The notes under the pieces are model-generated. The model was not told where the DNA came from, did not search any database, and saw nothing but the letters and a program-made list of their open reading frames with translations. Shown here piece after piece: positions 1 to 59,577 of a DNA stretch of 59,577 nt. This DNA comes from Candidatus Gastranaerophilales bacterium. Its GTDB lineage: Bacteria > Cyanobacteriota > Vampirovibrionia > Gastranaerophilales > Gastranaerophilaceae. Numbering within the stretch: the stretch's first letter is position 1; every line of letters begins with the position of its first letter. The DNA lies in contig CALUPP010000030.1 of assembly GCA_944322685.1 (NCBI GenBank), positions 1-59,577 of the forward strand, read 5' to 3'. Made by a program: the position numbers and the translations under genes.

Positions 1-1
1 T

Positions 2-250
2 GAAGCTATACATTCTCTTCATAGTCTTAATTTATCACCAAAATTGTTACAAGAATTGAGCAGTGAAGCAAAAATAACAGAATGGTGTAATAACAAAGTT
101 ATTCAAGATACGGCTTTAAAAGTCTCCGGTTATGCAGCACAACAACCATTGGAGTTTGTAGCAGAAGTCGGGGCTGGATTGGCAAATGGTCAAGTTTTTG
201 ATAAAGAGGTTATGGAATTATATAGGTTTCTAAAAGGTCCAAATATATAG
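2..250 (+). CDS. 3' end of an unknown protein (gene begins before the window)
   Basis: The reading frame is open from the first base of the window and ends with TAG at 248-250, so only about 82 C-terminal residues are visible. They read as a helical tail with the segment AAQQPLEFVAEVGAGLANG followed by DKEVMELYRFL. Endings of this kind (a residue patch like EFVAEV..GL, then a short helix) occur at the C-termini of some zinc-metallopeptidase-like toxin and phage morphogenesis domains. That resemblance is weak and from memory, and no HExxH motif is in view. No start codon can be assigned. Function unknown. Confidence 0.6.
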   Translation, partial: EAIHSLHSLNLSPKLLQELSSEAKITEWCNNKVIQDTALKVSGYAAQQPLEFVAEVGAGLANGQVFDKEVMELYRFLKGPNI

Positions 251-579
251 AATGTAAGTAAATAAAGCTTGCTCTCTCGGGAAACATGACATTTAGGCTG
301 CTATTTGCGATTTCCCCTTTTTAGTACTATTCTACTAAACCGACAAATTCAAAATACTCTTTAATTTCTCAGGAGTAAAATTGGTTTGTTGAGTGAATAT
401 AAGGTGATTTTTTTGAAAAATAAAATTTTAAAGTGAGTAGAAAAAGAGTAAAAAGAGTAATTACGGTTCACATGGTTTGATTATTTCCGACCCACGAAAT
501 CCGCAACACAAGCCGATTGCCCGAAATAATCGCACCATCTGTCCTACGCAAAACACTCACTTCAATACAGAAACGCACT
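251..579. other. Gene-free stretch before tRNA-Ser
   Basis: About 330 bases without a convincing reading frame. A 7-bp perfect hairpin (TTTAGTA at 320-326, TACTAAA at 333-339) lies in the first third. The stretch at 430-460 is purine-rich, with repeated AAAGAGTA words. No copy of the tRNA 3' end that would mark an integration site was seen. Confidence 0.4.
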
Positions 580-580
580 A

Positions 581-604
581 AAAAGAGCCCTTTCGGGCTC
601 TTTA
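581..604 (-). terminator. Rho-independent terminator of tRNA-Ser
   Basis: A 9-bp perfect stem (AAAGAGCCC at 582-590 with GGGCTCTTT at 595-603) and a 4-base loop. Read on the minus strand it ends in a T run, and it lies immediately downstream of the minus-strand tRNA-Ser. Confidence 0.85.
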
Positions 605-609
605 AAAAA

Positions 610-696
610 GGAAGAGGTGGGATTCGAACCCACGGTACGCTACAAACGTACGACAGTTTTCAAGACTGCTCCAATCAACCGCTCTGGCACTCTTCC
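610..696 (-). tRNA. tRNA-Ser (anticodon UGA)
   Basis: Read on the minus strand this folds as an 87-nt class II tRNA. The acceptor stem is GGAAGAG/CTCTTCC, the T-arm contains GGTTCGAATCC, and there is a long variable arm built from CGTACG-type pairs, as expected for serine. The anticodon loop CTTGAAA gives anticodon TGA, flanked by a 5-bp stem with one G-U pair. CCA is not encoded. A strong terminator follows directly. Confidence 0.95.
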
Positions 697-935
697 TCGA
701 TTCAATTGGATAAGAATATGTTAATAAAAAAAAATAAAAATGTAAAGCAAAAGAATTTTTATGTATTTTGTAAGGATTTTGTGCCTATTTTTGATAATTT
801 GTACTGCAATTTGCATTATTTTTTATATTTGCTGTGATTTCAGGCGGGGAAAGATTGATATTTGTCAGCTTTTCTTTGACTTGCAAGAAAAAATTTATAT
901 GCTATAAATAAAATATAAACTGAATTTAGCTTAAT

Positions 936-1009
<74 letters not shown>

Positions 1010-1184
1010 TTTTTATTTTGTTTCACTGCTATAAAATATGTAAATTCCCAAAATCGCATAAATTTTTATGCTGCCCACCCACAAAATATAACATTTCTAA
1101 CAATTTGATTTTGATAATTTCAGTTTGTAGAAAATTTCCTTTTCTTATATAATTTTTAAGTAGGAAGATACGAGTGGAGGGGAA

Positions 1185-2558
1185 ATGAACGAAGTGAGTC
1201 TGCGCAAACTCAATACGATTCAACTATTGAATTTTTGTCTGGGATTTTTTGGCCTGCAATTTGCCTGGCAGATGAGAATAATATTGTCAGGGCCTGTTAC
1301 GGAGGGCTTGGGTGCGTCGCCATTTATATTTGGGCTTATATGGCTTGCCGGGCCGGTCACAGGCATGGTTGTGCAGCCGATAATCGGGGCATTGAGCGAC
1401 AGTACGCATACTCCGTTCGGAAAAAGACGTCCTTATCTGCTTTTGGGCGCTATTTTGGCAAGTTTTGCGCTTTGGGCGTTTCCAAATTCCGAAACTATCG
1501 CCCAATTCATCGCTAATAAGCTTCACTTTGCGCTTCCTGCCGTGGGCGGACTGTTGGTTGCTGCGGTTATGATATGGATTATCGATGCTTGCATAAATGC
1601 GGCACAAGGCCCATACAGAGCGTTAATTCCTGATAATATTGTCCCCGAACAGCATGCAATCGCGAATTCCTACCTCAGTTTTGCCATTGGTTTGGGCTCT
1701 GTAATCGCTGCCGGAACCGCTCCTGCGTTAAAATGGGCATTTGATTACCAGATGTCGGTAAATGCACAGTTTGTGATGGCTGCTCTTGCTTTTTCGCTCG
1801 CAATGATTTGGACATGCATTACTTTTCAGGAAAATTCAAAACCGATTGGCGAGAATGATGAAAAACAAGAAAAAAGTTCTTTTATTGATGACTTAAAAAC
1901 GTTTTTTAAATCGTCACCTGAGGTTTTCAAGATTTGTTTTGTGCAATTTTTCACCTGGATTGGCGTGATGAGCATGTTTATCTTCTTTACGCAGTTTTCA
2001 ATCCATACGGTGTATGGAATACCCGATTTGTCGTCAGTCAGCGATGCAGTGGCCGCAAAGTATGCTGATTTGAACGCACAAGCCACGAATTTTTCTTCAA
2101 TTTGCTTTGCAATTTTTAATTTAATATGCTTTCTCGTGTCGATTCCTATCGGAATATTGTCGACAAAGTTCGGAAACAAAAAAGTGCACATGTTTGCGAT
2201 TGCGAGCATGGCCTTGGCATACATTTTGATGGCATTTACGACAAATTCTAAGGCAATAATGCTTCTTATGGCGCTTGCCGGTATCGGCTGGGCAAGTATT
2301 CTCTCTCTGCCGTTTGCAATGTTGTCCGAGTACATCCAAAAAGGCTCAGAGGGCGCAGTAATGGGCATATTTAACATCTTTATTGCCGGCCCGCAGGTTC
2401 TTGTCTGTACGGTGCTTGCCTGGTTTATTTCAAAATGTGTATTTAAAACACCTTTGGGCATAAATTACCACTGGGAGTACACTTTTGTAGTCGGGGCGGC
2501 TGTTTTGCTGATTGCTGCGGTTGTTACGTACTTTATAAATGAAAAACAAAACGCATAA
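1185..2558 (+). CDS. MFS transporter, SLC45/sugar:cation symporter type
   Basis: A 457-aa integral membrane protein with about twelve hydrophobic segments. The loop after helix 2 carries the major-facilitator signature: ALSDSTHTPFGKRRPYLLLG at about 69-88, with the charged GKRRP core. A charged central loop (about 220-245, rich in Asp/Glu/Lys) separates the two six-helix halves. The overall look matches the SLC45/sucrose-type branch of the sugar symporters, which usually take up sugars or glycosides with protons. The substrate cannot be read from sequence. The ATG at 1185 follows a GGAGGGG ribosome-binding site at 1176-1182. It stands alone between tRNA-Arg and a convergent small gene. Confidence 0.85.
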   Translation: MNEVSLRKLNTIQLLNFCLGFFGLQFAWQMRIILSGPVTEGLGASPFIFGLIWLAGPVTGMVVQPIIGALSDSTHTPFGKRRPYLLLGAILASFALWAFPNSETIAQFIANKLHFALPAVGGLLVAAVMIWIIDACINAAQGPYRALIPDNIVPEQHAIANSYLSFAIGLGSVIAAGTAPALKWAFDYQMSVNAQFVMAALAFSLAMIWTCITFQENSKPIGENDEKQEKSSFIDDLKTFFKSSPEVFKICFVQFFTWIGVMSMFIFFTQFSIHTVYGIPDLSSVSDAVAAKYADLNAQATNFSSICFAIFNLICFLVSIPIGILSTKFGNKKVHMFAIASMALAYILMAFTTNSKAIMLLMALAGIGWASILSLPFAMLSEYIQKGSEGAVMGIFNIFIAGPQVLVCTVLAWFISKCVFKTPLGINYHWEYTFVVGAAVLLIAAVVTYFINEKQNA

Positions 2559-2575
2559 AATATTACGAAATGTTA

Positions 2576-2622
2576 CATGTGCCAAAACATGGGAAACCAT
2601 GATGCCTATTGGTTTTGACATG
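2576..2622. repeat. Imperfect hairpin downstream of the MFS gene
   Basis: CATGT...CAAAAC near 2576-2589 pairs with GTTTTGACATG near 2612-2622, and an inner ATGG/CCAT stem closes a GAAA loop. There is no U-run, so it is not a standard terminator. It may stabilise the 3' end of the transporter mRNA. Confidence 0.35.
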
Positions 2623-2759
2623 AACGTAAATTTTTGTTTACAAATAAATTCCACCAAAAGTATTCACAAATCAGCGTTATAATGGTTTAATAGACTTAAC
2701 AAAAATTAGACGAATTAGAGATTAATGACTTTGGGAGGAGATTTGGGATTCACCAAATC

Positions 2760-2786
2760 AAAGAGCCGGAAAAACGGCTCTTTTTG
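2760..2786 (+). terminator. Terminator between convergent genes
   Basis: A perfect stem AAGAGCCG/CGGCTCTT (2761-2768 with 2775-2782) and a GAAAAA loop, followed by TTTTTG on the plus strand. It sits at the 3' end of the convergent small gene, so it could also stop transcription from that side. Confidence 0.75.
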
Positions 2787-2790
2787 TTCT

Positions 2791-2976
2791 CTATTCGTAT
2801 TTTACATAAGAAAAAGCATAATCCGCAGCCGGATATTCTAGTTCGGAGGGAAGATTTTTGATTTCGCTGACCGTTTCGAGGTATCTTTTTAGCGTAAACT
2901 TTAATGCTGATTCTACTGATTTGGAATCGCTTATAATAATCCCGGTTTCGTTCTTGTTTGCAGAAAAAATTCTCAT
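2791..2976 (-). CDS. Small hypothetical protein (61 aa)
   Basis: A 61-residue acidic/basic mixed protein beginning MRIFSANKNETGIIIS and ending in DYAFSYVKYE. It has no membrane segment and no motif I recognise. The ATG at 2976 was chosen because AAAGGATGG lies about eight bases upstream. A longer in-frame extension to 3039 lacks such a site. Its promoter region contains the inverted repeat AAGTGTA/TACACTT (3006-3024). Other small proteins of this genome's style look similar, but the function is unknown. Confidence 0.6.
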   Translation of the reverse strand: MRIFSANKNETGIIISDSKSVESALKFTLKRYLETVSEIKNLPSELEYPAADYAFSYVKYE

Positions 2977-3005
2977 GTTTATCCATCCTTTTAAATTACT
3001 ACACA

Positions 3006-3029
3006 AAGTGTAACTACTACACTTATAAT
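3006..3029. promoter_or_regulatory. AAGTGTA-N5-TACACTT inverted repeat over a TATAAT box
   Basis: The perfect 7-bp arms AAGTGTA (3006-3012) and TACACTT (3018-3024) run directly into TATAAT (3024-3029) on the plus strand. A related palindrome overlaps the -10 box of the pseudopilin promoter at 58571-58583. It lies between the divergent 61-aa gene and the sigma-factor gene and may be an operator for either. Confidence 0.4.
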
Positions 3030-3218
3030 ATCTTTTCAAATTAAAATATATTGCCCGATAAGGCTATATTGGGTAACCAAAAGTCTTGTTTTTTCATTGT
3101 TTATATATTCCCCGGATGATTATGTAAAAAAGGTCATTCTAAATTATTTGGGATTCATTTAATTTATATAATCATAGCCGTTCGACGGCTGCGGGCTTAG
3201 TAAAAAGGGGGAAATGCG

Positions 3219-3821
3219 TTGATTTCGCTGAATAAAAAGAAGTATAAAAACCTGACGACGGAGGAACTTGTTGAAAAAGCCCAGTCTGATGATGTTTTAG
3301 CTGTTGAGGAGCTGATTAAGCGTTATCAAAACACTATTTATGCTTCTTTTTATTATCTGAGCAAGGATTGTGCGGATATTCTTGATTTGACGCAAGAAGC
3401 GCTCGTTAAAATGTCAAAAAACATAAAAAATCTCCGCGAACCGAAGAAATTTAAGAGCTGGCTCAATCAAATAGTCACAAATCTGTTCTACGATTACCTG
3501 AGAAGAAAAAATCGAAGCTGCCAAACCGTATCAATCGACAATAAAAACAATGAAAACGAGAACTGCAACGTTGTTGAGCTCCCTGCGCGCTGCAACAACC
3601 CTGAAGAAACCACTCTGGGCGGAGAATTGAACGATATTATTGAAGATTCTGTGAGAAAACTTCCGGATTCTTTCAGGCTGGCCATAGTTTTGCGGGAATT
3701 TCAGGGGTTGTCGTACGAAGAAATCGCAACAATTACAAACACCAGCGTCGGAACCGTAAAATCACGTATTGCCCGCGCCAGAAACAAGCTTCAAGAGTAT
3801 TTAAAGGGCTATATTGCCTGA
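3219..3821 (+). CDS. ECF-type RNA polymerase sigma factor (sigma-70 family)
   Basis: A 200-aa protein. Sigma region 2 spans about 25-95, with AVEELIKRYQNTIYASFYYL and the DLTQEALVKM helix that melts the -10 element. Region 4 spans about 140-195 and ends in the helix-turn-helix LSYEEIATITNTSVGTVKSR. There is no region 1 or 3, so it is of the extracytoplasmic-function type. The first usable start is TTG at 3219, eight bases after the AAGGGGG site. The nearby ATG at 3214 opens only a two-codon frame (ATG CGT TGA) that overlaps this TTG. The gene is followed nine bases later by its likely anti-sigma partner. Confidence 0.9.
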   Translation: MISLNKKKYKNLTTEELVEKAQSDDVLAVEELIKRYQNTIYASFYYLSKDCADILDLTQEALVKMSKNIKNLREPKKFKSWLNQIVTNLFYDYLRRKNRSCQTVSIDNKNNENENCNVVELPARCNNPEETTLGGELNDIIEDSVRKLPDSFRLAIVLREFQGLSYEEIATITNTSVGTVKSRIARARNKLQEYLKGYIA

Positions 3822-3830
3822 GGAGTAAAA

Positions 3831-4490
3831 ATGACAGAAGACAGAACCTGTAAAAAAGTATCTGCGCTGCTTTCACAGTATATAGACAACAAAGTAACCC
3901 CGCAGGAGCGGGCTTTTATCGAGGAACATATTGCCATGTGCCCTGAATGTTATAAAAAATTCATTTATTTGCGAAATTTGATAAACAGTTTGAAAGATTC
4001 TTATAAAAAGGTGATGGAAATGGCGCTTATCCGCCAAAAACGGACGGCTTTCAGCATCAGAGAATACGAAAAATTCAAAAAAAACCTTTCTCCTTATATC
4101 GATAATGAGCTCGCCGGGGAGGAGGGATTTGAGTTTAGAAAATACCTTATGAAATCCAGAATTGCCCAAAAAGAGCTGAAAAATGCATATATAATGCAAA
4201 AATATTTGCATAACTCTTTTGAAAAGGTCAAAGATTCGCTCGATGTTGATTTTTCAAAGCAAATTATTGCAGATTTTCACCAGGAAGGCACAACATGGCG
4301 CAGACAGCGCTTTATAAAGGCAGCTATCCTTGCCGGGTTGGTCTTGTTCGGGGCTGCGGAGTTTGCGCATTATTCTGAGCCCATAAAAGAGAAAATTCAG
4401 CACTCAATCATCAAAAAAAAGGATGTGCAATACGTTAAAAATACGTCGCCGCAGCCAAGGAAAGCCATTGCCGCGGAAAAAGCGTATTAA
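3831..4490 (+). CDS. Zinc-finger anti-sigma factor, single-pass membrane protein
   Basis: A 219-aa protein. The N-terminus carries a ZAS-type zinc finger, H33-x3-C37-x2-C40 (EEHIAMCPEC), preceded by the usual SQYIDNKVTPQE helix. One membrane helix lies at about 161-179. Residues 80-125 look like a second, degenerate copy of the finger domain: SPYIDNELAGEEGFEF aligns with the first copy but lacks the His and both Cys. The C-terminal 40 residues are basic and would lie outside the cytoplasm. GAGGAG precedes the ATG. Being directly behind the sigma gene, it most likely holds that sigma factor at the membrane. No adjacent site-1-type regulator is visible. Confidence 0.85.
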   Translation: MTEDRTCKKVSALLSQYIDNKVTPQERAFIEEHIAMCPECYKKFIYLRNLINSLKDSYKKVMEMALIRQKRTAFSIREYEKFKKNLSPYIDNELAGEEGFEFRKYLMKSRIAQKELKNAYIMQKYLHNSFEKVKDSLDVDFSKQIIADFHQEGTTWRRQRFIKAAILAGLVLFGAAEFAHYSEPIKEKIQHSIIKKKDVQYVKNTSPQPRKAIAAEKAY

Positions 4491-4520
4491 AAAAGGGGTG
4501 AATTTCACCCCTTTTGTTAT
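4491..4520. terminator. Bidirectional terminator
   Basis: A perfect 10-bp stem, AAAAGGGGTG (4491-4500) with CACCCCTTTT (4506-4515), and a 5-base loop. T runs on both strands fit termination of the plus-strand anti-sigma gene and the convergent ctpA gene. Confidence 0.85.
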
Positions 4521-5773
4521 TTTAGAACCATCAGCTGTTTGTTAATCATCTCAAGAAGCACGTCGTTTGCCTTTTGGAGCTGGCGGTCGTATTTGTCTTT
4601 GACATCCTGCTCGGTGAGCTCAACCACAACATCCGGAGCAATACCTTTTTTGTTAATGTCCGTTCCATTGGGCGTCAGGTATTTTTGGATGGTAATATTT
4701 GCGCCGCTTCCGCCCATAAGCTTGTTAACTTCTTGTACAAGCCCTTTTCCGAATGAGTTTTCACCCACAAGCACCGCGCGTTTGTTATCTTTCATCGCAC
4801 CTGAGAAGATTTCGCTCGCAGAAGCGCTTCCTTTGTTGATTAGTATGACAATCGGTTTGTCCGTAACGTTGTTTTTTGCCGCTCTCATTGTTTCTTTGTA
4901 GCCGTCGCGGTCAACTGTGCTGACAATCACGCCTCCGTTCAAAAACATGTCGGAAATGATGATTGCGTTGCTCAAAAGCCCGCCCGGGTTGGAGCGCAGG
5001 TCAATAATCAACCCTTTTTTGTCTTTGTAGCCGTTTAGCGCATTTTCAAACTCTACTGATGCGTTTTTGCTGATAAAAGAGCTTAATCTGATGTAACCGA
5101 TGCTGTCAGCAAGCTTTACGCTTTCAGTCGGGAGCTTTGTGGAAACCGATTTGAGCTCGATTTCGGCGCGTTGAATTTTGTAGAGCTTATTTTCCTGATT
5201 TTTGCGTTTAATCAGCAGCGTAACGTATGTGCCTTCTTCGCCTCTTATCTGGTCGGCTGCTTTATCGACGGTTATGCCCTTTGTTGACTTGCCGTCGATT
5301 TCCAAAATCTCGTCTTCGGCAAGAAGTCCGGCTCTTTCGCCCGGTGTGTCTTCAATAGGCGCGATTATGAGCAATTTTCCGTCACGAACGCCGATTTGAA
5401 CGCCGATACCTTTCAAAGAACCCTTAATTGAGCTCGTTTCATCTTCAAATTCTTTCGGGTCAAGGAATTTTGTGTATGGATCGTTTAGGCTGGCGAGCAT
5501 TGTCTGGATAGCGACATACGCATCCTCATCGGTTTTTATGCACTGGTCATATTTGTGGCGCCAGCGTTCCCAATTTTGCTCATTATTGGTCTGATCAACG
5601 TATTTTGTGTTTACGAGCTTCCACACCTGCTCATAAAGCTGCTGCGGGGTGTAGGCAAATACCGCATTTGCCATTATTGTTACCGTAAATATGCTAATAG
5701 CAAGCAAAATCAAAAAACTGTATTTTTTAATAAAATTTTTCAAAACTCTACCTCTTATTCTTCTGTCCAACAT
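4517..5773 (-). CDS. ctpA: C-terminal processing peptidase CtpA (S41 family)
   Basis: A 418-aa secreted or membrane-anchored serine protease. A hydrophobic signal segment spans about 18-40 and ends in NAVFA. A PDZ domain lies at about 115-195 (GIGVQIGVRDGKLLIIAPI). The S41 core has DLRSNPGG (259-266), the serine motif GSASASEI (315-322) and the lysine motif SFGKG (Lys343), which together form the Ser-Lys dyad. The family trims C-termini of periplasmic proteins. The first ATG is at 5773. A TTG at 5743 is preceded by a better AGAGG site and may be the real start, which would still leave the signal sequence complete. Confidence 0.93.
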   Translation of the reverse strand: MLDRRIRGRVLKNFIKKYSFLILLAISIFTVTIMANAVFAYTPQQLYEQVWKLVNTKYVDQTNNEQNWERWRHKYDQCIKTDEDAYVAIQTMLASLNDPYTKFLDPKEFEDETSSIKGSLKGIGVQIGVRDGKLLIIAPIEDTPGERAGLLAEDEILEIDGKSTKGITVDKAADQIRGEEGTYVTLLIKRKNQENKLYKIQRAEIELKSVSTKLPTESVKLADSIGYIRLSSFISKNASVEFENALNGYKDKKGLIIDLRSNPGGLLSNAIIISDMFLNGGVIVSTVDRDGYKETMRAAKNNVTDKPIVILINKGSASASEIFSGAMKDNKRAVLVGENSFGKGLVQEVNKLMGGSGANITIQKYLTPNGTDINKKGIAPDVVVELTEQDVKDKYDRQLQKANDVLLEMINKQLMVLK

Positions 5774-5849
5774 AATACCATAAAAAACCGTGATATATTC
5801 TCTGTGTTACTATTTTTTGTTATTTTCTTTGCTGCTGGAAAAGACGAAA

Positions 5850-5877
5850 ACACCCCAAGAAAGTTTCTTGCGGTGCT
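5850..5877 (-). terminator. Terminator of the 62-aa gene
   Basis: CACCCCAAGAAA pairs with TTTCTTGCGGTG (one mismatch), centred near 5863. On the minus strand it is followed by a T-rich run (TTTTCGTCTTTT), 20-50 bases past the stop at 5899. Confidence 0.65.
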
Positions 5878-5898
5878 TTTATTGTTGAGAAATGTAAA

Positions 5899-6087
5899 TT
5901 AAAACTGCAAAAACAGCGTGGAGACTTTGTCTGCGACCTCTGTCATCGTAATTTCTTTGCCTTCTATGTCGAATAAGAGCTCGTCATCTGACATTTTGAT
6001 GCGTGGCATATTCTGGCGGATATGCGGCAGTTTCATATTTATTTGGGGAAAGTTTTGATCGTTGTTGGAGAAGAGATTTGATTTCAT
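5899..6087 (-). CDS. Small hypothetical protein (62 aa)
   Basis: A 62-residue soluble protein beginning MKSNLFSNNDQNFPQINMKL, with an acidic middle (MSDDELLFDIEGKE) and a hydrophobic end. I recognise no family. TAGGA precedes the ATG very closely, and a purine stretch lies further upstream. A clear terminator follows, and the next minus-strand gene is ctpA, which supports a real short transcript. The coding signal is otherwise weak. Confidence 0.5.
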   Translation of the reverse strand: MKSNLFSNNDQNFPQINMKLPHIRQNMPRIKMSDDELLFDIEGKEITMTEVADKVSTLFLQF

Positions 6088-6272
6088 ATTCCTACGCCTT
6101 TTTTCATGTATTTTATTTATCGGCAGGCTTTGTTTATAACTTTAATATTTTTTTGTTATTTTTCTGTTTTCTTAACAAATTTTTACAAAACCATCGTTTT
6201 TCATGCAATTTTTAAGGATATATTGTTTTTATATATATGAGAGATATTATTTTAGCAATAAACGGAGAGATA

Positions 6273-7394
6273 ATGAGCGGAATCAGCGCAGACAGACAAA
6301 AATTAATCGATGCAAAGGTTCAAGCGGCTGTAAAAGCCAAAACCGACCGCAGCGAGCAGCTGAAACAAAGCTCCTCGGTTACACCGGGCGATTTTTCCGT
6401 TTCTATTTTTATTGATAATATGACGGCGGAGGAAAAAAACTACGCCTATGCAAAATATGCCGAAAGTATTCTGGCAAAATATGATGCAAATAACGATAAA
6501 AATATTACCGTAGCTGAATTTACCCAAAAAGAGGTCGCAGATATGGGAAATGACTGGGTGCAGTCAAATCCGCTGGCTGCCCAGCGAAGCGGTAATCTTT
6601 TTGCTGAAAATTTGGATACCAACGGCGACGGAACGATTTCGATTGATGAATTTTCTTACTTCTTAAAAGAAGCTGACACGATGGACGACCCTAACAATAT
6701 GGCTCAAGACGGCGTTATCACTGAAAAATCCGAAGCTGACCTTGCGGATTCTGTCGGGGGAACAAATATCAGCGATGAAAAACTCAAAGAAGTTACGAAA
6801 AAATACCTTGAGGGCCAAACTTTAACCGCTGAGGAGCAAAAAATCTTAAATAACGGCTCAAAAACAATCAGAACCTCAATGGCAAGCCGTGCAAAAGAGT
6901 ATTTTGGAATGGAATTGGGCGATGCGGCCGATAAAAATGTTTATGTTGCAAACACAGGCGCATCCTCAGCTGTAACTACGGAATTTACGGATATTTCACG
7001 CCAGGCGCAGTCGTTTGTTTCCTCTTTTATGGGCGGAAGCTTCTGGGGAACGGGCGTTCCGTCTGAAAGAACGACCGTAAACATTGAAGGACCGGAAAAA
7101 AAGAACAATAACACAATAAGCTTTTTGGGCAATACAGGGGCCGGCGCAAATTCGGGAATTTACGCCAACGTTGACCTCGGAATGGGATTTGGAAATATTT
7201 TAGGTTACGGCAATACTTTGGGAATGGGCAGAACGACAATAGCTGCGAATACCGGAGCTTCAAAATGGTGGAATATCGGCAATATCGTCGGCCAAAGCTT
7301 CAGTATTCTCGGTTTTCTTAACGGAATGTTCGGCGGATGGGGCTGCGGCGACAACCATGGCGGCCTCGGATGGTGGTTTCACCGCCTCGGATAG
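6273..7394 (+). CDS. EF-hand calcium-binding protein
   Basis: A 373-aa protein. Two EF-hand loops are visible: DANNDKNITVAEF (71-83) and DTNGDGTISIDEF (115-127). Each has acidic residues at the canonical 1, 3, 5 and 12 positions (Glu or Asp at 12), so it should bind calcium. The middle is Ala/Glu-rich and helical. The last 150 residues are rich in Gly, Asn and Trp and end with GWGCGDNHGGLGWW. No signal peptide is evident. The ATG at 6273 was chosen over one at 6237 because GGAGAG lies five bases before it. No neighbour suggests a role. Confidence 0.75.
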   Translation: MSGISADRQKLIDAKVQAAVKAKTDRSEQLKQSSSVTPGDFSVSIFIDNMTAEEKNYAYAKYAESILAKYDANNDKNITVAEFTQKEVADMGNDWVQSNPLAAQRSGNLFAENLDTNGDGTISIDEFSYFLKEADTMDDPNNMAQDGVITEKSEADLADSVGGTNISDEKLKEVTKKYLEGQTLTAEEQKILNNGSKTIRTSMASRAKEYFGMELGDAADKNVYVANTGASSAVTTEFTDISRQAQSFVSSFMGGSFWGTGVPSERTTVNIEGPEKKNNNTISFLGNTGAGANSGIYANVDLGMGFGNILGYGNTLGMGRTTIAANTGASKWWNIGNIVGQSFSILGFLNGMFGGWGCGDNHGGLGWWFHRLG

Positions 7395-7625
7395 TTTTTT
7401 GCGGAGGTAATTTTTAAATTATACATTTGCAGGCTTAAATAAGCTGAAATTCTAGACCTTAACGTGCTAAAACAGCTTTTGCGGTCTTAAATTTTAACAT
7501 ATTCAGGAACTTTTTACTTTAGAATTTAAAAACAACGAGTTAATTTCAAGATTTATGGGCATAAAGGCGGAAAAGCCTGTCCAACTCCAAAATTATGAAC
7601 ATACCTTGCTGTTTTTAAGCAAATT

Positions 7626-10274
7626 TTATCCTTTTAACGATGAAATCAATCCGGAAATCGCATCAGCCTGAACCTGAAGCTCGGCGATTTTCGCTTTTGT
7701 TTCTTCAACAACCTCTTTTGGCGCGTTCGCAACGAATTTTTCGTTTTTGATGCGGCCCTCAAGGCTGCCCTTTTCTTTGTTGATTTTTTCGAGCTTTTTG
7801 TTCTGGCGGGCGATTTCTTCGTCAATATCTATCAATCCGGCAAGCGGAATGATGATTTTTGAATTTCCGACAACCGCAGACGCCGATTTTTTCGGTACAG
7901 GCGCGTTTTCAGCTTCAAAAATTACCTCCTGAACCCTGGCGAGCCGCTGTAAATAAGGAATAACTGCCTCAAAAACGGGTTTTTCCTTTTCTGTTGCTCT
8001 GATTTCGATATCCATCTGCGTTGAAACCGGTATATTCAAGCTCTGGCGGACGTTTCTGAGCGATTTAATCGTTTCAAAAACGAGCTCCATTTCTTCGTTT
8101 TCGGCTGGATATTCAAAATCGGCGCTGAAAGTCGGAAATGCGCTTTTCATAATCGCGATTTCCTCTTTTTCACCCGGAATCATCTGCCAGATGCTTTCCG
8201 TGATGAACGGCATAATCGGATGGAGCATTCGAAGCGTCATATCGAGCACATAGCGAAGAACCCGCTGCGTGTTGAGCTTGATTTTTTCATCGCGAAGCTG
8301 GATTTTTGCGATTTCGACGTACCAATCGCAATAATCGTTCCAGAAAAAGTCATAAAGAATATGCGAAGTCTCGCCGATTCGGTAATTTTTGATATTTTCG
8401 TTGACTTCTTTTGCTGTGGCATTGAGTTTGTGAAGAATCCACTTGTCAGCGATTGTCAGCTCTGATTTTTCGATTGGTTTGTCGTCAACGCCCTCAAGAT
8501 TCATCAAAACAAAGCGCGATGCGTTCCAAATTTTGTTCGCAAAGTTTCTTCCGTATTCGAATTTTTCGTCGCTGACCTTAATATCCTGTCCGCCGTACGT
8601 GCAAAGCGATGTCAGGGTAAATCTGAGCGCGTCGCAGCCGTATTTGTCGATAATTCCGACCGGATCGATTGTGTTTCCTTTGGATTTCGACATTTTTTGG
8701 CCGAATTCATCGCGAATCAGGCCATGAATGTAAACTGTCGGGAACGGTGCTTTTCCTGTGAATTCGTAGCCCATCGTAATCATTCTGGCAACCCAGAAAA
8801 AGATAATATCAAAGCCCGTGACCAAAACTGAGGTCGGATAGAACTTTTTAAAGTCCTCAGAATCGGTATTCGGCCAGCCCATTGTCGAAAAGGGCCACAA
8901 CCCCGAAGAAAACCACGTGTCGAGCACGTCAGTTTCCTGCGTGTATTTTGACGGGTCGGGATTTTCTTTTGCAACGACCATTTCGCCGGTTTCGTTGTGA
9001 TAATAGGCCGGAATTTGGTGTCCCCACCACAATTGGCGTGAAATGCACCAGTCACGGATGTTTTCCATCCAGCCGAGGTAGTTTTTTGTCCATCTTTCGG
9101 GCACAAATTTAATTTCGCCTTTGTCAATCGCCTCAATTGCCCTTTTTGCGAGCGGTTCCATCTTTACAAACCACTGTTCGGAAAGCAGCGGCTCAATTGT
9201 TGTATGGCATCGTTGGCATTTGCCGACATTGTGCTCGTGGTCGGTGATTTTAATCAAATCGTTGTGATAACGGAGCATTGCAACGGTTTTTTCGCGTGCT
9301 TCGTAGCGGTCGAGCCCGTGAAGCTCGGCTGGAACTTCCGCGCAGGCTTTCATTTTGCCTTCGCCGTCGATAACCCAGATGGGTTTGAGGTTGTGGCGTT
9401 TTCCGATTTCATAATCGTTCGGATCGTGCGCCGGAGTGATTTTTAAAGCGCCTGTTCCGAATTTTTTATCAACATATTCATCAGCGATGATGGGAATTTC
9501 GCGGCCGGTGAGCGGAATAACAACGGTTTTTCCGATTAAATCTTTGTATTTGTAGTCAGTCGGGTTGACCGCAATCGCAGCATCGCCGAACATTGTTTCA
9601 GGACGGGTTGTGGCGATAACAATTGCGCCGGGTTCGTCTTTCAGCGAATAAGAAATTTCCCAAAGATGCCCTGCTTCGGTTTCGTATTCGGTTTCGACGT
9701 CAGAAATCGCCGATTGGCAGCGCGGGCACCAGTTTACGATGTATGCGCCTTTGTAAATCAGGCCTTTTTCGTATAATTTTACGAAAACCTCTTTAACCGC
9801 GTCGGAACAGCCTTTGTCGAGGGTAAATCTCTCTCTTGTGCGGTCAAACGAGGCTCCTAGGCGTTTGCATTGGTCAAGAATGGCGCCTTTGTGTTCATTT
9901 GCCCATTTCCAGGTGAGTTCAAGGAACTTTTCACGGCCGAGCTGGTGGCGGTTTTGGCCTTTTTCGCGCAATTTCTTCTCGACGACGTTTTGAGTGGCAA
10001 TTCCCGCATGGTCGGTGCCGGGAACCCATAAAGCCTCATATCCTGACATTCTGTGGTAGCGGATGAGCAAATCCTGCAATGTTTCGTCGATTGCATGACC
10101 CATATGCAGTATGCCGGTGACGTTCGGGGGCGGGATGACTATTGAATAAGGCGGTTTTTTAGACTTTGCATCAGCCTTAAAGCATTCGTTTTCTTCCCAA
10201 AATTTATAAATTTCCGATTCCGTAGAATTCGCGTCATAAGTAGTCGGCAAATCCGCATAGTTTATAGTTTTCAT
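7626..10274 (-). CDS. valS: Valyl-tRNA synthetase
   Basis: An 882-aa class I aminoacyl-tRNA synthetase charging tRNA-Val. The HIGH signature lies in IPPPNVTGILHMGHA (48-61) and the KMSKS signature in QKMSKSKGNT near 540. The editing domain lies between them, and two Cys pairs (CPRCQSA and CQRCHTT) suggest a bound zinc. A C-terminal coiled coil (about 815-875, RQNKKLEKINKEKGSLEGR) is typical of ValS. The length is normal. The gene stands alone. No T-box sequence was seen upstream. Confidence 0.98.
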   Translation of the reverse strand: MKTINYADLPTTYDANSTESEIYKFWEENECFKADAKSKKPPYSIVIPPPNVTGILHMGHAIDETLQDLLIRYHRMSGYEALWVPGTDHAGIATQNVVEKKLREKGQNRHQLGREKFLELTWKWANEHKGAILDQCKRLGASFDRTRERFTLDKGCSDAVKEVFVKLYEKGLIYKGAYIVNWCPRCQSAISDVETEYETEAGHLWEISYSLKDEPGAIVIATTRPETMFGDAAIAVNPTDYKYKDLIGKTVVIPLTGREIPIIADEYVDKKFGTGALKITPAHDPNDYEIGKRHNLKPIWVIDGEGKMKACAEVPAELHGLDRYEAREKTVAMLRYHNDLIKITDHEHNVGKCQRCHTTIEPLLSEQWFVKMEPLAKRAIEAIDKGEIKFVPERWTKNYLGWMENIRDWCISRQLWWGHQIPAYYHNETGEMVVAKENPDPSKYTQETDVLDTWFSSGLWPFSTMGWPNTDSEDFKKFYPTSVLVTGFDIIFFWVARMITMGYEFTGKAPFPTVYIHGLIRDEFGQKMSKSKGNTIDPVGIIDKYGCDALRFTLTSLCTYGGQDIKVSDEKFEYGRNFANKIWNASRFVLMNLEGVDDKPIEKSELTIADKWILHKLNATAKEVNENIKNYRIGETSHILYDFFWNDYCDWYVEIAKIQLRDEKIKLNTQRVLRYVLDMTLRMLHPIMPFITESIWQMIPGEKEEIAIMKSAFPTFSADFEYPAENEEMELVFETIKSLRNVRQSLNIPVSTQMDIEIRATEKEKPVFEAVIPYLQRLARVQEVIFEAENAPVPKKSASAVVGNSKIIIPLAGLIDIDEEIARQNKKLEKINKEKGSLEGRIKNEKFVANAPKEVVEETKAKIAELQVQADAISGLISSLKG

Positions 10275-10348
10275 CTGAAAAAAGCCTCTTTCTCTAATTT
10301 ATGTTTATAAATTATCACAAAGAACGGTGATTTTCTATAATTAATTCT

Positions 10349-10534
10349 TCAAGCCTTATAATGGGCATTTATCGTGTTAATAACGTCCTCAAAATCCATA
10401 TAATTAACGTCGTTTAGGCTCTCAGCGTTGAATCCTGTGTTCAAAACATAAAGAAATTTTGAAAATTCGTAGATATTTTCCGTTTTTTCGTCCGATAAAT
10501 TTTTACGAATCCGCTCGGCTTTTGACAAAAGCAA
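10349..10534 (-). CDS. Small hypothetical protein (61 aa)
   Basis: A 61-residue protein starting at TTG and containing ERIRKNLSDEKTENIYEFSK, which resembles the C-terminal tail of short XRE-type regulators in this genome (compare SDEKIDFIYKFI at 24792-25100). It has no DNA-binding domain. No good ribosome-binding site precedes the TTG, and the frame lacks an ATG. It could be a genuine small protein in front of valS or a remnant of a regulator. Confidence 0.4.
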   Translation of the reverse strand: MLLSKAERIRKNLSDEKTENIYEFSKFLYVLNTGFNAESLNDVNYMDFEDVINTINAHYKA

Positions 10535-10666
10535 TAAATGCCGGTAATTTTTTGTAAATCTCTAACAAAAGTTGTAACAATTATAATGAATATAATTTTG
10601 AATAAAATCATAAAAATCCATCAAAAGTACCTACTCATTTGTTTTTTTCTGCCGTATTATGGAAAA

Positions 10667-10990
10667 ATGGAGATATATGACGTCGAACAGGAAGATAAAG
10701 AGCTAAAACGTGTAGGACTTGAGCTGATGTTCCTCACTCCGGAGAAATATTCGCACAAGGACGGGATTTCGGCGGTTGAGCTTTCAAAATTGCTCGATAT
10801 GCCCATTGAAACCGTAAAAAGAAAGCTCAAAATCTTGTTTGATAAGGGGATTATCCGCGTCAGGGGCATAAATCCGAAACTTTGGAAATTTGACGAATTT
10901 AATTTTCAAAGAATGGACGAAGATGACGATGTTTTCAGGCTTTTGTGCAGCTTTGACGACGTGGATTTTGACAGATATTTCACTTATTGA
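10667..10990 (+). CDS. Winged helix-turn-helix protein (107 aa)
   Basis: A small protein whose centre, GISAVELSKLLDMPIETVKR followed by KLKILFDKGIIRVRG, is a helix-turn-helix with the wing expected of winged-helix regulators. Both ends are strongly acidic. The ATG at 10667 (MEIYDVEQ) was chosen. The frame extends upstream to 10538, but that part is hydrophobic and low in coding character. The 3' end overlaps the convergent ABC ATPase gene by seven bases. Target unknown. Confidence 0.65.
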   Translation: MEIYDVEQEDKELKRVGLELMFLTPEKYSHKDGISAVELSKLLDMPIETVKRKLKILFDKGIIRVRGINPKLWKFDEFNFQRMDEDDDVFRLLCSFDDVDFDRYFTY

Positions 10991-11949
10991 TTGATTTCGT
11001 CGAACAAATGGCACTGAACCGTTGAGCCGTCCGAAAAAAGCCTTGTTTCGGGGTAAGTTTTTGTGCAAATTTCCATACAGCTTTTGCAGCGGGGCGCAAA
11101 CGGGCATCCTGCGATTTTGTCGGTGATGGAGGGCGGCTGGCCCTCGATTGTTTCGACAGTATCCGAATTTATGTCCAAAATTACCTTTAAAAGCGCCTTT
11201 GTGTAAGGATGTTTCGGGTTTTTGAATAGTTCGTCTTTAGAGGCGGACTCAACGATGTGCCCTGCGTACATAACCGCGATTTTATCGGCATTTTGGGCGA
11301 CAATCCCCATGTCATGCGTTATGAGAATTATTGATAACCCGAAATTTTTCTTAATTTCGCGAAGAATTTCCATAATTTGCGCCTGAACAGTAACATCAAG
11401 CGCCGTTGTCGGCTCATCCGCGATGATAATCTGCGCTTTGCAGGCCAGCGCAATTGCAATAATAACGCGCTGTTTCATCCCGCCGGAAAATTCATGCGGA
11501 TATGCGTTGAGTTTTTCGCGAGCGTCGGGGATTTTTACCCGCTCAAGCGCCTGTACCGCAATTTCCCGGGCTTCTTTGCCTTTTTTGCCCTGATGGATTT
11601 CGATTACCTCCAAAAGTTGGTCGCCGATTGTATACAAAGGGTCGAGCGAGGTCATCGGATCTTGAGGAATGAGGGCGATTTTTCGCCCGCGGATTTTTTG
11701 CATTGATTTTTGGGGCAATTCTAAGAGGTTTTGCCCCTCAAACTCCACAATTCCGCCTGTTACAACGGAATTTTCCGGCAAAAGATTCAAAACGGCCATC
11801 GATGAAAGCGTTTTTCCGCTCCCCGATTCGCCTACAATGGCAAGAGTTTCCCCTTTTTCAAGCTCAAACGCCACATCATGAACCGCCTGAGCAAAACCGT
11901 CCAGAAAATTGAACCCGATATTCAAATTTTTTACCGCGAGTAAAGCCAT
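10984..11949 (-). CDS. ABC transporter ATP-binding protein, OppD/DppD type
   Basis: A 321-aa nucleotide-binding subunit of a peptide/nickel-type importer. Walker A is GESGSGKT (40-47), the ABC signature FSGGMKQR lies at about 155 and Walker B is IIIADEPTTALD at about 175. The C-terminal oligopeptide extension carries the Cys motif CPFAPRCKSCMEIC, which in relatives holds an iron-sulfur cluster or zinc. Its ATG shares one base with the dapF stop (TAATG), so translation is probably coupled. No permease or binding protein gene is in the window, so the transporter is encoded elsewhere or this is a lone subunit. Confidence 0.92.
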   Translation of the reverse strand: MALLAVKNLNIGFNFLDGFAQAVHDVAFELEKGETLAIVGESGSGKTLSSMAVLNLLPENSVVTGGIVEFEGQNLLELPQKSMQKIRGRKIALIPQDPMTSLDPLYTIGDQLLEVIEIHQGKKGKEAREIAVQALERVKIPDAREKLNAYPHEFSGGMKQRVIIAIALACKAQIIIADEPTTALDVTVQAQIMEILREIKKNFGLSIILITHDMGIVAQNADKIAVMYAGHIVESASKDELFKNPKHPYTKALLKVILDINSDTVETIEGQPPSITDKIAGCPFAPRCKSCMEICTKTYPETRLFSDGSTVQCHLFDEINQ

Positions 11950-12791
11950 TAAACGTCAATTGTTCCTTCAAAAACGTACTGCGCATCACCTGTCATAAAT
12001 ACGTCAAAATCAGGATTTTGTAAATTGCCCGCCCATTCAATGGTAAGTTCGCCGCCAGGGAGGTTAACTTTGACTTTTTCTTCGCAAAATCCGTTCAAAA
12101 TCGCAGCCACAACGCTTGCGCAGGCTCCTGTTCCGCATGCGAGCGTAATTCCGCAGCCGCGCTCCCAAACATCGACGCTTATTTCTTGCGGGGAGATGAT
12201 TTTGACGAATTCAACGTTCGTTTTTTCGGGGAAAAGTTCGTGGTGCTCAAGCGCATCGCCAAATTCCCGCGCTTCGGCTTTTGCGTCGCCTTTTGTGAAA
12301 ATTACGCAATGCGGATTGCCCATGCTGACCGCGTTTACGGTGAATTCGCGCCCCAAGGTCGAGATTTTGCCGTTTATGTTGTTTTGGCCCTTAAACGGGA
12401 TTTTTTCGGGCGTGAGAACGGGTTTTGACATGTTCACTTTTACTTTTCCGTCCTCCAGAACCTCGGGAACGATTATTCCGGCAAGGGTTTCCACGCTAAA
12501 AGCCTTTTTGTTCACGATTTTTTTGTCATAGACGAATTTTGCAAAACATCTCATCCCGTTTCCGCACATCTGGGCGGTTGAACCGTCAGATTGGAAGAAA
12601 AGCCAGCCCAAATCGGCCTTTTCTGATTCCACGGGCACAAAAATCCCGTCCGCGCCTATTCCAAAGTTTCTGTCGCAGAGTTTTACCGCTGCCTGGGGAA
12701 ATTTTTCGCTCACTTTGTCATATTCGCTCTTTTCGAGCAGGATAAAGTCGTTTCCGAGCCCCTGCATTTTTGTAAAATTTATTTTTGTCAT
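11949..12791 (-). CDS. dapF: Diaminopimelate epimerase
   Basis: A 280-aa enzyme that interconverts LL- and meso-diaminopimelate for lysine and peptidoglycan synthesis. The two catalytic cysteines lie in MCGNGMRCF (Cys76) and ACGTGACAS (about 218). The N-terminal FTKMQGLGNDF and RNFGIGADG motifs are also intact. AAAGGG precedes the ATG. It is translationally coupled to the downstream ABC ATPase gene. Its presence implies a meso-DAP cell wall. Confidence 0.97.
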   Translation of the reverse strand: MTKINFTKMQGLGNDFILLEKSEYDKVSEKFPQAAVKLCDRNFGIGADGIFVPVESEKADLGWLFFQSDGSTAQMCGNGMRCFAKFVYDKKIVNKKAFSVETLAGIIVPEVLEDGKVKVNMSKPVLTPEKIPFKGQNNINGKISTLGREFTVNAVSMGNPHCVIFTKGDAKAEAREFGDALEHHELFPEKTNVEFVKIISPQEISVDVWERGCGITLACGTGACASVVAAILNGFCEEKVKVNLPGGELTIEWAGNLQNPDFDVFMTGDAQYVFEGTIDV

Positions 12792-12840
12792 TTTTAACCC
12801 TTTTTAAATCTTTTTTGTTTGATTATATCACAGGTCTTGG

Positions 12841-12931
12841 CAAGATAAGGAAATGTTATTTTGTAGTGCCTTAAAACCCTACCCGTAAGGGCGGTTTTTT
12901 CGGCACGAAAAAATAGTATTTCCTTATCTTG
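12841..12931. repeat. Palindromic element, copy 1 (91 bp, conserved core)
   Basis: A long hairpin between dapF and the LOG gene. The outer stem CAAGATAAGGAAAT (12841-12854) pairs perfectly with ATTTCCTTATCTTG (12918-12931). Going inward there is a short TATTTT stem, a 3x3 internal loop (GTA opposite GAA), then GTGCC/GGCAC, AAAACC/GGTTTT and CCC/GGG closing a GTAA loop. The core matches copy 2 at 22925-22995, with compensatory changes. The outer stem does not match it. Confidence 0.8.
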
Positions 12932-12980
12932 TCGCAGGACTAATTTTTACAATCCGAAATTTTTCTAATATACTGAAATT

Positions 12981-13568
12981 ATGATAAAAAATGTATGCAT
13001 ATTTGCTTCTTCGTGCAATTTTCTTGAAGAAATCTATTATAAAGACGCAAAAAAGCTCGGAAAACTGCTTGCCGAGAACGGTTTTGACGTTGTTTACGGC
13101 GGGAGCTGTCTGGGGCTGATGTGGGCGTGCGCAGGCGAAGTTAAGGAAAACGGCGGAAAATTAACGGGGGTAATGCCCGAAAAATTGCGGGAAATGGACG
13201 TTTTTTCCGAATATTGCGACGAATTCCACGTTACGCCCTGCATGCGCACAAGAAAAGAAAAAATGGACAAGCTTTCTGACGCTCTGATAGCGCTTCCGGG
13301 CGGATTTGGCACGCTGGAGGAGCTTTCTGAGATGATTGTGCAAAAACAGCTCGGATACAACCAAAAAGCTGTCGTAATCCTCAATACGAACGGGTTTTAT
13401 GACAAACTTCTTGAGTTTTTTGAGGTCATAATCGAGCAAAAATTTGCAAATAAAAAGGCCCAAAACCTCTATTTCGTTGCGAATACGCCCGAAGAAGCCG
13501 TTAACTGCCTCAAAAACTACAAACCTGAGGATTTTTCAGTGAAGAAAGAGGATATTTATTCACGCTAG
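12981..13568 (+). CDS. LOG-family nucleoside monophosphate phosphoribohydrolase
   Basis: A 195-aa Rossmann-like protein of the LOG/TIGR00730 family. It has GGSCLGLM (40-47), MRTRKEKM (88-95) and the signature PGGFGTLEE (106-114), whose residues bind and cleave the N-glycosidic bond of nucleoside 5'-monophosphates. Plant-associated members release cytokinins. In gut bacteria the role is more likely nucleotide salvage or damage control. No clear ribosome-binding site precedes the ATG. The last 59 bases overlap the convergent phosphopantetheinyl transferase gene. Confidence 0.88.
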   Translation: MIKNVCIFASSCNFLEEIYYKDAKKLGKLLAENGFDVVYGGSCLGLMWACAGEVKENGGKLTGVMPEKLREMDVFSEYCDEFHVTPCMRTRKEKMDKLSDALIALPGGFGTLEELSEMIVQKQLGYNQKAVVILNTNGFYDKLLEFFEVIIEQKFANKKAQNLYFVANTPEEAVNCLKNYKPEDFSVKKEDIYSR

Positions 13569-14112
13569 GCGCGTTTTGCGGGGGATTGAGCTCAAAGATT
13601 TCCAATCTCGGCAAAATCGCCTCCGGATTTGCCGAGCAAATGCCGAGCATCAAATTATCAAACATTTCAGCGTTAAAATTCGCCAAACTTTCCTGTTGAA
13701 GCTTGATTTTTGCTTCATATTGCGTCCATTCCCTGTAAAATTCGGTTTTGTCGACGGATTTTGGCGTTTTTTTCCAAAAACGGTAAATCATATCGAAATT
13801 CCGCTCTTTCATAACCTCAATATCCGCGCCGACAGGCATTTCGTCGAACGCAGCAAGCACGATGTTCCTTGTGTGCGAAAGGCTGAACTGAATTTCGTCG
13901 TTTTCGAGCGACGGTTTTTTGTTTTTTAGGATAATTTGCGGATTTTTGATTCCATATTGCGTTTTTAGGACATATTTCAGCAGAAAACGCCCGAGCCCAA
14001 ATTCAATTCGTCTTTTTTCGCACTTAAATTCGCGCCCCTCCAAATATTCATCAAGAAATCCGGAATCGGCGTTTTTTAAAAACGTATCGGAATTTATAAA
14101 ATAAATTTGCAT
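13510..14112 (-). CDS. 4'-phosphopantetheinyl transferase superfamily protein (Sfp type)
   Basis: A 200-aa protein. FSLSHTRN (76-83) and GADIE (95-99, with the metal-binding Asp and Glu) match the substrate and Mg-binding motifs of Sfp-type transferases, which attach phosphopantetheine from CoA to carrier-protein serines. The third motif, normally WxxKEAxxK, reads WTQYEAKIK (129-137), so its first lysine is replaced by tyrosine while the catalytic Glu is kept. The protein is shorter than Sfp. It lies 10 bases after the ridA stop, in one operon with ilvA. The carrier protein it serves is not in the window. Confidence 0.78.
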   Translation of the reverse strand: MQIYFINSDTFLKNADSGFLDEYLEGREFKCEKRRIEFGLGRFLLKYVLKTQYGIKNPQIILKNKKPSLENDEIQFSLSHTRNIVLAAFDEMPVGADIEVMKERNFDMIYRFWKKTPKSVDKTEFYREWTQYEAKIKLQQESLANFNAEMFDNLMLGICSANPEAILPRLEIFELNPPQNAPSVNKYPLSSLKNPQVCSF

Positions 14113-14122
14113 AATTTTGCGT

Positions 14123-14503
14123 TTACTGCTGCTTTACGGCGATGACTTCTATTTCCACGAGGCCGTTTTTAGGCAATTCTTTGACTGCAACGCACGAACG
14201 AGCGGGTTTTGAGGTAAAATATTTGCCGTAAACCCCGTTGAATGCCGCAAAATCGCTCATATTTGCGAGAAAACAGGTCGTTTTGACAACGTCCTCAAAC
14301 CCGAACCCGGCTGCTTTGAGCACTTCTGCAATGTTTTTGCAGCATTTTTCGGTTTGTTCTTCGATTGTGCCGTTTAAAAACTCGCCTGTTTGGGCGTCCA
14401 GCGCGATTTGTCCGGAGCAATAGAGCGTATTTCCGGCCAAAATGGCCTGAGAATAGGGCCCTATTGGCGCGGGAGCTGATTCTGTAAGTATAATTTTGTT
14501 CAT
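14123..14503 (-). CDS. ridA: RidA family 2-iminoacid deaminase
   Basis: A 126-aa Rid protein that hydrolyses reactive enamine/imine intermediates released by PLP enzymes such as threonine deaminase. It has the typical APAPIGPYSQA start (10-20), YCSGQIALD and the active-site arginine in KPARSCV (Arg102). The ATG at 14503 was chosen because GAAAGG lies just upstream. A longer frame to 14572 runs into repeat DNA. It directly follows ilvA in the same direction, which pairs the enzyme that makes 2-aminocrotonate with the one that removes it. Confidence 0.95.
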   Translation of the reverse strand: MNKIILTESAPAPIGPYSQAILAGNTLYCSGQIALDAQTGEFLNGTIEEQTEKCCKNIAEVLKAAGFGFEDVVKTTCFLANMSDFAAFNGVYGKYFTSKPARSCVAVKELPKNGLVEIEVIAVKQQ

Positions 14504-14527
14504 AATTTGCCTTTCTTTTATTTTGTC

Positions 14528-14594
14528 GTTGTGAACTTGTTTAAAAGTTGTGTTTTCTGCGGAAAACCCCATGAAACAAGTTCAAGGTGACAAT
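14528..14594. repeat. Degenerate palindromic repeat (GAACTTGTTT / AAACAAGTTC type)
   Basis: GTGAACTTGTTTAAA (from 14531) and ATGAAACAAGTTCAAGGTGAC (from 14571) are inverted half-units of the same repeat that appears intact at 39968-40052. It fills the gap between ilvA and ridA. Confidence 0.6.
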
Positions 14595-14600
14595 TTAGCG

Positions 14601-15803
14601 CTATTTTTCATCAGTTAATTTGTACCCTGCGGCGCAAAGTGCCTTTTTAATCTCGCACAAATGGCGCAGATTCCTGGTTTCCATTGATATTTTCAGGTAA
14701 CAATCGTTAATATCGGTGTTTTCGCCGCCCTGATTGTGACGGACGCGGATTACGTTTGCGCCTAAATCAGCAATAATCCTCGAAACCTCTTTTAACTGGC
14801 CGGGTTTGTCAAGCATTTCGATCGTTAAATCGGCAATTCGTCCGGCTTTCAAAAGCCCCCTGTTTATTACGCGAGAAAGGATGTTTACGTCGATATTTCC
14901 GCCCGAAACGATACAAACGGTCTTTTTGCCTTCAATCGGTACTTTTTTGAACATTGCAGCCGCAACGCTCAGCGCTCCTGCGCCTTCTGCGACGAGTTTT
15001 TGGCGTTCCATCAGTGCCAAAACAGCCGTAGCGATTTCATCATCCGTAACTGTTACGATTTCATCGACATATTTTTCACAGAGCGCAAAAGTATTCTCCC
15101 CGGGCATTTTTACCGCGGTTCCGTCCGCAAAAGTGTGAACTGCGGGCAATTCCGTCCTTTTGTGGTTCTCAATCGACTTGTACATGCTCCCTGCGCCTGC
15201 CGCCTGCACGCCGTAGATTTTGCAGTCGGGTTTTAGCATTTTTATTGTGTATGCAATCCCTGAAATCAGCCCGCCGCCGCCGATTGGTACGATTATTGCC
15301 TCGACTTCGGGCAACTGTTCAAGAACTTCGAGCGCGATTGTGCCTTGGCCTGCGATTACTTCAATATCGTCGAACGGATGAATGAATTCTGCGCCGGTTT
15401 CCTGCTTGCATTTCACCGCTTCGTTGTAAGCATCGTCATAAACCCCGTCAACCAGGCAGATTTGCGCGCCGTAGCTTTTTGTTGCCTCGATTTTTGAAAT
15501 CGGTGCCGTGCTCGGGATGAAAATTTTTGACACAATCCCGTTTTTTTGCGCCGCAAGCGCCACTCCCTGCGCATGGTTTCCAGCGGAGCAGGCGATAATG
15601 CCTTTTTTCTTCTGTTCATCTGAAAGCTGCGCGATTTTGGCATAAGCCCCGCGGATTTTAAACGAGCCGGTTTTTTGCAAATTCTCGGATTTTAGATATA
15701 TTTCGCCGTTTTTTAACAAATCCGGCGCAAATATCAAATCCGTTTTTCTGATAACATCTTTTAGCAAAAGTTCCGCTTTTTTGACTTTGTCGATTGTCAG
15801 CAT
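14601..15803 (-). CDS. ilvA: Threonine ammonia-lyase (threonine deaminase) with ACT domain
   Basis: A 400-aa PLP enzyme converting threonine to 2-oxobutanoate, the first step to isoleucine. The PLP lysine is in SFKIRGAY (Lys49) and the glycine loop is GGGGLISG (about 174-181). A short ACT-type regulatory domain occupies about 320-395 (IEMLDKPGQLKEVSRII), as in the catabolic/short class rather than the long biosynthetic IlvA. The ATG at 15803 follows GGAG by six bases. A TTG two codons upstream is unlikely. It heads an ilvA-ridA-PPTase operon. Confidence 0.94.
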   Translation of the reverse strand: MLTIDKVKKAELLLKDVIRKTDLIFAPDLLKNGEIYLKSENLQKTGSFKIRGAYAKIAQLSDEQKKKGIIACSAGNHAQGVALAAQKNGIVSKIFIPSTAPISKIEATKSYGAQICLVDGVYDDAYNEAVKCKQETGAEFIHPFDDIEVIAGQGTIALEVLEQLPEVEAIIVPIGGGGLISGIAYTIKMLKPDCKIYGVQAAGAGSMYKSIENHKRTELPAVHTFADGTAVKMPGENTFALCEKYVDEIVTVTDDEIATAVLALMERQKLVAEGAGALSVAAAMFKKVPIEGKKTVCIVSGGNIDVNILSRVINRGLLKAGRIADLTIEMLDKPGQLKEVSRIIADLGANVIRVRHNQGGENTDINDCYLKISMETRNLRHLCEIKKALCAAGYKLTDEK

Positions 15804-15809
15804 TTTCAA

Positions 15810-16450
15810 CTCCGATATTTTCTGGCTTTTCTAATATATCAATTTTGATGATTTAGTGCAATTTTATTTTTGGTGATACTTTTTGAGCTGAATTTTGCAA
15901 TGATTTCGTGTAAATCAAAATTTTTGCCCTAAAAAAGGGACAAATTACGGTTTTGTCGATAAATTTTTGAAAAAATCCCTTGTCCTGTCAGCCTTTTTGC
16001 CCAAAACGCCATTCGCTTTATTTTCTTGCCGCCTGTCGCCGCTGCCAGGGCAATTCTTGCGGCCAGAAGAGCTTTTTGGGGGATTTTGTTGATTTTTTCA
16101 GTTTTGATTGAAGATTTTGTTCAGTTTGTTCAACTTTTGTTTCCGCTTTGTGCTTTGGCTGGTCAAAGGGCTTTTTGACAATGTCATTTTTGTGTTTTGT
16201 GCGTCTCTTTTGAGGTTTGGTTTTGTTTTTGCAAATATAAAAGCCTTTTTGCGATTTTATAAAGAATTTTTTTCGCAAAATTTTCCTGAACGGCTGCAAT
16301 TCTCATAATTTTCCCATTATTTCAGAAACCATTATTAATATAAATTTTCTCAGGGAAGTTTTTGCTATTACAACTGTAACTTTTTGTTAAAAAACTAACA
16401 AAAAATTTTTTGTTCAGAGTATTGTCATGATTAACAACGAGGTATTCCTA
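15810..16450. other. Gene-poor interval with lysine/AT-rich minus-strand frames
   Basis: About 640 bases. On the minus strand (16018-16306) three overlapping frames are all rich in Lys and Gln, and none has a convincing start plus ribosome-binding site. One continues into MAFWAKRLTGQGIFSK near 16020-15950. This could be a decayed gene for a basic protein, or just A-rich DNA. The last 120 bases (poly-T/A blocks) are probably the promoter of the next gene. Confidence 0.35.
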
Positions 16451-16804
16451 ATGAATGTATCATCAGCGGGTGCTCATGTCAGCCAGGCGCATGCAGGGTT
16501 CAAATCGGGGCGTACATATATTTATACCGATTTTGACGATACAAACATGCACTTTTTTCAAGATGAAATCTGCAAAAACAGCCCGCTTTGGTTTTTTGAA
16601 GAACGCAGGAATGGTTTTAATCACTATTTTCCCGGTATTTTTCGGTTTTTTGACTCGGAGAAAGGTAAATTGACGCTTTTGGGGGCAACAGAACATGTTC
16701 CGTCTGAGTATTTTTTCGTTGAAAAGACGATTAAGGATAAAAGGTTGAAATATCGCTCGCCTGACGCGTTGATTTTGCGCAGCGGAGGGGATAATTTTGA
16801 TTAA
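16451..16804 (+). CDS. Truncated HAD-like phosphatase N-terminus
   Basis: A 117-aa protein. TYIYTDFDDTN contains the HAD nucleophile motif DxDxT with its acceptor replaced by Asn-flanked residues (D-F-D-D-T), and the C-terminal third, YRSPDALILRSGGD, matches the segment after motif II in sucrose-phosphatase-like HAD proteins. Motifs III and IV, and so most of the fold, are missing, because the frame ends right after the RSGGD motif. The ATG at 16451 follows GAGGT. An alternative start is at 16427. Either a decayed gene or a stand-alone fragment. Catalysis is unlikely. Confidence 0.55.
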   Translation: MNVSSAGAHVSQAHAGFKSGRTYIYTDFDDTNMHFFQDEICKNSPLWFFEERRNGFNHYFPGIFRFFDSEKGKLTLLGATEHVPSEYFFVEKTIKDKRLKYRSPDALILRSGGDNFD

Positions 16805-16929
16805 CAGGATGAAAATCGGGTAAAAGATAAACAAAAAAGACAAAAAATTCCGAAAACTTTGATTTTATAAAAGAAAACGAAACGATTGCAGCAGAATTTA
16901 AGGATATTAAATAAATTTAGGAGAAAGAA

Positions 16930-18342
16930 ATGAAAATCAACAAAATCGACTCACTCAACACGAACACAAAAAGAACTAGAAGCAATTTTCCCCGCACAAA
17001 TCAGGATTTAACCAGCTTTGGCGCCGCTGAAAGGGGCGCAGCTTCGCCTATTCATTCGAAAAAAGCGGCGGAAGCAATAAAAAGCAAATTTCTTTCCGGA
17101 ATTTCGTTCAAAGGGCATACTGAATTCGTTAAGTATGAAAAAATAGGGACTTCGGGATATTATTTTCTCTCTGAGGATCCAAATAATGTTTATTCCGGAA
17201 GCAAAGATAGTCATTCAATAAGACTTATGATTGGCGCCCGTCCGAGCAGCCATGCTGATTCCAGTATTGAAGAAACTCGTGCTAGAAACGGGTATACTAC
17301 AAATAGAGTTTATTTTGCCGATCCGGAGGAAGCTGTCAATGAACAAACAAAAAAAGATCACGATTTTATCGTCTATGACAACCGCCCGCACTACCCCAGA
17401 CCGGAACAAGTCAGAGAAAATTACAAAATGCCGGGCAAAAATGCTGTAAACTACGGCCAAAACTTCAAAACCATCGCTGAATACTACGTAAGACGCGAAA
17501 AAGCAGACAGAAAAGAACTTGAAAAACTTAAAGGCGAGCTGAAAGCATTTATGCCTGAATATGAGCAATCTGTGAACTATAAAAAAATGCTCGATGAAAA
17601 AGAAGAGCTTTTCCCTTGGGAAGTAAAGGATGTAACGTCTGACAGGGAAAAATCCGACTATTATTATGATTTGAATACGAAAAAATATAATGATTTGACC
17701 CAAAAAATCGGATTTTACCAGGAAAGAATAGAAGATTCCCGGGTTCAACAGAAAAAAGCGATAGAGGCATTCAAAATCTTTGATGAAGTGGGCTTGATAA
17801 TGATGGACAGGGATAATGCACGCTTTCAAATTATGCAGCGAATTCATAATGAAATTAAACCGGCAAAAATAATTATTGCTAGAGCTGAAAAATCAATTGA
17901 GAGCCTTTTAGAGCAACAAAACGCTGCTGATGAAAACCTGAAAGCGGCAAAACAATGGAAAGAGCTGCAAATGAAAAATCTGTCAAGAAATCAGGCCAGA
18001 CTCCAAAAACTCGAACAGGAAACCGAGTGGGCAACCCCATACGATCGAGGGTTGCGGAATGAAGAAATCAAAAATTTAAAGACGGAAATCAAGAGTTTGG
18101 ATGAAGAAATTAAGGGCTTGGACAAAAAAATCTTGAATTCTGCTGACAGGCTTATTAAAACTGAAGAAGAACTTGCTAATAATCGCCAAGTTATTGAATC
18201 AGAAAAATTCAGAATTGCAAAAAACGAGTCTGAAATTCCGGAATTTCAACGCAAATTAAGTGAAAAAAGCCGTGAAGTCGACGGTTATTGGCCGAAAATG
18301 GAAGAATTTTACCGCAATAACATCGAAGAATGGCAATATTAA
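16930..18342 (+). CDS. Large coiled-coil protein of unknown function (470 aa)
   Basis: The N-terminal 60 residues are basic and Ser/Asn-rich and end in LSGISFKGH, a short-motif style I associate with Gastranaerophilales proteins (from memory). Residues 60-170 are mixed alpha/beta with no motif I know. From about 190 to the end the protein is almost wholly helical with heptad-like Glu/Lys/Leu spacing (KNLKTEIKSLDEEIKGLDKK), a long coiled coil. No signal peptide or membrane helix. TAGGAGAAAG precedes the ATG. Its stop overlaps the GH13-like gene by 13 bases, so the two are probably co-translated. Confidence 0.75.
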   Translation: MKINKIDSLNTNTKRTRSNFPRTNQDLTSFGAAERGAASPIHSKKAAEAIKSKFLSGISFKGHTEFVKYEKIGTSGYYFLSEDPNNVYSGSKDSHSIRLMIGARPSSHADSSIEETRARNGYTTNRVYFADPEEAVNEQTKKDHDFIVYDNRPHYPRPEQVRENYKMPGKNAVNYGQNFKTIAEYYVRREKADRKELEKLKGELKAFMPEYEQSVNYKKMLDEKEELFPWEVKDVTSDREKSDYYYDLNTKKYNDLTQKIGFYQERIEDSRVQQKKAIEAFKIFDEVGLIMMDRDNARFQIMQRIHNEIKPAKIIIARAEKSIESLLEQQNAADENLKAAKQWKELQMKNLSRNQARLQKLEQETEWATPYDRGLRNEEIKNLKTEIKSLDEEIKGLDKKILNSADRLIKTEEELANNRQVIESEKFRIAKNESEIPEFQRKLSEKSREVDGYWPKMEEFYRNNIEEWQY

Positions 18343-20192
18343 AGCAAAAATACTTCAAAATGACACCAAAAGATTGCCTGAATTTAACATTCGGGCAATC
18401 TTTTGAAATGCTTGAAAATTTGCTGGGTAAAGAGCTTCTTGATGAGGCGATGAATGTTGAAAACCCTTTCCCGTCGCCTCTTGCCGGTCAAAAGGACACA
18501 AAATGGTGCAAAACCCTGAAAATAGTAAATATTAACCCGTATCTGGCAAAAACTTTCTGGGGAATTGTCAAGTATGCGCTGACTTTCCCCGAAAAAGGCG
18601 TTCATATCATGCCGCTTTGGGAAACAGGCGACCGCGGAAGCCTTTATGTCCAAAATTCCTGGCGGCTCAACAATGAATTTTTTGATAAAGACCTTGGAAA
18701 TGCCGGTTTTGAAACTCCCAAAAAGCAGCTCAAGCTTGTGATTAACATTCTCCATGCGCTGGGGAAAGTTGTCTGCTTTGACGCGCTGCCGCATGTTGAT
18801 AATTTTTCAAAAATAACCCTCCTGAATCCCTCTTTTTTCGAATGGGCAAAGCTAAATGATGACCGAACTGCGCAGCTTTTCCCGCCGGAGGTGGATTTTA
18901 ATGAGATTTATAAAGATGTTGAAAAAATCATCATAAAATCGGTCAATGCGCCCGAAAACCTTTTTGAGCTGCCGGAAACGGAGCGTGAAAAAATACTTTT
19001 TCCTGATGGCTCGGACAAAAACCGCCTGTTTTTGATGGGAAAAATAAGAAAATCCGGCTATGAGCCCCTCCCCGTAACCGAACATGCGCCATGCCGCCCG
19101 GTTGTGTTCAAAAAAATCGAAACTGACGGCGAAAAGGACTGGGCTGTTTTTGATATTGAGGCTAAAAACCGCGAATCAAAGATTTTTGGCTGCATTACGC
19201 CTTACAAATGGTACAAAATCGATAAAAACGGTTTTCCTGTTCAAGGCTGCCCTGAAGAAGCGGTTTGGCGGTATTTTATTGACAAAATCAACGATTTTCA
19301 GCGCGAATACAACTTCGATTTTTTGCGGGCGGATATGGCGCACAACCAGATTTCGCATTCTCACGCAAATCCTGACAAAAACGAAGATGAGCTTGAAATG
19401 TGGGCTGTTTTGAAAGACGAAATCCAAAAAAGCAAGTCTTATTTTGTGGTTCTTGCGGAGGCGTTTTACAATGACTACTATATTGGCGGAATAAAGGATA
19501 TGATTAACAAAAAGGCCGATATTGTGCTCGGAAATATGAATTTTAAGTTTTTGAACGAGGAATTTGTTAACTATGTTGACGATTTTGTTAACCCTTTTCG
19601 CGAAAATTTTCCGTTTTATCCTTGTTTGTGCACTTTTTCAACGGACGGCGACCTGAGCGGGCATTCAAAATACTTTCAGTCCGAAGAAGCCAACGAATTG
19701 CGTTTTTTTATCTCGATGTTTTTTAATCTTCCCTCATATACGGGCATGGGGTTTGAGGTAAAGGCATTAAAGCCCGAAAAACCTGAGGAATTTTCCCATG
19801 AGTACGTAAAACATCAGCAAAAACCGTTCATCTGGGGCGAAAACGAAGAACTTTTTGAAGTTGTGAGCGATATCAGGGATTTGTATCTGAAATATGCGGA
19901 AATTATCGATAATTTTGAGCTAAAACTGCTAAAACGTCCCAATGACAGGATTTTAGTCTGGATTTATGAGCAAAATGGCGTTCCGAAGCTGTTTTGCGCC
20001 GCAAATATGGACAATGAAACCACGCAAATCCCGATATTGTGTGAAACCGCAAAAAATATCTCAGCAAAACTCGTTTATACAAACTCAAGATACGATGAAA
20101 TTTCAGAAATGCTCAATTTTCTCGAAAATCGGGCGATTTTGGAGGATATTTACATCGGGGAGTGCGCTGTGTATGAATTTTTGCCAGAATAG
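18330..20192 (+). CDS. GH13-like (alpha-amylase superfamily) glycoside hydrolase/transferase
   Basis: A 620-aa protein with recognisable GH13 regions in order: region I CFDALPH (150-155), region II FDFLRADMAH with Arg333 and nucleophile Asp335, region III VVLAEAF with acid Glu377, and region IV STDGDLSG, where an acidic residue (Asp439 or 441) sits but the usual preceding His is not seen. A beta-rich C-terminal domain follows from about 540. It is cytoplasmic, with no signal peptide. Likely acts on alpha-1,4-glucan or a maltose-type substrate, but the subfamily cannot be told. The ATG at 18330 overlaps the upstream gene. A second ATG at 18360 is an equally good start. Confidence 0.72.
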   Translation: MAILKQKYFKMTPKDCLNLTFGQSFEMLENLLGKELLDEAMNVENPFPSPLAGQKDTKWCKTLKIVNINPYLAKTFWGIVKYALTFPEKGVHIMPLWETGDRGSLYVQNSWRLNNEFFDKDLGNAGFETPKKQLKLVINILHALGKVVCFDALPHVDNFSKITLLNPSFFEWAKLNDDRTAQLFPPEVDFNEIYKDVEKIIIKSVNAPENLFELPETEREKILFPDGSDKNRLFLMGKIRKSGYEPLPVTEHAPCRPVVFKKIETDGEKDWAVFDIEAKNRESKIFGCITPYKWYKIDKNGFPVQGCPEEAVWRYFIDKINDFQREYNFDFLRADMAHNQISHSHANPDKNEDELEMWAVLKDEIQKSKSYFVVLAEAFYNDYYIGGIKDMINKKADIVLGNMNFKFLNEEFVNYVDDFVNPFRENFPFYPCLCTFSTDGDLSGHSKYFQSEEANELRFFISMFFNLPSYTGMGFEVKALKPEKPEEFSHEYVKHQQKPFIWGENEELFEVVSDIRDLYLKYAEIIDNFELKLLKRPNDRILVWIYEQNGVPKLFCAANMDNETTQIPILCETAKNISAKLVYTNSRYDEISEMLNFLENRAILEDIYIGECAVYEFLPE

Positions 20193-20225
20193 CAAAAAAA
20201 TGAATTTCAGGGTTTATTATTTATT

Positions 20226-21059
20226 ATGAAAATTTCAAAAATCGCATTTTATAAATATTCTCCGGCATTTTGTGCAAATCATGTTGCGGCTGCGGATGAT
20301 TTTTCGCTGAAAACGGGCGGCAATTTGCCTTTTGTGGGCACTGTTGCGGCTTTGCCCGAGGTTTTTAACATAAAAACAAGGGCTTTTGAAAAATGCCTGC
20401 TTTTGTATCTCAATGATGACAAGAACGGGTGCTTTAGGCTCGTGAAAAATGACCCGCAAAAGCTGCGAAAAATCAGTGATTTTTATAAAAACCATCCCGA
20501 AATCGCTGATGCCGTGCGAAATGCGAGTTTTTCACTTTCTGATGAAATAAAAAATCAAATCAGCCGCATAAATCCGCAGGCCAGAGAGGCGATTGAGGAC
20601 GTAAATATCGCCGAAATCGTCTATACGACCCTGAATCACCCTGCCGAGCTGCAAAAATTGCAGGAATTGGGCTACAAAAAGATAAATCCGGACGGGGATG
20701 TTGTTTGTATCCAGAATTTCATCGTTAACAAGAAAAATTACAAAGATGCGTACAAAATCGTTGCGATTCCGCTTTTAAAAGGGCTCCAAAAGAACGGTGA
20801 CAAAAATATCGTCCAAAAAGCCATCGCTTTCGGCACGGACAGCTATTCACCGGTGAATCTTTATCTGTATTGGGGGTTCAAACCGTTGTCTGCGGACTTG
20901 GAACAGATTGAAAAAAGCAGGGTAAAAACTGCAAAAGGGATGAGAATTGACCCCAAAATGCCCGTTGTTATGTATCTTCCGGAGGATGCGCTGCTTTACA
21001 AGTATATTAATCGCCTGAAAGACGATGATTCAACTGTTTTTTACCGTAAAAACGCCTGA
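20226..21059 (+). CDS. Hypothetical protein with a possible GNAT-like C-terminal half
   Basis: A 277-aa soluble protein. The N-terminus (MKISKIAFYKYSPAFCANH) is in the style of other lineage-specific proteins here. Residues 170-225 contain KNYKDAYKIVAIPLLKGL, then SPVNLYLYWGFKPLS, which resembles the end of GNAT acetyltransferases (N..LY...GF) without a clear acetyl-CoA loop. This is a weak similarity. It follows the GH13-like gene by 33 bases and probably shares its transcript. Its 3' end overlaps the convergent repeat-protein gene by 19 bases. Confidence 0.6.
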   Translation: MKISKIAFYKYSPAFCANHVAAADDFSLKTGGNLPFVGTVAALPEVFNIKTRAFEKCLLLYLNDDKNGCFRLVKNDPQKLRKISDFYKNHPEIADAVRNASFSLSDEIKNQISRINPQAREAIEDVNIAEIVYTTLNHPAELQKLQELGYKKINPDGDVVCIQNFIVNKKNYKDAYKIVAIPLLKGLQKNGDKNIVQKAIAFGTDSYSPVNLYLYWGFKPLSADLEQIEKSRVKTAKGMRIDPKMPVVMYLPEDALLYKYINRLKDDDSTVFYRKNA

Positions 21060-22828
21060 AACCCGCTGAAAGCCGGTTTTTCTTGGAAATCTTGCGTTTT
21101 GGGCGCAGGATTTTTTACCACAAAATTTCTCGGGTCGTTTAGCTCCTGCATGGCGCTCATAATGCCGATTTTGCAGGCTTTTTTCTTGATTTCTGCGCTG
21201 ATAGCGTCCATTGTCAGCAAAATCAGCCTGGTCGCAACGAACGGTGCAATGAAAATTGTCGTTAATTCTTTCATTGAAAGGTTTTTCGAAAGTTTCAGCC
21301 CCTCGAAAAAGCCCGGAATTTCCTTGTTTGGCGTGTATTTTGAAAGTTTTTTGCCGAAAAGGCAAAGCGTTATGATGTTTGCCGCTGCGCAAATTACCCC
21401 GGCTATCACCTGTTTTGCACTGTTCAGCGCTGCATTTGTATCATCGACAAAGCTTTCGGACTTGTCATCTATCTTTTCAAATGCCGTAAATACCTGCTTT
21501 TGAAAGACTTTTGCGTCTTCGAGCTGTTCGGGCGTGATTTCGACCTCTTTCAGCGCTTTTTGCAGCTTTAATTCTTCTTCAAGACGAGTTTTTTTGAAAT
21601 TTTGATACTCCCGGAACTCATTTTGCATCTTGAAAATGTCCTTGAAGTCCTGAAGAACCTGTTTGTGCATTTTTTCAGGCTTTTGTTCAATTTTTGCGCT
21701 GAATTTGACCTTTGCTTTTTCTTCGTCCGAGTGGGCGATGAAGTTTTTTTCGTCAGAAAGCAGTTCTTCTTTTGCTTTGTAGCGCCCGAGCCTTGAAGAT
21801 TCCTTGGAAAGCTTAACCAGCGGCCCCGCTGCCAAAATTGAACCGATTACACCCGCGGGAATTGCGGCTTTTGACAGATAATCTATGAAATTCCCCTTTT
21901 TGAGAGCTCCTGAAAGTGCCTTTTTCTCCGCAAGTCTGCCCAGTGACCTGCTCAAAAGAAAACCGCCGACAACGCCTATCACGCCGGATACCAGCGACAC
22001 AAGATGGATTGCCAAATCGGCATTTATTTCATAGTTGTTCGATGACATTTCGAGCTTTTTTATTGTCGAGAGGATTTTGTCCCTGTCTTTTTGGGCTTTT
22101 TCGAGCTCTTTTGCGCTGTATTCGGTGTTTTTGAAAACTTCTTGCTTCTCTTTTTCGGCTTTCAGGTAATCTTTATGCCATTCTTGGTAATCTTCGTAGC
22201 TTTCATTCAGTTCTTTTATGGTTTTAAGGGATTTTTTGTAAGTTTTTAGCGGGTTGAAGCTCTCTTTTAGCGTTGTATCTTGGGTGATGTCGTCGGGAGT
22301 GTCCATATTTTGTGCGAGTTTTGCGGCTTTTTCGAGCTGTTCATCCGTGTAGATGACAAAATTCCTCGGGTCGCTCAGTTCTTTGTTTCTGGTCTGAAAA
22401 CGGGCAACGCGCGTGGACATTTTTTCGTAGTGGGCGCTTATAAAGTCAATAATTCCGACCCCGAGAATTCCCGAAACGCAATAACCTGCGTAAGCCGCGA
22501 TTTTTGGCGATTTTCCTTTAAAAACTTTCGATAAAATATAACCGAGCCCCGTACCTGCGCCCGCAGCAAGCCAAGCAAAGATTCCAAAACCGCTGTTTAT
22601 TGCGACCATTGCGTTTTCGGACTTGTTTATGCTGAGCTGATCCATTATATTTACGGCATTTATTAATGTATGGCCGTATTTTTTTGCGTCGGTGAGCTGT
22701 TTTTCGCTGGGCGGGTTGGTTTTTAATATTTGCTCTTTTTGGGCATCGCCTTTTCGCTGCTCATGCTCCCATTTGTGGTAGTTTGACCAGTTGTTTTTTA
22801 TATGTGTCAGGTTTTTTACTGCTTCCAT
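21041..22828 (-). CDS. Membrane protein built of three degenerate repeats (595 aa)
   Basis: Three units of about 150-170 residues each begin with a charged coiled-coil helix (around 14-45, 213-255 and 405-445), continue through two hydrophobic, Gly/Ala-rich membrane segments, and end in the same signature: ELSDPRNFV (150-158), LLSDEKNFI (356-364) and ELNDPRNFV (562-570). This gives about six membrane helices with long cytoplasmic or periplasmic coiled coils between them. No signal peptide and no known family. The end of the protein (PAFSGFQAFLR) recalls the F-x-G style of neighbouring proteins. It lies downstream of the radical SAM gene on the same strand, separated by a palindromic element. 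Confidence 0.75.
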   Translation of the reverse strand: MEAVKNLTHIKNNWSNYHKWEHEQRKGDAQKEQILKTNPPSEKQLTDAKKYGHTLINAVNIMDQLSINKSENAMVAINSGFGIFAWLAAGAGTGLGYILSKVFKGKSPKIAAYAGYCVSGILGVGIIDFISAHYEKMSTRVARFQTRNKELSDPRNFVIYTDEQLEKAAKLAQNMDTPDDITQDTTLKESFNPLKTYKKSLKTIKELNESYEDYQEWHKDYLKAEKEKQEVFKNTEYSAKELEKAQKDRDKILSTIKKLEMSSNNYEINADLAIHLVSLVSGVIGVVGGFLLSRSLGRLAEKKALSGALKKGNFIDYLSKAAIPAGVIGSILAAGPLVKLSKESSRLGRYKAKEELLSDEKNFIAHSDEEKAKVKFSAKIEQKPEKMHKQVLQDFKDIFKMQNEFREYQNFKKTRLEEELKLQKALKEVEITPEQLEDAKVFQKQVFTAFEKIDDKSESFVDDTNAALNSAKQVIAGVICAAANIITLCLFGKKLSKYTPNKEIPGFFEGLKLSKNLSMKELTTIFIAPFVATRLILLTMDAISAEIKKKACKIGIMSAMQELNDPRNFVVKNPAPKTQDFQEKPAFSGFQAFLR

Positions 22829-22924
22829 ACCTTAACCGCGTTATACCCTAATCATTTAAAACACAAAAACGAAATTTTTTGTTAGTTTTTTGTTTTGTTT
22901 TACTTTTTTCGCTTTTTTAGGCGT

Positions 22925-22995
22925 GAATTGAATTTTGTAGTTCCTTAAAACCCTACCCGCAAGGGCAGGTTTTTCGGAACGGAAAAATTCAATTC
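22925..22995. repeat. Palindromic element, copy 2 (71 bp, overlaps a stop codon)
   Basis: The outer stem GAATTGAATTTT (22925-22936) pairs with AAAATTCAATTC (22984-22995). Then come the GTA/GGA internal loop, GTTCC/GGAAC, the AAAACC/GGTTTT pairs and CCC/GGG with a GCAA loop. The core matches copy 1 at 12841-12931 in the same orientation. The right arm includes the last sense codon and the stop codon of the radical SAM gene. It may act as a terminator of that operon. Confidence 0.8.
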
Positions 22996-24176
22996 CAGCT
23001 TAAAAAATATCTGCAAAGCCCGTCCGGTGCGTGGATATCCTTGTATTTCCGGTACGCCGAGGCCATGCAGCCGCCTTTGCAGTAAGCAAAATATTTGCAG
23101 GTTTTGCATTTCATGTTTTTTGCGAGCCTTTCTTTGAAAAAAATGTTTTCTGAGCGTTTTTTCCATATTTCTTCGAGCGAATCCGTCCTGCAATCCCCGA
23201 GCGGCTCATTGCAGGCTTCGCATCCGAAGCACAGGTAAACTTTTCCTTTTGAATTTATAAAAATGGTGTTGTTTTTATGGCAAATCAGGTCTGCGCAGAG
23301 GTTTTTCAGGGGATTTTTCTTTTCTAAGTAGCCGTCAACAAGCGCTCTCAGTCTGCTGTTTTGGACAAAATCATAAAATCTGTAATTGAATTCAAAAAAA
23401 GTTCCTCGCAGTTTTTGAATTATCTTTGATGATTCGCTGATAACCGTTTCAAAATCGGGAATCATTGAGTTTTGTTCTTCAAAACAGGGCACAAATGCCG
23501 AAATTGAAAATTTTGACACCCCGAGGCGGCAGCAAAGCTTGTACAAGTTGAAAATGTCCGCTGCGTTGAAAGCCGTGGGCGTGCAGTTTACGTTTACTTT
23601 TAAGCCGGAGGCTGTGAGGCTTTTTATTGCGGTTATTGCTTTTTCAAAGTTGCCTTTTCCCCTGATTTTATCGTATATTTCGGCGCATGAGCCGTCAAGG
23701 CTTATCTGGACAAAATCTGTTTCTTTGTTGAGAATTTTTGAGAGTTTTTGGGCTTTTTCCGGGGTTAAAAGCGTGCCGTTGCTTTGCAAAGAAACGATTA
23801 TTCCGCAGTTTTTGAGCTTTTCAAGCAGTTCAAAAACGTTTTTGCAAAGCAAAGTTTCGCCCCCGGTGAGGCTGACGGCTACTGCGTTGAATTTTTCGTG
23901 CAATTCCTCGGCGATTTTCAGTAATTCATCGCCGTTCAGGTCGCCCTCCGTGTTGTAAAGGCTGTCGTCGCCCTCAAAAAAGCAGTGCTTGCAGCGCAGG
24001 TTGCAGTTTGAGTTGATTTGCCATGAAATTGTCCACGGCGTTGAAAATTTGTAGTTTTCTTCGCAATTTTGTGCGACAGCCTCGAAAAACTGCCTGTTTA
24101 CGGTTGGATATTTCTTATTTTGAAAATGGTAATCAAGAACATTTTCAAAATCTTTTATAAACGTTTCCTCCTGCAC
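22989..24176 (-). CDS. Radical SAM/SPASM peptide maturase
   Basis: A 395-aa enzyme. The radical SAM cluster motif is NCNLRCKHCF (Cys58, Cys62, Cys65), followed by SLTGGETLL, which binds SAM. The SPASM domain from about 285 has LICHKN, CFGCEACNEPLGDC and CKTCKYFAYCKGGC plus a last Cys, enough for two auxiliary iron-sulfur clusters. Such enzymes make thioether, C-C or other crosslinks in ribosomal peptides. GTG at 24176 was chosen because GAAAAGG lies nine bases before it. A TTG at 24194 would overlap the PqqD-like gene. Directly upstream lie a PqqD-like protein and a short Cys-containing peptide, so a peptide substrate is likely. Confidence 0.92.
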   Translation of the reverse strand: MQEETFIKDFENVLDYHFQNKKYPTVNRQFFEAVAQNCEENYKFSTPWTISWQINSNCNLRCKHCFFEGDDSLYNTEGDLNGDELLKIAEELHEKFNAVAVSLTGGETLLCKNVFELLEKLKNCGIIVSLQSNGTLLTPEKAQKLSKILNKETDFVQISLDGSCAEIYDKIRGKGNFEKAITAIKSLTASGLKVNVNCTPTAFNAADIFNLYKLCCRLGVSKFSISAFVPCFEEQNSMIPDFETVISESSKIIQKLRGTFFEFNYRFYDFVQNSRLRALVDGYLEKKNPLKNLCADLICHKNNTIFINSKGKVYLCFGCEACNEPLGDCRTDSLEEIWKKRSENIFFKERLAKNMKCKTCKYFAYCKGGCMASAYRKYKDIHAPDGLCRYFLSWN

Positions 24177-24180
24177 AATT

Positions 24181-24474
24181 TTAGACCTTTTCAATCATAT
24201 TTTTGCCCAACAAGTCTGAAAAAAGGATATCAATGCTTTTGTTCAAAGCGTCAATATCCTTTGTTTCAAATAGTTTTAGTGCTTTTTGTTTAATCTGTCC
24301 GAGTGAAACTTTTCCGTCGGCCAAACTGATTAAAATGCTGCCCGAAATGTTCAAAGACCACAAATCTTTTGTCCGGTAGTTGAACAAAAAGGTTGTACCG
24401 CCTTGATAATCGGCCTCAAATCGCGTCAAAACGCAATCAGACAGCCTGAAAACATTTTCATCGGAAATTTTCAT
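24181..24474 (-). CDS. PqqD-like RiPP recognition element protein
   Basis: A 97-aa protein. After an N-terminal beta-rich part (VLTRFEADYQGGTTFLFNYR, then KDLWSLNISGSILISL) comes a winged-helix-like half, the layout of PqqD-type peptide chaperones that bind leader peptides and hand them to the radical SAM enzyme. The LNISGSILISLADGKVSLGQI stretch is the typical N.tg..i..lldG..t..ei pattern. It starts nine bases after the precursor stop and ends four bases before the GTG of the radical SAM gene, a tight three-gene unit. Confidence 0.85.
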   Translation of the reverse strand: MKISDENVFRLSDCVLTRFEADYQGGTTFLFNYRTKDLWSLNISGSILISLADGKVSLGQIKQKALKLFETKDIDALNKSIDILFSDLLGKNMIEKV

Positions 24475-24483
24475 TGTTTCAGA

Positions 24484-24666
24484 TTATATTGCGCACTGGT
24501 CAATGCCGCAAGTCGGGCCTTTTACCGCACTTTTTGTGAAAGTGTCAGCCAAAGGCGAAGAAAGATTTTTTGCAGCCGGAAGATTGAATTTTTCAGCGTT
24601 TGATTTTGCTGAAAAATTGGTTTGCATTGCACCTTTGATTGCGGCCAAATTAATACCGTTCAACAT
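24484..24666 (-). CDS. Candidate RiPP precursor peptide (60 aa)
   Basis: A 60-residue peptide beginning MLNGINLAAIKGAMQTNFS, with a Lys/Ala/Asn-rich leader and a C-terminal end KGPTCGIDQCAI holding its only two cysteines. The short length, a Gly/Pro-Cys core at the extreme C-terminus and a position immediately before a PqqD-like protein and a radical SAM/SPASM enzyme make it the likely substrate. The product could be a Cys thioether (for example Cys-Gly-Ile-Asp crosslinked within the CGIDQC ring), but the chemistry is not determined. The ATG at 24666 follows AGAAAGG by nine bases. No match to a named precursor family was recalled. Confidence 0.7.
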   Translation of the reverse strand: MLNGINLAAIKGAMQTNFSAKSNAEKFNLPAAKNLSSPLADTFTKSAVKGPTCGIDQCAI

Positions 24667-24714
24667 AATAAACACCCTTTCTCTTTCCTTTAGTAACGAG
24701 TAAATTTTTTTATT

Positions 24715-24743
24715 ATTATGAAATTTACTTCTGATTTTGTCAA
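24715..24743 (-). promoter_or_regulatory. Sigma-70 promoter of the RiPP operon
   Basis: On the minus strand TTGACA (24743-24738) and CATAAT (24720-24715) are separated by exactly 17 bases, about 50 bases before the precursor ATG. The word AAGTGTAA, also found at two other promoters here, lies just upstream at 24757-24764. Confidence 0.7.
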
Positions 24744-24791
24744 TTGTTTTTGCTATAAGTGTAATAATTTGAAATGTAAATTTATAACCGG

Positions 24792-25100
24792 CTAAAATTC
24801 AATAAATTTATAGATAAAATCAATTTTTTCATCCGACAAATTATCAAGCGAGTTTTTTATCAGTTCAATTTTTTCGTTTTTAGTTTTTAAGTGGCCGAAC
24901 TCAAAAAGACTTTTGATTTCTACGCCTAGTTTTTCCGCTATTTTTGCGATTGTCGGCATTGACGGGTAATGCCTGCCGATTTCAATTGCGCTCAGCGAAC
25001 AAGTTTCAATATCAATTAACTCAGCGAGTTTCTCCTGAGTCAGGCCTCTGGATTTGCGTATTTCTTTTATACGCTTTCCCAATAATTTCTTTTTGTCCAT
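24792..25100 (-). CDS. XRE-family transcriptional regulator
   Basis: A 102-aa protein. The Cro/C1 helix-turn-helix spans about 7-62: RIKEIRKSRGLTQEKLAELI, then SLSAIEIGRHYPSMPTIAKI. The C-terminal 35 residues are a helical tail (KIELIKNSLDNLSDEKIDF) with no peptide-binding domain. It lies 125 bases upstream of the precursor gene on the same strand, across that gene's own promoter, and is the natural candidate to regulate the RiPP operon. No obvious ribosome-binding site precedes its ATG. Confidence 0.9.
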   Translation of the reverse strand: MDKKKLLGKRIKEIRKSRGLTQEKLAELIDIETCSLSAIEIGRHYPSMPTIAKIAEKLGVEIKSLFEFGHLKTKNEKIELIKNSLDNLSDEKIDFIYKFIEF

Positions 25101-25347
25101 TAATATGCTAAATGATTTTTTGACGGAATTTAATGGTTAGCTACGCTTAGTTTTTATATGAAAATATGTAAATAAAACATATATATATTTGTAAAACTCA
25201 TAGTTTTTGTGTAAACTACATGCTGTAAGCGCAGTTACGTACGAGCAATGACAAAGAAAAAGCAGACCGAACCTTATTTAATACTACTTGTTTCTTTTTT
25301 TTTGGTTTTGATTCAGTTAACGGTTTGGTCATTTTTTTAGAGGGAAA

Positions 25348-26235
25348 ATGAAAAATATTTCGATATTTGCACACTACGACAGGGATAATATAATAGATGA
25401 CTATGTGATTTATTATCTCAACGAGTTGAAAAAGGTTTCCGAGAAGGTCATTTTCGTTTCTGATTGTGATTTGTCTAAAAACGAGGTTGCAAAACTTAAT
25501 GGCGTGGCTGATTTTTGGTTTGCGCACAAACATGGTGAATACGATTTTGGTTCATATAAAAGGGGATGGGAAATTGCTCTGAAAAATGGTCTTTTGGAGG
25601 AAGCTGAAACCTTAACTTTTGCAAATGACAGCTGTTATGGGCCCTTTCATCCACTTGCGTCTATTTATGAGGAAATGAGTGCTAGAGATTGTGATTTTTG
25701 GGGCATGACAAGCAACAAAAATTGTCTTGAGGGAAAATATTACCCTTGTATGGCGTCGGGTGACCGGCATATGCAATCGTATTTTATGGTTTTCAAAAAA
25801 CAGGTTTTTAAAAGCAAAATTTTTGAAAATTTTATTGGATCCATAAAAAAAGAACCTGACAAGTTCAACGTGGTTGAAAAATATGAGATAGGTTTGAGCT
25901 CTTTATTGTGTGAAAAGGGGTTTAAGTATGCTTGTGTTTATGCCTCGGACATTGCAGAGTACAATTTGGCGGATGTTTTGTGCAGATTTGAGTGTGAGCC
26001 GTTTATTTTTATGAAACGTACACTTTTAAAAGCTGTCTATTTTGTACCTTTTTTGCATTCTTTCTTGCATAAAATCAAATCATGCTATGACGTGGATTTT
26101 TTAATCAAAAATTTGAAAAGAACCAGACGTTTTAGGAATTTTGATATCAGGTATGCCAGAAAACAGTTGATAAGAGTTCATTTGCAAGAGCGTCGGATAT
26201 TTTTGTTGGGCAGGTGGGTTAGTTTTGGAGAATAA
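25348..26235 (+). CDS. RgpF-family (rhamnan synthesis F) glycosyltransferase
   Basis: A 295-aa protein. The start MKNISIFAHYDRDNIIDDYV and the pattern VSDCDLSKNE, FGSYKRGWE, LTFANDSCYGPFHPL and DFWGMTSN are those of the rhamnan synthesis protein F domain, used in polymerising or decorating rhamnose-containing surface polysaccharides. No membrane anchor. The C-terminus is very basic (RRFRNFDIRYARKQ). AGAGGG precedes the ATG. It opens the surface-glycan island, with base composition closer to the host than the genes after it. Confidence 0.88.
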   Translation: MKNISIFAHYDRDNIIDDYVIYYLNELKKVSEKVIFVSDCDLSKNEVAKLNGVADFWFAHKHGEYDFGSYKRGWEIALKNGLLEEAETLTFANDSCYGPFHPLASIYEEMSARDCDFWGMTSNKNCLEGKYYPCMASGDRHMQSYFMVFKKQVFKSKIFENFIGSIKKEPDKFNVVEKYEIGLSSLLCEKGFKYACVYASDIAEYNLADVLCRFECEPFIFMKRTLLKAVYFVPFLHSFLHKIKSCYDVDFLIKNLKRTRRFRNFDIRYARKQLIRVHLQERRIFLLGRWVSFGE

Positions 26236-26236
26236 T

Positions 26237-27370
26237 ATGAGAATACCTTTTAATAAACCTTATTGTTCAATTATGGGTATCGAAAATATAATTGATTCTA
26301 TTTGCTGTGGAAAAATTTCTGGTGATGGAAAGTATACAAAACTGTGTAATGAGTGGTTCCAAAAGAAATTAGAAAGAAAAGTTCTAATAACACATTCTTG
26401 TACTGCTGCATTAGAAATGATGGGATTACTGGCTGACCTTGGACCGGGCGATGAGATCATATTACCATCTTTTACTTTTGTATCGACGGCAAATGCAATT
26501 ATTTTAAGAGGAGCTACGCCAGTATTTGTTGATATTAAGCCTACGACATTGAATATTGATGAAAATCTTATAGAGCAAGCTATATCTTCTAAAACTCGTG
26601 CAATATTTGTTGTTCATTATGCTGGTGTCGGGTGCGACATGGATGAAATTATTAGAATTGCTCGAAAATATAATCTTTATGTTATGGAAGATGCCGCACA
26701 AGGGTTTGGTGCATTTTATAAAGAAAAGCCATTGGGTACAATAGGAGATTTAGGTTGTTTGAGTTTTCATGAAACTAAAAATATAATATCAGGAGAAGGT
26801 GGCTGTTTGATATTAAATAATCCAAATTTTATTGAAAGAGCAGAAATTATAAGAGAAAAGGGGACAAATCGTACCAAATTTTTTAGAGGTGAAATTGACA
26901 AGTATACTTGGGTTGATATCGGTTCATCCTATTTACCATCGGACATGATAAGTGCATATTTGTATGCCCAATTGGAAGAATCAGATAAAATTTTAAATCA
27001 TAGAATTAAATTATGGAATTTATATAATAATTTTTTTGAAATTTATGAGCGTAAGGGCTATATAAAACGACCTTATATCCCTGCATATTGTAGACATAAT
27101 GCTCATATTTATTATATTTTATTTGAGAATTTTAATAAACGGTGTTTATTTATTGAATATCTGAAAAAAAATAAGATTCACTCTGTATTTCACTATGTTC
27201 CCCTGCACAGTGCTCCAGCTGGGAAAAAATATGGAAAAATTGCTTCAGAAATGGATATAACAAACAGAGTGTCCGATACGTTGGTGAGAATGCCATTATT
27301 TTATCAATTAGATGATGAAATTGAGAGAATATTTGAAGTAATTGAAAAATTTTTTAAGGAGGCTTTTTAG
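26237..27370 (+). CDS. DegT/DnrJ/EryC1/StrS sugar aminotransferase (WecE-like)
   Basis: A 377-aa PLP enzyme that aminates a nucleotide-linked keto-deoxysugar, with dTDP-4-amino-4,6-dideoxygalactose (WecE/RffA) as the closest type by look. It has THSCTAALE, EDAAQGFGA (cofactor Asp) and the Schiff-base lysine in SFHETKN (Lys181). The start ATG at 26237 follows GGAG one base after the upstream stop. The DNA becomes strikingly AT-rich here. A neighbouring N-acetyltransferase (28682-29170) could act on its product. Confidence 0.92.
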   Translation: MRIPFNKPYCSIMGIENIIDSICCGKISGDGKYTKLCNEWFQKKLERKVLITHSCTAALEMMGLLADLGPGDEIILPSFTFVSTANAIILRGATPVFVDIKPTTLNIDENLIEQAISSKTRAIFVVHYAGVGCDMDEIIRIARKYNLYVMEDAAQGFGAFYKEKPLGTIGDLGCLSFHETKNIISGEGGCLILNNPNFIERAEIIREKGTNRTKFFRGEIDKYTWVDIGSSYLPSDMISAYLYAQLEESDKILNHRIKLWNLYNNFFEIYERKGYIKRPYIPAYCRHNAHIYYILFENFNKRCLFIEYLKKNKIHSVFHYVPLHSAPAGKKYGKIASEMDITNRVSDTLVRMPLFYQLDDEIERIFEVIEKFFKEAF

Positions 27371-28689
27371 TGCTGCTTATAAAAAAAATCTATTTAACAC
27401 TGGCTTTTTTAATATGTTTTTTTAAAAAACAAAATAATTTGGCATTAAAAATATGTCAAAAATTGATAGAAAAAAGCTATTTTATACCGAAAAAACGTAT
27501 TCTTAACTATGATAGTATGATTTGTAATATAGGAACAAATATAATTCTATCTAATAATTCATTTATAAGTGATGGTTTTTCAGAAAAAGAATTATATAAA
27601 CCGGAGCCAAATAAACTTCTGGTTTTAAATTCAGAAATTTATGACATGGGTGGACATACAGAAGCAATCCTCCATTTTGTTGAAACATTCAAAAATGAAT
27701 ACTGCATTGATTTTTTGATTACCAGCCTGTATAACTCTAGTAAGGCATTAGCTCCTGTCAAATCTTTGCTTATAAAAAATGCTGTTAATTCATATATGGA
27801 AATGCCTGTTGATATGGATTATGAAAATAAAATTTTGGAGCTATTTAAAATTATAATTGCAAATAGATATTCCGTGATTTTTGTTAATATGCATATGCAA
27901 GATGTTGTATCTTGTGCGATTTTGGGTGTTTTGCATAAATATACCGGAATAAAAATTATATTTTTTAATCATGCGGATCACATGTTTTCATTAGGTACAA
28001 GTTTTGCCGATTTAATTTTAACCAGAGTTAAAAATAAAAAAGCCCTGTCTCCATATCTTTCGAATAATAAAAATGTTAAACAGATAGTTTTTTGTGTAAA
28101 TCAAAAGGATAAAAGCAAAATTAAAACACAATCATTAAAGTTAAGACAAATGTTAAATATTCCAGAGAATGCTTTTGTTACTTTAAGTGGTGCTGATTCT
28201 TTCAAGTTTGGTAAGACATATTTTAAACTCATTAAAAAAATTTTAAAAAAGCATGAGAATGTCTATCATGTCTGCATTTCAAATTTTTCTAATAAAGATA
28301 AAAAAAAGATAAAAAAATATTTATGTGAAGAACAAAGATTTAGATTGTTAGAATATGTTACTGATTTTGATCAATATATTTGTATGAGCGATTTGTTTAT
28401 TGATAGTTATACACAGGGTTGTGCCTTAACGTTGATTGACTGCATAAAATGTTCAACCCCTGTTGTTGTCAGAGTGAATGAACAAGAACCACTAAAATCT
28501 TTTGAAAGTTATTTATTTGATTATGAATTCAAAGGTCGCAATTTAGAAGAAATGTATGAAAAAATTTCATTATTAGTGACAAATCCTGAAAAATACAAGA
28601 TTGCAGTGCAAGATGTGCAAAGGATTTTTAAGAATAATTATGACATTGAAGCAGTTAGATTGAAATATAGAGAGATTTTTAATGCTTAA
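27370..28689 (+). CDS. GT-B type glycosyltransferase (439 aa)
   Basis: Begins with GTG sharing one base with the upstream stop (TAGTG), seven bases after GGAGG. The N-terminal half holds SEIYDMGGHTEAILHFVE, the donor/acceptor loop of GT4-like transferases. The C-terminal half has a nucleotide-sugar-binding Rossmann fold with ECIS-type residues replaced by SYTQGCALTLIDCIKCSTPV, followed by a C-terminal helix ending in KYREIF. Likely builds a cell-surface glycan. Donor and acceptor unknown. It contains long A/T-rich runs. Confidence 0.72.
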   Translation: MLLIKKIYLTLAFLICFFKKQNNLALKICQKLIEKSYFIPKKRILNYDSMICNIGTNIILSNNSFISDGFSEKELYKPEPNKLLVLNSEIYDMGGHTEAILHFVETFKNEYCIDFLITSLYNSSKALAPVKSLLIKNAVNSYMEMPVDMDYENKILELFKIIIANRYSVIFVNMHMQDVVSCAILGVLHKYTGIKIIFFNHADHMFSLGTSFADLILTRVKNKKALSPYLSNNKNVKQIVFCVNQKDKSKIKTQSLKLRQMLNIPENAFVTLSGADSFKFGKTYFKLIKKILKKHENVYHVCISNFSNKDKKKIKKYLCEEQRFRLLEYVTDFDQYICMSDLFIDSYTQGCALTLIDCIKCSTPVVVRVNEQEPLKSFESYLFDYEFKGRNLEEMYEKISLLVTNPEKYKIAVQDVQRIFKNNYDIEAVRLKYREIFNA

Positions 28690-29170
28690 ACTTGTTAATT
28701 TTATAGATGAATCATTTGACAAACAGTATAATACTTTGTTATGGCGTAATTCGGAATGTGTGTCTAAATATTTTTTGATTAAATCAATTAATCCAGAAGT
28801 ACATATAAAATGGCTGGAAAGTTTACACGAAAGTAAGCCTGTAAATATAGCTTTTTTCATAAATTATAAAAATGAAGATGTTGGCGTTACATATTTTAAA
28901 CATATTAATTACAATAATAAAATTGCCGATTGGGGTATATATATTTATAAGATTGAAGCTAGAAACAAGGGAATAGGCTCAATTGTTCTTAAAAATTGTA
29001 TTAAGTATGCAAAAGATGAGTTAAATCTTGATGAGTTGTATCTTGATGTATTGAGCTCCAATCATAGAGCAATAAAGTTGTATGAAAATATGGGATTTTG
29101 TGTGTTATCAAAAAACAATAATGTAATTAGGTACAGAAAAAATTTGAAAGGGAGAAGTTATGATAACTAG
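28682..29170 (+). CDS. GNAT-family N-acetyltransferase, sugar-modifying (PseH/WecD-like)
   Basis: A 162-aa protein overlapping the preceding gene by eight bases. It has the acetyl-CoA loop ARNKGIGSIVLKNCI, then LDVLSSNHRAIKLYENMGF, as in acetyltransferases that acetylate the amino group of nucleotide-linked 4-amino-deoxysugars. Given the aminotransferase two genes upstream, the likely product is a dTDP- or UDP-N-acetyl-4-amino-deoxyhexose. The start ATG lies within the end of the previous gene. Confidence 0.85.
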   Translation: MLKLVNFIDESFDKQYNTLLWRNSECVSKYFLIKSINPEVHIKWLESLHESKPVNIAFFINYKNEDVGVTYFKHINYNNKIADWGIYIYKIEARNKGIGSIVLKNCIKYAKDELNLDELYLDVLSSNHRAIKLYENMGFCVLSKNNNVIRYRKNLKGRSYDN

Positions 29171-29996
29171 GTTATTAAAACAAGTTAAAAAGAATATTGA
29201 AAAAAAAGACGATTCAAGTATAAGTATTGCCAAAAAACATGTGAGAGATATTTTGGTAAAGCAAGGTTTTATTTTTGAATCCGGTATTCTTACAACTCCT
29301 GATGGCATTAAATTTCAAGATGAAAATTCAGTTTTTGAAGTGCACGAAGTTTTTGCGCAAAATGATTACAATTTTTTTATAAAAGAAAACAAAGATACGG
29401 TAGTATTTGATGTCGGAATGAACATGGCCGCTTCTACGTTATATTTTGCAAAAATAAAAAATGTAAAGAAAGTTTATGCATTTGAGCCTTTTTTGCCCAC
29501 AGCTGCGGAAGGAATAAAAAATATTAATTTAAATCCAGATTTAGCACAGAAGATAGATGTGTTTAAATTTGGGCTCGGTAGTGAAGATAAGATTATTGAA
29601 ATGCCTTATGTTAAAGAAGCTAGTAGCTGTATGTCAACTACACAAAATGTTTTTTTGTTAAACAATGATTTGCAATCTTTTAAAGTAAGAGATATAGAAA
29701 AATTGGAAATCAAAAGTGCATCAAAAGTATTTGGTAAACTGATTGAAAAAGAATGTATAAATGTTTTAAAGATAGATACAGAGGGAGCTGAGTATGAAAT
29801 TTTTGAAGATTTGGATGAAAATGGGTTATTGAAAAGTTTTAAAATAGTAATGCTTGAATATCACTATAAATCACCCGATGAGCTGGAAATACGCCTTAAA
29901 AATAATGATTTTGTTGTTTTTTATAGAACAAATCCAATAAAAAAAGGTGAAAAGGTGGGTATGATGGTTGCGGTTGCGATGAAAGGGTGTGAATAA
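29160..29996 (+). CDS. FkbM-family methyltransferase
   Basis: A 278-aa SAM-dependent methyltransferase. Motif I FDVGMNMAAST (about 83-93), the acidic loop YAFEPF, and the FkbM-typical VLKIDTEGAEYEIFEDL at about 202-218 are clear. Members methylate hydroxyls of glycans or polyketides. Here the target is presumably the surface glycan. GAGAAG precedes the ATG, which overlaps the GNAT gene by 11 bases. Confidence 0.88.
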   Translation: MITRLLKQVKKNIEKKDDSSISIAKKHVRDILVKQGFIFESGILTTPDGIKFQDENSVFEVHEVFAQNDYNFFIKENKDTVVFDVGMNMAASTLYFAKIKNVKKVYAFEPFLPTAAEGIKNINLNPDLAQKIDVFKFGLGSEDKIIEMPYVKEASSCMSTTQNVFLLNNDLQSFKVRDIEKLEIKSASKVFGKLIEKECINVLKIDTEGAEYEIFEDLDENGLLKSFKIVMLEYHYKSPDELEIRLKNNDFVVFYRTNPIKKGEKVGMMVAVAMKGCE

Positions 29997-29997
29997 A

Positions 29998-30876
29998 ATG
30001 GGATTGAAAAAATTATTAAAAAATCTACATTATCTTTCTAAAATAAATTTACAACAAAAAAGCACAGAGTGGGGTATCAATCAACAACAGATTGATGATA
30101 TTGTTATTGAATCAATGGATGGTAGCACAAATTACAGATTTTTGGATATAAAAAATTTTGAAGAAACAATAAATAAACTCGTTGAAACAGAAGCTTCAAT
30201 TGTAAGATTTGGTGACGGTGAACTTAATCTAATTATGGGAAATGATATAGATTTTCAAAAAAGTTCTCCAAATCTACAAAAAGCTTTAATTAATGTTTTA
30301 TCTTCTCATAATGAAAATTTATTAATAGCCATTCCTAAATCGATTTACTCAAATAAATTAAATATGCAAGAAATCCCTAAAAATTTTTGGCGTAGTAATG
30401 GATATTTATATCGTAATATTGTAGAAAAATATATAAATAAAAGTTTAACATATTATTCTGTGGAAATAAGTCAATTTTATGCTGCATACAAAGAAATTGA
30501 TTGTGGGTATTATTTTGATAAATTGAAAAATATTTGGAAAAATAAAGATATTTGTATTATTTGTGGTGAATCTGTTTTTAATAAAATTAGATTTAATATA
30601 TTTGAAACTGCCAACAGTATTGAATATTGTTACGCACCGGCTAAAAATGCATTTGAATGTTATGACAATATTTTAAATAATTCCTTAAAAATAGATAAAA
30701 AACGAATAATTATTGGAATTTTAGGGCCAACATCTTGTGTTTTGGGGCTGGATTTATTTCTTGCAGGTTATCGATTTTTAGATTTAGGGCATATTGCAAA
30801 ATCTTATGATTGGTATTCAAGAAAAATTTTTTCTTTAGATAAAAAAGCCTTAACTGAATTTTTTGATCCTGATTAG
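29998..30876 (+). CDS. GT-D fold glycosyltransferase (SP_1767/DUF1792 type)
   Basis: A 292-aa protein. IVRFGDGELNLI (about 68-79) and the terminal DLGHIAKSYDWY match the conserved ends of the GT-D fold domain first described in streptococcal glycosyltransferases (the former DUF1792). The middle (ICIICGESVFNKI, IIIGILGPTSCVLGLDL) is the Rossmann-like core. It probably adds a sugar to a glycoprotein or glycan. The ATG at 29998 was preferred over an upstream GTG at 29989 that overlaps the previous stop. It is very AT-rich. Confidence 0.82.
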   Translation: MGLKKLLKNLHYLSKINLQQKSTEWGINQQQIDDIVIESMDGSTNYRFLDIKNFEETINKLVETEASIVRFGDGELNLIMGNDIDFQKSSPNLQKALINVLSSHNENLLIAIPKSIYSNKLNMQEIPKNFWRSNGYLYRNIVEKYINKSLTYYSVEISQFYAAYKEIDCGYYFDKLKNIWKNKDICIICGESVFNKIRFNIFETANSIEYCYAPAKNAFECYDNILNNSLKIDKKRIIIGILGPTSCVLGLDLFLAGYRFLDLGHIAKSYDWYSRKIFSLDKKALTEFFDPD

Positions 30877-30893
30877 GAGAAGTTGGAGTAAAT

Positions 30894-31637
30894 ATGAAAA
30901 AATATGATTTGATTTATTCTCTTGGCGCGGATTGTGCATGTGCTACTTATTTAAAAATCAATAATTTAAGACTTTATTCTGGGCCTTTTGATTGGTTAAC
31001 TCATTGTAAATTTAGTACAAGAATGAAATTAATACTAAATAATTTTGAAGAATTTTTAAATATAGAGGATTTACGGCCATTAGAAAAAGATTTGAGTATA
31101 CACAATGATAATAATTGTGATTATTATGAAAATATTAAAAATGGTATTTGGTTCTATCATGATTTTCCTTGTGGAGTGCCATTGAAACAAAGTTATTCTG
31201 TTGTAAAAGAGAAATATAACAGAAGAATAAAGCGGTTTTATAAGTTAATTAATAAAAAGAAAAATATATTATTGGTGTGGTTTGCTCATAATCAAATTAC
31301 TCCTGATGAAACCATTATTCAGCTATGTAACAATGTTATGCAGAAATTTGAAAAATCAATTGATTTTTTGATTATAGAAAATAATAGTGGTATAGAGTCA
31401 GGGGTTATCCAAATAAGGTGGCTTTCCGAACATATTATGATATGTAATTTAAATTCTGTAAGCTATGATGAAAATGGTAGAATAACGACTTTGGGAAATG
31501 AATATATTTGCAATAAAGTATTTCAAGCAATTTGTTTAAGAAAGTCATCTTATGGGGTATTAAAAAATTTTTTCATAAAATTTATATGCCTTTTTTTGCC
31601 TAGTAAAAGCCTAAGAAGAATAATGAAAAACCTATAA
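30894..31637 (+). CDS. DUF1796 family protein (putative papain-like cysteine peptidase)
   Basis: A 247-aa protein. The start YSLGADCACATYLKINNLR, followed by SGPFDWL, matches the DUF1796 N-terminus, whose conserved Cys (here in ADCACA) and later His (WFYHDFP, WFAHNQ) led to its annotation as a possible cysteine peptidase. The family is often found beside surface-polysaccharide genes, as here. GGAG precedes the ATG. It ends the AT-rich island and overlaps the convergent porin gene by six bases. Confidence 0.82.
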   Translation: MKKYDLIYSLGADCACATYLKINNLRLYSGPFDWLTHCKFSTRMKLILNNFEEFLNIEDLRPLEKDLSIHNDNNCDYYENIKNGIWFYHDFPCGVPLKQSYSVVKEKYNRRIKRFYKLINKKKNILLVWFAHNQITPDETIIQLCNNVMQKFEKSIDFLIIENNSGIESGVIQIRWLSEHIMICNLNSVSYDENGRITTLGNEYICNKVFQAICLRKSSYGVLKNFFIKFICLFLPSKSLRRIMKNL

Positions 31638-32924
31638 CACCACCTGCGTCCCCATCATGAGCCTGTGAGCGTCGACGGCGGAGTCGTTTTGGCAGTAGAC
31701 GTAGTTGAAAATCAATTTCAGCGCCTGCCCTTTGATATAGTAGTTTGCGCCGAGGGTGTATTCTCGCTGGTTGTTGTTTTGCTTTTGCCGGTTCGGGTCA
31801 AACTGGTCATAGCGGGCGAGAATCTCGAGCTTTTTGGTTAAATGATAGCCCACGGTTACGAACAGACCTTGAGAGCGGTTTCTTGTCAAACCGGAACCGC
31901 CATTTGAACCGTTTGCGTATGCATATTCAAATTTTGTCCAGAATTTTTTGTAATCATAGCCCGCATAAGCGCTTGTCATGTTGTAGCTGACATTGTGCTT
32001 GCTGCCTGACTGAATTCCTGCGCCGGTGACGAGTTTTCCCCATCTTCCGTCGGTTTTTCCGAGCGGTTTTATATTTACCCACAAATCGCATTCATGCCCC
32101 GGGAAAAATGAGGTGAAATTCGTGGAAGAACTATAAATACCTGCATCATAATCAACCAATGAATAGTCGCCGCGAACGCGCAAACCGAATTTTCTCATGT
32201 TTGCAAGGTTTCTGGAAATCTGGGAGCGGTTTATAAACGCAAGGGTATAAGGCGATTGCGCTCCTTCGATTCCGACGCCTGGTCTTGAGTTGCCGACGAG
32301 TATTCTTGTGTGTGCAAGACGTGTTGATTCTATGTATAAATCCTGAAAAAACGGTTCCATAAACGGTAGATGGCTGCTTCTGTGCGTAGGGTCAAGCATT
32401 ATGCGAAAATTTTCTTTCCCGCCCTTGAATTTTCCGTCAATCAGTATGTTAATCAACCCCACATCGAACTTTGAATCCGTGTCGCCGCGCTCTGGAATGG
32501 TTGTGTTAAAGTTCATCTGATATGCCGACCAAATGTGTAGGCTTTCGAGCGCTCCTTTTTCAAAATGCCAGGTCAGCTGGTTTTTTAAAAGCTGAGATGG
32601 CACGTCTGTGCGTTCAATTTCAAGATTATAAACGTGTTTGGCTGTTTCGGCCATTGAACTGAACAAATTAAAACGTGGACGTGCATAATCAGGGGCAGAA
32701 GCTGCACTTACGGTCGATGCATCGTGGGTTGGGGCCGATTCTTCGTAAACGGAACCGTCATCAAGCGGCCGTACAGTTGTATCATCGGCTTCATTTTCGT
32801 CAAGAATTACATCAATGAATGATTTGCTGCCATTTGTATCAAGAGTTATTACGTCCGGAACGGCTGATTTTGCCTGCGGACACAGTAATAATGTTATTAA
32901 TAGTGAAAATATAATCTTTTTCAT
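31632..32924 (-). CDS. Outer-membrane porin (OprO/P-like beta-barrel)
   Basis: A 430-aa protein. A clear signal peptide (MKKIIFSLLITLLLCPQAKSA, cleavage after about residue 20) leads into a Thr/Asp-rich linker (DENEADDTTVRPLDDG). From about 110 a 16-18-stranded barrel pattern of alternating aromatic residues follows, with short turns such as DQFDPNRQKQNNNQ, ending in MGTQVVL without the usual terminal Phe. It resembles phosphate-selective porins. It shows that the cell has an outer membrane. The substrate cannot be assigned. A G-rich upstream stretch (32940-32990) precedes the ATG. Confidence 0.85.
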   Translation of the reverse strand: MKKIIFSLLITLLLCPQAKSAVPDVITLDTNGSKSFIDVILDENEADDTTVRPLDDGSVYEESAPTHDASTVSAASAPDYARPRFNLFSSMAETAKHVYNLEIERTDVPSQLLKNQLTWHFEKGALESLHIWSAYQMNFNTTIPERGDTDSKFDVGLINILIDGKFKGGKENFRIMLDPTHRSSHLPFMEPFFQDLYIESTRLAHTRILVGNSRPGVGIEGAQSPYTLAFINRSQISRNLANMRKFGLRVRGDYSLVDYDAGIYSSSTNFTSFFPGHECDLWVNIKPLGKTDGRWGKLVTGAGIQSGSKHNVSYNMTSAYAGYDYKKFWTKFEYAYANGSNGGSGLTRNRSQGLFVTVGYHLTKKLEILARYDQFDPNRQKQNNNQREYTLGANYYIKGQALKLIFNYVYCQNDSAVDAHRLMMGTQVVL

Positions 32925-33024
32925 TTTTCCTGCGGGTTTGCCCCTGTCTGCCCTTTGGAGCAGTTTCCGCCCTTGATAATGGGTGAAAATTTCGAGGGAA
33001 TTAAATAATATTATATTTGTTAAA

Positions 33025-33055
33025 TGAAAAAATGGCGGGTATTTCGCCCGCCGCT
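33025..33055 (-). terminator. Rho-independent terminator of the formate/nitrite channel gene
   Basis: GGCGGG (33034-33039) pairs with CCCGCC (33047-33052). Read on the minus strand the hairpin is followed by ATTTTTTC. Confidence 0.8.
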
Positions 33056-33063
33056 TAGTTTAG

Positions 33064-33960
33064 CTATTTGTTTTCTTCCATTTCGGGCTCTGTTGATTGA
33101 GCTTTGTGGTCATCTCTGAGGTATGCGGTCCAGAAAAGAAGAACAACGAAAACAATTGCACCCACCATGTTTCCGAGGGTTACAGGGATGAGGTTTGCGG
33201 TGAAAATTGTTTTCAGGTTCAAAGTTGCGAGCTGATCAGCGCTCAAACCTGATGCGGCAACGATAGAAGCAGTATGTTTTGCAAAAATGCCGTTTGTTAA
33301 AAAGAACATGTTGGCAATGCTGTGCTCATATCCTGACGCAACGAAGGTCATAATCGGGAAAAAGATTGCAAAAATCTTGCCGATTACGAATTTTGAAGAA
33401 GAAGCCATCCAGATTGCGAGGCAAACCAGCCAGTTGCATAGGATACCTCTTGTAAACGCTTCGACGAACGTGAGATTTACTTTCTGGTAAGCAGTTGTTA
33501 GGCTCAAAACGCCGAGTGCTTCGTGGGAGTTGTGCGAGCAGCCCGAATAGTAGATTAAAAATGCGATGAGCAGTGAGCCGACAAAGTTTCCGGCATAAAC
33601 TATTGACCAGTTTCTCAAAAGCTTAGCAAAGCTGGTTTTTTTCTCGATAACTGAGAAAGTCATCATCACATTACCGGTAAAAAGCTCCGCTCCGGTCAAA
33701 ACAACCATCATCAGTCCGGTTGCGAATGTCATTGCGCCGACGAGTTTTGCGATGCCCCAGCTGAGATTTTCTGCTGTTCCCGTCATAACCGTCAAAGAAA
33801 CCTGTGCACCGAATGCAATCAGCGCTCCGGCTGCGATTGCGAGTACAAATGTTTTTGATTTTCTGAAATTTGCCTTTGCGGGCATTACGTTGTCTGCGAT
33901 TTCATGCGCAACACTGTGCGGAGTCATGCAGTCTTTTGCTTCGATTGTTTGATTAGCCAT
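33064..33960 (-). CDS. focA: Formate/nitrite channel (FocA/NirC family)
   Basis: A 298-aa membrane protein with about six hydrophobic helices. The family loop is in AKLVGAMTFATGLMMVVLTG followed by AELFTGNVMM (the N-x-x-x pore segment), and a later helix pair contains RGILCNWLVCLAIWMA and NMVGAIV. These pentameric channels carry formate, and sometimes nitrite or hydrosulfide. The ATG at 33960 follows AAGGAGAG. The longer frame upstream is not used. Its closeness to the hydrogenase-like gene set favours formate. Confidence 0.9.
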   Translation of the reverse strand: MANQTIEAKDCMTPHSVAHEIADNVMPAKANFRKSKTFVLAIAAGALIAFGAQVSLTVMTGTAENLSWGIAKLVGAMTFATGLMMVVLTGAELFTGNVMMTFSVIEKKTSFAKLLRNWSIVYAGNFVGSLLIAFLIYYSGCSHNSHEALGVLSLTTAYQKVNLTFVEAFTRGILCNWLVCLAIWMASSSKFVIGKIFAIFFPIMTFVASGYEHSIANMFFLTNGIFAKHTASIVAASGLSADQLATLNLKTIFTANLIPVTLGNMVGAIVFVVLLFWTAYLRDDHKAQSTEPEMEENK

Positions 33961-34173
33961 TTTTCTCTCCTTTTGGCTTGTTTTTTGTCTATCTAATTCC
34001 AACCCATAATAACAATCCGTCAAATATCGGCATTTGACGTATCAGGCGTTATAAAAAGCGTCTTACTAATCTTAAATTGTTAAAACATGAACAAGTCATG
34101 TTGAGCTAGTGCGTTTAAAATTTTAGAACTAACAATTTTTAAATTCAAGCTAATTTAATTTTGATTTTTGCGC

Positions 34174-34605
34174 TTAAAAGAATTTTGCCAAAAATTTCAA
34201 TTTGCCTAGGAAAGGAATGCTCTGTTTTGCGAGGATAAATCTTGAAAAATTTTTATTTTTCGGGTTTTTATATATTTCGTCCAATGCTTTTTCGAGCTCA
34301 TTTTGTGCTTTTTTGAGGAGGGGATGTTCTGAATCTTTTATTTCGCTAAGGAAATTAACATACCTTTTGAATATTTCATTTTTTTCTGTATTTTTGCCTT
34401 CCAGCTTAAGTTTTTCTATTTCCACTTTTTGTTGTTTGTTGATTTTCTTGATACAGCCTGCGGTTTGCATAAGAACAGCCCTCGGATGGGTTTTCCCTTC
34501 CAGATACATTGCTCTGAGCTGCTGGCGTGCCTGCCCAAAGTCTCCGTTCATATAGGGATGGTACACTTTATTTATGAATTTTTCTTGGTAATTCTGATAA
34601 TTCAT
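34174..34605 (-). CDS. Hypothetical protein (143 aa)
   Basis: A soluble, lysine-rich, helical protein starting MNYQNYQEKFINKVYHPYMN and containing a coiled-coil-like KINKQQKVEIEKLKLEGK. No family recognised. AAGGAAAAAT precedes the ATG at 34605, and an upstream extension to 34656 has no site. It lies upstream of the formate channel gene on the same strand, but about 210 bases separate the two. Confidence 0.6.
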   Translation of the reverse strand: MNYQNYQEKFINKVYHPYMNGDFGQARQQLRAMYLEGKTHPRAVLMQTAGCIKKINKQQKVEIEKLKLEGKNTEKNEIFKRYVNFLSEIKDSEHPLLKKAQNELEKALDEIYKNPKNKNFSRFILAKQSIPFLGKLKFLAKFF

Positions 34606-34954
34606 TAAATTTTTCCTTGTTTGTTCAAAATACGTAAACAATATTTTTTTGCGCAAAAATCCGTTAACATAAACATTTCTTTACAAGGAAATTTTTTCTT
34701 GACATGCCAATTTGTTAGATTTACAACAGAAAACGTTAACACAAAGCCGAACTTTTGATTTGTTATAGCAGATTGCTTGTTCAATGCTTGAGTGCAATGA
34801 ATGCAGGTATTTTTTTACACGGGTTGGCTCGCTAAAAATCGGGCCCGGGCAATCTTAAATCAGTGGACTTTTAATAAAGTGCATTTTGGGGCTGCGGCGG
34901 CGGTTGACAACGAAAAAGATTAGAAAACATACAAATTTGGGATGGAATAAATCT
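34606..34954 (+). promoter_or_regulatory. Promoter region of the Ehr-like operon
   Basis: About 350 bases before the first complex gene. TTGACA at 34699-34704 and TACAAC at 34722-34727 are spaced by 17 bases on the plus strand. A second TTGACA occurs near 34903, without a clear partner. The stretch from 34800 on is unusually G/C-rich (GGGCCCGGGC) with short inverted repeats. Confidence 0.5.
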
Positions 34955-36862
34955 ATGATAAGTTATTTTATCGGTGTAGTTGCCATTTTGGCGAGCGGAA
35001 TTTTGGCGCTGGTTCCTGCGCTGAAAGTTCTGTTTACCGGCGAAACTATTGTAAAAACTTTTGATTTTAACCCGCTTTTTGGGCCGGTAAATTTTGTAAT
35101 CGACCCTTTGGCGGCGTTTTTTATTCTTGTAATTGCGGTTATGAGCATTGCGTCGGTGATTTATGCGAAAGGCTACTTAAAACCGTATCTTGAAAAGGGA
35201 AAAAATCTCAGAGCTCACATGGTGTTTTTGACAGGGTTAATTGTTTCAATGATTCTTGTTGTAACCTGCCAAAATGCCCTGATGTTTTTGATTTGCTGGG
35301 AAATAATGTCGCTTTCTTCATTTTTCCTTGTTATTTTTGAAAGCGAAAAAAAAGAAGTTTTGAGAGCCGGAATAAAATACCTCGTATTTATGCATATTTC
35401 GGTTCTTTTTATTATAATGGCGTTTGCTTTATGTGCAATAAAGGCGGGAAGCTTTGATTTTGCTTCATTCTCAGCTGTTTTGAAGAATAATGTGCACCTT
35501 GCGAACATCGTGTTCGTGCTTGCGTTCATCGGATTCGGCACTAAAGCCGGATTTGTCCCTCTTCACAACTGGCTTCCTGACGCACACCCCGCTGCGCCCA
35601 GCCACGTGAGTGCAATAATGTCGGGCGTAATGATAAAAACCGGTATTTACGGCATTTTGAGGATGCTTTCTCTCATCGGTACGCCATCAAAGCTTATTGC
35701 TTACGGTGTTTTGGTGATTTCTGTGATTTCTGCGCTTTACGGCGTGCTTTATGCGATTACGCAGCACGATTTGAAGCGGCTTTTGGCTTATCACAGCATT
35801 GAAAACATCGGTATTATCGGAATCGGCGTAGGCGCAGGCATGCTCGGGCTTGCTTATCACAATCCTGTTGTTGCAATGCTCGGTTTTGCGGGTGGAATTT
35901 TGCATATTCTCAACCATTCAATATTTAAAGAGCTTCTCTTCCTTTCGGCAGGAAGCGTTTATACAAAAACTCACACAAGAAACATCGAAATCCTTGGCGG
36001 ATTAATCAAATCAATGCCTGCAACCGCGATTTTGTTTTTAATCGGCTCGGTTGCAATCTGCGGCTTGCCTCCGTTCAACGGATTTATCAGTGAATTTCTT
36101 GTTTATTTCGGAATGTTCAAAGGCCTGTCAATTAACAGCTTCTTTGCGTTCACTGTGATGATTTTTGCAATTGCCGGGCTTGCTCTGGTCGGAACAATGG
36201 CGATTTTGTGCTTCACAAAGGCTTTCAGCATAATATTTCTCGGAATGCCCCGAAGCGAAGCCGCTGAAAACGTCAAAAACGACACCGGCATGTCAATGAT
36301 TTTGCCGATGAGTTTTTTGGCAGCTTTGACGCTTGCAATCGGGCTTTTTCCGCAATACGTTTTCAAAATGCTCACAAAACCCGTCAGCGTTTTGACGAAT
36401 TCCGGCTTTCAAGCTGCCGGGGGCGAGCCGTTGACGATTATGCAGACGATTTCGTTTGTAGGGCTTGCGTTTGTTGCGTTTGTTTGCGTTTTGATTCTTT
36501 TAAAAGTGCTTTTTGGCAGAAAAATCGTGCTTCACGAAACATGGGGCTGCGGTTATGACCGTGGAAACAACCATATTCAATATACCGCATCTTCTTATGC
36601 GAGCCCGTTTTTGTCGATGTTGAAACCGCTTTTCAAAAAGGTTTTTGACGTTGAAAAACCCAAAAAACTGTTCCCGAAAAGCGCGCATTTCAGCTTGCAC
36701 ATTGAAGATATCGAAGAAGCTTACGTTTTGAACCCGCTTTTGAAGTTTGACGAGTGGTTTTTGTCAAAATTTGAAAAAATTCAAAACGGCAATCTTCAGA
36801 CTTACATAAAATACGGGCTGCTGTTTCTTGTTTTGATAATAGCAGGATGCATGTTGGTATAG
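34955..36862 (+). CDS. HyfB/NuoL-like proton-pumping membrane subunit
   Basis: A 635-aa antiporter-like subunit with about 16 hydrophobic helices. The hallmark of the family, GLVPLHNWLPDAHPAAPSHV (here TKAGFVPLHNWLPDAHPAAP), is intact, as are ILNHSIFKELLFLSAG and the GHLNHxxxK lysine/histidine region. The last 80 residues form a soluble tail with the LKPLFKKVFDVEKPKK segment, as in HyfB/HycC. The ATG at 34955 (MISYFIGV) was chosen over one at 34886. First gene of a six-gene complex. Confidence 0.9.
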   Translation: MISYFIGVVAILASGILALVPALKVLFTGETIVKTFDFNPLFGPVNFVIDPLAAFFILVIAVMSIASVIYAKGYLKPYLEKGKNLRAHMVFLTGLIVSMILVVTCQNALMFLICWEIMSLSSFFLVIFESEKKEVLRAGIKYLVFMHISVLFIIMAFALCAIKAGSFDFASFSAVLKNNVHLANIVFVLAFIGFGTKAGFVPLHNWLPDAHPAAPSHVSAIMSGVMIKTGIYGILRMLSLIGTPSKLIAYGVLVISVISALYGVLYAITQHDLKRLLAYHSIENIGIIGIGVGAGMLGLAYHNPVVAMLGFAGGILHILNHSIFKELLFLSAGSVYTKTHTRNIEILGGLIKSMPATAILFLIGSVAICGLPPFNGFISEFLVYFGMFKGLSINSFFAFTVMIFAIAGLALVGTMAILCFTKAFSIIFLGMPRSEAAENVKNDTGMSMILPMSFLAALTLAIGLFPQYVFKMLTKPVSVLTNSGFQAAGGEPLTIMQTISFVGLAFVAFVCVLILLKVLFGRKIVLHETWGCGYDRGNNHIQYTASSYASPFLSMLKPLFKKVFDVEKPKKLFPKSAHFSLHIEDIEEAYVLNPLLKFDEWFLSKFEKIQNGNLQTYIKYGLLFLVLIIAGCMLV

Positions 36863-36941
36863 CGCGTTCCACTTGTGGGATGACCCTCACCATAACCCTC
36901 TCCCGAAGGCGGGGGAGCATAAAAAAGAAGGAAAAACAAAA
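36862..36941. repeat. Pyrimidine-rich REP-like repeat
   Basis: TGACCCTCACCATAACCCTCTCCC and GGCGGGGGAGC (36881-36918) form an imperfect hairpin with a GAAGGC loop. The C-rich TGACCCTCACC-type unit is widespread between genes in many bacteria (from memory). It sits between complex genes 1 and 2 and ends just before the second gene's ribosome-binding site. Confidence 0.55.
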
Positions 36942-37859
36942 ATGTTGATGAAAATTTTAAACTTAATAATTCTTCTGGTTGTACCGTTCTTGATGATTGG
37001 TATAATCAGAAAAACTAAAGCATTTTGGGGCGGAAGAAAAGGGGCATCCGTGTTTCAGCCGCTTTATGATTTTGTAAAACTCATGAAAAAGGACTTTGTC
37101 ATAAGCAAAACGACCTCTGTTGTGTTCAGAATCGCTCCTGTGATTGCGATTTCTACGGTTTTGTTCGCTGCTTTGTTCGTTCCGATGGCGTCAGGCAGCG
37201 CATTGATAAATATTCCGGCGGGGCTGATTGTTTTTGCTTACATTTTGGGCCTTGGCAAGTTTTTCTCGCTCATCAGCGCAATGGATACGGGCAGCAGCTT
37301 TGAGGGAATGGGCGCATCAAGGGAGGCGTGCTTCACATCAATCGTTGAGCCTGCGTTTTTCATCGTAATCGCGTCGATTATGGCGATGAGCGGAAATTAT
37401 ACGTTCGACAGCCTGTCGCAAATATTATCAAGCGCCGGAAGCTATGGCGTTTTGATTACGATTTTTGCGGTTTTGGCGCTATTTTTGATGATTTTAATTG
37501 AGGGTTGCCGCGTTCCGGTTGATGATCCGGCTACGCACCTTGAATTGACGATGATTCACGAAGTTATGATACTTGATAACTCTGCTTCGGATTTGGCGTT
37601 GATAAGCTGGGGCGCTGCGATGAAAATGCTTTTAATTTCGTCGTTGATTGCGAATATTTTGATTCCGGATGACGCAAGCGCCCTGATTTCGGTTGCTCTG
37701 TACTTGCTGATAATCCTTGCGATTTCGGTAATTATCGGAACTGTTGAATCTGCAATGGCAAGAATAAGAATGTCACACGTATTTAAATATATTTTTATTA
37801 TGAGCTCATTTGCGCTTGTTGTTCTTTCGCTTGTTGTTGCAAGGATGTTTGGAGGCTAG
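36942..37859 (+). CDS. HyfC/NuoH-like membrane subunit
   Basis: A 305-aa protein with about eight hydrophobic helices. The family loops MDTGSSFEGMGASREACF and EGCRVPVDDPATHLELTM mark it as the NuoH/HycD-type subunit that joins the peripheral arm to the membrane arm. The ATG at 36942 (MLMKIL) follows AAGGA by nine bases. The longer upstream frame runs through the repeat. Confidence 0.92.
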   Translation: MLMKILNLIILLVVPFLMIGIIRKTKAFWGGRKGASVFQPLYDFVKLMKKDFVISKTTSVVFRIAPVIAISTVLFAALFVPMASGSALINIPAGLIVFAYILGLGKFFSLISAMDTGSSFEGMGASREACFTSIVEPAFFIVIASIMAMSGNYTFDSLSQILSSAGSYGVLITIFAVLALFLMILIEGCRVPVDDPATHLELTMIHEVMILDNSASDLALISWGAAMKMLLISSLIANILIPDDASALISVALYLLIILAISVIIGTVESAMARIRMSHVFKYIFIMSSFALVVLSLVVARMFGG

Positions 37860-37866
37860 AAATTAA

Positions 37867-38508
37867 ATGGAAAACGGTTTTATAATACTTTTTGGGTTGA
37901 CAATGCTCTATCTTGCGGCTACGAGCAGGATAATTTCTCACGTGAGAATACTCATAGTGCAGGGCGTTTTGCTTTTCTTAATCTGCCTTTGCGGATATAA
38001 GCATACGCCGCTTTTGAACCTCGCTTTTTTGACGGTTGAAACGTTGATTGTGAAATCCATCGTCATTCCGTGGTTTTTGTACAGAATTTTAAAAAAAACG
38101 CATGCAAACAGGGATGTTGAAGCGAATATTCCTCATTTTTACTGCCTTGTGATTGCCAGTGTGATTTTGCTGGGCGGTTTTCTTGTTTCGAATTACTTTA
38201 TTTCTTCAATGAAGATGATTTCACCGCTTTATTTTGGCGTTTCTGCTGCAACAATAATCATAAGCCTTTGGCTTATTACGATTAAGCACAAAATTATCTC
38301 AAACGTAATTGAATTCATCACAATGGAAAACGGAATCTTTCTGCTTTCGCTTTCTGTTGCAAAAGAGATGCCGATGCTCGTAAATCTCGGTGTTTTGCTT
38401 GATGTTTTCATTGCGGTTTACATTCTCGGGCTCTTTGTTAATGAGATAAACAAGGAGTTCAACGACCTTGAAGTTTCACATTTGTCAGAGTTAAAGGACT
38501 ACGAATAA
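37867..38508 (+). CDS. HyfE-like membrane subunit
   Basis: A 213-aa hydrophobic protein with about six helices. The pattern NGFIILFGLTMLYLAATS and KETPMLVNLGVLLDVFIAVY-like residues near 165-185 match HyfE, a small subunit found only in the Hyf/Ehr group and related to NuoK/MrpC-type proteins. GGAGG at the end of the previous gene may serve it. It is followed by the next gene after one base. Confidence 0.85.
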   Translation: MENGFIILFGLTMLYLAATSRIISHVRILIVQGVLLFLICLCGYKHTPLLNLAFLTVETLIVKSIVIPWFLYRILKKTHANRDVEANIPHFYCLVIASVILLGGFLVSNYFISSMKMISPLYFGVSAATIIISLWLITIKHKIISNVIEFITMENGIFLLSLSVAKEMPMLVNLGVLLDVFIAVYILGLFVNEINKEFNDLEVSHLSELKDYE

Positions 38509-38509
38509 A

Positions 38510-39958
38510 ATGATTAATTCTATCTTAATATTCCCGATAATCGCCGGAATTTTGATGTTGCTTGTGAGAAAAAGATTTTTTGACAATCTTATGCTCAATA
38601 TTTATGCAATTTTGCATTTTGTAATCACGCTTTTCCTCGTTTTTGATAAGGGTGCCCGGATTACGATTCCGTATTTTGCGGTTGACGGCACGAACAAGGT
38701 ATTTCTTTTGATTTTGTCGTTCGTATTTTTGATGGTAACGATTTACAACAACGGCTATTCAAAACATCTGCCGACGTTCAATAATATCAGGATAAAGGAC
38801 AAAAAAATCTGCCTTTATTGGCTTATGACAATGGCTTTTGTGCTTTCGATGACAGGAACGGTTTTGAGCACGAATCTTGGGCTTGCGTGGGTGCTTGTTG
38901 AAGCAACAACCCTCACTAGCGCATATTTAATCTACTTCAACCGAACAAAAAGTGCTATTGAAGCGGCCTGGAAGTATGTTTTCATCTGCTCAATCGGTAT
39001 TGCGCTTGCTTTTGTAGGGATAATTTTCCTGAATATCTCGACCGGTGACGTGAACACGATGTCATATTCGGAACTTTACCGCTATGCTGCGTCATTTGAC
39101 CCGTTGTGGCTCAAATTGGCGTTTGTGTTTATGGTTTTCGGTTTTGGTGCAAAAATGGGGCTGGCTCCGGTTCATTTTTGGCTGCCTGATGCTCACTCCG
39201 AGTCACCGTCGCCGATTTCGGCGCTTTTGTCCGCAACTTTGTTGAATTCTGCGTTTTTGGTAATCGTCAGAGTTTTTAAAATCATGAATATTGCGCAGTG
39301 TGATGATTATGCGCGCCTGATACTGCTTGTAATGGGCTTTTTGTCCCTGTTTGTTACAGCGGTATTTGTTTATCACATAAAAAACTACAAAAGAATGCTT
39401 GCTTATTCGTCGATTGAGAATATGGGAATCCTCGCAATCGGCACTGCGATGGGCGGGGCTGCTTATTATGCGGTAATTTTGCATTTAATCGGGCATTCGC
39501 TCGCAAAAGCTTCGTTCTTTTTGACGTCGGGCAATGTTCTTGAGCTTTTTGACACAAAAAGAATCAAATCAATAAGCGGTCTGATGAACGCAGACGGAAA
39601 AACCGGCTGGCTGTGGGTTGCATCGTTCCTTGCAATTTGCGCTTTTCCGACGTCTGTGCTGTTTATCAGCGAATTTATAATGATTAAAGAGATGATTCTT
39701 GATCATTATTATGTTTTATGTGCTTTGTTTGTATTTTTGCTGACGGTTGTGCTTTACGGAATCGGCAGAGCGGTCGTGAAAATGACTTTTGGCGAAATCA
39801 GTGCAGACAAGGCGCCGCTGCTTGAAGAAAACAAGAAAAAAATCACAATTTCAATGTACATTCCGCAGTTTGTAATGCTCATCGCGGTGTTTACGCTCGG
39901 AATTTACGTTCCGCGGTTTTTGCAAGGCGTAATAAACGCTGCAATCGGCGGATTTTAA
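38510..39958 (+). CDS. HyfF-like (NuoN/NuoM type) proton-pumping subunit
   Basis: A 482-aa antiporter-type subunit with about 14 hydrophobic helices. It has MGLAPVHFWLPDAHSESPSP (the conserved LPDAH loop near 223-242) and IGHSLAKASFFLTSG, where the conserved lysine of the proton path lies. With the HyfB-like subunit it gives the complex two pumping modules. Confidence 0.92.
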   Translation: MINSILIFPIIAGILMLLVRKRFFDNLMLNIYAILHFVITLFLVFDKGARITIPYFAVDGTNKVFLLILSFVFLMVTIYNNGYSKHLPTFNNIRIKDKKICLYWLMTMAFVLSMTGTVLSTNLGLAWVLVEATTLTSAYLIYFNRTKSAIEAAWKYVFICSIGIALAFVGIIFLNISTGDVNTMSYSELYRYAASFDPLWLKLAFVFMVFGFGAKMGLAPVHFWLPDAHSESPSPISALLSATLLNSAFLVIVRVFKIMNIAQCDDYARLILLVMGFLSLFVTAVFVYHIKNYKRMLAYSSIENMGILAIGTAMGGAAYYAVILHLIGHSLAKASFFLTSGNVLELFDTKRIKSISGLMNADGKTGWLWVASFLAICAFPTSVLFISEFIMIKEMILDHYYVLCALFVFLLTVVLYGIGRAVVKMTFGEISADKAPLLEENKKKITISMYIPQFVMLIAVFTLGIYVPRFLQGVINAAIGGF

Positions 39959-39967
39959 TAAAAAACT

Positions 39968-40052
39968 GTCACCCTGAACTTGTTTCAGGGTCTGATTAAC
40001 GGGAAAAGCCGACATTAAACGTTGGCAAGATGCTGAAACAAGTTCAGCATGA
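39968..40052. repeat. Palindromic repeat pair (CHAELVSAS-type)
   Basis: The unit CCCTGAACTTGTTTCAGGG (from 39973) and its inverted copy TGCTGAAACAAGTTCAGCA (from 40031) are each palindromic and lie in opposite orientation about 60 bases apart. This repeat type, whose translation gives HAELVSAS-like spurious peptides, is common between genes in many bacterial genomes (from memory). A degenerate copy lies at 14528-14594. Confidence 0.75.
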
Positions 40053-40073
40053 CAATAAAATAAGGAAAAAACA

Positions 40074-41546
40074 ATGAACTGGCTAAAAACAAAAAATAAT
40101 ACAAAATTGAACCTCTCTGATATCCCCGAATTGCGAATGGGGGATTTGAGAAAAGAAATCATAAGCCTGAATAAGCGTCCTGTTGCGTTTTTCGGCAAAG
40201 ACTGGGGGCTTGGGCGCGTAAAGCTTTTTGTTGTGCTTGCTGATGATAAAGCGGGCGAACTTTATGTTTCTTCGGCGCTTTTTGCGGCTGATGAAAAGGC
40301 TTATGAATGCATTACGAATGAAATTCCGTCATTTCACATTTTTGAGCGGGAATTTTATGAAGATTTTGGCATAGAACCTTTAAATCACCCGTGGCTCAAG
40401 CCTGTACGCAGAAATCAGGACAAATATCCTTTCTTTGAAATGCAGGGCGAAGAAGTTCATCAGGTCGGCGTTGGCCCTATCCATGCAGGTGTCATTGAAC
40501 CCGGACATTTTCGCTTCATGTGCAACGGGGAAACCGTTTATCACCTTGAAATTATGCTCGGATACCAGCACAGGGGAGTTGAGGAGCTAATGTTGACCCA
40601 GCCGTCGAACCAGCTCGCGGAATCTGTTTGCGGTGACAGCGTAATTGCTTATAATACCGCATTTTCACAGGTTATGGAGCTTTTAAAGGGCGTAAATGTT
40701 TCCGACAAGGCTCAGTTAATCAGAAAACTCGCCCTTGAAATGGAAAGAGCAGCAATCCACATTGGTGATTTGGGCGCAATTGCCGGTGATATTGCATATC
40801 TTATGGGTGCATCGGTTTTTGGCGTAACAAGAACGCTCGTTATTAACACAATGCTCGAATTTTCGGGCAGCCGCTTCGGTCGGGGCTTGATTACAACCGG
40901 CGGGGTTAATTTTGACCTTGACGACGAAAAAATCGAGCGCGCAATCAAAACTTTTGCAAAAGTCGAAAAAGACGTCGACAGAATGGCCAAAACAATGCTC
41001 AAAAACTCCACGGTAATGTCAAGGCTCGAAAAAACCGGCACAATCAGCACCGAACGCGCAATTGAAGCCGGATTTGTCGGCATGGCGGCCAGAGCTGCGG
41101 GCGTTGAGCTTGATTCACGGTTTGATTTTCCTGATAAATGGATTAAGGAGCTTGATATTGAAAATAAACCGTTCAACGGTGTCGGTGATGTTAATTCTCG
41201 CTTTAAGCTTCGCTACAAAGAGGTTATGCAGTCGCTTTCAATCATCAGAAAGATTTTTGAAAAGCTGAAAGAGTTCAAAAACGAGCCGATTAACTGCGGT
41301 TATGAGGTTATGAACAAAGAAAATGCAAAAGATGCGTTTGTAATCTCAATTGTTGAAGGCTGGAGAGGCGAAGTCGTTCATATCGCCCTGACAGACGGCA
41401 GCGGTGCGCTTTCAAAATACAAAATCAAAGATCCGTCGTTCAACAACTGGTTTGTGCTCGCACTCGCGGTGAGAAACAACGGAATTTCCGATTTCCCGCT
41501 TTGTAACAAGAGTTTTAACCTGTCTTACTGCGGGAATGATTTGTAG
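40074..41546 (+). CDS. Hydrogenase-like large subunit lacking nickel ligands (Ehr type)
   Basis: A 490-aa protein. Residues 1-115 form a NuoC-like domain ending FEREFYEDFGIEPLNHPWL, as in HycE/HyfG. The rest is the [NiFe] large-subunit fold (YHLEIMLGYQHRGVEELM at about 156-173). Real group 4 hydrogenases bind nickel by CxxC near the front and DPCxxC near the end. Here these read VCGDS (185-189) and DPSFNNW (453-459), so three of four cysteines are gone. It should not activate hydrogen the normal way and fits the energy-converting-hydrogenase-related class. AAGGA precedes the ATG. Confidence 0.88.
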   Translation: MNWLKTKNNTKLNLSDIPELRMGDLRKEIISLNKRPVAFFGKDWGLGRVKLFVVLADDKAGELYVSSALFAADEKAYECITNEIPSFHIFEREFYEDFGIEPLNHPWLKPVRRNQDKYPFFEMQGEEVHQVGVGPIHAGVIEPGHFRFMCNGETVYHLEIMLGYQHRGVEELMLTQPSNQLAESVCGDSVIAYNTAFSQVMELLKGVNVSDKAQLIRKLALEMERAAIHIGDLGAIAGDIAYLMGASVFGVTRTLVINTMLEFSGSRFGRGLITTGGVNFDLDDEKIERAIKTFAKVEKDVDRMAKTMLKNSTVMSRLEKTGTISTERAIEAGFVGMAARAAGVELDSRFDFPDKWIKELDIENKPFNGVGDVNSRFKLRYKEVMQSLSIIRKIFEKLKEFKNEPINCGYEVMNKENAKDAFVISIVEGWRGEVVHIALTDGSGALSKYKIKDPSFNNWFVLALAVRNNGISDFPLCNKSFNLSYCGNDL

Positions 41547-41565
41547 ATAAAAACAATGGCGATTC

Positions 41566-41615
41566 CGCAAGCGGACAGCCCCCCACCCTGCCTCCCCCAG
41601 CGGAGGAGGAGAAGA
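41566..41615. repeat. C-rich repeat before the small-subunit gene
   Basis: CACCCTGCCTCCCCCAGCGGAGGAGG (41584-41609) contains CCTCC(CCCAGC)GGAGG, a short hairpin in otherwise AT-rich DNA. It lies in the gap between complex genes 5 and 6, the third REP-like element in this operon. Confidence 0.5.
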
Positions 41616-41639
41616 TGCAAAAAAATAAGGAATAAAAAT

Positions 41640-42407
41640 ATGTTTGACACATTAAAATCAAGAATATATCAAGGGCAGCAGTTTATAAAAGACATTGAAA
41701 ACGCGCCGATGAGAGAACAATTCAGAGGATTGCCCGTTTTAAAAAATGCGTGCGGTCAGGATTTGACAAAATGCGCTCAGGCTTGTCCGACAGGCGCTTT
41801 GAGCCTCGAGCCGCTTTCAATTGATATGGGAAAATGCACTTTTTGCGGTGCTTGCCAAAACGTATGTAAAAATGTTTGCAATTCTGACGCAATAAGCTTT
41901 TCTAACTCTTACAAACTCTCCGCAACAAGCGCTGACAGGCTAATAATCACAGAAAACATGACAAAAGAGGAATTTGAAAAAACTGCAATCAAAGTCAGAA
42001 AAGAAATCACGTCGATTTTTTCAAAATCCCTGAAATTAAGGCAAGTTTCGGCTGGCGGCTGCAATGGCTGTGAAATGGAGCTAAATGCCTGCTCAAATTG
42101 CAACTTTGATATGGGAAGATTCGGAATCGACTTTGTTGCGTCGCCGCGCCACGCTGACGGAATCGTAATTACGGGCCCTGTAACAAAAAACATGGCTTAC
42201 GCACTGGAAGACTGCTACAAATCGGTTCCTGCACCAAAAATCGTAATAGTTTGCGGTGCATGTGCAATTTCAGGCGGAATTTATCAGAACAGCACTGAAA
42301 TTGACCGCGAATTTTTTGAAAAACATCCTGTCGATTTATACATTCCGGGCTGCCCCGTTCATCCGTTGACGTTTATTAACGGTGTGCTCGGGTTGATTAG
42401 AAAATAG
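41640..42407 (+). CDS. Ferredoxin plus NuoB-like small subunit fusion
   Basis: A 255-aa protein. Residues 30-90 hold a two-cluster ferredoxin region: a first site with Cys38, Cys45 and Cys49 and a second CTFCGACQNVC (66-76, all four Cys). Residues 130-255 form the NuoB/HyfI-like small subunit, with CNGCE (141, 144), VCGAC (208) and GCPVHP (Cys238), the four ligands of the proximal [4Fe-4S] cluster N2. Electron transfer centres are therefore kept although the nickel site next door is lost. The usual separate HyfH and HyfI are fused. The ATG at 41640 follows AAGGA; the longer frame is repeat DNA. Confidence 0.88.
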   Translation: MFDTLKSRIYQGQQFIKDIENAPMREQFRGLPVLKNACGQDLTKCAQACPTGALSLEPLSIDMGKCTFCGACQNVCKNVCNSDAISFSNSYKLSATSADRLIITENMTKEEFEKTAIKVRKEITSIFSKSLKLRQVSAGGCNGCEMELNACSNCNFDMGRFGIDFVASPRHADGIVITGPVTKNMAYALEDCYKSVPAPKIVIVCGACAISGGIYQNSTEIDREFFEKHPVDLYIPGCPVHPLTFINGVLGLIRK

Positions 42408-42554
42408 GGGGAAATTTATTATATTTTTGATGTTGTTGCCTCCGGCGCCCCGGACTGGGATTAATTTTCGTTCCTTGAGTTGCGTACACAAAGAAAAAAC
42501 AGACGCTCCGGCGGTGATAACCTCCGAACCTCTTTCATATTTAAAGTTTTTTAA
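42408..42554. other. Gap after the Ehr-like operon with GC-rich repeat remnants
   Basis: CCTCCGGCG (42440-42448) and GCTCCGGCGGTG (42506-42517) are partial repeats. ACAAAGAAAAAACAGAC (42488-42504) resembles ACAAAGAAAAAGCAGAC at 25251-25267. Probably a decayed dispersed repeat between convergent transcripts. Confidence 0.4.
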
Positions 42555-44468
42555 TCAGTAAACGCCCGGAATCAGTTTTTCGTAGTCATCAACCGTGCCG
42601 TTGTCCATGCAGCAGAGGATAATTGCCTTGCCAAGCGGGTGCAGGTCGGATTTCAGGTAAAGTTTCAGCTCTGATTTGAAGAAATCTTCAAGCATCTTTG
42701 CGCCTGCGTCATAGGCTTCAATGCCGACTTGCGGCTGATTGCTTACATCGAGGAATTTTTGCGAGATAGCGGTTCCCTCAACATGAATTCCGCCCGGAAT
42801 GTAGCCTGCAAGCGGGTGTCTGGCGGGTTTTAGGTTGAGTTTTTTAAATGAAGCCATTCCTCGTCTTGCCAGATATTCTCTGATTACCCACTGAGCCATA
42901 AATCCGACTTCCCAAGAGCCAATATGCTGATTGGGGATGAGAATATTACGTGTTTTGGTTGTATTCATGAACTGGTCGAGCAAAATGTTTGCCAAATCAA
43001 CTCTTTTTCCCGTTGCAAACGGCCAAAATGACCCAACGCCCTCGCTTTTCAGGTCATTTATATTATGGTTTTTTGTTCCGTCAGAAATGCTGGGGTTTGC
43101 GTAGCCTCTCGGAGCCACGAGCCGCCAGAGCCAGGCGAGTGCGGGCGGCAAAATATGAAGCATCCCGAAAATGCCGTAAGATGGGTTCTCGGCCGTGCAA
43201 GGCGGTGTTCTCAGCCCGAAACTGCGGTAATCTATCTCAATCGGGCCGTCCTGAATATTTTTCATCTGCTTTCTGGGGATGATAATGCGCGGATTCGGGC
43301 ATTTTACGTTCGGAGCGTCCTCAGTATGCTCCCAGATAAGGCAAGTCGCCTCGGGATGTGCCTCCAAATTGAAAAATATCAACGGTTCGTCTGGGTGGGT
43401 TGTTACTTCTTCAAGGTGCGGGTCGGTTCCGTATTTTTTTATGTGGTCAATTCGTACAAACCACGATTTTTCCGCATCAATAACCGCAAGGCGCCCGTTG
43501 TCCTTTCTGAAACCAGGATGGCAAAGCGCCATATCGTCGGTGACGGGCTGCAATTTACATCCTTGTGAAAGAGCAAGGTATTTTTCTTCGCCGGTTACGA
43601 CATTTCTGCCGAGTAAGAGTCGTCCGTCTTCTTCTCTGTGTGCATATTCAAGCATTTCGCTTTTTCCGCTGCCTGAGGCGCCCTCGTGGAGGATGCTTAC
43701 GTCGTTATCGTACGGAGTTGTGATATTTACGGTCGATGCATGAACTGTGACAAAGTCTTCTTTAATCCCGAGGGCCAAAAGAATGCCGTAAACGCCTTTT
43801 TTTGCGCTGGGGCCGGGATAAAGGTTGTATGAAAATACTTCATGAATCGAATTCTGGTTGTTATGAACGACAACCTGTTTTCCGCCGAAATGCGTGTGTC
43901 TGAACGGCGGTGCAACGTAAATTATCGCTTTGGGTTCAAAATGCCGTTCGATTTTGTCAACAGGAATCATCCCCTGCAAGTCATAAATGCTCGCAGCAAA
44001 AAATGCGGCGTTTTTGGGGGCAACCATGAGCGCAGGGTAGCCGTATTTTGGGCCGCCGGCCATGAACGGGACAAGAATCAGCTCGTTTTCTGCCAGCCAG
44101 TCGAGCGTTTCCGTGCGAATTGAGGCGAATTTTTTGTTAAATCTGTCTTCAAACAAAATTTTGTCCGTCATTGCGATGTTGTTTACGACCATACAGTTTG
44201 GGTCGCGTCTTCTCATGTACGGATCGGGGTAGTTTACGGCAATTCCGTTTTTGCACTTTGTCACGGTCGCTTCCAGAATCCTGCCTTTTGTACCTGTTTC
44301 ATAAGAAACCTCAAAAACGACGTTATTTTTTCCGCCGACAGACATTTCCATGAGTTCATTTCGCGATTCAGGGACGATAACGTTCTTGCATTTGTTAAAA
44401 ACATCCATAAGATCGTCAGCTATGTGCCATCCCTGCCAGATTTTCGACTGTGATAAAGTATTTTCCAT
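42555..44468 (-). CDS. DUF4914 family P-loop protein
   Basis: A 637-aa protein. The P-loop HEGASGSGKSEM (261-272) and downstream acidic/His motifs place it near PEP carboxykinase-like kinases. IIYVAPPFRHTHFGGKQV and ASWLWRLVAPRG-like segments match the DUF4914 family I recall, whose function is not established. It is soluble, with no signal peptide. It stands alone, convergent with the hydrogenase-like operon, so a shared function is only a guess. A weak GAAAGGC site precedes the ATG at 44468. Confidence 0.8.
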   Translation of the reverse strand: MENTLSQSKIWQGWHIADDLMDVFNKCKNVIVPESRNELMEMSVGGKNNVVFEVSYETGTKGRILEATVTKCKNGIAVNYPDPYMRRRDPNCMVVNNIAMTDKILFEDRFNKKFASIRTETLDWLAENELILVPFMAGGPKYGYPALMVAPKNAAFFAASIYDLQGMIPVDKIERHFEPKAIIYVAPPFRHTHFGGKQVVVHNNQNSIHEVFSYNLYPGPSAKKGVYGILLALGIKEDFVTVHASTVNITTPYDNDVSILHEGASGSGKSEMLEYAHREEDGRLLLGRNVVTGEEKYLALSQGCKLQPVTDDMALCHPGFRKDNGRLAVIDAEKSWFVRIDHIKKYGTDPHLEEVTTHPDEPLIFFNLEAHPEATCLIWEHTEDAPNVKCPNPRIIIPRKQMKNIQDGPIEIDYRSFGLRTPPCTAENPSYGIFGMLHILPPALAWLWRLVAPRGYANPSISDGTKNHNINDLKSEGVGSFWPFATGKRVDLANILLDQFMNTTKTRNILIPNQHIGSWEVGFMAQWVIREYLARRGMASFKKLNLKPARHPLAGYIPGGIHVEGTAISQKFLDVSNQPQVGIEAYDAGAKMLEDFFKSELKLYLKSDLHPLGKAIILCCMDNGTVDDYEKLIPGVY

Positions 44469-44883
44469 TCTTGTTGCCTTTCGTGATTCTTAAATTATAT
44501 TATAAATTTTCAAAGAATGGCGTAATTGTGGCGATTTGTTAAGCCGTTCGGGCGAAAAGGCTTGTGTCCCCCTTTTTTTAGCACAAACACGTTTTCTTGC
44601 CTTATTTTTAATTATAATCAAAGAAATGCGGTATTTTTATTCAAAAGTGCTCATGGGGGAGGCTTCATAAAACGAAGCTTGTAATAATCTGTTGTTAATA
44701 AGCCGGAGGAATCAGCACTTTTGAATAAAAATACCGCATTTCCCCGATTTCCCCGCAACGTGCCTTTTTTCATAATATTTAATAACCGATTTTGCGCATT
44801 CCCTGTCGATTTATAGCAAAAAGGGGAATGGAAAAAGCGAATCAACGTAAAAAATGAAAAAGTTAGCAATAGGAGGAGAAAAA
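44469..44883. other. Intergenic region containing a long perfect inverted repeat
   Basis: About 415 bases between divergent genes (DUF4914 on minus, cupin on plus). Its centre is a 120-bp hairpin (44623-44742, listed separately). Near 44795-44830 GCGCATTCCC and GGGGAATGG are short inverted repeats before the cupin gene's ribosome-binding site. No reading frame with a start and site was found. Confidence 0.6.
44623..44742. repeat. 29-bp perfect inverted repeat with a 62-base centre
   Basis: Left arm 44623-44651, right arm 44714-44742, both 29 bases and perfectly complementary (left begins GAAATGCGGTATTTTTATTC). The centre holds GGCTT/AAGCC and smaller hairpins. Its core is unlike the elements at 12841 and 22925. 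Confidence 0.85.
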
Positions 44884-45183
44884 ATGCAGCCTTTTGACGT
44901 AAAAGCAAAAATTGATTATGTTCAAGATACGATTGTGAGCGACGCGATTTATGCGGATGGGGAATATTCGATTACCCTGAAAGCTCTTGATTCGGGTACG
45001 GAAATCAAAACCCACCAGTCGCCTGTTGATGCGGTTGTTTTCATTTTGGAGGGGGATATGGAGTTCATTGTTGATGGTGAAAAGTTCAATTTGTCAACGG
45101 GCGAGATGCTTATTATGAAAAAGAACACGCCCCATTCTCTTTCTGCACTTTCAAAGGCGAAAATGCTTTTGATTAAAATTTAA
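44884..45183 (+). CDS. Single-domain cupin protein (99 aa)
   Basis: A small beta-barrel protein. IKTHQSPVDAVVFILEGDMEF gives cupin motif 1 (H-x-S near 45) and GEMLIMKKNTPHSLSAL gives motif 2 with the last metal-ligand histidine. It lacks an added domain. Such proteins serve as small isomerases, regulators or metal-binding modules, and function cannot be told. The ATG at 44884 follows AGGAGGAG. An upstream ATG at 44854 is unlikely. Confidence 0.85.
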   Translation: MQPFDVKAKIDYVQDTIVSDAIYADGEYSITLKALDSGTEIKTHQSPVDAVVFILEGDMEFIVDGEKFNLSTGEMLIMKKNTPHSLSALSKAKMLLIKI

Positions 45184-45211
45184 ACGGCGTTTTTGTTCTT
45201 TAATCACATAT

Positions 45212-45244
45212 ATAGACTATTCCTTTTTTTCGGGAATGGTCTAT
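45212..45244. promoter_or_regulatory. Hairpin between cupin and DUF475 genes
   Basis: ATAGACTATTCC (45212-45223) pairs with GGAATGGTCTAT (45233-45244) with one G-T pair, around a poly-T loop. No U-run follows, so it may be an attenuator or a transcript-end hairpin. Confidence 0.45.
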
Positions 45245-45276
45245 TATTGATATTAAGACGAAACTAAGGAATTTTT

Positions 45277-46320
45277 ATGTGGAAGCATTTTGGTGAATCA
45301 ATTGTTTTAACGGTACTGGGCTTGATTGCGGCTTATTTTTGGGCTGAACATATGCACCCGGGGTCAGGACTGGCTAGTTTGTTCATTGTTGTGGTTTTGA
45401 GTGTGCTTGAGATTAGTCTTTCGTTTGACAACGCAGTCGTAAACGCGATGAAACTTGAACACATGACGGACAAATGGCGCCACAGATTCCTTACGTGGGG
45501 TATTGCGATTGCCGTGTTCGGGATGAGGCTTTTGTTCCCGATTTTGATTGTTGCGCTTTTTGCAAAGGTTTCGATGCTTGCGGTTGCAAAAATGGCGGTT
45601 TATGACGCCGATAAATATTCATATTACCTGCATGAAACGCATGCGCCTATTGTTGCTTTCGGCGGGGCGTTTTTGATGATGTTATTTTTGCATTATTTTT
45701 TCAACGAAAAGAAAGATGTGCATTGGATTCGCTGTATTGAAGAACCTTTGTGTCATTCGGGCAATGTTTACGGCATAGAAACCGTGATTACGTTGATTGT
45801 GATATCAATTACGCAATCTTTTGTTTCTGAAGAACACAGGCTGGGCGTTGTTCTTGCAGGAATGAGCGGAGTTGTGCTTTATCTTGTTATTGAGGGCTTG
45901 AGCAAGTTTCTTGAAGAAAAAGAGGCCCAAAGAACCGCAAAACTTGTCGGAACCGCTGTTCGGACGGGCGGTTTTGTGTCGTTTATGTATCTTGAGCTGA
46001 TAGATGCGTCGTTTTCGCTTGACGGCGTGCTCGGAGCGTTTGCGCTGAGCAAAGATGTTATTATTATCGCGATAGGGCTATCTATTGGTGCGGTTTTTGT
46101 GCGTTCTTTGACGATTCTTCTTGTTGAGGAGGGCACTTTGAAGCAGTTTCGCTACCTTGAGCACGGTGCACACTGGGCAATCGGCGCTTTGGCGGCTTTG
46201 ATGTTTGTTTCTACGTTTAAATCCGTTCCCGAAGTGATAACGGGCTTAATCGGGCTTGTTTTCATCGTTGGCGCGCTTGTTTCGTCGATTTTGTACAACA
46301 AAAAGCATGCAGATTCATAA
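45277..46320 (+). CDS. DUF475/TerC-superfamily membrane protein
   Basis: A 347-aa protein with about eight hydrophobic helices. It carries the DUF475 marks VLSVLEISLSFDNAVVNA (about 40-57) and LIDASFSLDGVLGAFALS (about 241-258), each with an SFDNA-like acidic motif. TerC-like proteins are linked to manganese or tellurium-related metal homeostasis. For DUF475 this is by superfamily only. AAGGAATTT precedes the ATG. The hairpin at 45212-45244 separates it from the cupin gene. Confidence 0.85.
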   Translation: MWKHFGESIVLTVLGLIAAYFWAEHMHPGSGLASLFIVVVLSVLEISLSFDNAVVNAMKLEHMTDKWRHRFLTWGIAIAVFGMRLLFPILIVALFAKVSMLAVAKMAVYDADKYSYYLHETHAPIVAFGGAFLMMLFLHYFFNEKKDVHWIRCIEEPLCHSGNVYGIETVITLIVISITQSFVSEEHRLGVVLAGMSGVVLYLVIEGLSKFLEEKEAQRTAKLVGTAVRTGGFVSFMYLELIDASFSLDGVLGAFALSKDVIIIAIGLSIGAVFVRSLTILLVEEGTLKQFRYLEHGAHWAIGALAALMFVSTFKSVPEVITGLIGLVFIVGALVSSILYNKKHADS

Positions 46321-46413
46321 AACTAGGCAAAAATTTGGGCATTTGAACGGGTTTATCCGCTCAAGTCTTTGCGTTTGTCCCGCGATTAAGAGTTTTTAAC
46401 CCATAATTTGGGT

Positions 46414-49400
46414 TCACTGCTTTTCCGGAACGGATTTGGCAATTTTTGCACGCAGCCGATTTATAGATTTTGTGTTTAAATCGAGCGAATATTTCTGCAA
46501 AATATCGTAAGCCTGATTTATGCAAATTGCGGCCTTTTCGTGTTCTCCCGCGCCGTAAAGTATTTCTGCGGAAAGAGATTTGAACAGAAGAATGAAAACT
46601 TCCGAGATATTTTCGTCTTTTTCAATGCTCAGCATCGCATTGTTGAGAATTCCCGTTGCCATTTCCGTGCTGCCGGTGTCTTTTTCGATTCCCGCGATAA
46701 AATACCAGCAAAGATATGTGATATTTTTGATTCCTTTGGCGGATGCGAGCTCGAGAACATTGTAATAAATCTGTTTTGCCTTTTTAACGCTTCCGATTTT
46801 CTGATAAGCGAGCCCGATGAGCAAATCGCAAAAATATTCAAGCTGAAAAAGGCTTGAGGAACCGGCTGTGAGTTTTGCTTGATATACGAAGTTTCCGAGT
46901 TCTTCAAAATCGCCTTTTTTCAACGCTTCCAGCCCGCAAATCAATGAATAAATGACTTTTGCATATTTATCCCGGCTGTTTTGTATTTCAATGTTTTGAG
47001 CAAGTTCTTTGGCTGCATTTTCGCCTCTGATTACGCGCTCAAGCAGCGCGAGCATTCTGAAACATTGAACATCTGGCAAGGAGGAGCAAATTTGTCCGAT
47101 AAACTGCGGAAAATCGCGGTTTCTTTGAATGATTTTTGAAAGACTGATGAAAAAAAGCGCTTCAATAATCGCATCTTTGAACTGCGCTTTTGAAAATCCC
47201 TCGGGCATCATTTCGTCCGGAAGATTTTTCAGGTCTATATGTTTAAAAAGCTCTTTTCCCGCTTCAATACATTCATTCAGCCTGCCGAGATTGTAATAAA
47301 TTTCCAGAGTTACAAGGTTTATGAGGAAATAATTAAGGTTGAAGCTTTTATCCGCCGGATTGAACGAACCTTTGGGGGTTCTTGCGATAATTTTGCCCGC
47401 GTATTCAAGCGCATTTGCGTAATTTCCGCTGATAAGGCAGCTTTGGACGAGTTTGTTTGCGACGGTCTTGATTTTTGCTTCATCATCCCCCTGCTCAAGG
47501 TTTTCGAGCAAAAGTTCAAGGAAATTGAGGATTTTTTCCGGATAAAACTTGTAAAGCAGCGAACTTACATGCTCATAAACCTCAAGTTTTATCTGCTCAA
47601 CGGTTTTGTCCGTATCCGGGTCGATGACGTTGTCGACGAGCGAGAGATATTTGTTTGTTGCGTTCAAATATGCGGAAAAATCGCCAAGCTGCTCCGAGGT
47701 TTCGGAAAGATTGTGCCAAATACTAAACGCGTCCTTTTTGAACCCGGCAAATTCTGCGATTTGGGCCTTTTGAGGAAGATTGTCGGGATAATTTGAAAGA
47801 ATGTTATGATAAACCGCTTCTGCCAGCTGCGCCAGCGTTTCTGCGGGCAGAGCAGCTTCAAGATTTTTATAGTAGTTTGTGAAATTGTTAATTCTGATTA
47901 TTCTTTCGTTTTCTATTGAAATATAGCCCGATTTTTCAAGGTTTTTCAGGTCTTTTACGAATTTTTTTACATCCTGTGTGTTTTTCAAAAGCTCAAACGG
48001 CACCCGTTCGCCTAAAAGCAGCGCTGATATGTAAATTTCAAACTCAGAGCCTTTCAAAAGCCGGATATTTTTCTTTATCAGGCTGTCAATGTCCTCGGGA
48101 ATGACGACCATACGGTCATTTTTGACGTTGTAGCGCCCTTTTTCAAAGGCAAGAACCCCGCTTCGCACAAGATATTCAAGCGCAAGCCCCAGATAAAATC
48201 CGGAACCTTTCGTATTTTCAAGGATTTTTTCAAAGTAGAACGATTTTTCGATATTTTTCAGCTCTTTTCTTCGTGCGGCGACAAGAGCCTTGTTTGAGGA
48301 TGGTTTTAGCTCAAGTTCAAAGAAATTCGGCGAGGTCATCAGCTTGTAAACCTTTCTGTGAAGCGAAAAATCCTCGCAATGCCCGAGCAAAAATCCCGAT
48401 TCGCCGAGCTGTTTTGTTTCTATTATATATTTCAAGATTTCAAGCGAACTTTCGTCAATATTGTGAAAATCATCAACAACAAAAACCGTTTTTTTTTTTT
48501 TTTTGGAAAAATACTTTGAAAAAGCCTCAAAATACCCGTAGTGAGCGTCTTCGGGGTGCTGGTGATTGGTTTTGTTTATTATCAGGAGGTTTTGCAGCTC
48601 GGAATCCTGCGTTATTTTGTTAACAAGAACCGGGTTTGAAAGTACGTCAAACTCGGTGAGCCCGGCATTTGCGAATAACAACGCTCTTAGAAAGCCGAAT
48701 GGCGTATATTTTAACGATTCTAAACAGCCGAAACGCACGATTTTTGCGCAGTTCAGCGTTTGTTCCGTAATTTCTCCGTTTATGCCGTAAAGCCGGCCGC
48801 CTCTGTCGTTCCCTTTTACGCAGACTATCGGATTTTTGATGTTTTTGTTAAATATTTCGGTAATTTTGTTCAAAATGTTTTCATTTTTTACTTTTAAAAA
48901 CGAACAGGTCAAACTTGAAAAATCAATGAGTTTTTCGTCGTTATCGTCTTCATCAGGCACAAAATCAACTCTTTTGGGCAGCTCAAGTGCGGAATCTTCC
49001 TCTTTTTTCTCAAGATTTATGAGTTTTGAGAGAATCAGCTCAAAAAACATTATCATGTGTTTTTTGACATATACAGCACTCAGCGACTGGAACGGATATT
49101 TGTTTTTTACGGCCTGATAAATAAAAGAATCCGCCAAAACCTGAATATTGTTGAACAAATGGGGCATGCTGCCCGCATTGTACATAAGATTTATGTTCAG
49201 TCCCGAATGATATCCGCTCGATTTCATGTAAACATCGCGCTTTTGTATGGACATCTTCACCCGAATGGCAACGCCTTTGGCTTCGTTGAGCTTTTGGTTA
49301 ATTTCGGCGGCTGATTGGGCTACATGCAGCGCAAAATCCACGGCTTCCGAGGCTGATTCTGTGAAAGTATAGCTTTTGCAGAAACGAATTATGTACGTAT

Positions 49401-49806
49401 CATCGAGAATTTGTACGCGTAAACCCTTTTCTGAGGCAAATTTTTTCAACAGGTCATAAAAATTCTTTTTAAATTGAACTGCGGTTTTTTCATTTTTAAA
49501 AATCGTCTTTAATTCTTCCAAACCGCCGAGCTGAATCGTTAATGCAGCAAATTCTTCTATCAAAGCCTCGCGCAGCCCGATGCTCGCCTCCACGCTCAAT
49601 CCGCAGGACGGGCATTTTTCAAGTTTTGTGGAGTTTAGTTTTCCGCATTTGTAACATTTGTTGATAAGAACCGTTCCGCAGGCAGGACAGATTTTTTTTG
49701 TTGTAATTTGGCCGCAGGCGTGGCATTTTAGCCGTAATACTTTTTTGCATACGGGGCAGTTCAGGTCGCTGTCATTCACTTTTGTGCCGCAATTCGGACA
49801 GTTCAT
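46414..49806 (-). CDS. Zinc-ribbon, degenerate ATPase and TPR regulator (1130 aa)
   Basis: Residues 3-68 hold three zinc ribbons (CPNC/CPVC, CHAC/CPAC, CYKC/CPSC). Residues 75-270 resemble a degenerate adenylate-cyclase-like domain. About 325-650 look like a STAND/AAA module: Walker B is visible as TVFVVDDFHNIDESS, but the expected P-loop reads CVKGNDRGGRLYG, lacking its Lys and Ser/Thr. The rest is TPR-like helices (EKAAICINQAYDIL). A 16-base A tract lies inside the gene. The ATG at 49806 follows GGAG. Probably a large signalling or regulatory protein with no catalytic P-loop. No neighbour indicates its ligand. Confidence 0.72.
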   Translation of the reverse strand: MNCPNCGTKVNDSDLNCPVCKKVLRLKCHACGQITTKKICPACGTVLINKCYKCGKLNSTKLEKCPSCGLSVEASIGLREALIEEFAALTIQLGGLEELKTIFKNEKTAVQFKKNFYDLLKKFASEKGLRVQILDDTYIIRFCKSYTFTESASEAVDFALHVAQSAAEINQKLNEAKGVAIRVKMSIQKRDVYMKSSGYHSGLNINLMYNAGSMPHLFNNIQVLADSFIYQAVKNKYPFQSLSAVYVKKHMIMFFELILSKLINLEKKEEDSALELPKRVDFVPDEDDNDEKLIDFSSLTCSFLKVKNENILNKITEIFNKNIKNPIVCVKGNDRGGRLYGINGEITEQTLNCAKIVRFGCLESLKYTPFGFLRALLFANAGLTEFDVLSNPVLVNKITQDSELQNLLIINKTNHQHPEDAHYGYFEAFSKYFSKKKKKTVFVVDDFHNIDESSLEILKYIIETKQLGESGFLLGHCEDFSLHRKVYKLMTSPNFFELELKPSSNKALVAARRKELKNIEKSFYFEKILENTKGSGFYLGLALEYLVRSGVLAFEKGRYNVKNDRMVVIPEDIDSLIKKNIRLLKGSEFEIYISALLLGERVPFELLKNTQDVKKFVKDLKNLEKSGYISIENERIIRINNFTNYYKNLEAALPAETLAQLAEAVYHNILSNYPDNLPQKAQIAEFAGFKKDAFSIWHNLSETSEQLGDFSAYLNATNKYLSLVDNVIDPDTDKTVEQIKLEVYEHVSSLLYKFYPEKILNFLELLLENLEQGDDEAKIKTVANKLVQSCLISGNYANALEYAGKIIARTPKGSFNPADKSFNLNYFLINLVTLEIYYNLGRLNECIEAGKELFKHIDLKNLPDEMMPEGFSKAQFKDAIIEALFFISLSKIIQRNRDFPQFIGQICSSLPDVQCFRMLALLERVIRGENAAKELAQNIEIQNSRDKYAKVIYSLICGLEALKKGDFEELGNFVYQAKLTAGSSSLFQLEYFCDLLIGLAYQKIGSVKKAKQIYYNVLELASAKGIKNITYLCWYFIAGIEKDTGSTEMATGILNNAMLSIEKDENISEVFILLFKSLSAEILYGAGEHEKAAICINQAYDILQKYSLDLNTKSINRLRAKIAKSVPEKQ
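48489..48504 (-). repeat. A16 homopolymer in the coding strand of the 1130-aa gene
   Basis: Sixteen consecutive T on the plus strand, read as AAA codons in the gene (S-K5-T-V at about residues 434-441). A change of one base would shift the frame, so this is a potential slippage or phase-variation site. Confidence 0.95.
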
Positions 49807-49933
49807 TTTTTCTCCGTTGCCCCGTGCCGGGACAGTCTTTTCCATTGGATATTATAGCCCCTTTGAGCTCGGGCGTGCTCATCTTTTCAAGGTATTTTAT
49901 AAAAATGCTGAAAAATTTGCCGGACGGCCCGAA

Positions 49934-51505
49934 TTACTGTTTATTTTTCTTAAAATTAACATCAAGCAAAAACGCAAACGGCACAAGACAAATCGCAATA
50001 AGCGCGAAAATCTCAAAAACATCAACGTAAGCCATAAGCCTTGACTGTGAAAGAAGCTGTTTGTAGAACATTCCGCCCGCTTTATGCGCTGCGAAAACAG
50101 ACGGGTATGATGCCATAAAGTGCCCGGCCAGCGTGTTCATTTTGTGCTGAAAAACAAGGTTGTAATTTGAAAGATTGTGCACGAGATATGTTTGGTGAAC
50201 CTGCGAAAGCCGTGCAACGAGCGTTGATGACATTGATATAACGAACGCGGTCATAACGCATTTGCACAAACTGTGCAGCCCGGCGCCGTTTGAGAGCTCC
50301 ATTTTTGGCAAAGTGCCCAAAGCCAGCGCAGAAACCGGTATAAATACGAGAATTACGCCGATACCCATCAAAACATTGGGCAAAACAACGTAAACGAACG
50401 ATATTTCCAGGTTCAAATTTGCATACATTATCGTGGAAAGCGCGAGGAACACAAACCCAAGCGAAATCAGTATTCTGTTGTCGATTTTTTCAACCATTTT
50501 CCCGATTACAGCCAGCATAACCACGCAGGATAGCACCCTCGGTGCCAGTGAAAAGCCGCTCAGCATAGCAGTATAGCCCATCAAACTCTGCAAAAACTGC
50601 GGAAGAAGAACGATTGTGACATAAATAATCATATTTACCGACGAACCGAGAATCGTGCCTATAAAAAAGTTCTTATCCTTGAAAACACGCAGGTTTACGA
50701 TTGCGTTTTTGCATTCCAGCTCCCATACAATAAAAAATATGCATGAAAAAACCGAAATACCCGTCAGCCAGCATACCCATGTCGTGTCAAACCAGTCGTA
50801 CTGCTGGCCTTTGTCGAGTACAACCTGCATTGAAAAGAGCCAAATTACCAGTGCAATCAGGCCGACAACGTCCACTTTTTCAGGAATTTTCCGGTTTTTG
50901 TTATCTTCAATGTTACAGTGGACAAGAATAACCGAAAAAATGCCGATTGGGATGTTCACAAGATAAATCCACTGCCAGGCCGAGTTGTCAACGATAAAAC
51001 CGCCGAAAGTCGGACCTAAAATCGAAAAAACCATTACGGCAAGCGCAAAAAGCGCCATTGCCTGCCCTCTTTTTTCAAAAGGAAACGCCGCAATCAGTAT
51101 TGCCTGCGAAATCGGCATCATCGGCCCTCCGCCAATGCCCTGAATGACCCTGCCGACAACCAGAAGATTCAAACTGTGGGCGAAAGCGCACACAACCGAG
51201 CCTATTGTGAAAATACTTATGAAAACTTTCAAAAAGTTCTTTCTTCCCATCAAATTTTCAAGCCAGCCCGTGAGCGGGATGAGTATAGCGTTGGCAATCA
51301 TGTAGCTTGTGATTACCCAGTTTGCCTCATCAAGCGTTGAACCGAAAAATCCGGCAATATGCGGAATTGCAACGTTCGTTGCCGAGGTCGCAAGCATTGC
51401 AAAAGAGGTCGGAAGAAGAATTGTGACGGCAATAAGCCACAAAGGCACGACATCTTTTGCCTGAGGTTTGTCAGGTATTGATTTTTCAAGCGCTGCTGTT
51501 GCCAT
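49934..51505 (-). CDS. emrB: DHA2-type MFS drug efflux pump (EmrB/QacA)
   Basis: A 523-aa protein with about 14 membrane helices. The loop GWLENLMGRKNFLKVFI (about 80-96) and the motif C-like GVQGIGGGPMMPISQAI (GRVIQGIGGGPMMPIS near 115-130) mark the proton antiporter class. The ATG overlaps the emrA stop (TAATG). It works with the membrane-fusion protein just upstream and, likely, the TolC-like gene divergent from the operon. Confidence 0.94.
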   Translation of the reverse strand: MATAALEKSIPDKPQAKDVVPLWLIAVTILLPTSFAMLATSATNVAIPHIAGFFGSTLDEANWVITSYMIANAILIPLTGWLENLMGRKNFLKVFISIFTIGSVVCAFAHSLNLLVVGRVIQGIGGGPMMPISQAILIAAFPFEKRGQAMALFALAVMVFSILGPTFGGFIVDNSAWQWIYLVNIPIGIFSVILVHCNIEDNKNRKIPEKVDVVGLIALVIWLFSMQVVLDKGQQYDWFDTTWVCWLTGISVFSCIFFIVWELECKNAIVNLRVFKDKNFFIGTILGSSVNMIIYVTIVLLPQFLQSLMGYTAMLSGFSLAPRVLSCVVMLAVIGKMVEKIDNRILISLGFVFLALSTIMYANLNLEISFVYVVLPNVLMGIGVILVFIPVSALALGTLPKMELSNGAGLHSLCKCVMTAFVISMSSTLVARLSQVHQTYLVHNLSNYNLVFQHKMNTLAGHFMASYPSVFAAHKAGGMFYKQLLSQSRLMAYVDVFEIFALIAICLVPFAFLLDVNFKKNKQ

Positions 51506-52635
51506 TATCTTACTTTAACCTCCGGAACAACTGACATTCCCGGCACAATGTTATATTTTGAGATATCCTCGGTGAAAACAATTTTTACAGGCACCCTCTG
51601 AACGATTTTAACGTAGCTGCCTACCGCGTTTTCGGGCGGGAAAAGGCTTGCTTTTGCGCCGGTTGACCTTTGTATGCTGTCAACTTTGCCCTCAAACTTT
51701 TTTCCGCGGTAAGTGTCGACTTTTATTTCAACGGGCTGGCCCGGGCGCATATTTGCGAGCTGGGTTTCTTTAAAATTGGCTACAATCCACATTTTTTCCG
51801 GCACAACCGCGAGCAAAGGCTGGGCAATCTGAACATAATTTCCCTGCTCAACCGAACGATTGGTAATCAGACCGTCTTGCGGCGCGTAGATTTTTGTATA
51901 TGACAAATCCAGTTTTGCCTGTGTAACTTCGGCCTCAAGCCTTTTGATTTCGGCAAGAGTAGCCTCTTTTTGGGCTTTTGAAGATTGCAGCATTGATTTT
52001 GCGGCTTGTTCGCGTTCAAGAGCCGCATTGTGGCCAGATTTTGCTACGGTAAACGCTGTTTTGCTGTGGTCGTAGTCCTGTTTTGAGGCAATTCCGGCTT
52101 TGTGCATATCAGTGTATCGTTTATAATCCTTTTGAGCAAAGTCAAGTTTTGATTTTGCAGCGGAAATATTCTCTGAGGACTGGTTTAAGTCAGCTTGTGA
52201 CTGGGTAATTCTTTTTTCTGCGATATTCAGGTTCGCTTTGGCTTCTGCGAGTTTTGCTTCTTTTTGCGCAAGCGTTGTTTCATAGTCTGTCGGGTCGATT
52301 TCGAGTATCAAATCGCCCTTTTTAACCGGCTGGTTGTCATCAACAAGCAATTTTACGACCGGCCCGGCAACCCTCGGCGCAACCGACACAATGTGCCCTT
52401 CAACAAATGCGTCGTCGGTTTCCTGGTAATAAAAAGAATGAATAATGAAATAAATCCCAGTGAAAAAGAAGATTATTGCGGTAATTGTCGGAACAATCAC
52501 CCTCTTTTTCATATAGCTGGGGCGTGTATCTTCTTCATCATCGTCATCATTGGCTGTTGTTTGCGGTTTTGTGTTTATTTCGGGTTTTTTATTATCTTTT
52601 TCGGGGTTATTGTTGTTTTTTTCGGTGTTTTCCAT
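51505..52635 (-). CDS. emrA: HlyD-family membrane fusion protein (EmrA)
   Basis: A 376-aa periplasmic adaptor. An acidic N-tail (DDDDEEDTRPSYMKKRV) leads into one membrane helix at about 49-70. Beta-barrel/lipoyl halves contain VAPRVAGPVVKLLVDDNQPV and PQDGLITNRSVEQGNYVQIA, flanking a helical hairpin (about 120-225). It bridges EmrB to an outer-membrane channel. A GAGAGG-type site precedes the ATG. Confidence 0.93.
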   Translation of the reverse strand: MENTEKNNNNPEKDNKKPEINTKPQTTANDDDDEEDTRPSYMKKRVIVPTITAIIFFFTGIYFIIHSFYYQETDDAFVEGHIVSVAPRVAGPVVKLLVDDNQPVKKGDLILEIDPTDYETTLAQKEAKLAEAKANLNIAEKRITQSQADLNQSSENISAAKSKLDFAQKDYKRYTDMHKAGIASKQDYDHSKTAFTVAKSGHNAALEREQAAKSMLQSSKAQKEATLAEIKRLEAEVTQAKLDLSYTKIYAPQDGLITNRSVEQGNYVQIAQPLLAVVPEKMWIVANFKETQLANMRPGQPVEIKVDTYRGKKFEGKVDSIQRSTGAKASLFPPENAVGSYVKIVQRVPVKIVFTEDISKYNIVPGMSVVPEVKVR

Positions 52636-52650
52636 GAATAATCCTCTCTA

Positions 52651-53106
52651 TCAAATATGAAGTTTAGTCTTTTTTTCCAGATTCGCCATCATTTTGTTCA
52701 TGATTGCAAAACAAGTTTCCAGTTCTTCTTTTTTTATGTCTTTTACCGCATCGTCGCGAAGTTCCAGCATGTAGGGCTTAATTTTAGCGTGCATTTTTGC
52801 GCCTTTTTCTGTTAGCCTGATTTTGTTGATTTTTCTGCCGTTTGCTTCGCTTATCCGTTTTACGAGTCCGTCTTTTTCAAGAATATTTAAAAGCCGTGTC
52901 ATATTCGGGCGGTCTTTGTACGTTATTTCGCAAATTTGCCGTTGGTAGAGCTCGCCTGATTCTGCAAGAATCGAGAGTATCAGGTACTGCTCGGGAGTTA
53001 TTGCAAATTTGTTCTTTGCGTACATTTGCAGGGTTGCTACTTTTGACAGCAGACCCGTTGTCATTAGTGTAAACAAGACTTTCTTGTTTAAGAAATTTTG
53101 CGGCAT
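52651..53106 (-). CDS. MarR-family repressor
   Basis: A 151-aa winged-helix protein with the MarR DNA-binding core: QYLILSILAESGELYQRQIC, then DRPNMTRLLNILEKDGLVKR, and the wing SEANGRKINKIRLTEKG. Members repress efflux operons and release DNA when bound to small aromatics. It heads the emrAB operon (15 bases before emrA). Its likely operator is the perfect palindrome at 53142-53169, immediately upstream of its ATG. Confidence 0.92.
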   Translation of the reverse strand: MPQNFLNKKVLFTLMTTGLLSKVATLQMYAKNKFAITPEQYLILSILAESGELYQRQICEITYKDRPNMTRLLNILEKDGLVKRISEANGRKINKIRLTEKGAKMHAKIKPYMLELRDDAVKDIKKEELETCFAIMNKMMANLEKKTKLHI

Positions 53107-53141
53107 AGTGTTTTTTTTATTTTTTGGTTTGTTTTTTTATG

Positions 53142-53169
53142 TTCTTGTGTTATTATAATAACACAAGAA
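53142..53169. promoter_or_regulatory. Perfect 28-bp palindrome, probable MarR operator
   Basis: TTCTTGTGTTATTA followed by its exact reverse complement TAATAACACAAGAA, centred at 53155/53156, between the divergent marR-emrAB and tolC-like genes. It is placed to control both. Confidence 0.8.
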
Positions 53170-53221
53170 AAAATATGTCAAATATTAATTCAAAAATCAG
53201 CCGAAAATAGAGAGAAAACGT

Positions 53222-54601
53222 ATGAAAAGATTAATAACGCTTACTTTGGTGCTTTGTGTTCTTACCATGATGCCCGCTGCGGCAAAAAAGGCTAAAGAAC
53301 CTGTTGATAACAAAAAACAATATATAAATCTTGAATGGTGGGAGCGATATAATGACCCGGTTTTGAACGGTCATGTCCAAACTCTTTACCAGAAAAACCA
53401 TGATTTAAAGATTGCGGCGCTAAAAGTGCAAGAAGGCGAAAAACTTGTCAGAATTTCGCTCGCAAATGAGCTCCCGCAGCTTTCTTTGGACGGCAGCCTT
53501 GCCCGAAACTTCAAATCAAGCAATCTTCAGTTCGGAAATATGATGATACCCAGTTTTAAACAAAGCGAATTGCAGCTCCCGCTCACAATGAGCTATGAGA
53601 TTGATATCTGGGGAATGAACCGTTTCAGAACGAAAAGCATTGAAAAACAGCTCGAAATGATTAAACAAGACGAGCGCGCAACTTATATTGCGCTCACATC
53701 TGCGTTCGCAGCGGAATATTTTAACCTCATCAGAGTTGATGAGCTGGTTAATTTGCAGGAAAAAATCGTCGCAATTCAGGAAAATATCGTTGATAAAACG
53801 AAAACAAAGTTTGAAAACGGCCTATGCTCGCAAAATGAGGTTTTGAACGAGCAAAAAGCGCTCACTTATTTTCGTGAGGAGCTGAATAACCTCAAAAACC
53901 AGCAATCTGTAATCGAACACCAGCTGGAGGTTTATCTTGCGGCTGAACCGGGCGCAGGCGTTGAAAGAACGAACTTTGCGGCGGTAAAACCCCTTGAAAA
54001 CCTACCGACTCATTTTGATTCGGACGTAATATCCCATCGTCCCGATTTTCTGCGCGCAGAAAACAATATTAAGCGCATTGGCTACGATGTTAAGGTCGCA
54101 AGGCGTGATTTCTTGCCCAAATTTGTGCTTTACGGCCAGCTCGGGTTAAATGCTTATCAGTTTGACCGGCTTTTTTCAAGTCCGGCGCACATGGCTTCGG
54201 CCGGGATTCTTCCGCAGCTTGATTTGTTCAGCGGCGGCCGAAAAATGGCGATTTTAAAGCTTAAAAAGTTCGAATACGATGAGGCTGTCCAAACCTACCA
54301 AAAAACGATTCTGACTTCGTTCCAGGAGCTCAACGATGCGCTCGTCAGCGCTGAAACCGCGAAAAAGAACTACGATGACATCGAAAAACGCTGTGAATTT
54401 GAAAAAAATCTGCTTTCGCTGCTTGAACAAAAAAGAGAAATCGGCGCAGCGGCTGATTTGGACGTTCTCTATGGTCAGGAACGCGACCTCCTTATCCAAA
54501 AAGAGGATGTCATCAGCAAAATCAACCTCGTAATCTCCTCAATCAACGTCTACAAGGCTGTTGGCGGCGAAGATTTGTACAAAATTGTTGAACATGTTTA
54601 G
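53222..54601 (+). CDS. TolC-like outer-membrane efflux protein
   Basis: A 459-aa protein with a signal peptide (MKRLITLTLVLCVLTMMPAAA, cleavage near 21). Two repeats of long amphipathic helices contain DPVLNGHVQTLYQKNHDLKI and RPDFLRAENNIKRIGYDVKV, as in outer-membrane factors of tripartite pumps. No lipobox, so it differs from lipoprotein NodT-type members. GAGAAAACG precedes the ATG. Likely the exit channel for EmrAB. Confidence 0.92.
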   Translation: MKRLITLTLVLCVLTMMPAAAKKAKEPVDNKKQYINLEWWERYNDPVLNGHVQTLYQKNHDLKIAALKVQEGEKLVRISLANELPQLSLDGSLARNFKSSNLQFGNMMIPSFKQSELQLPLTMSYEIDIWGMNRFRTKSIEKQLEMIKQDERATYIALTSAFAAEYFNLIRVDELVNLQEKIVAIQENIVDKTKTKFENGLCSQNEVLNEQKALTYFREELNNLKNQQSVIEHQLEVYLAAEPGAGVERTNFAAVKPLENLPTHFDSDVISHRPDFLRAENNIKRIGYDVKVARRDFLPKFVLYGQLGLNAYQFDRLFSSPAHMASAGILPQLDLFSGGRKMAILKLKKFEYDEAVQTYQKTILTSFQELNDALVSAETAKKNYDDIEKRCEFEKNLLSLLEQKREIGAAADLDVLYGQERDLLIQKEDVISKINLVISSINVYKAVGGEDLYKIVEHV

Positions 54602-54864
54602 AAATTGTCTGTTTTTTGCGCTTTTTGGGCAAAGAAAAACGATTTTTGTTTAAAAACGGCACTTAGGGCGGGGCGGCGAGCAAAATTAAGGCCTAATTTC
54701 CTGCTAAACAGCGCATTTTTACCAAACCTATGCGGGAAAAAACGATTTTCTCCGTCATTTTCCGCAAATCTTGCTAAAAAATGCGGTATTCGCCGGATTA
54801 AAGCAAAAAACGTTCCCTGCGCAAAGCTAAAATGTGAAAAATCGCGAAAAAGCCGGGTTTGTGC
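54602..54864. other. Gap between tolC-like and leuC genes
   Basis: About 260 bases, rich in GCG-type words (AAAAAATGCGG, GCGCAAAGCTAAAATG), with no start plus ribosome-binding site on either strand. Both genes end here, so it holds their converging transcript ends. Confidence 0.5.
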
Positions 54865-56130
54865 CTAAATATCCTCCGGAGAAGCGATTTTCCCGGCAAT
54901 TGCGCTTGCTGCTGCGACTGCGGGGGAGGAAAGATAAATTTCGCTTTCCGTGTGGCCCATTCTGCCGACAAAATTACGGTTTGTCGTGGAAATTGCGCGT
55001 TCGCCTTTTGCAAGAATTCCCGCATGTCCGCCCAAACAAGGCCCGCAAGTCGGCGTGGACACTGCTCCGCCGGCTTTGATTATTGTTTGGATGTAGCCTT
55101 TTTCAATCGCCTCAAGATAAATCTTTTGCGTGCCCGGAAAAACAATCAAACGCACATCCGGGTGAACTTTCCGCCCCTCAAGGATTTCTGCGGCCGCCCG
55201 AAGATCCTCAAGCCGCCCGTTTGTGCAGCTCCCGATTACGGCCTGGTCGATTTTTATCTCGCCGACCTGAGAAATCGGCTTTGTGTTTTCGGGCAGGTGC
55301 GGAAATGCCACGGTGGGTTCGATTTTTGACGCATCAAAGCGCAAAAGCTTTTCATATTCCGCATTTTCATCGCTTGTGTAAAAAATCGGCTCCCTTATTG
55401 AGCGGTTTTGCAAATATTCTTTCGTTATCGCGTCGGGAACGATTATTCCGCTTTTTGCTCCCGCCTCAATTGCCATATTGCAGAACGTCAGGCGGCCGTC
55501 CATGTCCATTTTTTCAATAACCTCGCCCGAAATCTCCAGCGCTTTGTAAAGTGCACCGTCCACGCCGATTTCGCCGATTAAATAAAGCACCAAATCCTTT
55601 GCGCTGACCCATTTGTTGAGTTTTCCGAAAAATTCGACCTTTATTGTCGACGGAACTTTGAACCAGGTTTCGCCTGAGGCCATCGCGCAGGCCAAATCCG
55701 TCGAACCGACCCCCGTTGAAAACGCACCGAGCGCTCCGTAGGTGCAGGTATGCGAATCCGCGCCGATTATCAAATCTCCGGCCGTGACAAGCCCCTGCTC
55801 GGGCAGCAAAGCATGCTCAATGCCCATCCGCCCTACTTCAAAATAGTTCGTCAGGTTCTGTTCTTTTGAAAAATCACGTACAATTTTCGCCTGTTCCGCG
55901 GATTTTATGTCTTTGTTGGGCACAAAATGATCGGGAACAAAAATTACCCGTTCCCTGTCAAAAACCCTGTCCACGCCGATTTTTTTGAACTCTTTTATCG
56001 CAACCGGGCCCGTTATGTCATTTGCAAGCGTAATATCGACCCTTGCGGTGACCAAATCCCCGGCCTTAACCACCTCGAGCCCCGCATGAGCGGCAAAAAT
56101 CTTTTCTGTAATCGTCATCGGACGCGGCAT
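54865..56130 (-). CDS. leuC: 3-isopropylmalate dehydratase large subunit (or homoaconitase type)
   Basis: A 421-aa aconitase-family protein. The cluster cysteines lie in [11 protein letters not shown] and [10 protein letters not shown] (Cys-x2-Cys), with the [16 protein letters not shown] loop before them. It isomerises 2-isopropylmalate in leucine synthesis, together with a small subunit (leuD) that is not in the window. The short form (about 420) also occurs in methanogen-type homoaconitases, so the substrate is not certain. The ATG at 56130 follows AAAGGAGAG. The longer frame to 56187 is not needed. Confidence 0.85.
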
Positions 56131-56194
56131 ACTTCTCTCCTTTGTGTTTTTTGCCTGTCTGGGCGATAATCCCCTGAAAAACCGCAAATTTCCG

Positions 56195-56458
56195 CTATAT
56201 CATCAATAAAAGCCTTATAACAAGCACCCTTATCAGATAAAGCACAAATAATGCCAGCATCGGCGATATATCTATGCCTCCGATGGGCGGAATAATCTTG
56301 CGAAACGGCTCAAGCAAGACATCCGAAACCGTCGCCATTGTTTTAAACGGCTCGTTGTACCAGTTTATCGACGGAATCCAGGTGAGGAAAATCCTCGCAA
56401 TGATTACCCAAAAATAAATTTCAAATAAAAGGTTAACTATTTCCGCAACCGACTGCAT
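56195..56458 (-). CDS. YggT family membrane protein (87 aa)
   Basis: A small membrane protein with two hydrophobic segments ([16 protein letters not shown] and [19 protein letters not shown]) around the conserved [16 protein letters not shown] turn. YggT proteins sit near cell-division or pyrroline carboxylate reductase genes, with a role in membrane or osmotic processes that is not well defined. AAGGAG at the mtnP end serves its ATG. It lies between mtnP and leuC. Confidence 0.88.
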
Positions 56459-56467
56459 TTTTTCTCC

Positions 56468-57271
56468 TTAAACCCTTGAACCCGCAAGCGTTTTCTCGCA
56501 TTGGCAATTGTTTCTTTCAAGCGGTATTTTTTCTATCATTTTGAAAAGCAGATTTTTCAATTTTTGGTTGTTTTCTTCAAAAACCTTGATAACAGCCGCA
56601 TGAGAAACCGGCTCAACCTCGCCCACGAGCCCTGCATCGTAATCCGTGATGAGCGAAATGTTCAGCGGGCACATGTCCATCTCTTTTACGAGGTATGCTT
56701 CGGGGAATTGGGTCATATTTATGACTTCCCAGCCCTGCGATGTGAAAAATTTGGATTCCGCTTTGGTTGAAAACCTCGGACCGTTGATTACCACGACGGT
56801 GCCGGTCGGATGAATCGTTATACCTAGCTCTTTGCCGGTTTCGATTGCGATTTTTCGCATTTCCGGGCAATAAGGATCCGCCGCGCTCACATGGGTAACG
56901 ATTGGGCCGTCGAAAAACGTTGATTTTCGGCCGTCCGTCCAATCCACGAACTGATCGCAAATCACAAAATGCCCCGGTTCGACATGTTTTTGCAAACTTC
57001 CCGCCGCGCAAGGCGAAATGACTCTTTTTACGCCGAGCGATTTCATTGCCCAGACATTTGCACGATAATTAATCAAATGCGGAGGAATCGTGTGATTTCT
57101 GTTGTGGCGGGGCATAAAAGCTACTTTGTGTTCGCCGATTTGCCCGATAAACACGCTGTCAGACGGCGCGCCGTAGGGTGTTTCCACCCTCAGTTCTTCA
57201 ATGTTGTCCAAAAATTTATAAAATCCCGAGCCGCCGAATACGCCTATGTCCGCGATTTGCTTTTTTTCCAC
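56468..57271 (-). CDS. mtnP: S-methyl-5'-thioadenosine phosphorylase
   Basis: A 267-aa PNP-family enzyme of the MTAP type: IGVFGGSGFY at the start, FMPRHNRNHTIPPHLINYRA (phosphate/substrate binding), SPCAAGSLQ and NMTQFPEAYLVKEMDMC. It releases adenine and methylthioribose-1-phosphate for methionine salvage. GTG at 57271, five bases after GGAGG, is the best start. A longer in-frame extension to 57352 lacks a site. Confidence 0.92.
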   Translation of the reverse strand: MEKKQIADIGVFGGSGFYKFLDNIEELRVETPYGAPSDSVFIGQIGEHKVAFMPRHNRNHTIPPHLINYRANVWAMKSLGVKRVISPCAAGSLQKHVEPGHFVICDQFVDWTDGRKSTFFDGPIVTHVSAADPYCPEMRKIAIETGKELGITIHPTGTVVVINGPRFSTKAESKFFTSQGWEVINMTQFPEAYLVKEMDMCPLNISLITDYDAGLVGEVEPVSHAAVIKVFEENNQKLKNLLFKMIEKIPLERNNCQCEKTLAGSRV

Positions 57272-57365
57272 AATTTCCTCCTTATTTAATCGATTATGTT
57301 GTTTTTGACTTGATTCGCGCGAACTCCCGAACAAATCCAGAATACCGCACATTGTTTGGAATAAA

Positions 57366-57400
57366 CAGCCCGAACAGTCTATGCTGCCGGGCTGAAAAAT
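57366..57400 (-). terminator. Hairpin after the first pseudopilin gene
   Basis: CAGCCCG (57366-57372) pairs with CGGGCTG (57388-57394). On the minus strand a T-rich tail follows (TTTATTCC), which suits the end of the gene stopping at 57407. Confidence 0.65.
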
Positions 57401-57406
57401 TTTTTA

Positions 57407-57958
57407 TTAACGAATTTTTGTCTGACTTTGCAAGAAAGCTTCTTCTTCGCCGCCTGTCGGTGGGTAGATTTTTCCGTCTTTTTCGAGTTTAATTTCGTAT
57501 GTTCCGCCTTCTTCAGAGCCGTTTACGTCGACTGTGATTGTTTTCGGGTAGGCTCCTCCGCCGACGCCCGACCAGACGATTCCGTTTGTTGTTGTAAAGT
57601 TTTCATTGCTGCTGTTGCAATTTACAGTTCCGACTGTGTTAATTTTATCAGCCATAAAGCAACATAACGCGTTAGTCTGCGTTACAGATGCGCAATCTGC
57701 TGTGGATGTTCCCCACAGCGTGAGCGGAATCTGGCTGAAATCTGCGCTTTGGGTTGCTCCGACCTCCTGGTCGTATTTTGAGGGATCATTTATTACGTCG
57801 GAAACCACCTGCTCAAGCGTGTGATATGCTTTTAAATACATTACTTTTTCTTTGTTTGGGGTGACTCTGTTTAATGTTCTTAAAAGCAATGCAACAATCA
57901 CGCCGATAATCATCAACGCAATCAGTGCTTCCGCAAGTGTAAATGCCTTTTTTTTCAT
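57407..57958 (-). CDS. Pseudopilin-like protein with prepilin N-terminus
   Basis: A 183-aa protein. MKKKAFTLAEALIALMIIG has the short basic leader, the FTLAEA cleavage/methylation site and hydrophobic helix of type IV pilins and pseudopilins, but with Ala before Phe instead of Gly. The rest is a Thr/Asn-rich globular domain with two pairs of Cys (SADCASV, LCCF, NCNSS). Such proteins are numerous in this lineage. The role (pilus, secretion or DNA uptake) is unknown, and no assembly genes are in the window. Confidence 0.85.
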   Translation of the reverse strand: MKKKAFTLAEALIALMIIGVIVALLLRTLNRVTPNKEKVMYLKAYHTLEQVVSDVINDPSKYDQEVGATQSADFSQIPLTLWGTSTADCASVTQTNALCCFMADKINTVGTVNCNSSNENFTTTNGIVWSGVGGGAYPKTITVDVNGSEEGGTYEIKLEKDGKIYPPTGGEEEAFLQSQTKIR

Positions 57959-58099
57959 AATAAACCCTCTTTTTTATTTATACTTTTTCTTTATTATAAG
58001 TTAATTTTCATATTTTTGCAAAAAATTTTGGTAAAAAAGGCAATTTTTTGAATGCAAATGTTTTTATAAAAATATGTAGTGAAGTAAAAGGTAGTTTTT

Positions 58100-58339
58100 A
58101 TGAGTTCAACAGTTCCGAATATCTTACACAACGGTTATCCGTCAAATTGCACCGGTGCAAATCACGTGACAAAGGATATTGCAAAGTATAACTATTCCAC
58201 GCAAAAAGCTGATATCCAGCGCAGCATCGAAAGAGCACATTCTGAGGACAAACCCGGCTATGCCTGGCCGATTATAGGGCTTGCTGTTTCTGCTGTGGCT
58301 ACGATTATCGTTTCCAGATTGAAGAAAGGTAAAGTTTAG
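58100..58339 (+). CDS. Small single-pass membrane protein (79 aa)
   Basis: A Ser/Asn-rich soluble half (SSTVPNILHNGYPSNCTGAN) followed by one membrane helix (WPIIGLAVSAVATIIVS, about 55-72) and a basic tail (RLKKGKV), so the N-terminus is likely outside. No signal peptide cleavage site. AAGGTAG precedes the ATG. No family recognised. Confidence 0.65.
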   Translation: MSSTVPNILHNGYPSNCTGANHVTKDIAKYNYSTQKADIQRSIERAHSEDKPGYAWPIIGLAVSAVATIIVSRLKKGKV

Positions 58340-58758
58340 GCTGATTTTTATGCAAAAAGTCTGATTCAAATTATTTCTTGGAAAATATGTGTAAAAAACT
58401 TTGCCTTGTATATATCAATGTCCATTTTTAGTTAAATATAACAAAATATACATAATTTTGTGTATTTTGTTAATTCATTTTCCGATTTTACGGTATTTTT
58501 CGCCTGTTCAGCAAAGGTGATTTTATTTTCTTTTTATTTTGTGCTTAATAATATTGAAAATAGGCCTGATAAGTGTTACACTTATATAAAAAGATGTAGA
58601 TAGAAAGGCCTGAATTTAATATTGGATAGCATTAAGTACAAAATATCTTGTTCAGATGACGTTTTTGCATTGCAAACAGGAAAAAACGGCTTTTTTGTAT
58701 TGCAATTCAGGTTAAAAGTACTGCCAACGTATTAACTACGCGAACTTGGGAGCAATAG
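58340..58758 (+). promoter_or_regulatory. Promoter and leader of the last pseudopilin gene
   Basis: TTGAAA (58554-58559) and TACACT (58577-58582) are spaced by 17 bases. The palindrome AAGTGTTACACTT (58571-58583) covers the -10 box. A 37-codon frame starting at TTG 58622 lies in the leader but has no ribosome-binding site. The first 200 bases are AT-rich without features. Confidence 0.55.
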
Positions 58759-59577
58759 ATGAAAAAGATAAAAAAAGGATTCACACTTGCAGAAGCACTG
58801 ATTGCGCTGTTGATAGCGTCGCTGCTTATCGCTGCAATGCTGCCTGTAATTACCAAAAGACACAGAAAAGTCGAAAATCATGGAAAATGGGAATGTACAT
58901 ATATTCCCGGTACTGGTTATGTGTCACGTGAATATAAAAATGGCGTCCCTACTGAATGGGATCGAGGGATGGTTGCTGGTATTGATATCGTTTCAGACGG
59001 GTGTTTGTTTACCCCACCGCCAAATGCAGAGGATTTTAGAATTACTGTTGTTGGTGGCGGCGGTGGCGGCGCCGGCGGTATGGGCGGCAAATTTATAGAG
59101 GTTATAAACGCTACCAGTAGCGGGGCTTATGTAGCTACGGCAGAAAGAGGCGGTACATATTACTTTAAACTCCAGGGCGCAGGCGGTGCCGGCGGCGGTA
59201 TGGGTTGCGGGACGCCTGAGGCTTATAGTCCATATGTTTATAAAAGGGCAGTTGATAATTATTTTGACGGAGGTCACACCTATACCGGTTCTTGGTCATC
59301 CACCGGACCCGTTGGCTCAAATCCGGGAGCTGTTTATGTAAAAGATCCGTATTTTGATTATTCTGTTTTATATTCTAATGACAGCAGTGCTATTTCAAAA
59401 TATTTGAAAAATTCGTCGATGTCTTATTGTTTTTCAGAGTACGGCTGGAAAGAATGGGATTTTTCTAATCCTGATAACTGCTGGAATTTGCCCGGACAAG
59501 GTGCTTATGCCGGGAGAACAATTGAAAAATCTGTTGATCTTCAACAGGGGCAAAGTATCTATGTCTATGTCGGCAAA
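58759..59577 (+). CDS. Large Gly-rich pseudopilin-like protein (partial, runs off the window)
   Basis: 273 codons are visible with no stop. The start MKKIKKGFTLAEALIALLIA is a prepilin leader with Gly before FTLAEA, followed by a hydrophobic helix (to about 30). After it come short Gly-rich blocks (VVGGGGGGAGGMGG and GAGGAGGGMGCG) between globular stretches with several Cys. GGGAG precedes the ATG at 58759. It was identified here by reading the frame to the window edge. A surface or pilus-tip protein is plausible. Confidence 0.85.
   Translation, partial: MKKIKKGFTLAEALIALLIASLLIAAMLPVITKRHRKVENHGKWECTYIPGTGYVSREYKNGVPTEWDRGMVAGIDIVSDGCLFTPPPNAEDFRITVVGGGGGGAGGMGGKFIEVINATSSGAYVATAERGGTYYFKLQGAGGAGGGMGCGTPEAYSPYVYKRAVDNYFDGGHTYTGSWSSTGPVGSNPGAVYVKDPYFDYSVLYSNDSSAISKYLKNSSMSYCFSEYGWKEWDFSNPDNCWNLPGQGAYAGRTIEKSVDLQQGQSIYVYVGK

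Follow-up and report, generated by a model that had tools for sequence, protein, structure and literature searches.

A three-gene operon on the minus strand of the window, which is the whole 59,577-nucleotide stretch of DNA analysed here (contig C30 of a 1.9-Mb assembly), very probably encodes an RRE-guided radical SAM RiPP system, as judged from gene anatomy and conservation. In the 5' to 3' direction, the ORF calls place a 60-amino-acid peptide, a PqqD-like protein and a SPASM radical SAM enzyme in succession. The arrangement is that of a short precursor with a leader and a core lying beside its enzymes, and it is conserved among relatives. The RiPP assignment draws on two independent searches, one for the RRE and one for the radical SAM enzyme, that converge on the same genomes, all of which belong to one bacterial family. 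This kind of RiPP is known; the precursors are new, and the one described here belongs to a family that is uncatalogued and has diversified strongly.

Organisation of the operon and its neighbours

The coordinates of the features are collected in Table 1. A preliminary description of this DNA had listed the peptide, PqqD-like and SPASM enzyme genes as spaced by 9 and 4 nt, and the ORF coordinates agree: 9 nt separate the peptide stop codon from the ATG of the PqqD-like gene, whose own stop codon lies 4 nt before the GTG of the radical SAM gene. The peptide is 60 amino acids long if translated from the ATG at 24666, or 63 if the GTG at 24675 is the start. An alternative radical SAM start, TTG at 24194, yields 401 amino acids and would overlap the PqqD-like gene. 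A ribosome-binding site, AGAAAGGG, is located 8 nt upstream of the peptide ATG, and the consensus promoter previously proposed to precede the gene is present, reading from 24743 to 24715. The inverted repeat around the -10 box is suggestive at best of an operator: it is the sole copy in the window, and at least one match with three or fewer mismatches occurs in 29% of shuffles, which is not clearly above chance. A perfect 11-bp hairpin (24587-24618; -10.1 kcal/mol, z -5.4) lies within the leader-coding part of the peptide mRNA.

Table 1. Positions of the operon, its signals and the flanking genes in the window.
Feature	Position	Strand	Basis
Precursor peptide gene	24484..24666	-	ORF and ribosome-binding site; conserved in G365 (locus L015) with synonymous turnover
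Leader element FNLP, residues 27-30, putative RRE-binding motif	24577..24588	-	LP invariant in alignments
Putative core AVKGPTCGIDQCAI, residues 47-60, with Cys53 and Cys58	24487..24528	-	Tail identity with G365
PqqD-like RiPP recognition element (RRE), 97 aa	24181..24474	-	AlphaFold and Foldseek
Radical SAM/SPASM peptide maturase, 395 aa from GTG 24176	22989..24176	-	Motifs, Pfam, Foldseek
Sigma-70-type promoter TTGACA-17-CATAAT	24715..24743	-	Consensus match at 11/12 positions
Inverted repeat AGTAAATTT-13 nt-AAATTTACT around the -10 box	24699..24729	.	Weak putative operator
Terminator-like hairpin directly 3' of the radical SAM gene	22940..22985	-	RNA fold -20.5 kcal/mol, z -3.7
XRE/RstR-like regulator, 102 aa	24792..25100	-	HTH_19, E 1.6e-14
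Coiled-coil/membrane protein, 595 aa, following the operon	21041-22828		No Pfam family

The one-strand gene order proposed earlier began with an XRE regulator. This gene does lie upstream on the same strand, but a homologue is present at none (0) of the related loci. We therefore do not count it as a component of the system, and it is probably only a neighbour of the operon. The 595-amino-acid coiled-coil protein was likewise rejected as a part of the system. A homologue with 50% identity also lies downstream of the operon in genome G365, and relatives occur in 24 of 59 related genomes; because these relatives are widespread in genomes that lack the operon, the protein is treated as a neighbour.

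On the plus strand, positions 25348-31637 carry glycan-type genes (RgpF, DegT aminotransferase, glycosyltransferase, GNAT, FkbM methyltransferase, GT-D and DUF1796). The GC content of this run is 28.6%, compared with 40.6% for the whole window, and it is probably an acquired surface-polysaccharide cluster. The photosystem I proteins PsaA/PsaB are present in 63 of 146 genomes of the phylum, and the genome containing the window has none, nor is any match listed for its family. Because these proteins are absent here though present elsewhere in the phylum, the source lineage is taken to be non-photosynthetic Cyanobacteriota.

Precursor conservation and probable leader recognition

The peptide ends in PTCGIDQCAI, which includes Cys53 and Cys58. 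It had been described as belonging to no nameable family, and indeed it matches none in NCBIfam or Pfam. When its sequence was used to search 239 genomes of the family, only the peptide itself was recovered. The precursors are too diverged for such a search, and therefore the RRE and the radical SAM enzyme were used as queries. A locus in G365, the nearest relative, which represents another genus of the same family, has the same gene order, with a 62-amino-acid peptide, an RRE of 39% identity and a radical SAM enzyme of 54% identity. The two peptides can be aligned end to end, that of G365 terminating in KAVKGPTCGIDCCAL and that of the window in SAVKGPTCGIDQCAI. Amino-acid identity is 80% over the last 20 codons and 30% over the first 40, which is the pattern of variable leader and invariant core that the preliminary description had put forward as a check. 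The last 20 codons differ at 4, 4 and 13 sites in codon positions 1, 2 and 3, respectively. Third positions have thus turned over while the amino acids were kept, and we conclude that the tail AVKGPTCGID(Q/C)CA(I/L) is under purifying selection. The leader would comprise approximately residues 1-45, and the core would begin near residue 47.

The PqqD-like protein scores 18.0 bits against the Pfam PqqD model (E 0.0037). Because this value is below the cut-off of 23.4 bits, its assignment needed evidence from the fold. The AlphaFold model (pLDDT 95) has a winged RRE fold: Foldseek gives the complex of the lasso RRE TbiB1 with its leader as the best match (E 1.2e-4, TM 0.75-0.81), followed by TfuB1, also a lasso RRE, and PqqD. 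RREs of this kind, PqqD and the sactipeptide protein StsC among them, are reported to bind W/Y/LxxP/L/I leader elements (PMC12710340), and lasso and LPP leaders require YxxP (PMC13381572). The F27-N-L-P30 element of the window leader matches the W/Y/LxxP-type pattern, and its LP is invariant in two alignments (A3 and A7). It is likely that the RRE binds this xLP element. The window protein therefore resembles the discrete RREs of the lasso, PqqD and StsC systems in that it is free, of 80-100 amino acids, structurally matched to TbiB1, TfuB1 (leader-bound) and PqqD, and accompanied by a hydrophobic-x-x-P leader element. It differs from lasso RREs in that its partner is a SPASM radical SAM enzyme and no lasso cyclase, and from PqqD in its Pfam score.

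The radical SAM enzyme and its possible crosslink chemistry

The enzyme matches the Pfam Radical SAM (E 2.5e-23) and SPASM (E 5.8e-7) families above their cut-offs. It carries CX3CX2C and the complete SPASM cysteine set (C305-x11-G-x4-C322 and C363-x2-C-x5-C-x3-C-x17-C394), and both the SAM and SPASM motifs are invariant across 10 relatives. It is the sole SPASM gene found in the genome containing the window. The nearest Foldseek matches of its model (pLDDT 80) are SuiB, which is the best, SkfB, anSME and PqqE; SkfB is also the best PDB sequence match, and CteB is among the top maturase-like matches. None of the 25 best NCBIfam maturase models shown reached its cut-off.

The core shared by the window and G365 peptides, AVKGPTCGIDxCA, is free of W, F, Y and H, and none of these occurs in residues 46-60 of the window peptide. 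Cysteine is therefore the likeliest site of modification, and aryl crosslinks are unlikely in the window peptide. On this sequence evidence we consider a cysteine thioether linkage in the core somewhat probable. Sactipeptide maturases such as StsB and SkfB are SPASM enzymes that join cysteines to alpha carbons, and the window enzyme resembles them in its SPASM domain and in its PDB match to SkfB. It differs in scoring 103.9 bits against the StsB model NF045574 (cut-off 625), and the window precursor matches no NCBIfam sactipeptide precursor model.

The ranthipeptide maturase PapB accepts Cys-Xn-Asp with n = 0-6 (PMC9413430). By analogy, a PapB-like Cys-Asp linkage is possible: PapB and freyrasin likewise pair a SPASM radical SAM enzyme with a cysteine-containing core, and C53-x2-D56 falls inside the PapB range. 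Unlike that system, the window enzyme scores 66.1 bits against the PapB model NF047865 (cut-off 340), and the core has a single C-x2-D and no repeated C-x3-D/E. Furthermore, an acidic residue lies within 0-6 positions of a cysteine in 10 of 13 groups of precursors, compared with 9.3 expected in shuffled tails. Because acids near cysteines are not enriched in the family, the sequences do not favour a Cys-Asp link, and it was rejected as a family rule.

Less likely than a thioether, yet the strongest of the competing explanations, is a RiPP in which the modification does not involve cysteine, such as a carbon-carbon crosslink, epimerisation or hydroxylation, with the cysteines free, in a disulfide or bound to metal; we regard this as unlikely. 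It draws on the fact that SuiB, which makes the Lys-Trp link of streptide, ranks first among the fold matches of the enzyme, and that the WgkB profile gives a full-length match in all 10 members, with the window enzyme at 105 bits (cut-off 650). W, Y or F is also abundant in several of the other precursors. However, Lys-Trp chemistry of the streptide or WGK type needs Trp, other aryl links need an aromatic acceptor in the core, and the window and G365 cores have neither. In addition, cysteine is the one residue type that stands out in the C-terminal half of each precursor.

Very improbable is a peptide-derived redox cofactor resembling PQQ or mycofactocin. The minimal layout of precursor, PqqD-like protein and SPASM enzyme would suit such a product, as would weak matches to the MftC (mycofactocin) and PqqE profiles, but these scores are far under their cut-offs (118 versus 265 bits and 71.9 versus 381.35 bits). 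The window precursor has no Tyr and so lacks the Glu/Tyr pair of PqqA, no follow-on cofactor genes lie next door, and the tails vary widely among relatives, unlike a cofactor.

Related operons, proposed processing and significance

Of 383 genomes of the order, 19 contained matches to the RRE profile, 25 in all. The independent radical SAM search gave hits in 18 of 383 genomes of the family, all of which had already been found with the RRE except G625, whose enzyme sits at a contig edge. Across a sample of 386 genomes from the whole phylum, RRE matches came from members of the family of the window alone. In total, 23 operons were identified in 19 genomes of this one family; this total includes the window and treats each fused-enzyme pair as one. 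A short peptide, with a ribosome-binding site ahead of it, precedes the RRE/radical SAM pair in all 23 operons at distances of -31 to +90 nt from the next gene. This figure rests on inspection, because a strict rule applied to the directly upstream gene scored only 10 of 28 radical SAM genes; the rule misses many operons in which the RRE separates peptide from enzyme. By the same rule, a comparable small Cys-ending ORF lies just upstream of 3 of 213 other genes of these loci, which served as the control. The preliminary description had read the three genes as a RiPP locus and had named loci that keep the enzyme pair and lack the peptide as evidence to the contrary. No such locus was seen among the 23 operons judged, and that reading stands.

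It is scarcely credible that the 60-amino-acid ORF is not a gene and that the RRE and radical SAM enzyme act on something encoded elsewhere, for although ORFs this short can occur by chance and the peptide is missing from NCBIfam and Pfam, it has been kept in another genus while synonymous sites turned over, follows a consensus promoter and a ribosome-binding site, and has a counterpart at every related operon, far above the control.

The operon is absent from both other genomes of the genus that were searched (assemblies 92-95% complete), and its distribution is therefore patchy. The gene order is precursor-RRE-radical SAM in the window and several other operons and precursor-radical SAM-RRE in the remainder. 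This order broadly tracks the enzyme tree, in which a fully supported clade unites the window with G365.

The precursors of the family match no known family, and their tails are diverse: TCGIDQCAI, TCNDYEPYDYCSPLFP, RYCGSDFACSLLY, TCGAPFANRNCGIWL, DCGEGNNYEYFIHLA, PCSDFCMEVVG, GCGCEDWCTALLNF and CAYGDNPDGECFSAYGGFVC. Across 25 precursors, 56 cysteines lie in the second half of the peptide and 2 in the first. Of these precursors, 16 have a hydrophobic-x-(L/I)P or LTP element in the leader, between residues ~20 and ~40; a clear LP element is lacking in G287, G291, G161b and the fused-type precursors. In a shuffle test whose pattern was written after looking at the peptides, the LP element occurred in 8 of 13 groups versus 1.5 expected. 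The motif C-[GSN] occurs in 8 of 13 groups versus 4.5 expected, a value reached by 3% of shuffles, but because this enrichment was looked for once the data had been seen, it carries little weight. The precursor of G291 (L052:5652-5993) has three near-identical tandem AADSCxGMMSWSTHTAP repeats beside its RRE and radical SAM genes, and G384 (L060) has three tandem precursors. Such core repeats and tandem precursors are typical of RiPPs, and they support this assignment. G156 and G215 also have fused RRE-radical SAM enzymes, and their precursor ends in Cys.

Two further observations concern individual loci. Precursors at the fused-enzyme loci L061 and L062 start with MEV(N/S)K(I/V)SFGA, which is like the N-termini of the MKI...F(K/G)G type seen in many other proteins of these genomes, including examples in the window at 16930 and 20226; an N-terminal signal common to these proteins is conceivable. 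In G344 and G348 (L050 and L051), the RRE gene is followed by another SPASM radical SAM gene, separate from the first, and the core is WDGCGCEDWCT(A/P)LL(N/S)F. These operons possibly carry out two successive modifications.

We consider it fairly probable that the full pathway involves an RRE-held leader, a thioether formed at Cys53/Cys58 by the SPASM enzyme and release by a housekeeping protease. The ribosome would make the 60-amino-acid precursor, and the free RRE would hold the leader via F-N-L-P as an added strand along its beta sheet and deliver it to the SPASM radical SAM enzyme. The enzyme would abstract a hydrogen with a 5'-deoxyadenosyl radical and, with the help of its auxiliary clusters, would link one or both cysteines to a carbon of a nearby residue in KGPTCGIDQCAI. 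The housekeeping protease would then free the tail. As described earlier, no protease or exporter gene lies at the window locus. No C39 peptidase was found in its genome, which dismisses a C39 exporter for the peptide, and no ABC-transporter motifs were seen among the genes of related loci. The product would most likely be a small peptide that acts on neighbouring bacteria or as a signal, and such a role, rather than that of a cofactor, is moderately favoured.

Because related, tail-diverse operons span the family, the locus looks like an uncatalogued natural-product family and not like a chance short gene. Among the papers searched, no study links Gastranaerophilales to radical SAM RiPPs, and the two are mentioned together once in passing. 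A broader and rather doubtful proposal is that these family-confined RiPPs place more than 10 unrelated Cys tails on one RRE/SPASM scaffold, carry undescribed crosslinks and serve as lineage-specific gut signals or weapons; it covers the single, double, triple-repeat, tandem-precursor and fused-enzyme versions. Since the three genes are small and self-contained, the chemistry is open to heterologous expression. If the RiPP assignment is true, it adds an uncatalogued family of peptide natural products, and the diverse tails on one enzyme scaffold would offer a naturally occurring test of how SPASM enzymes select their crosslinks.
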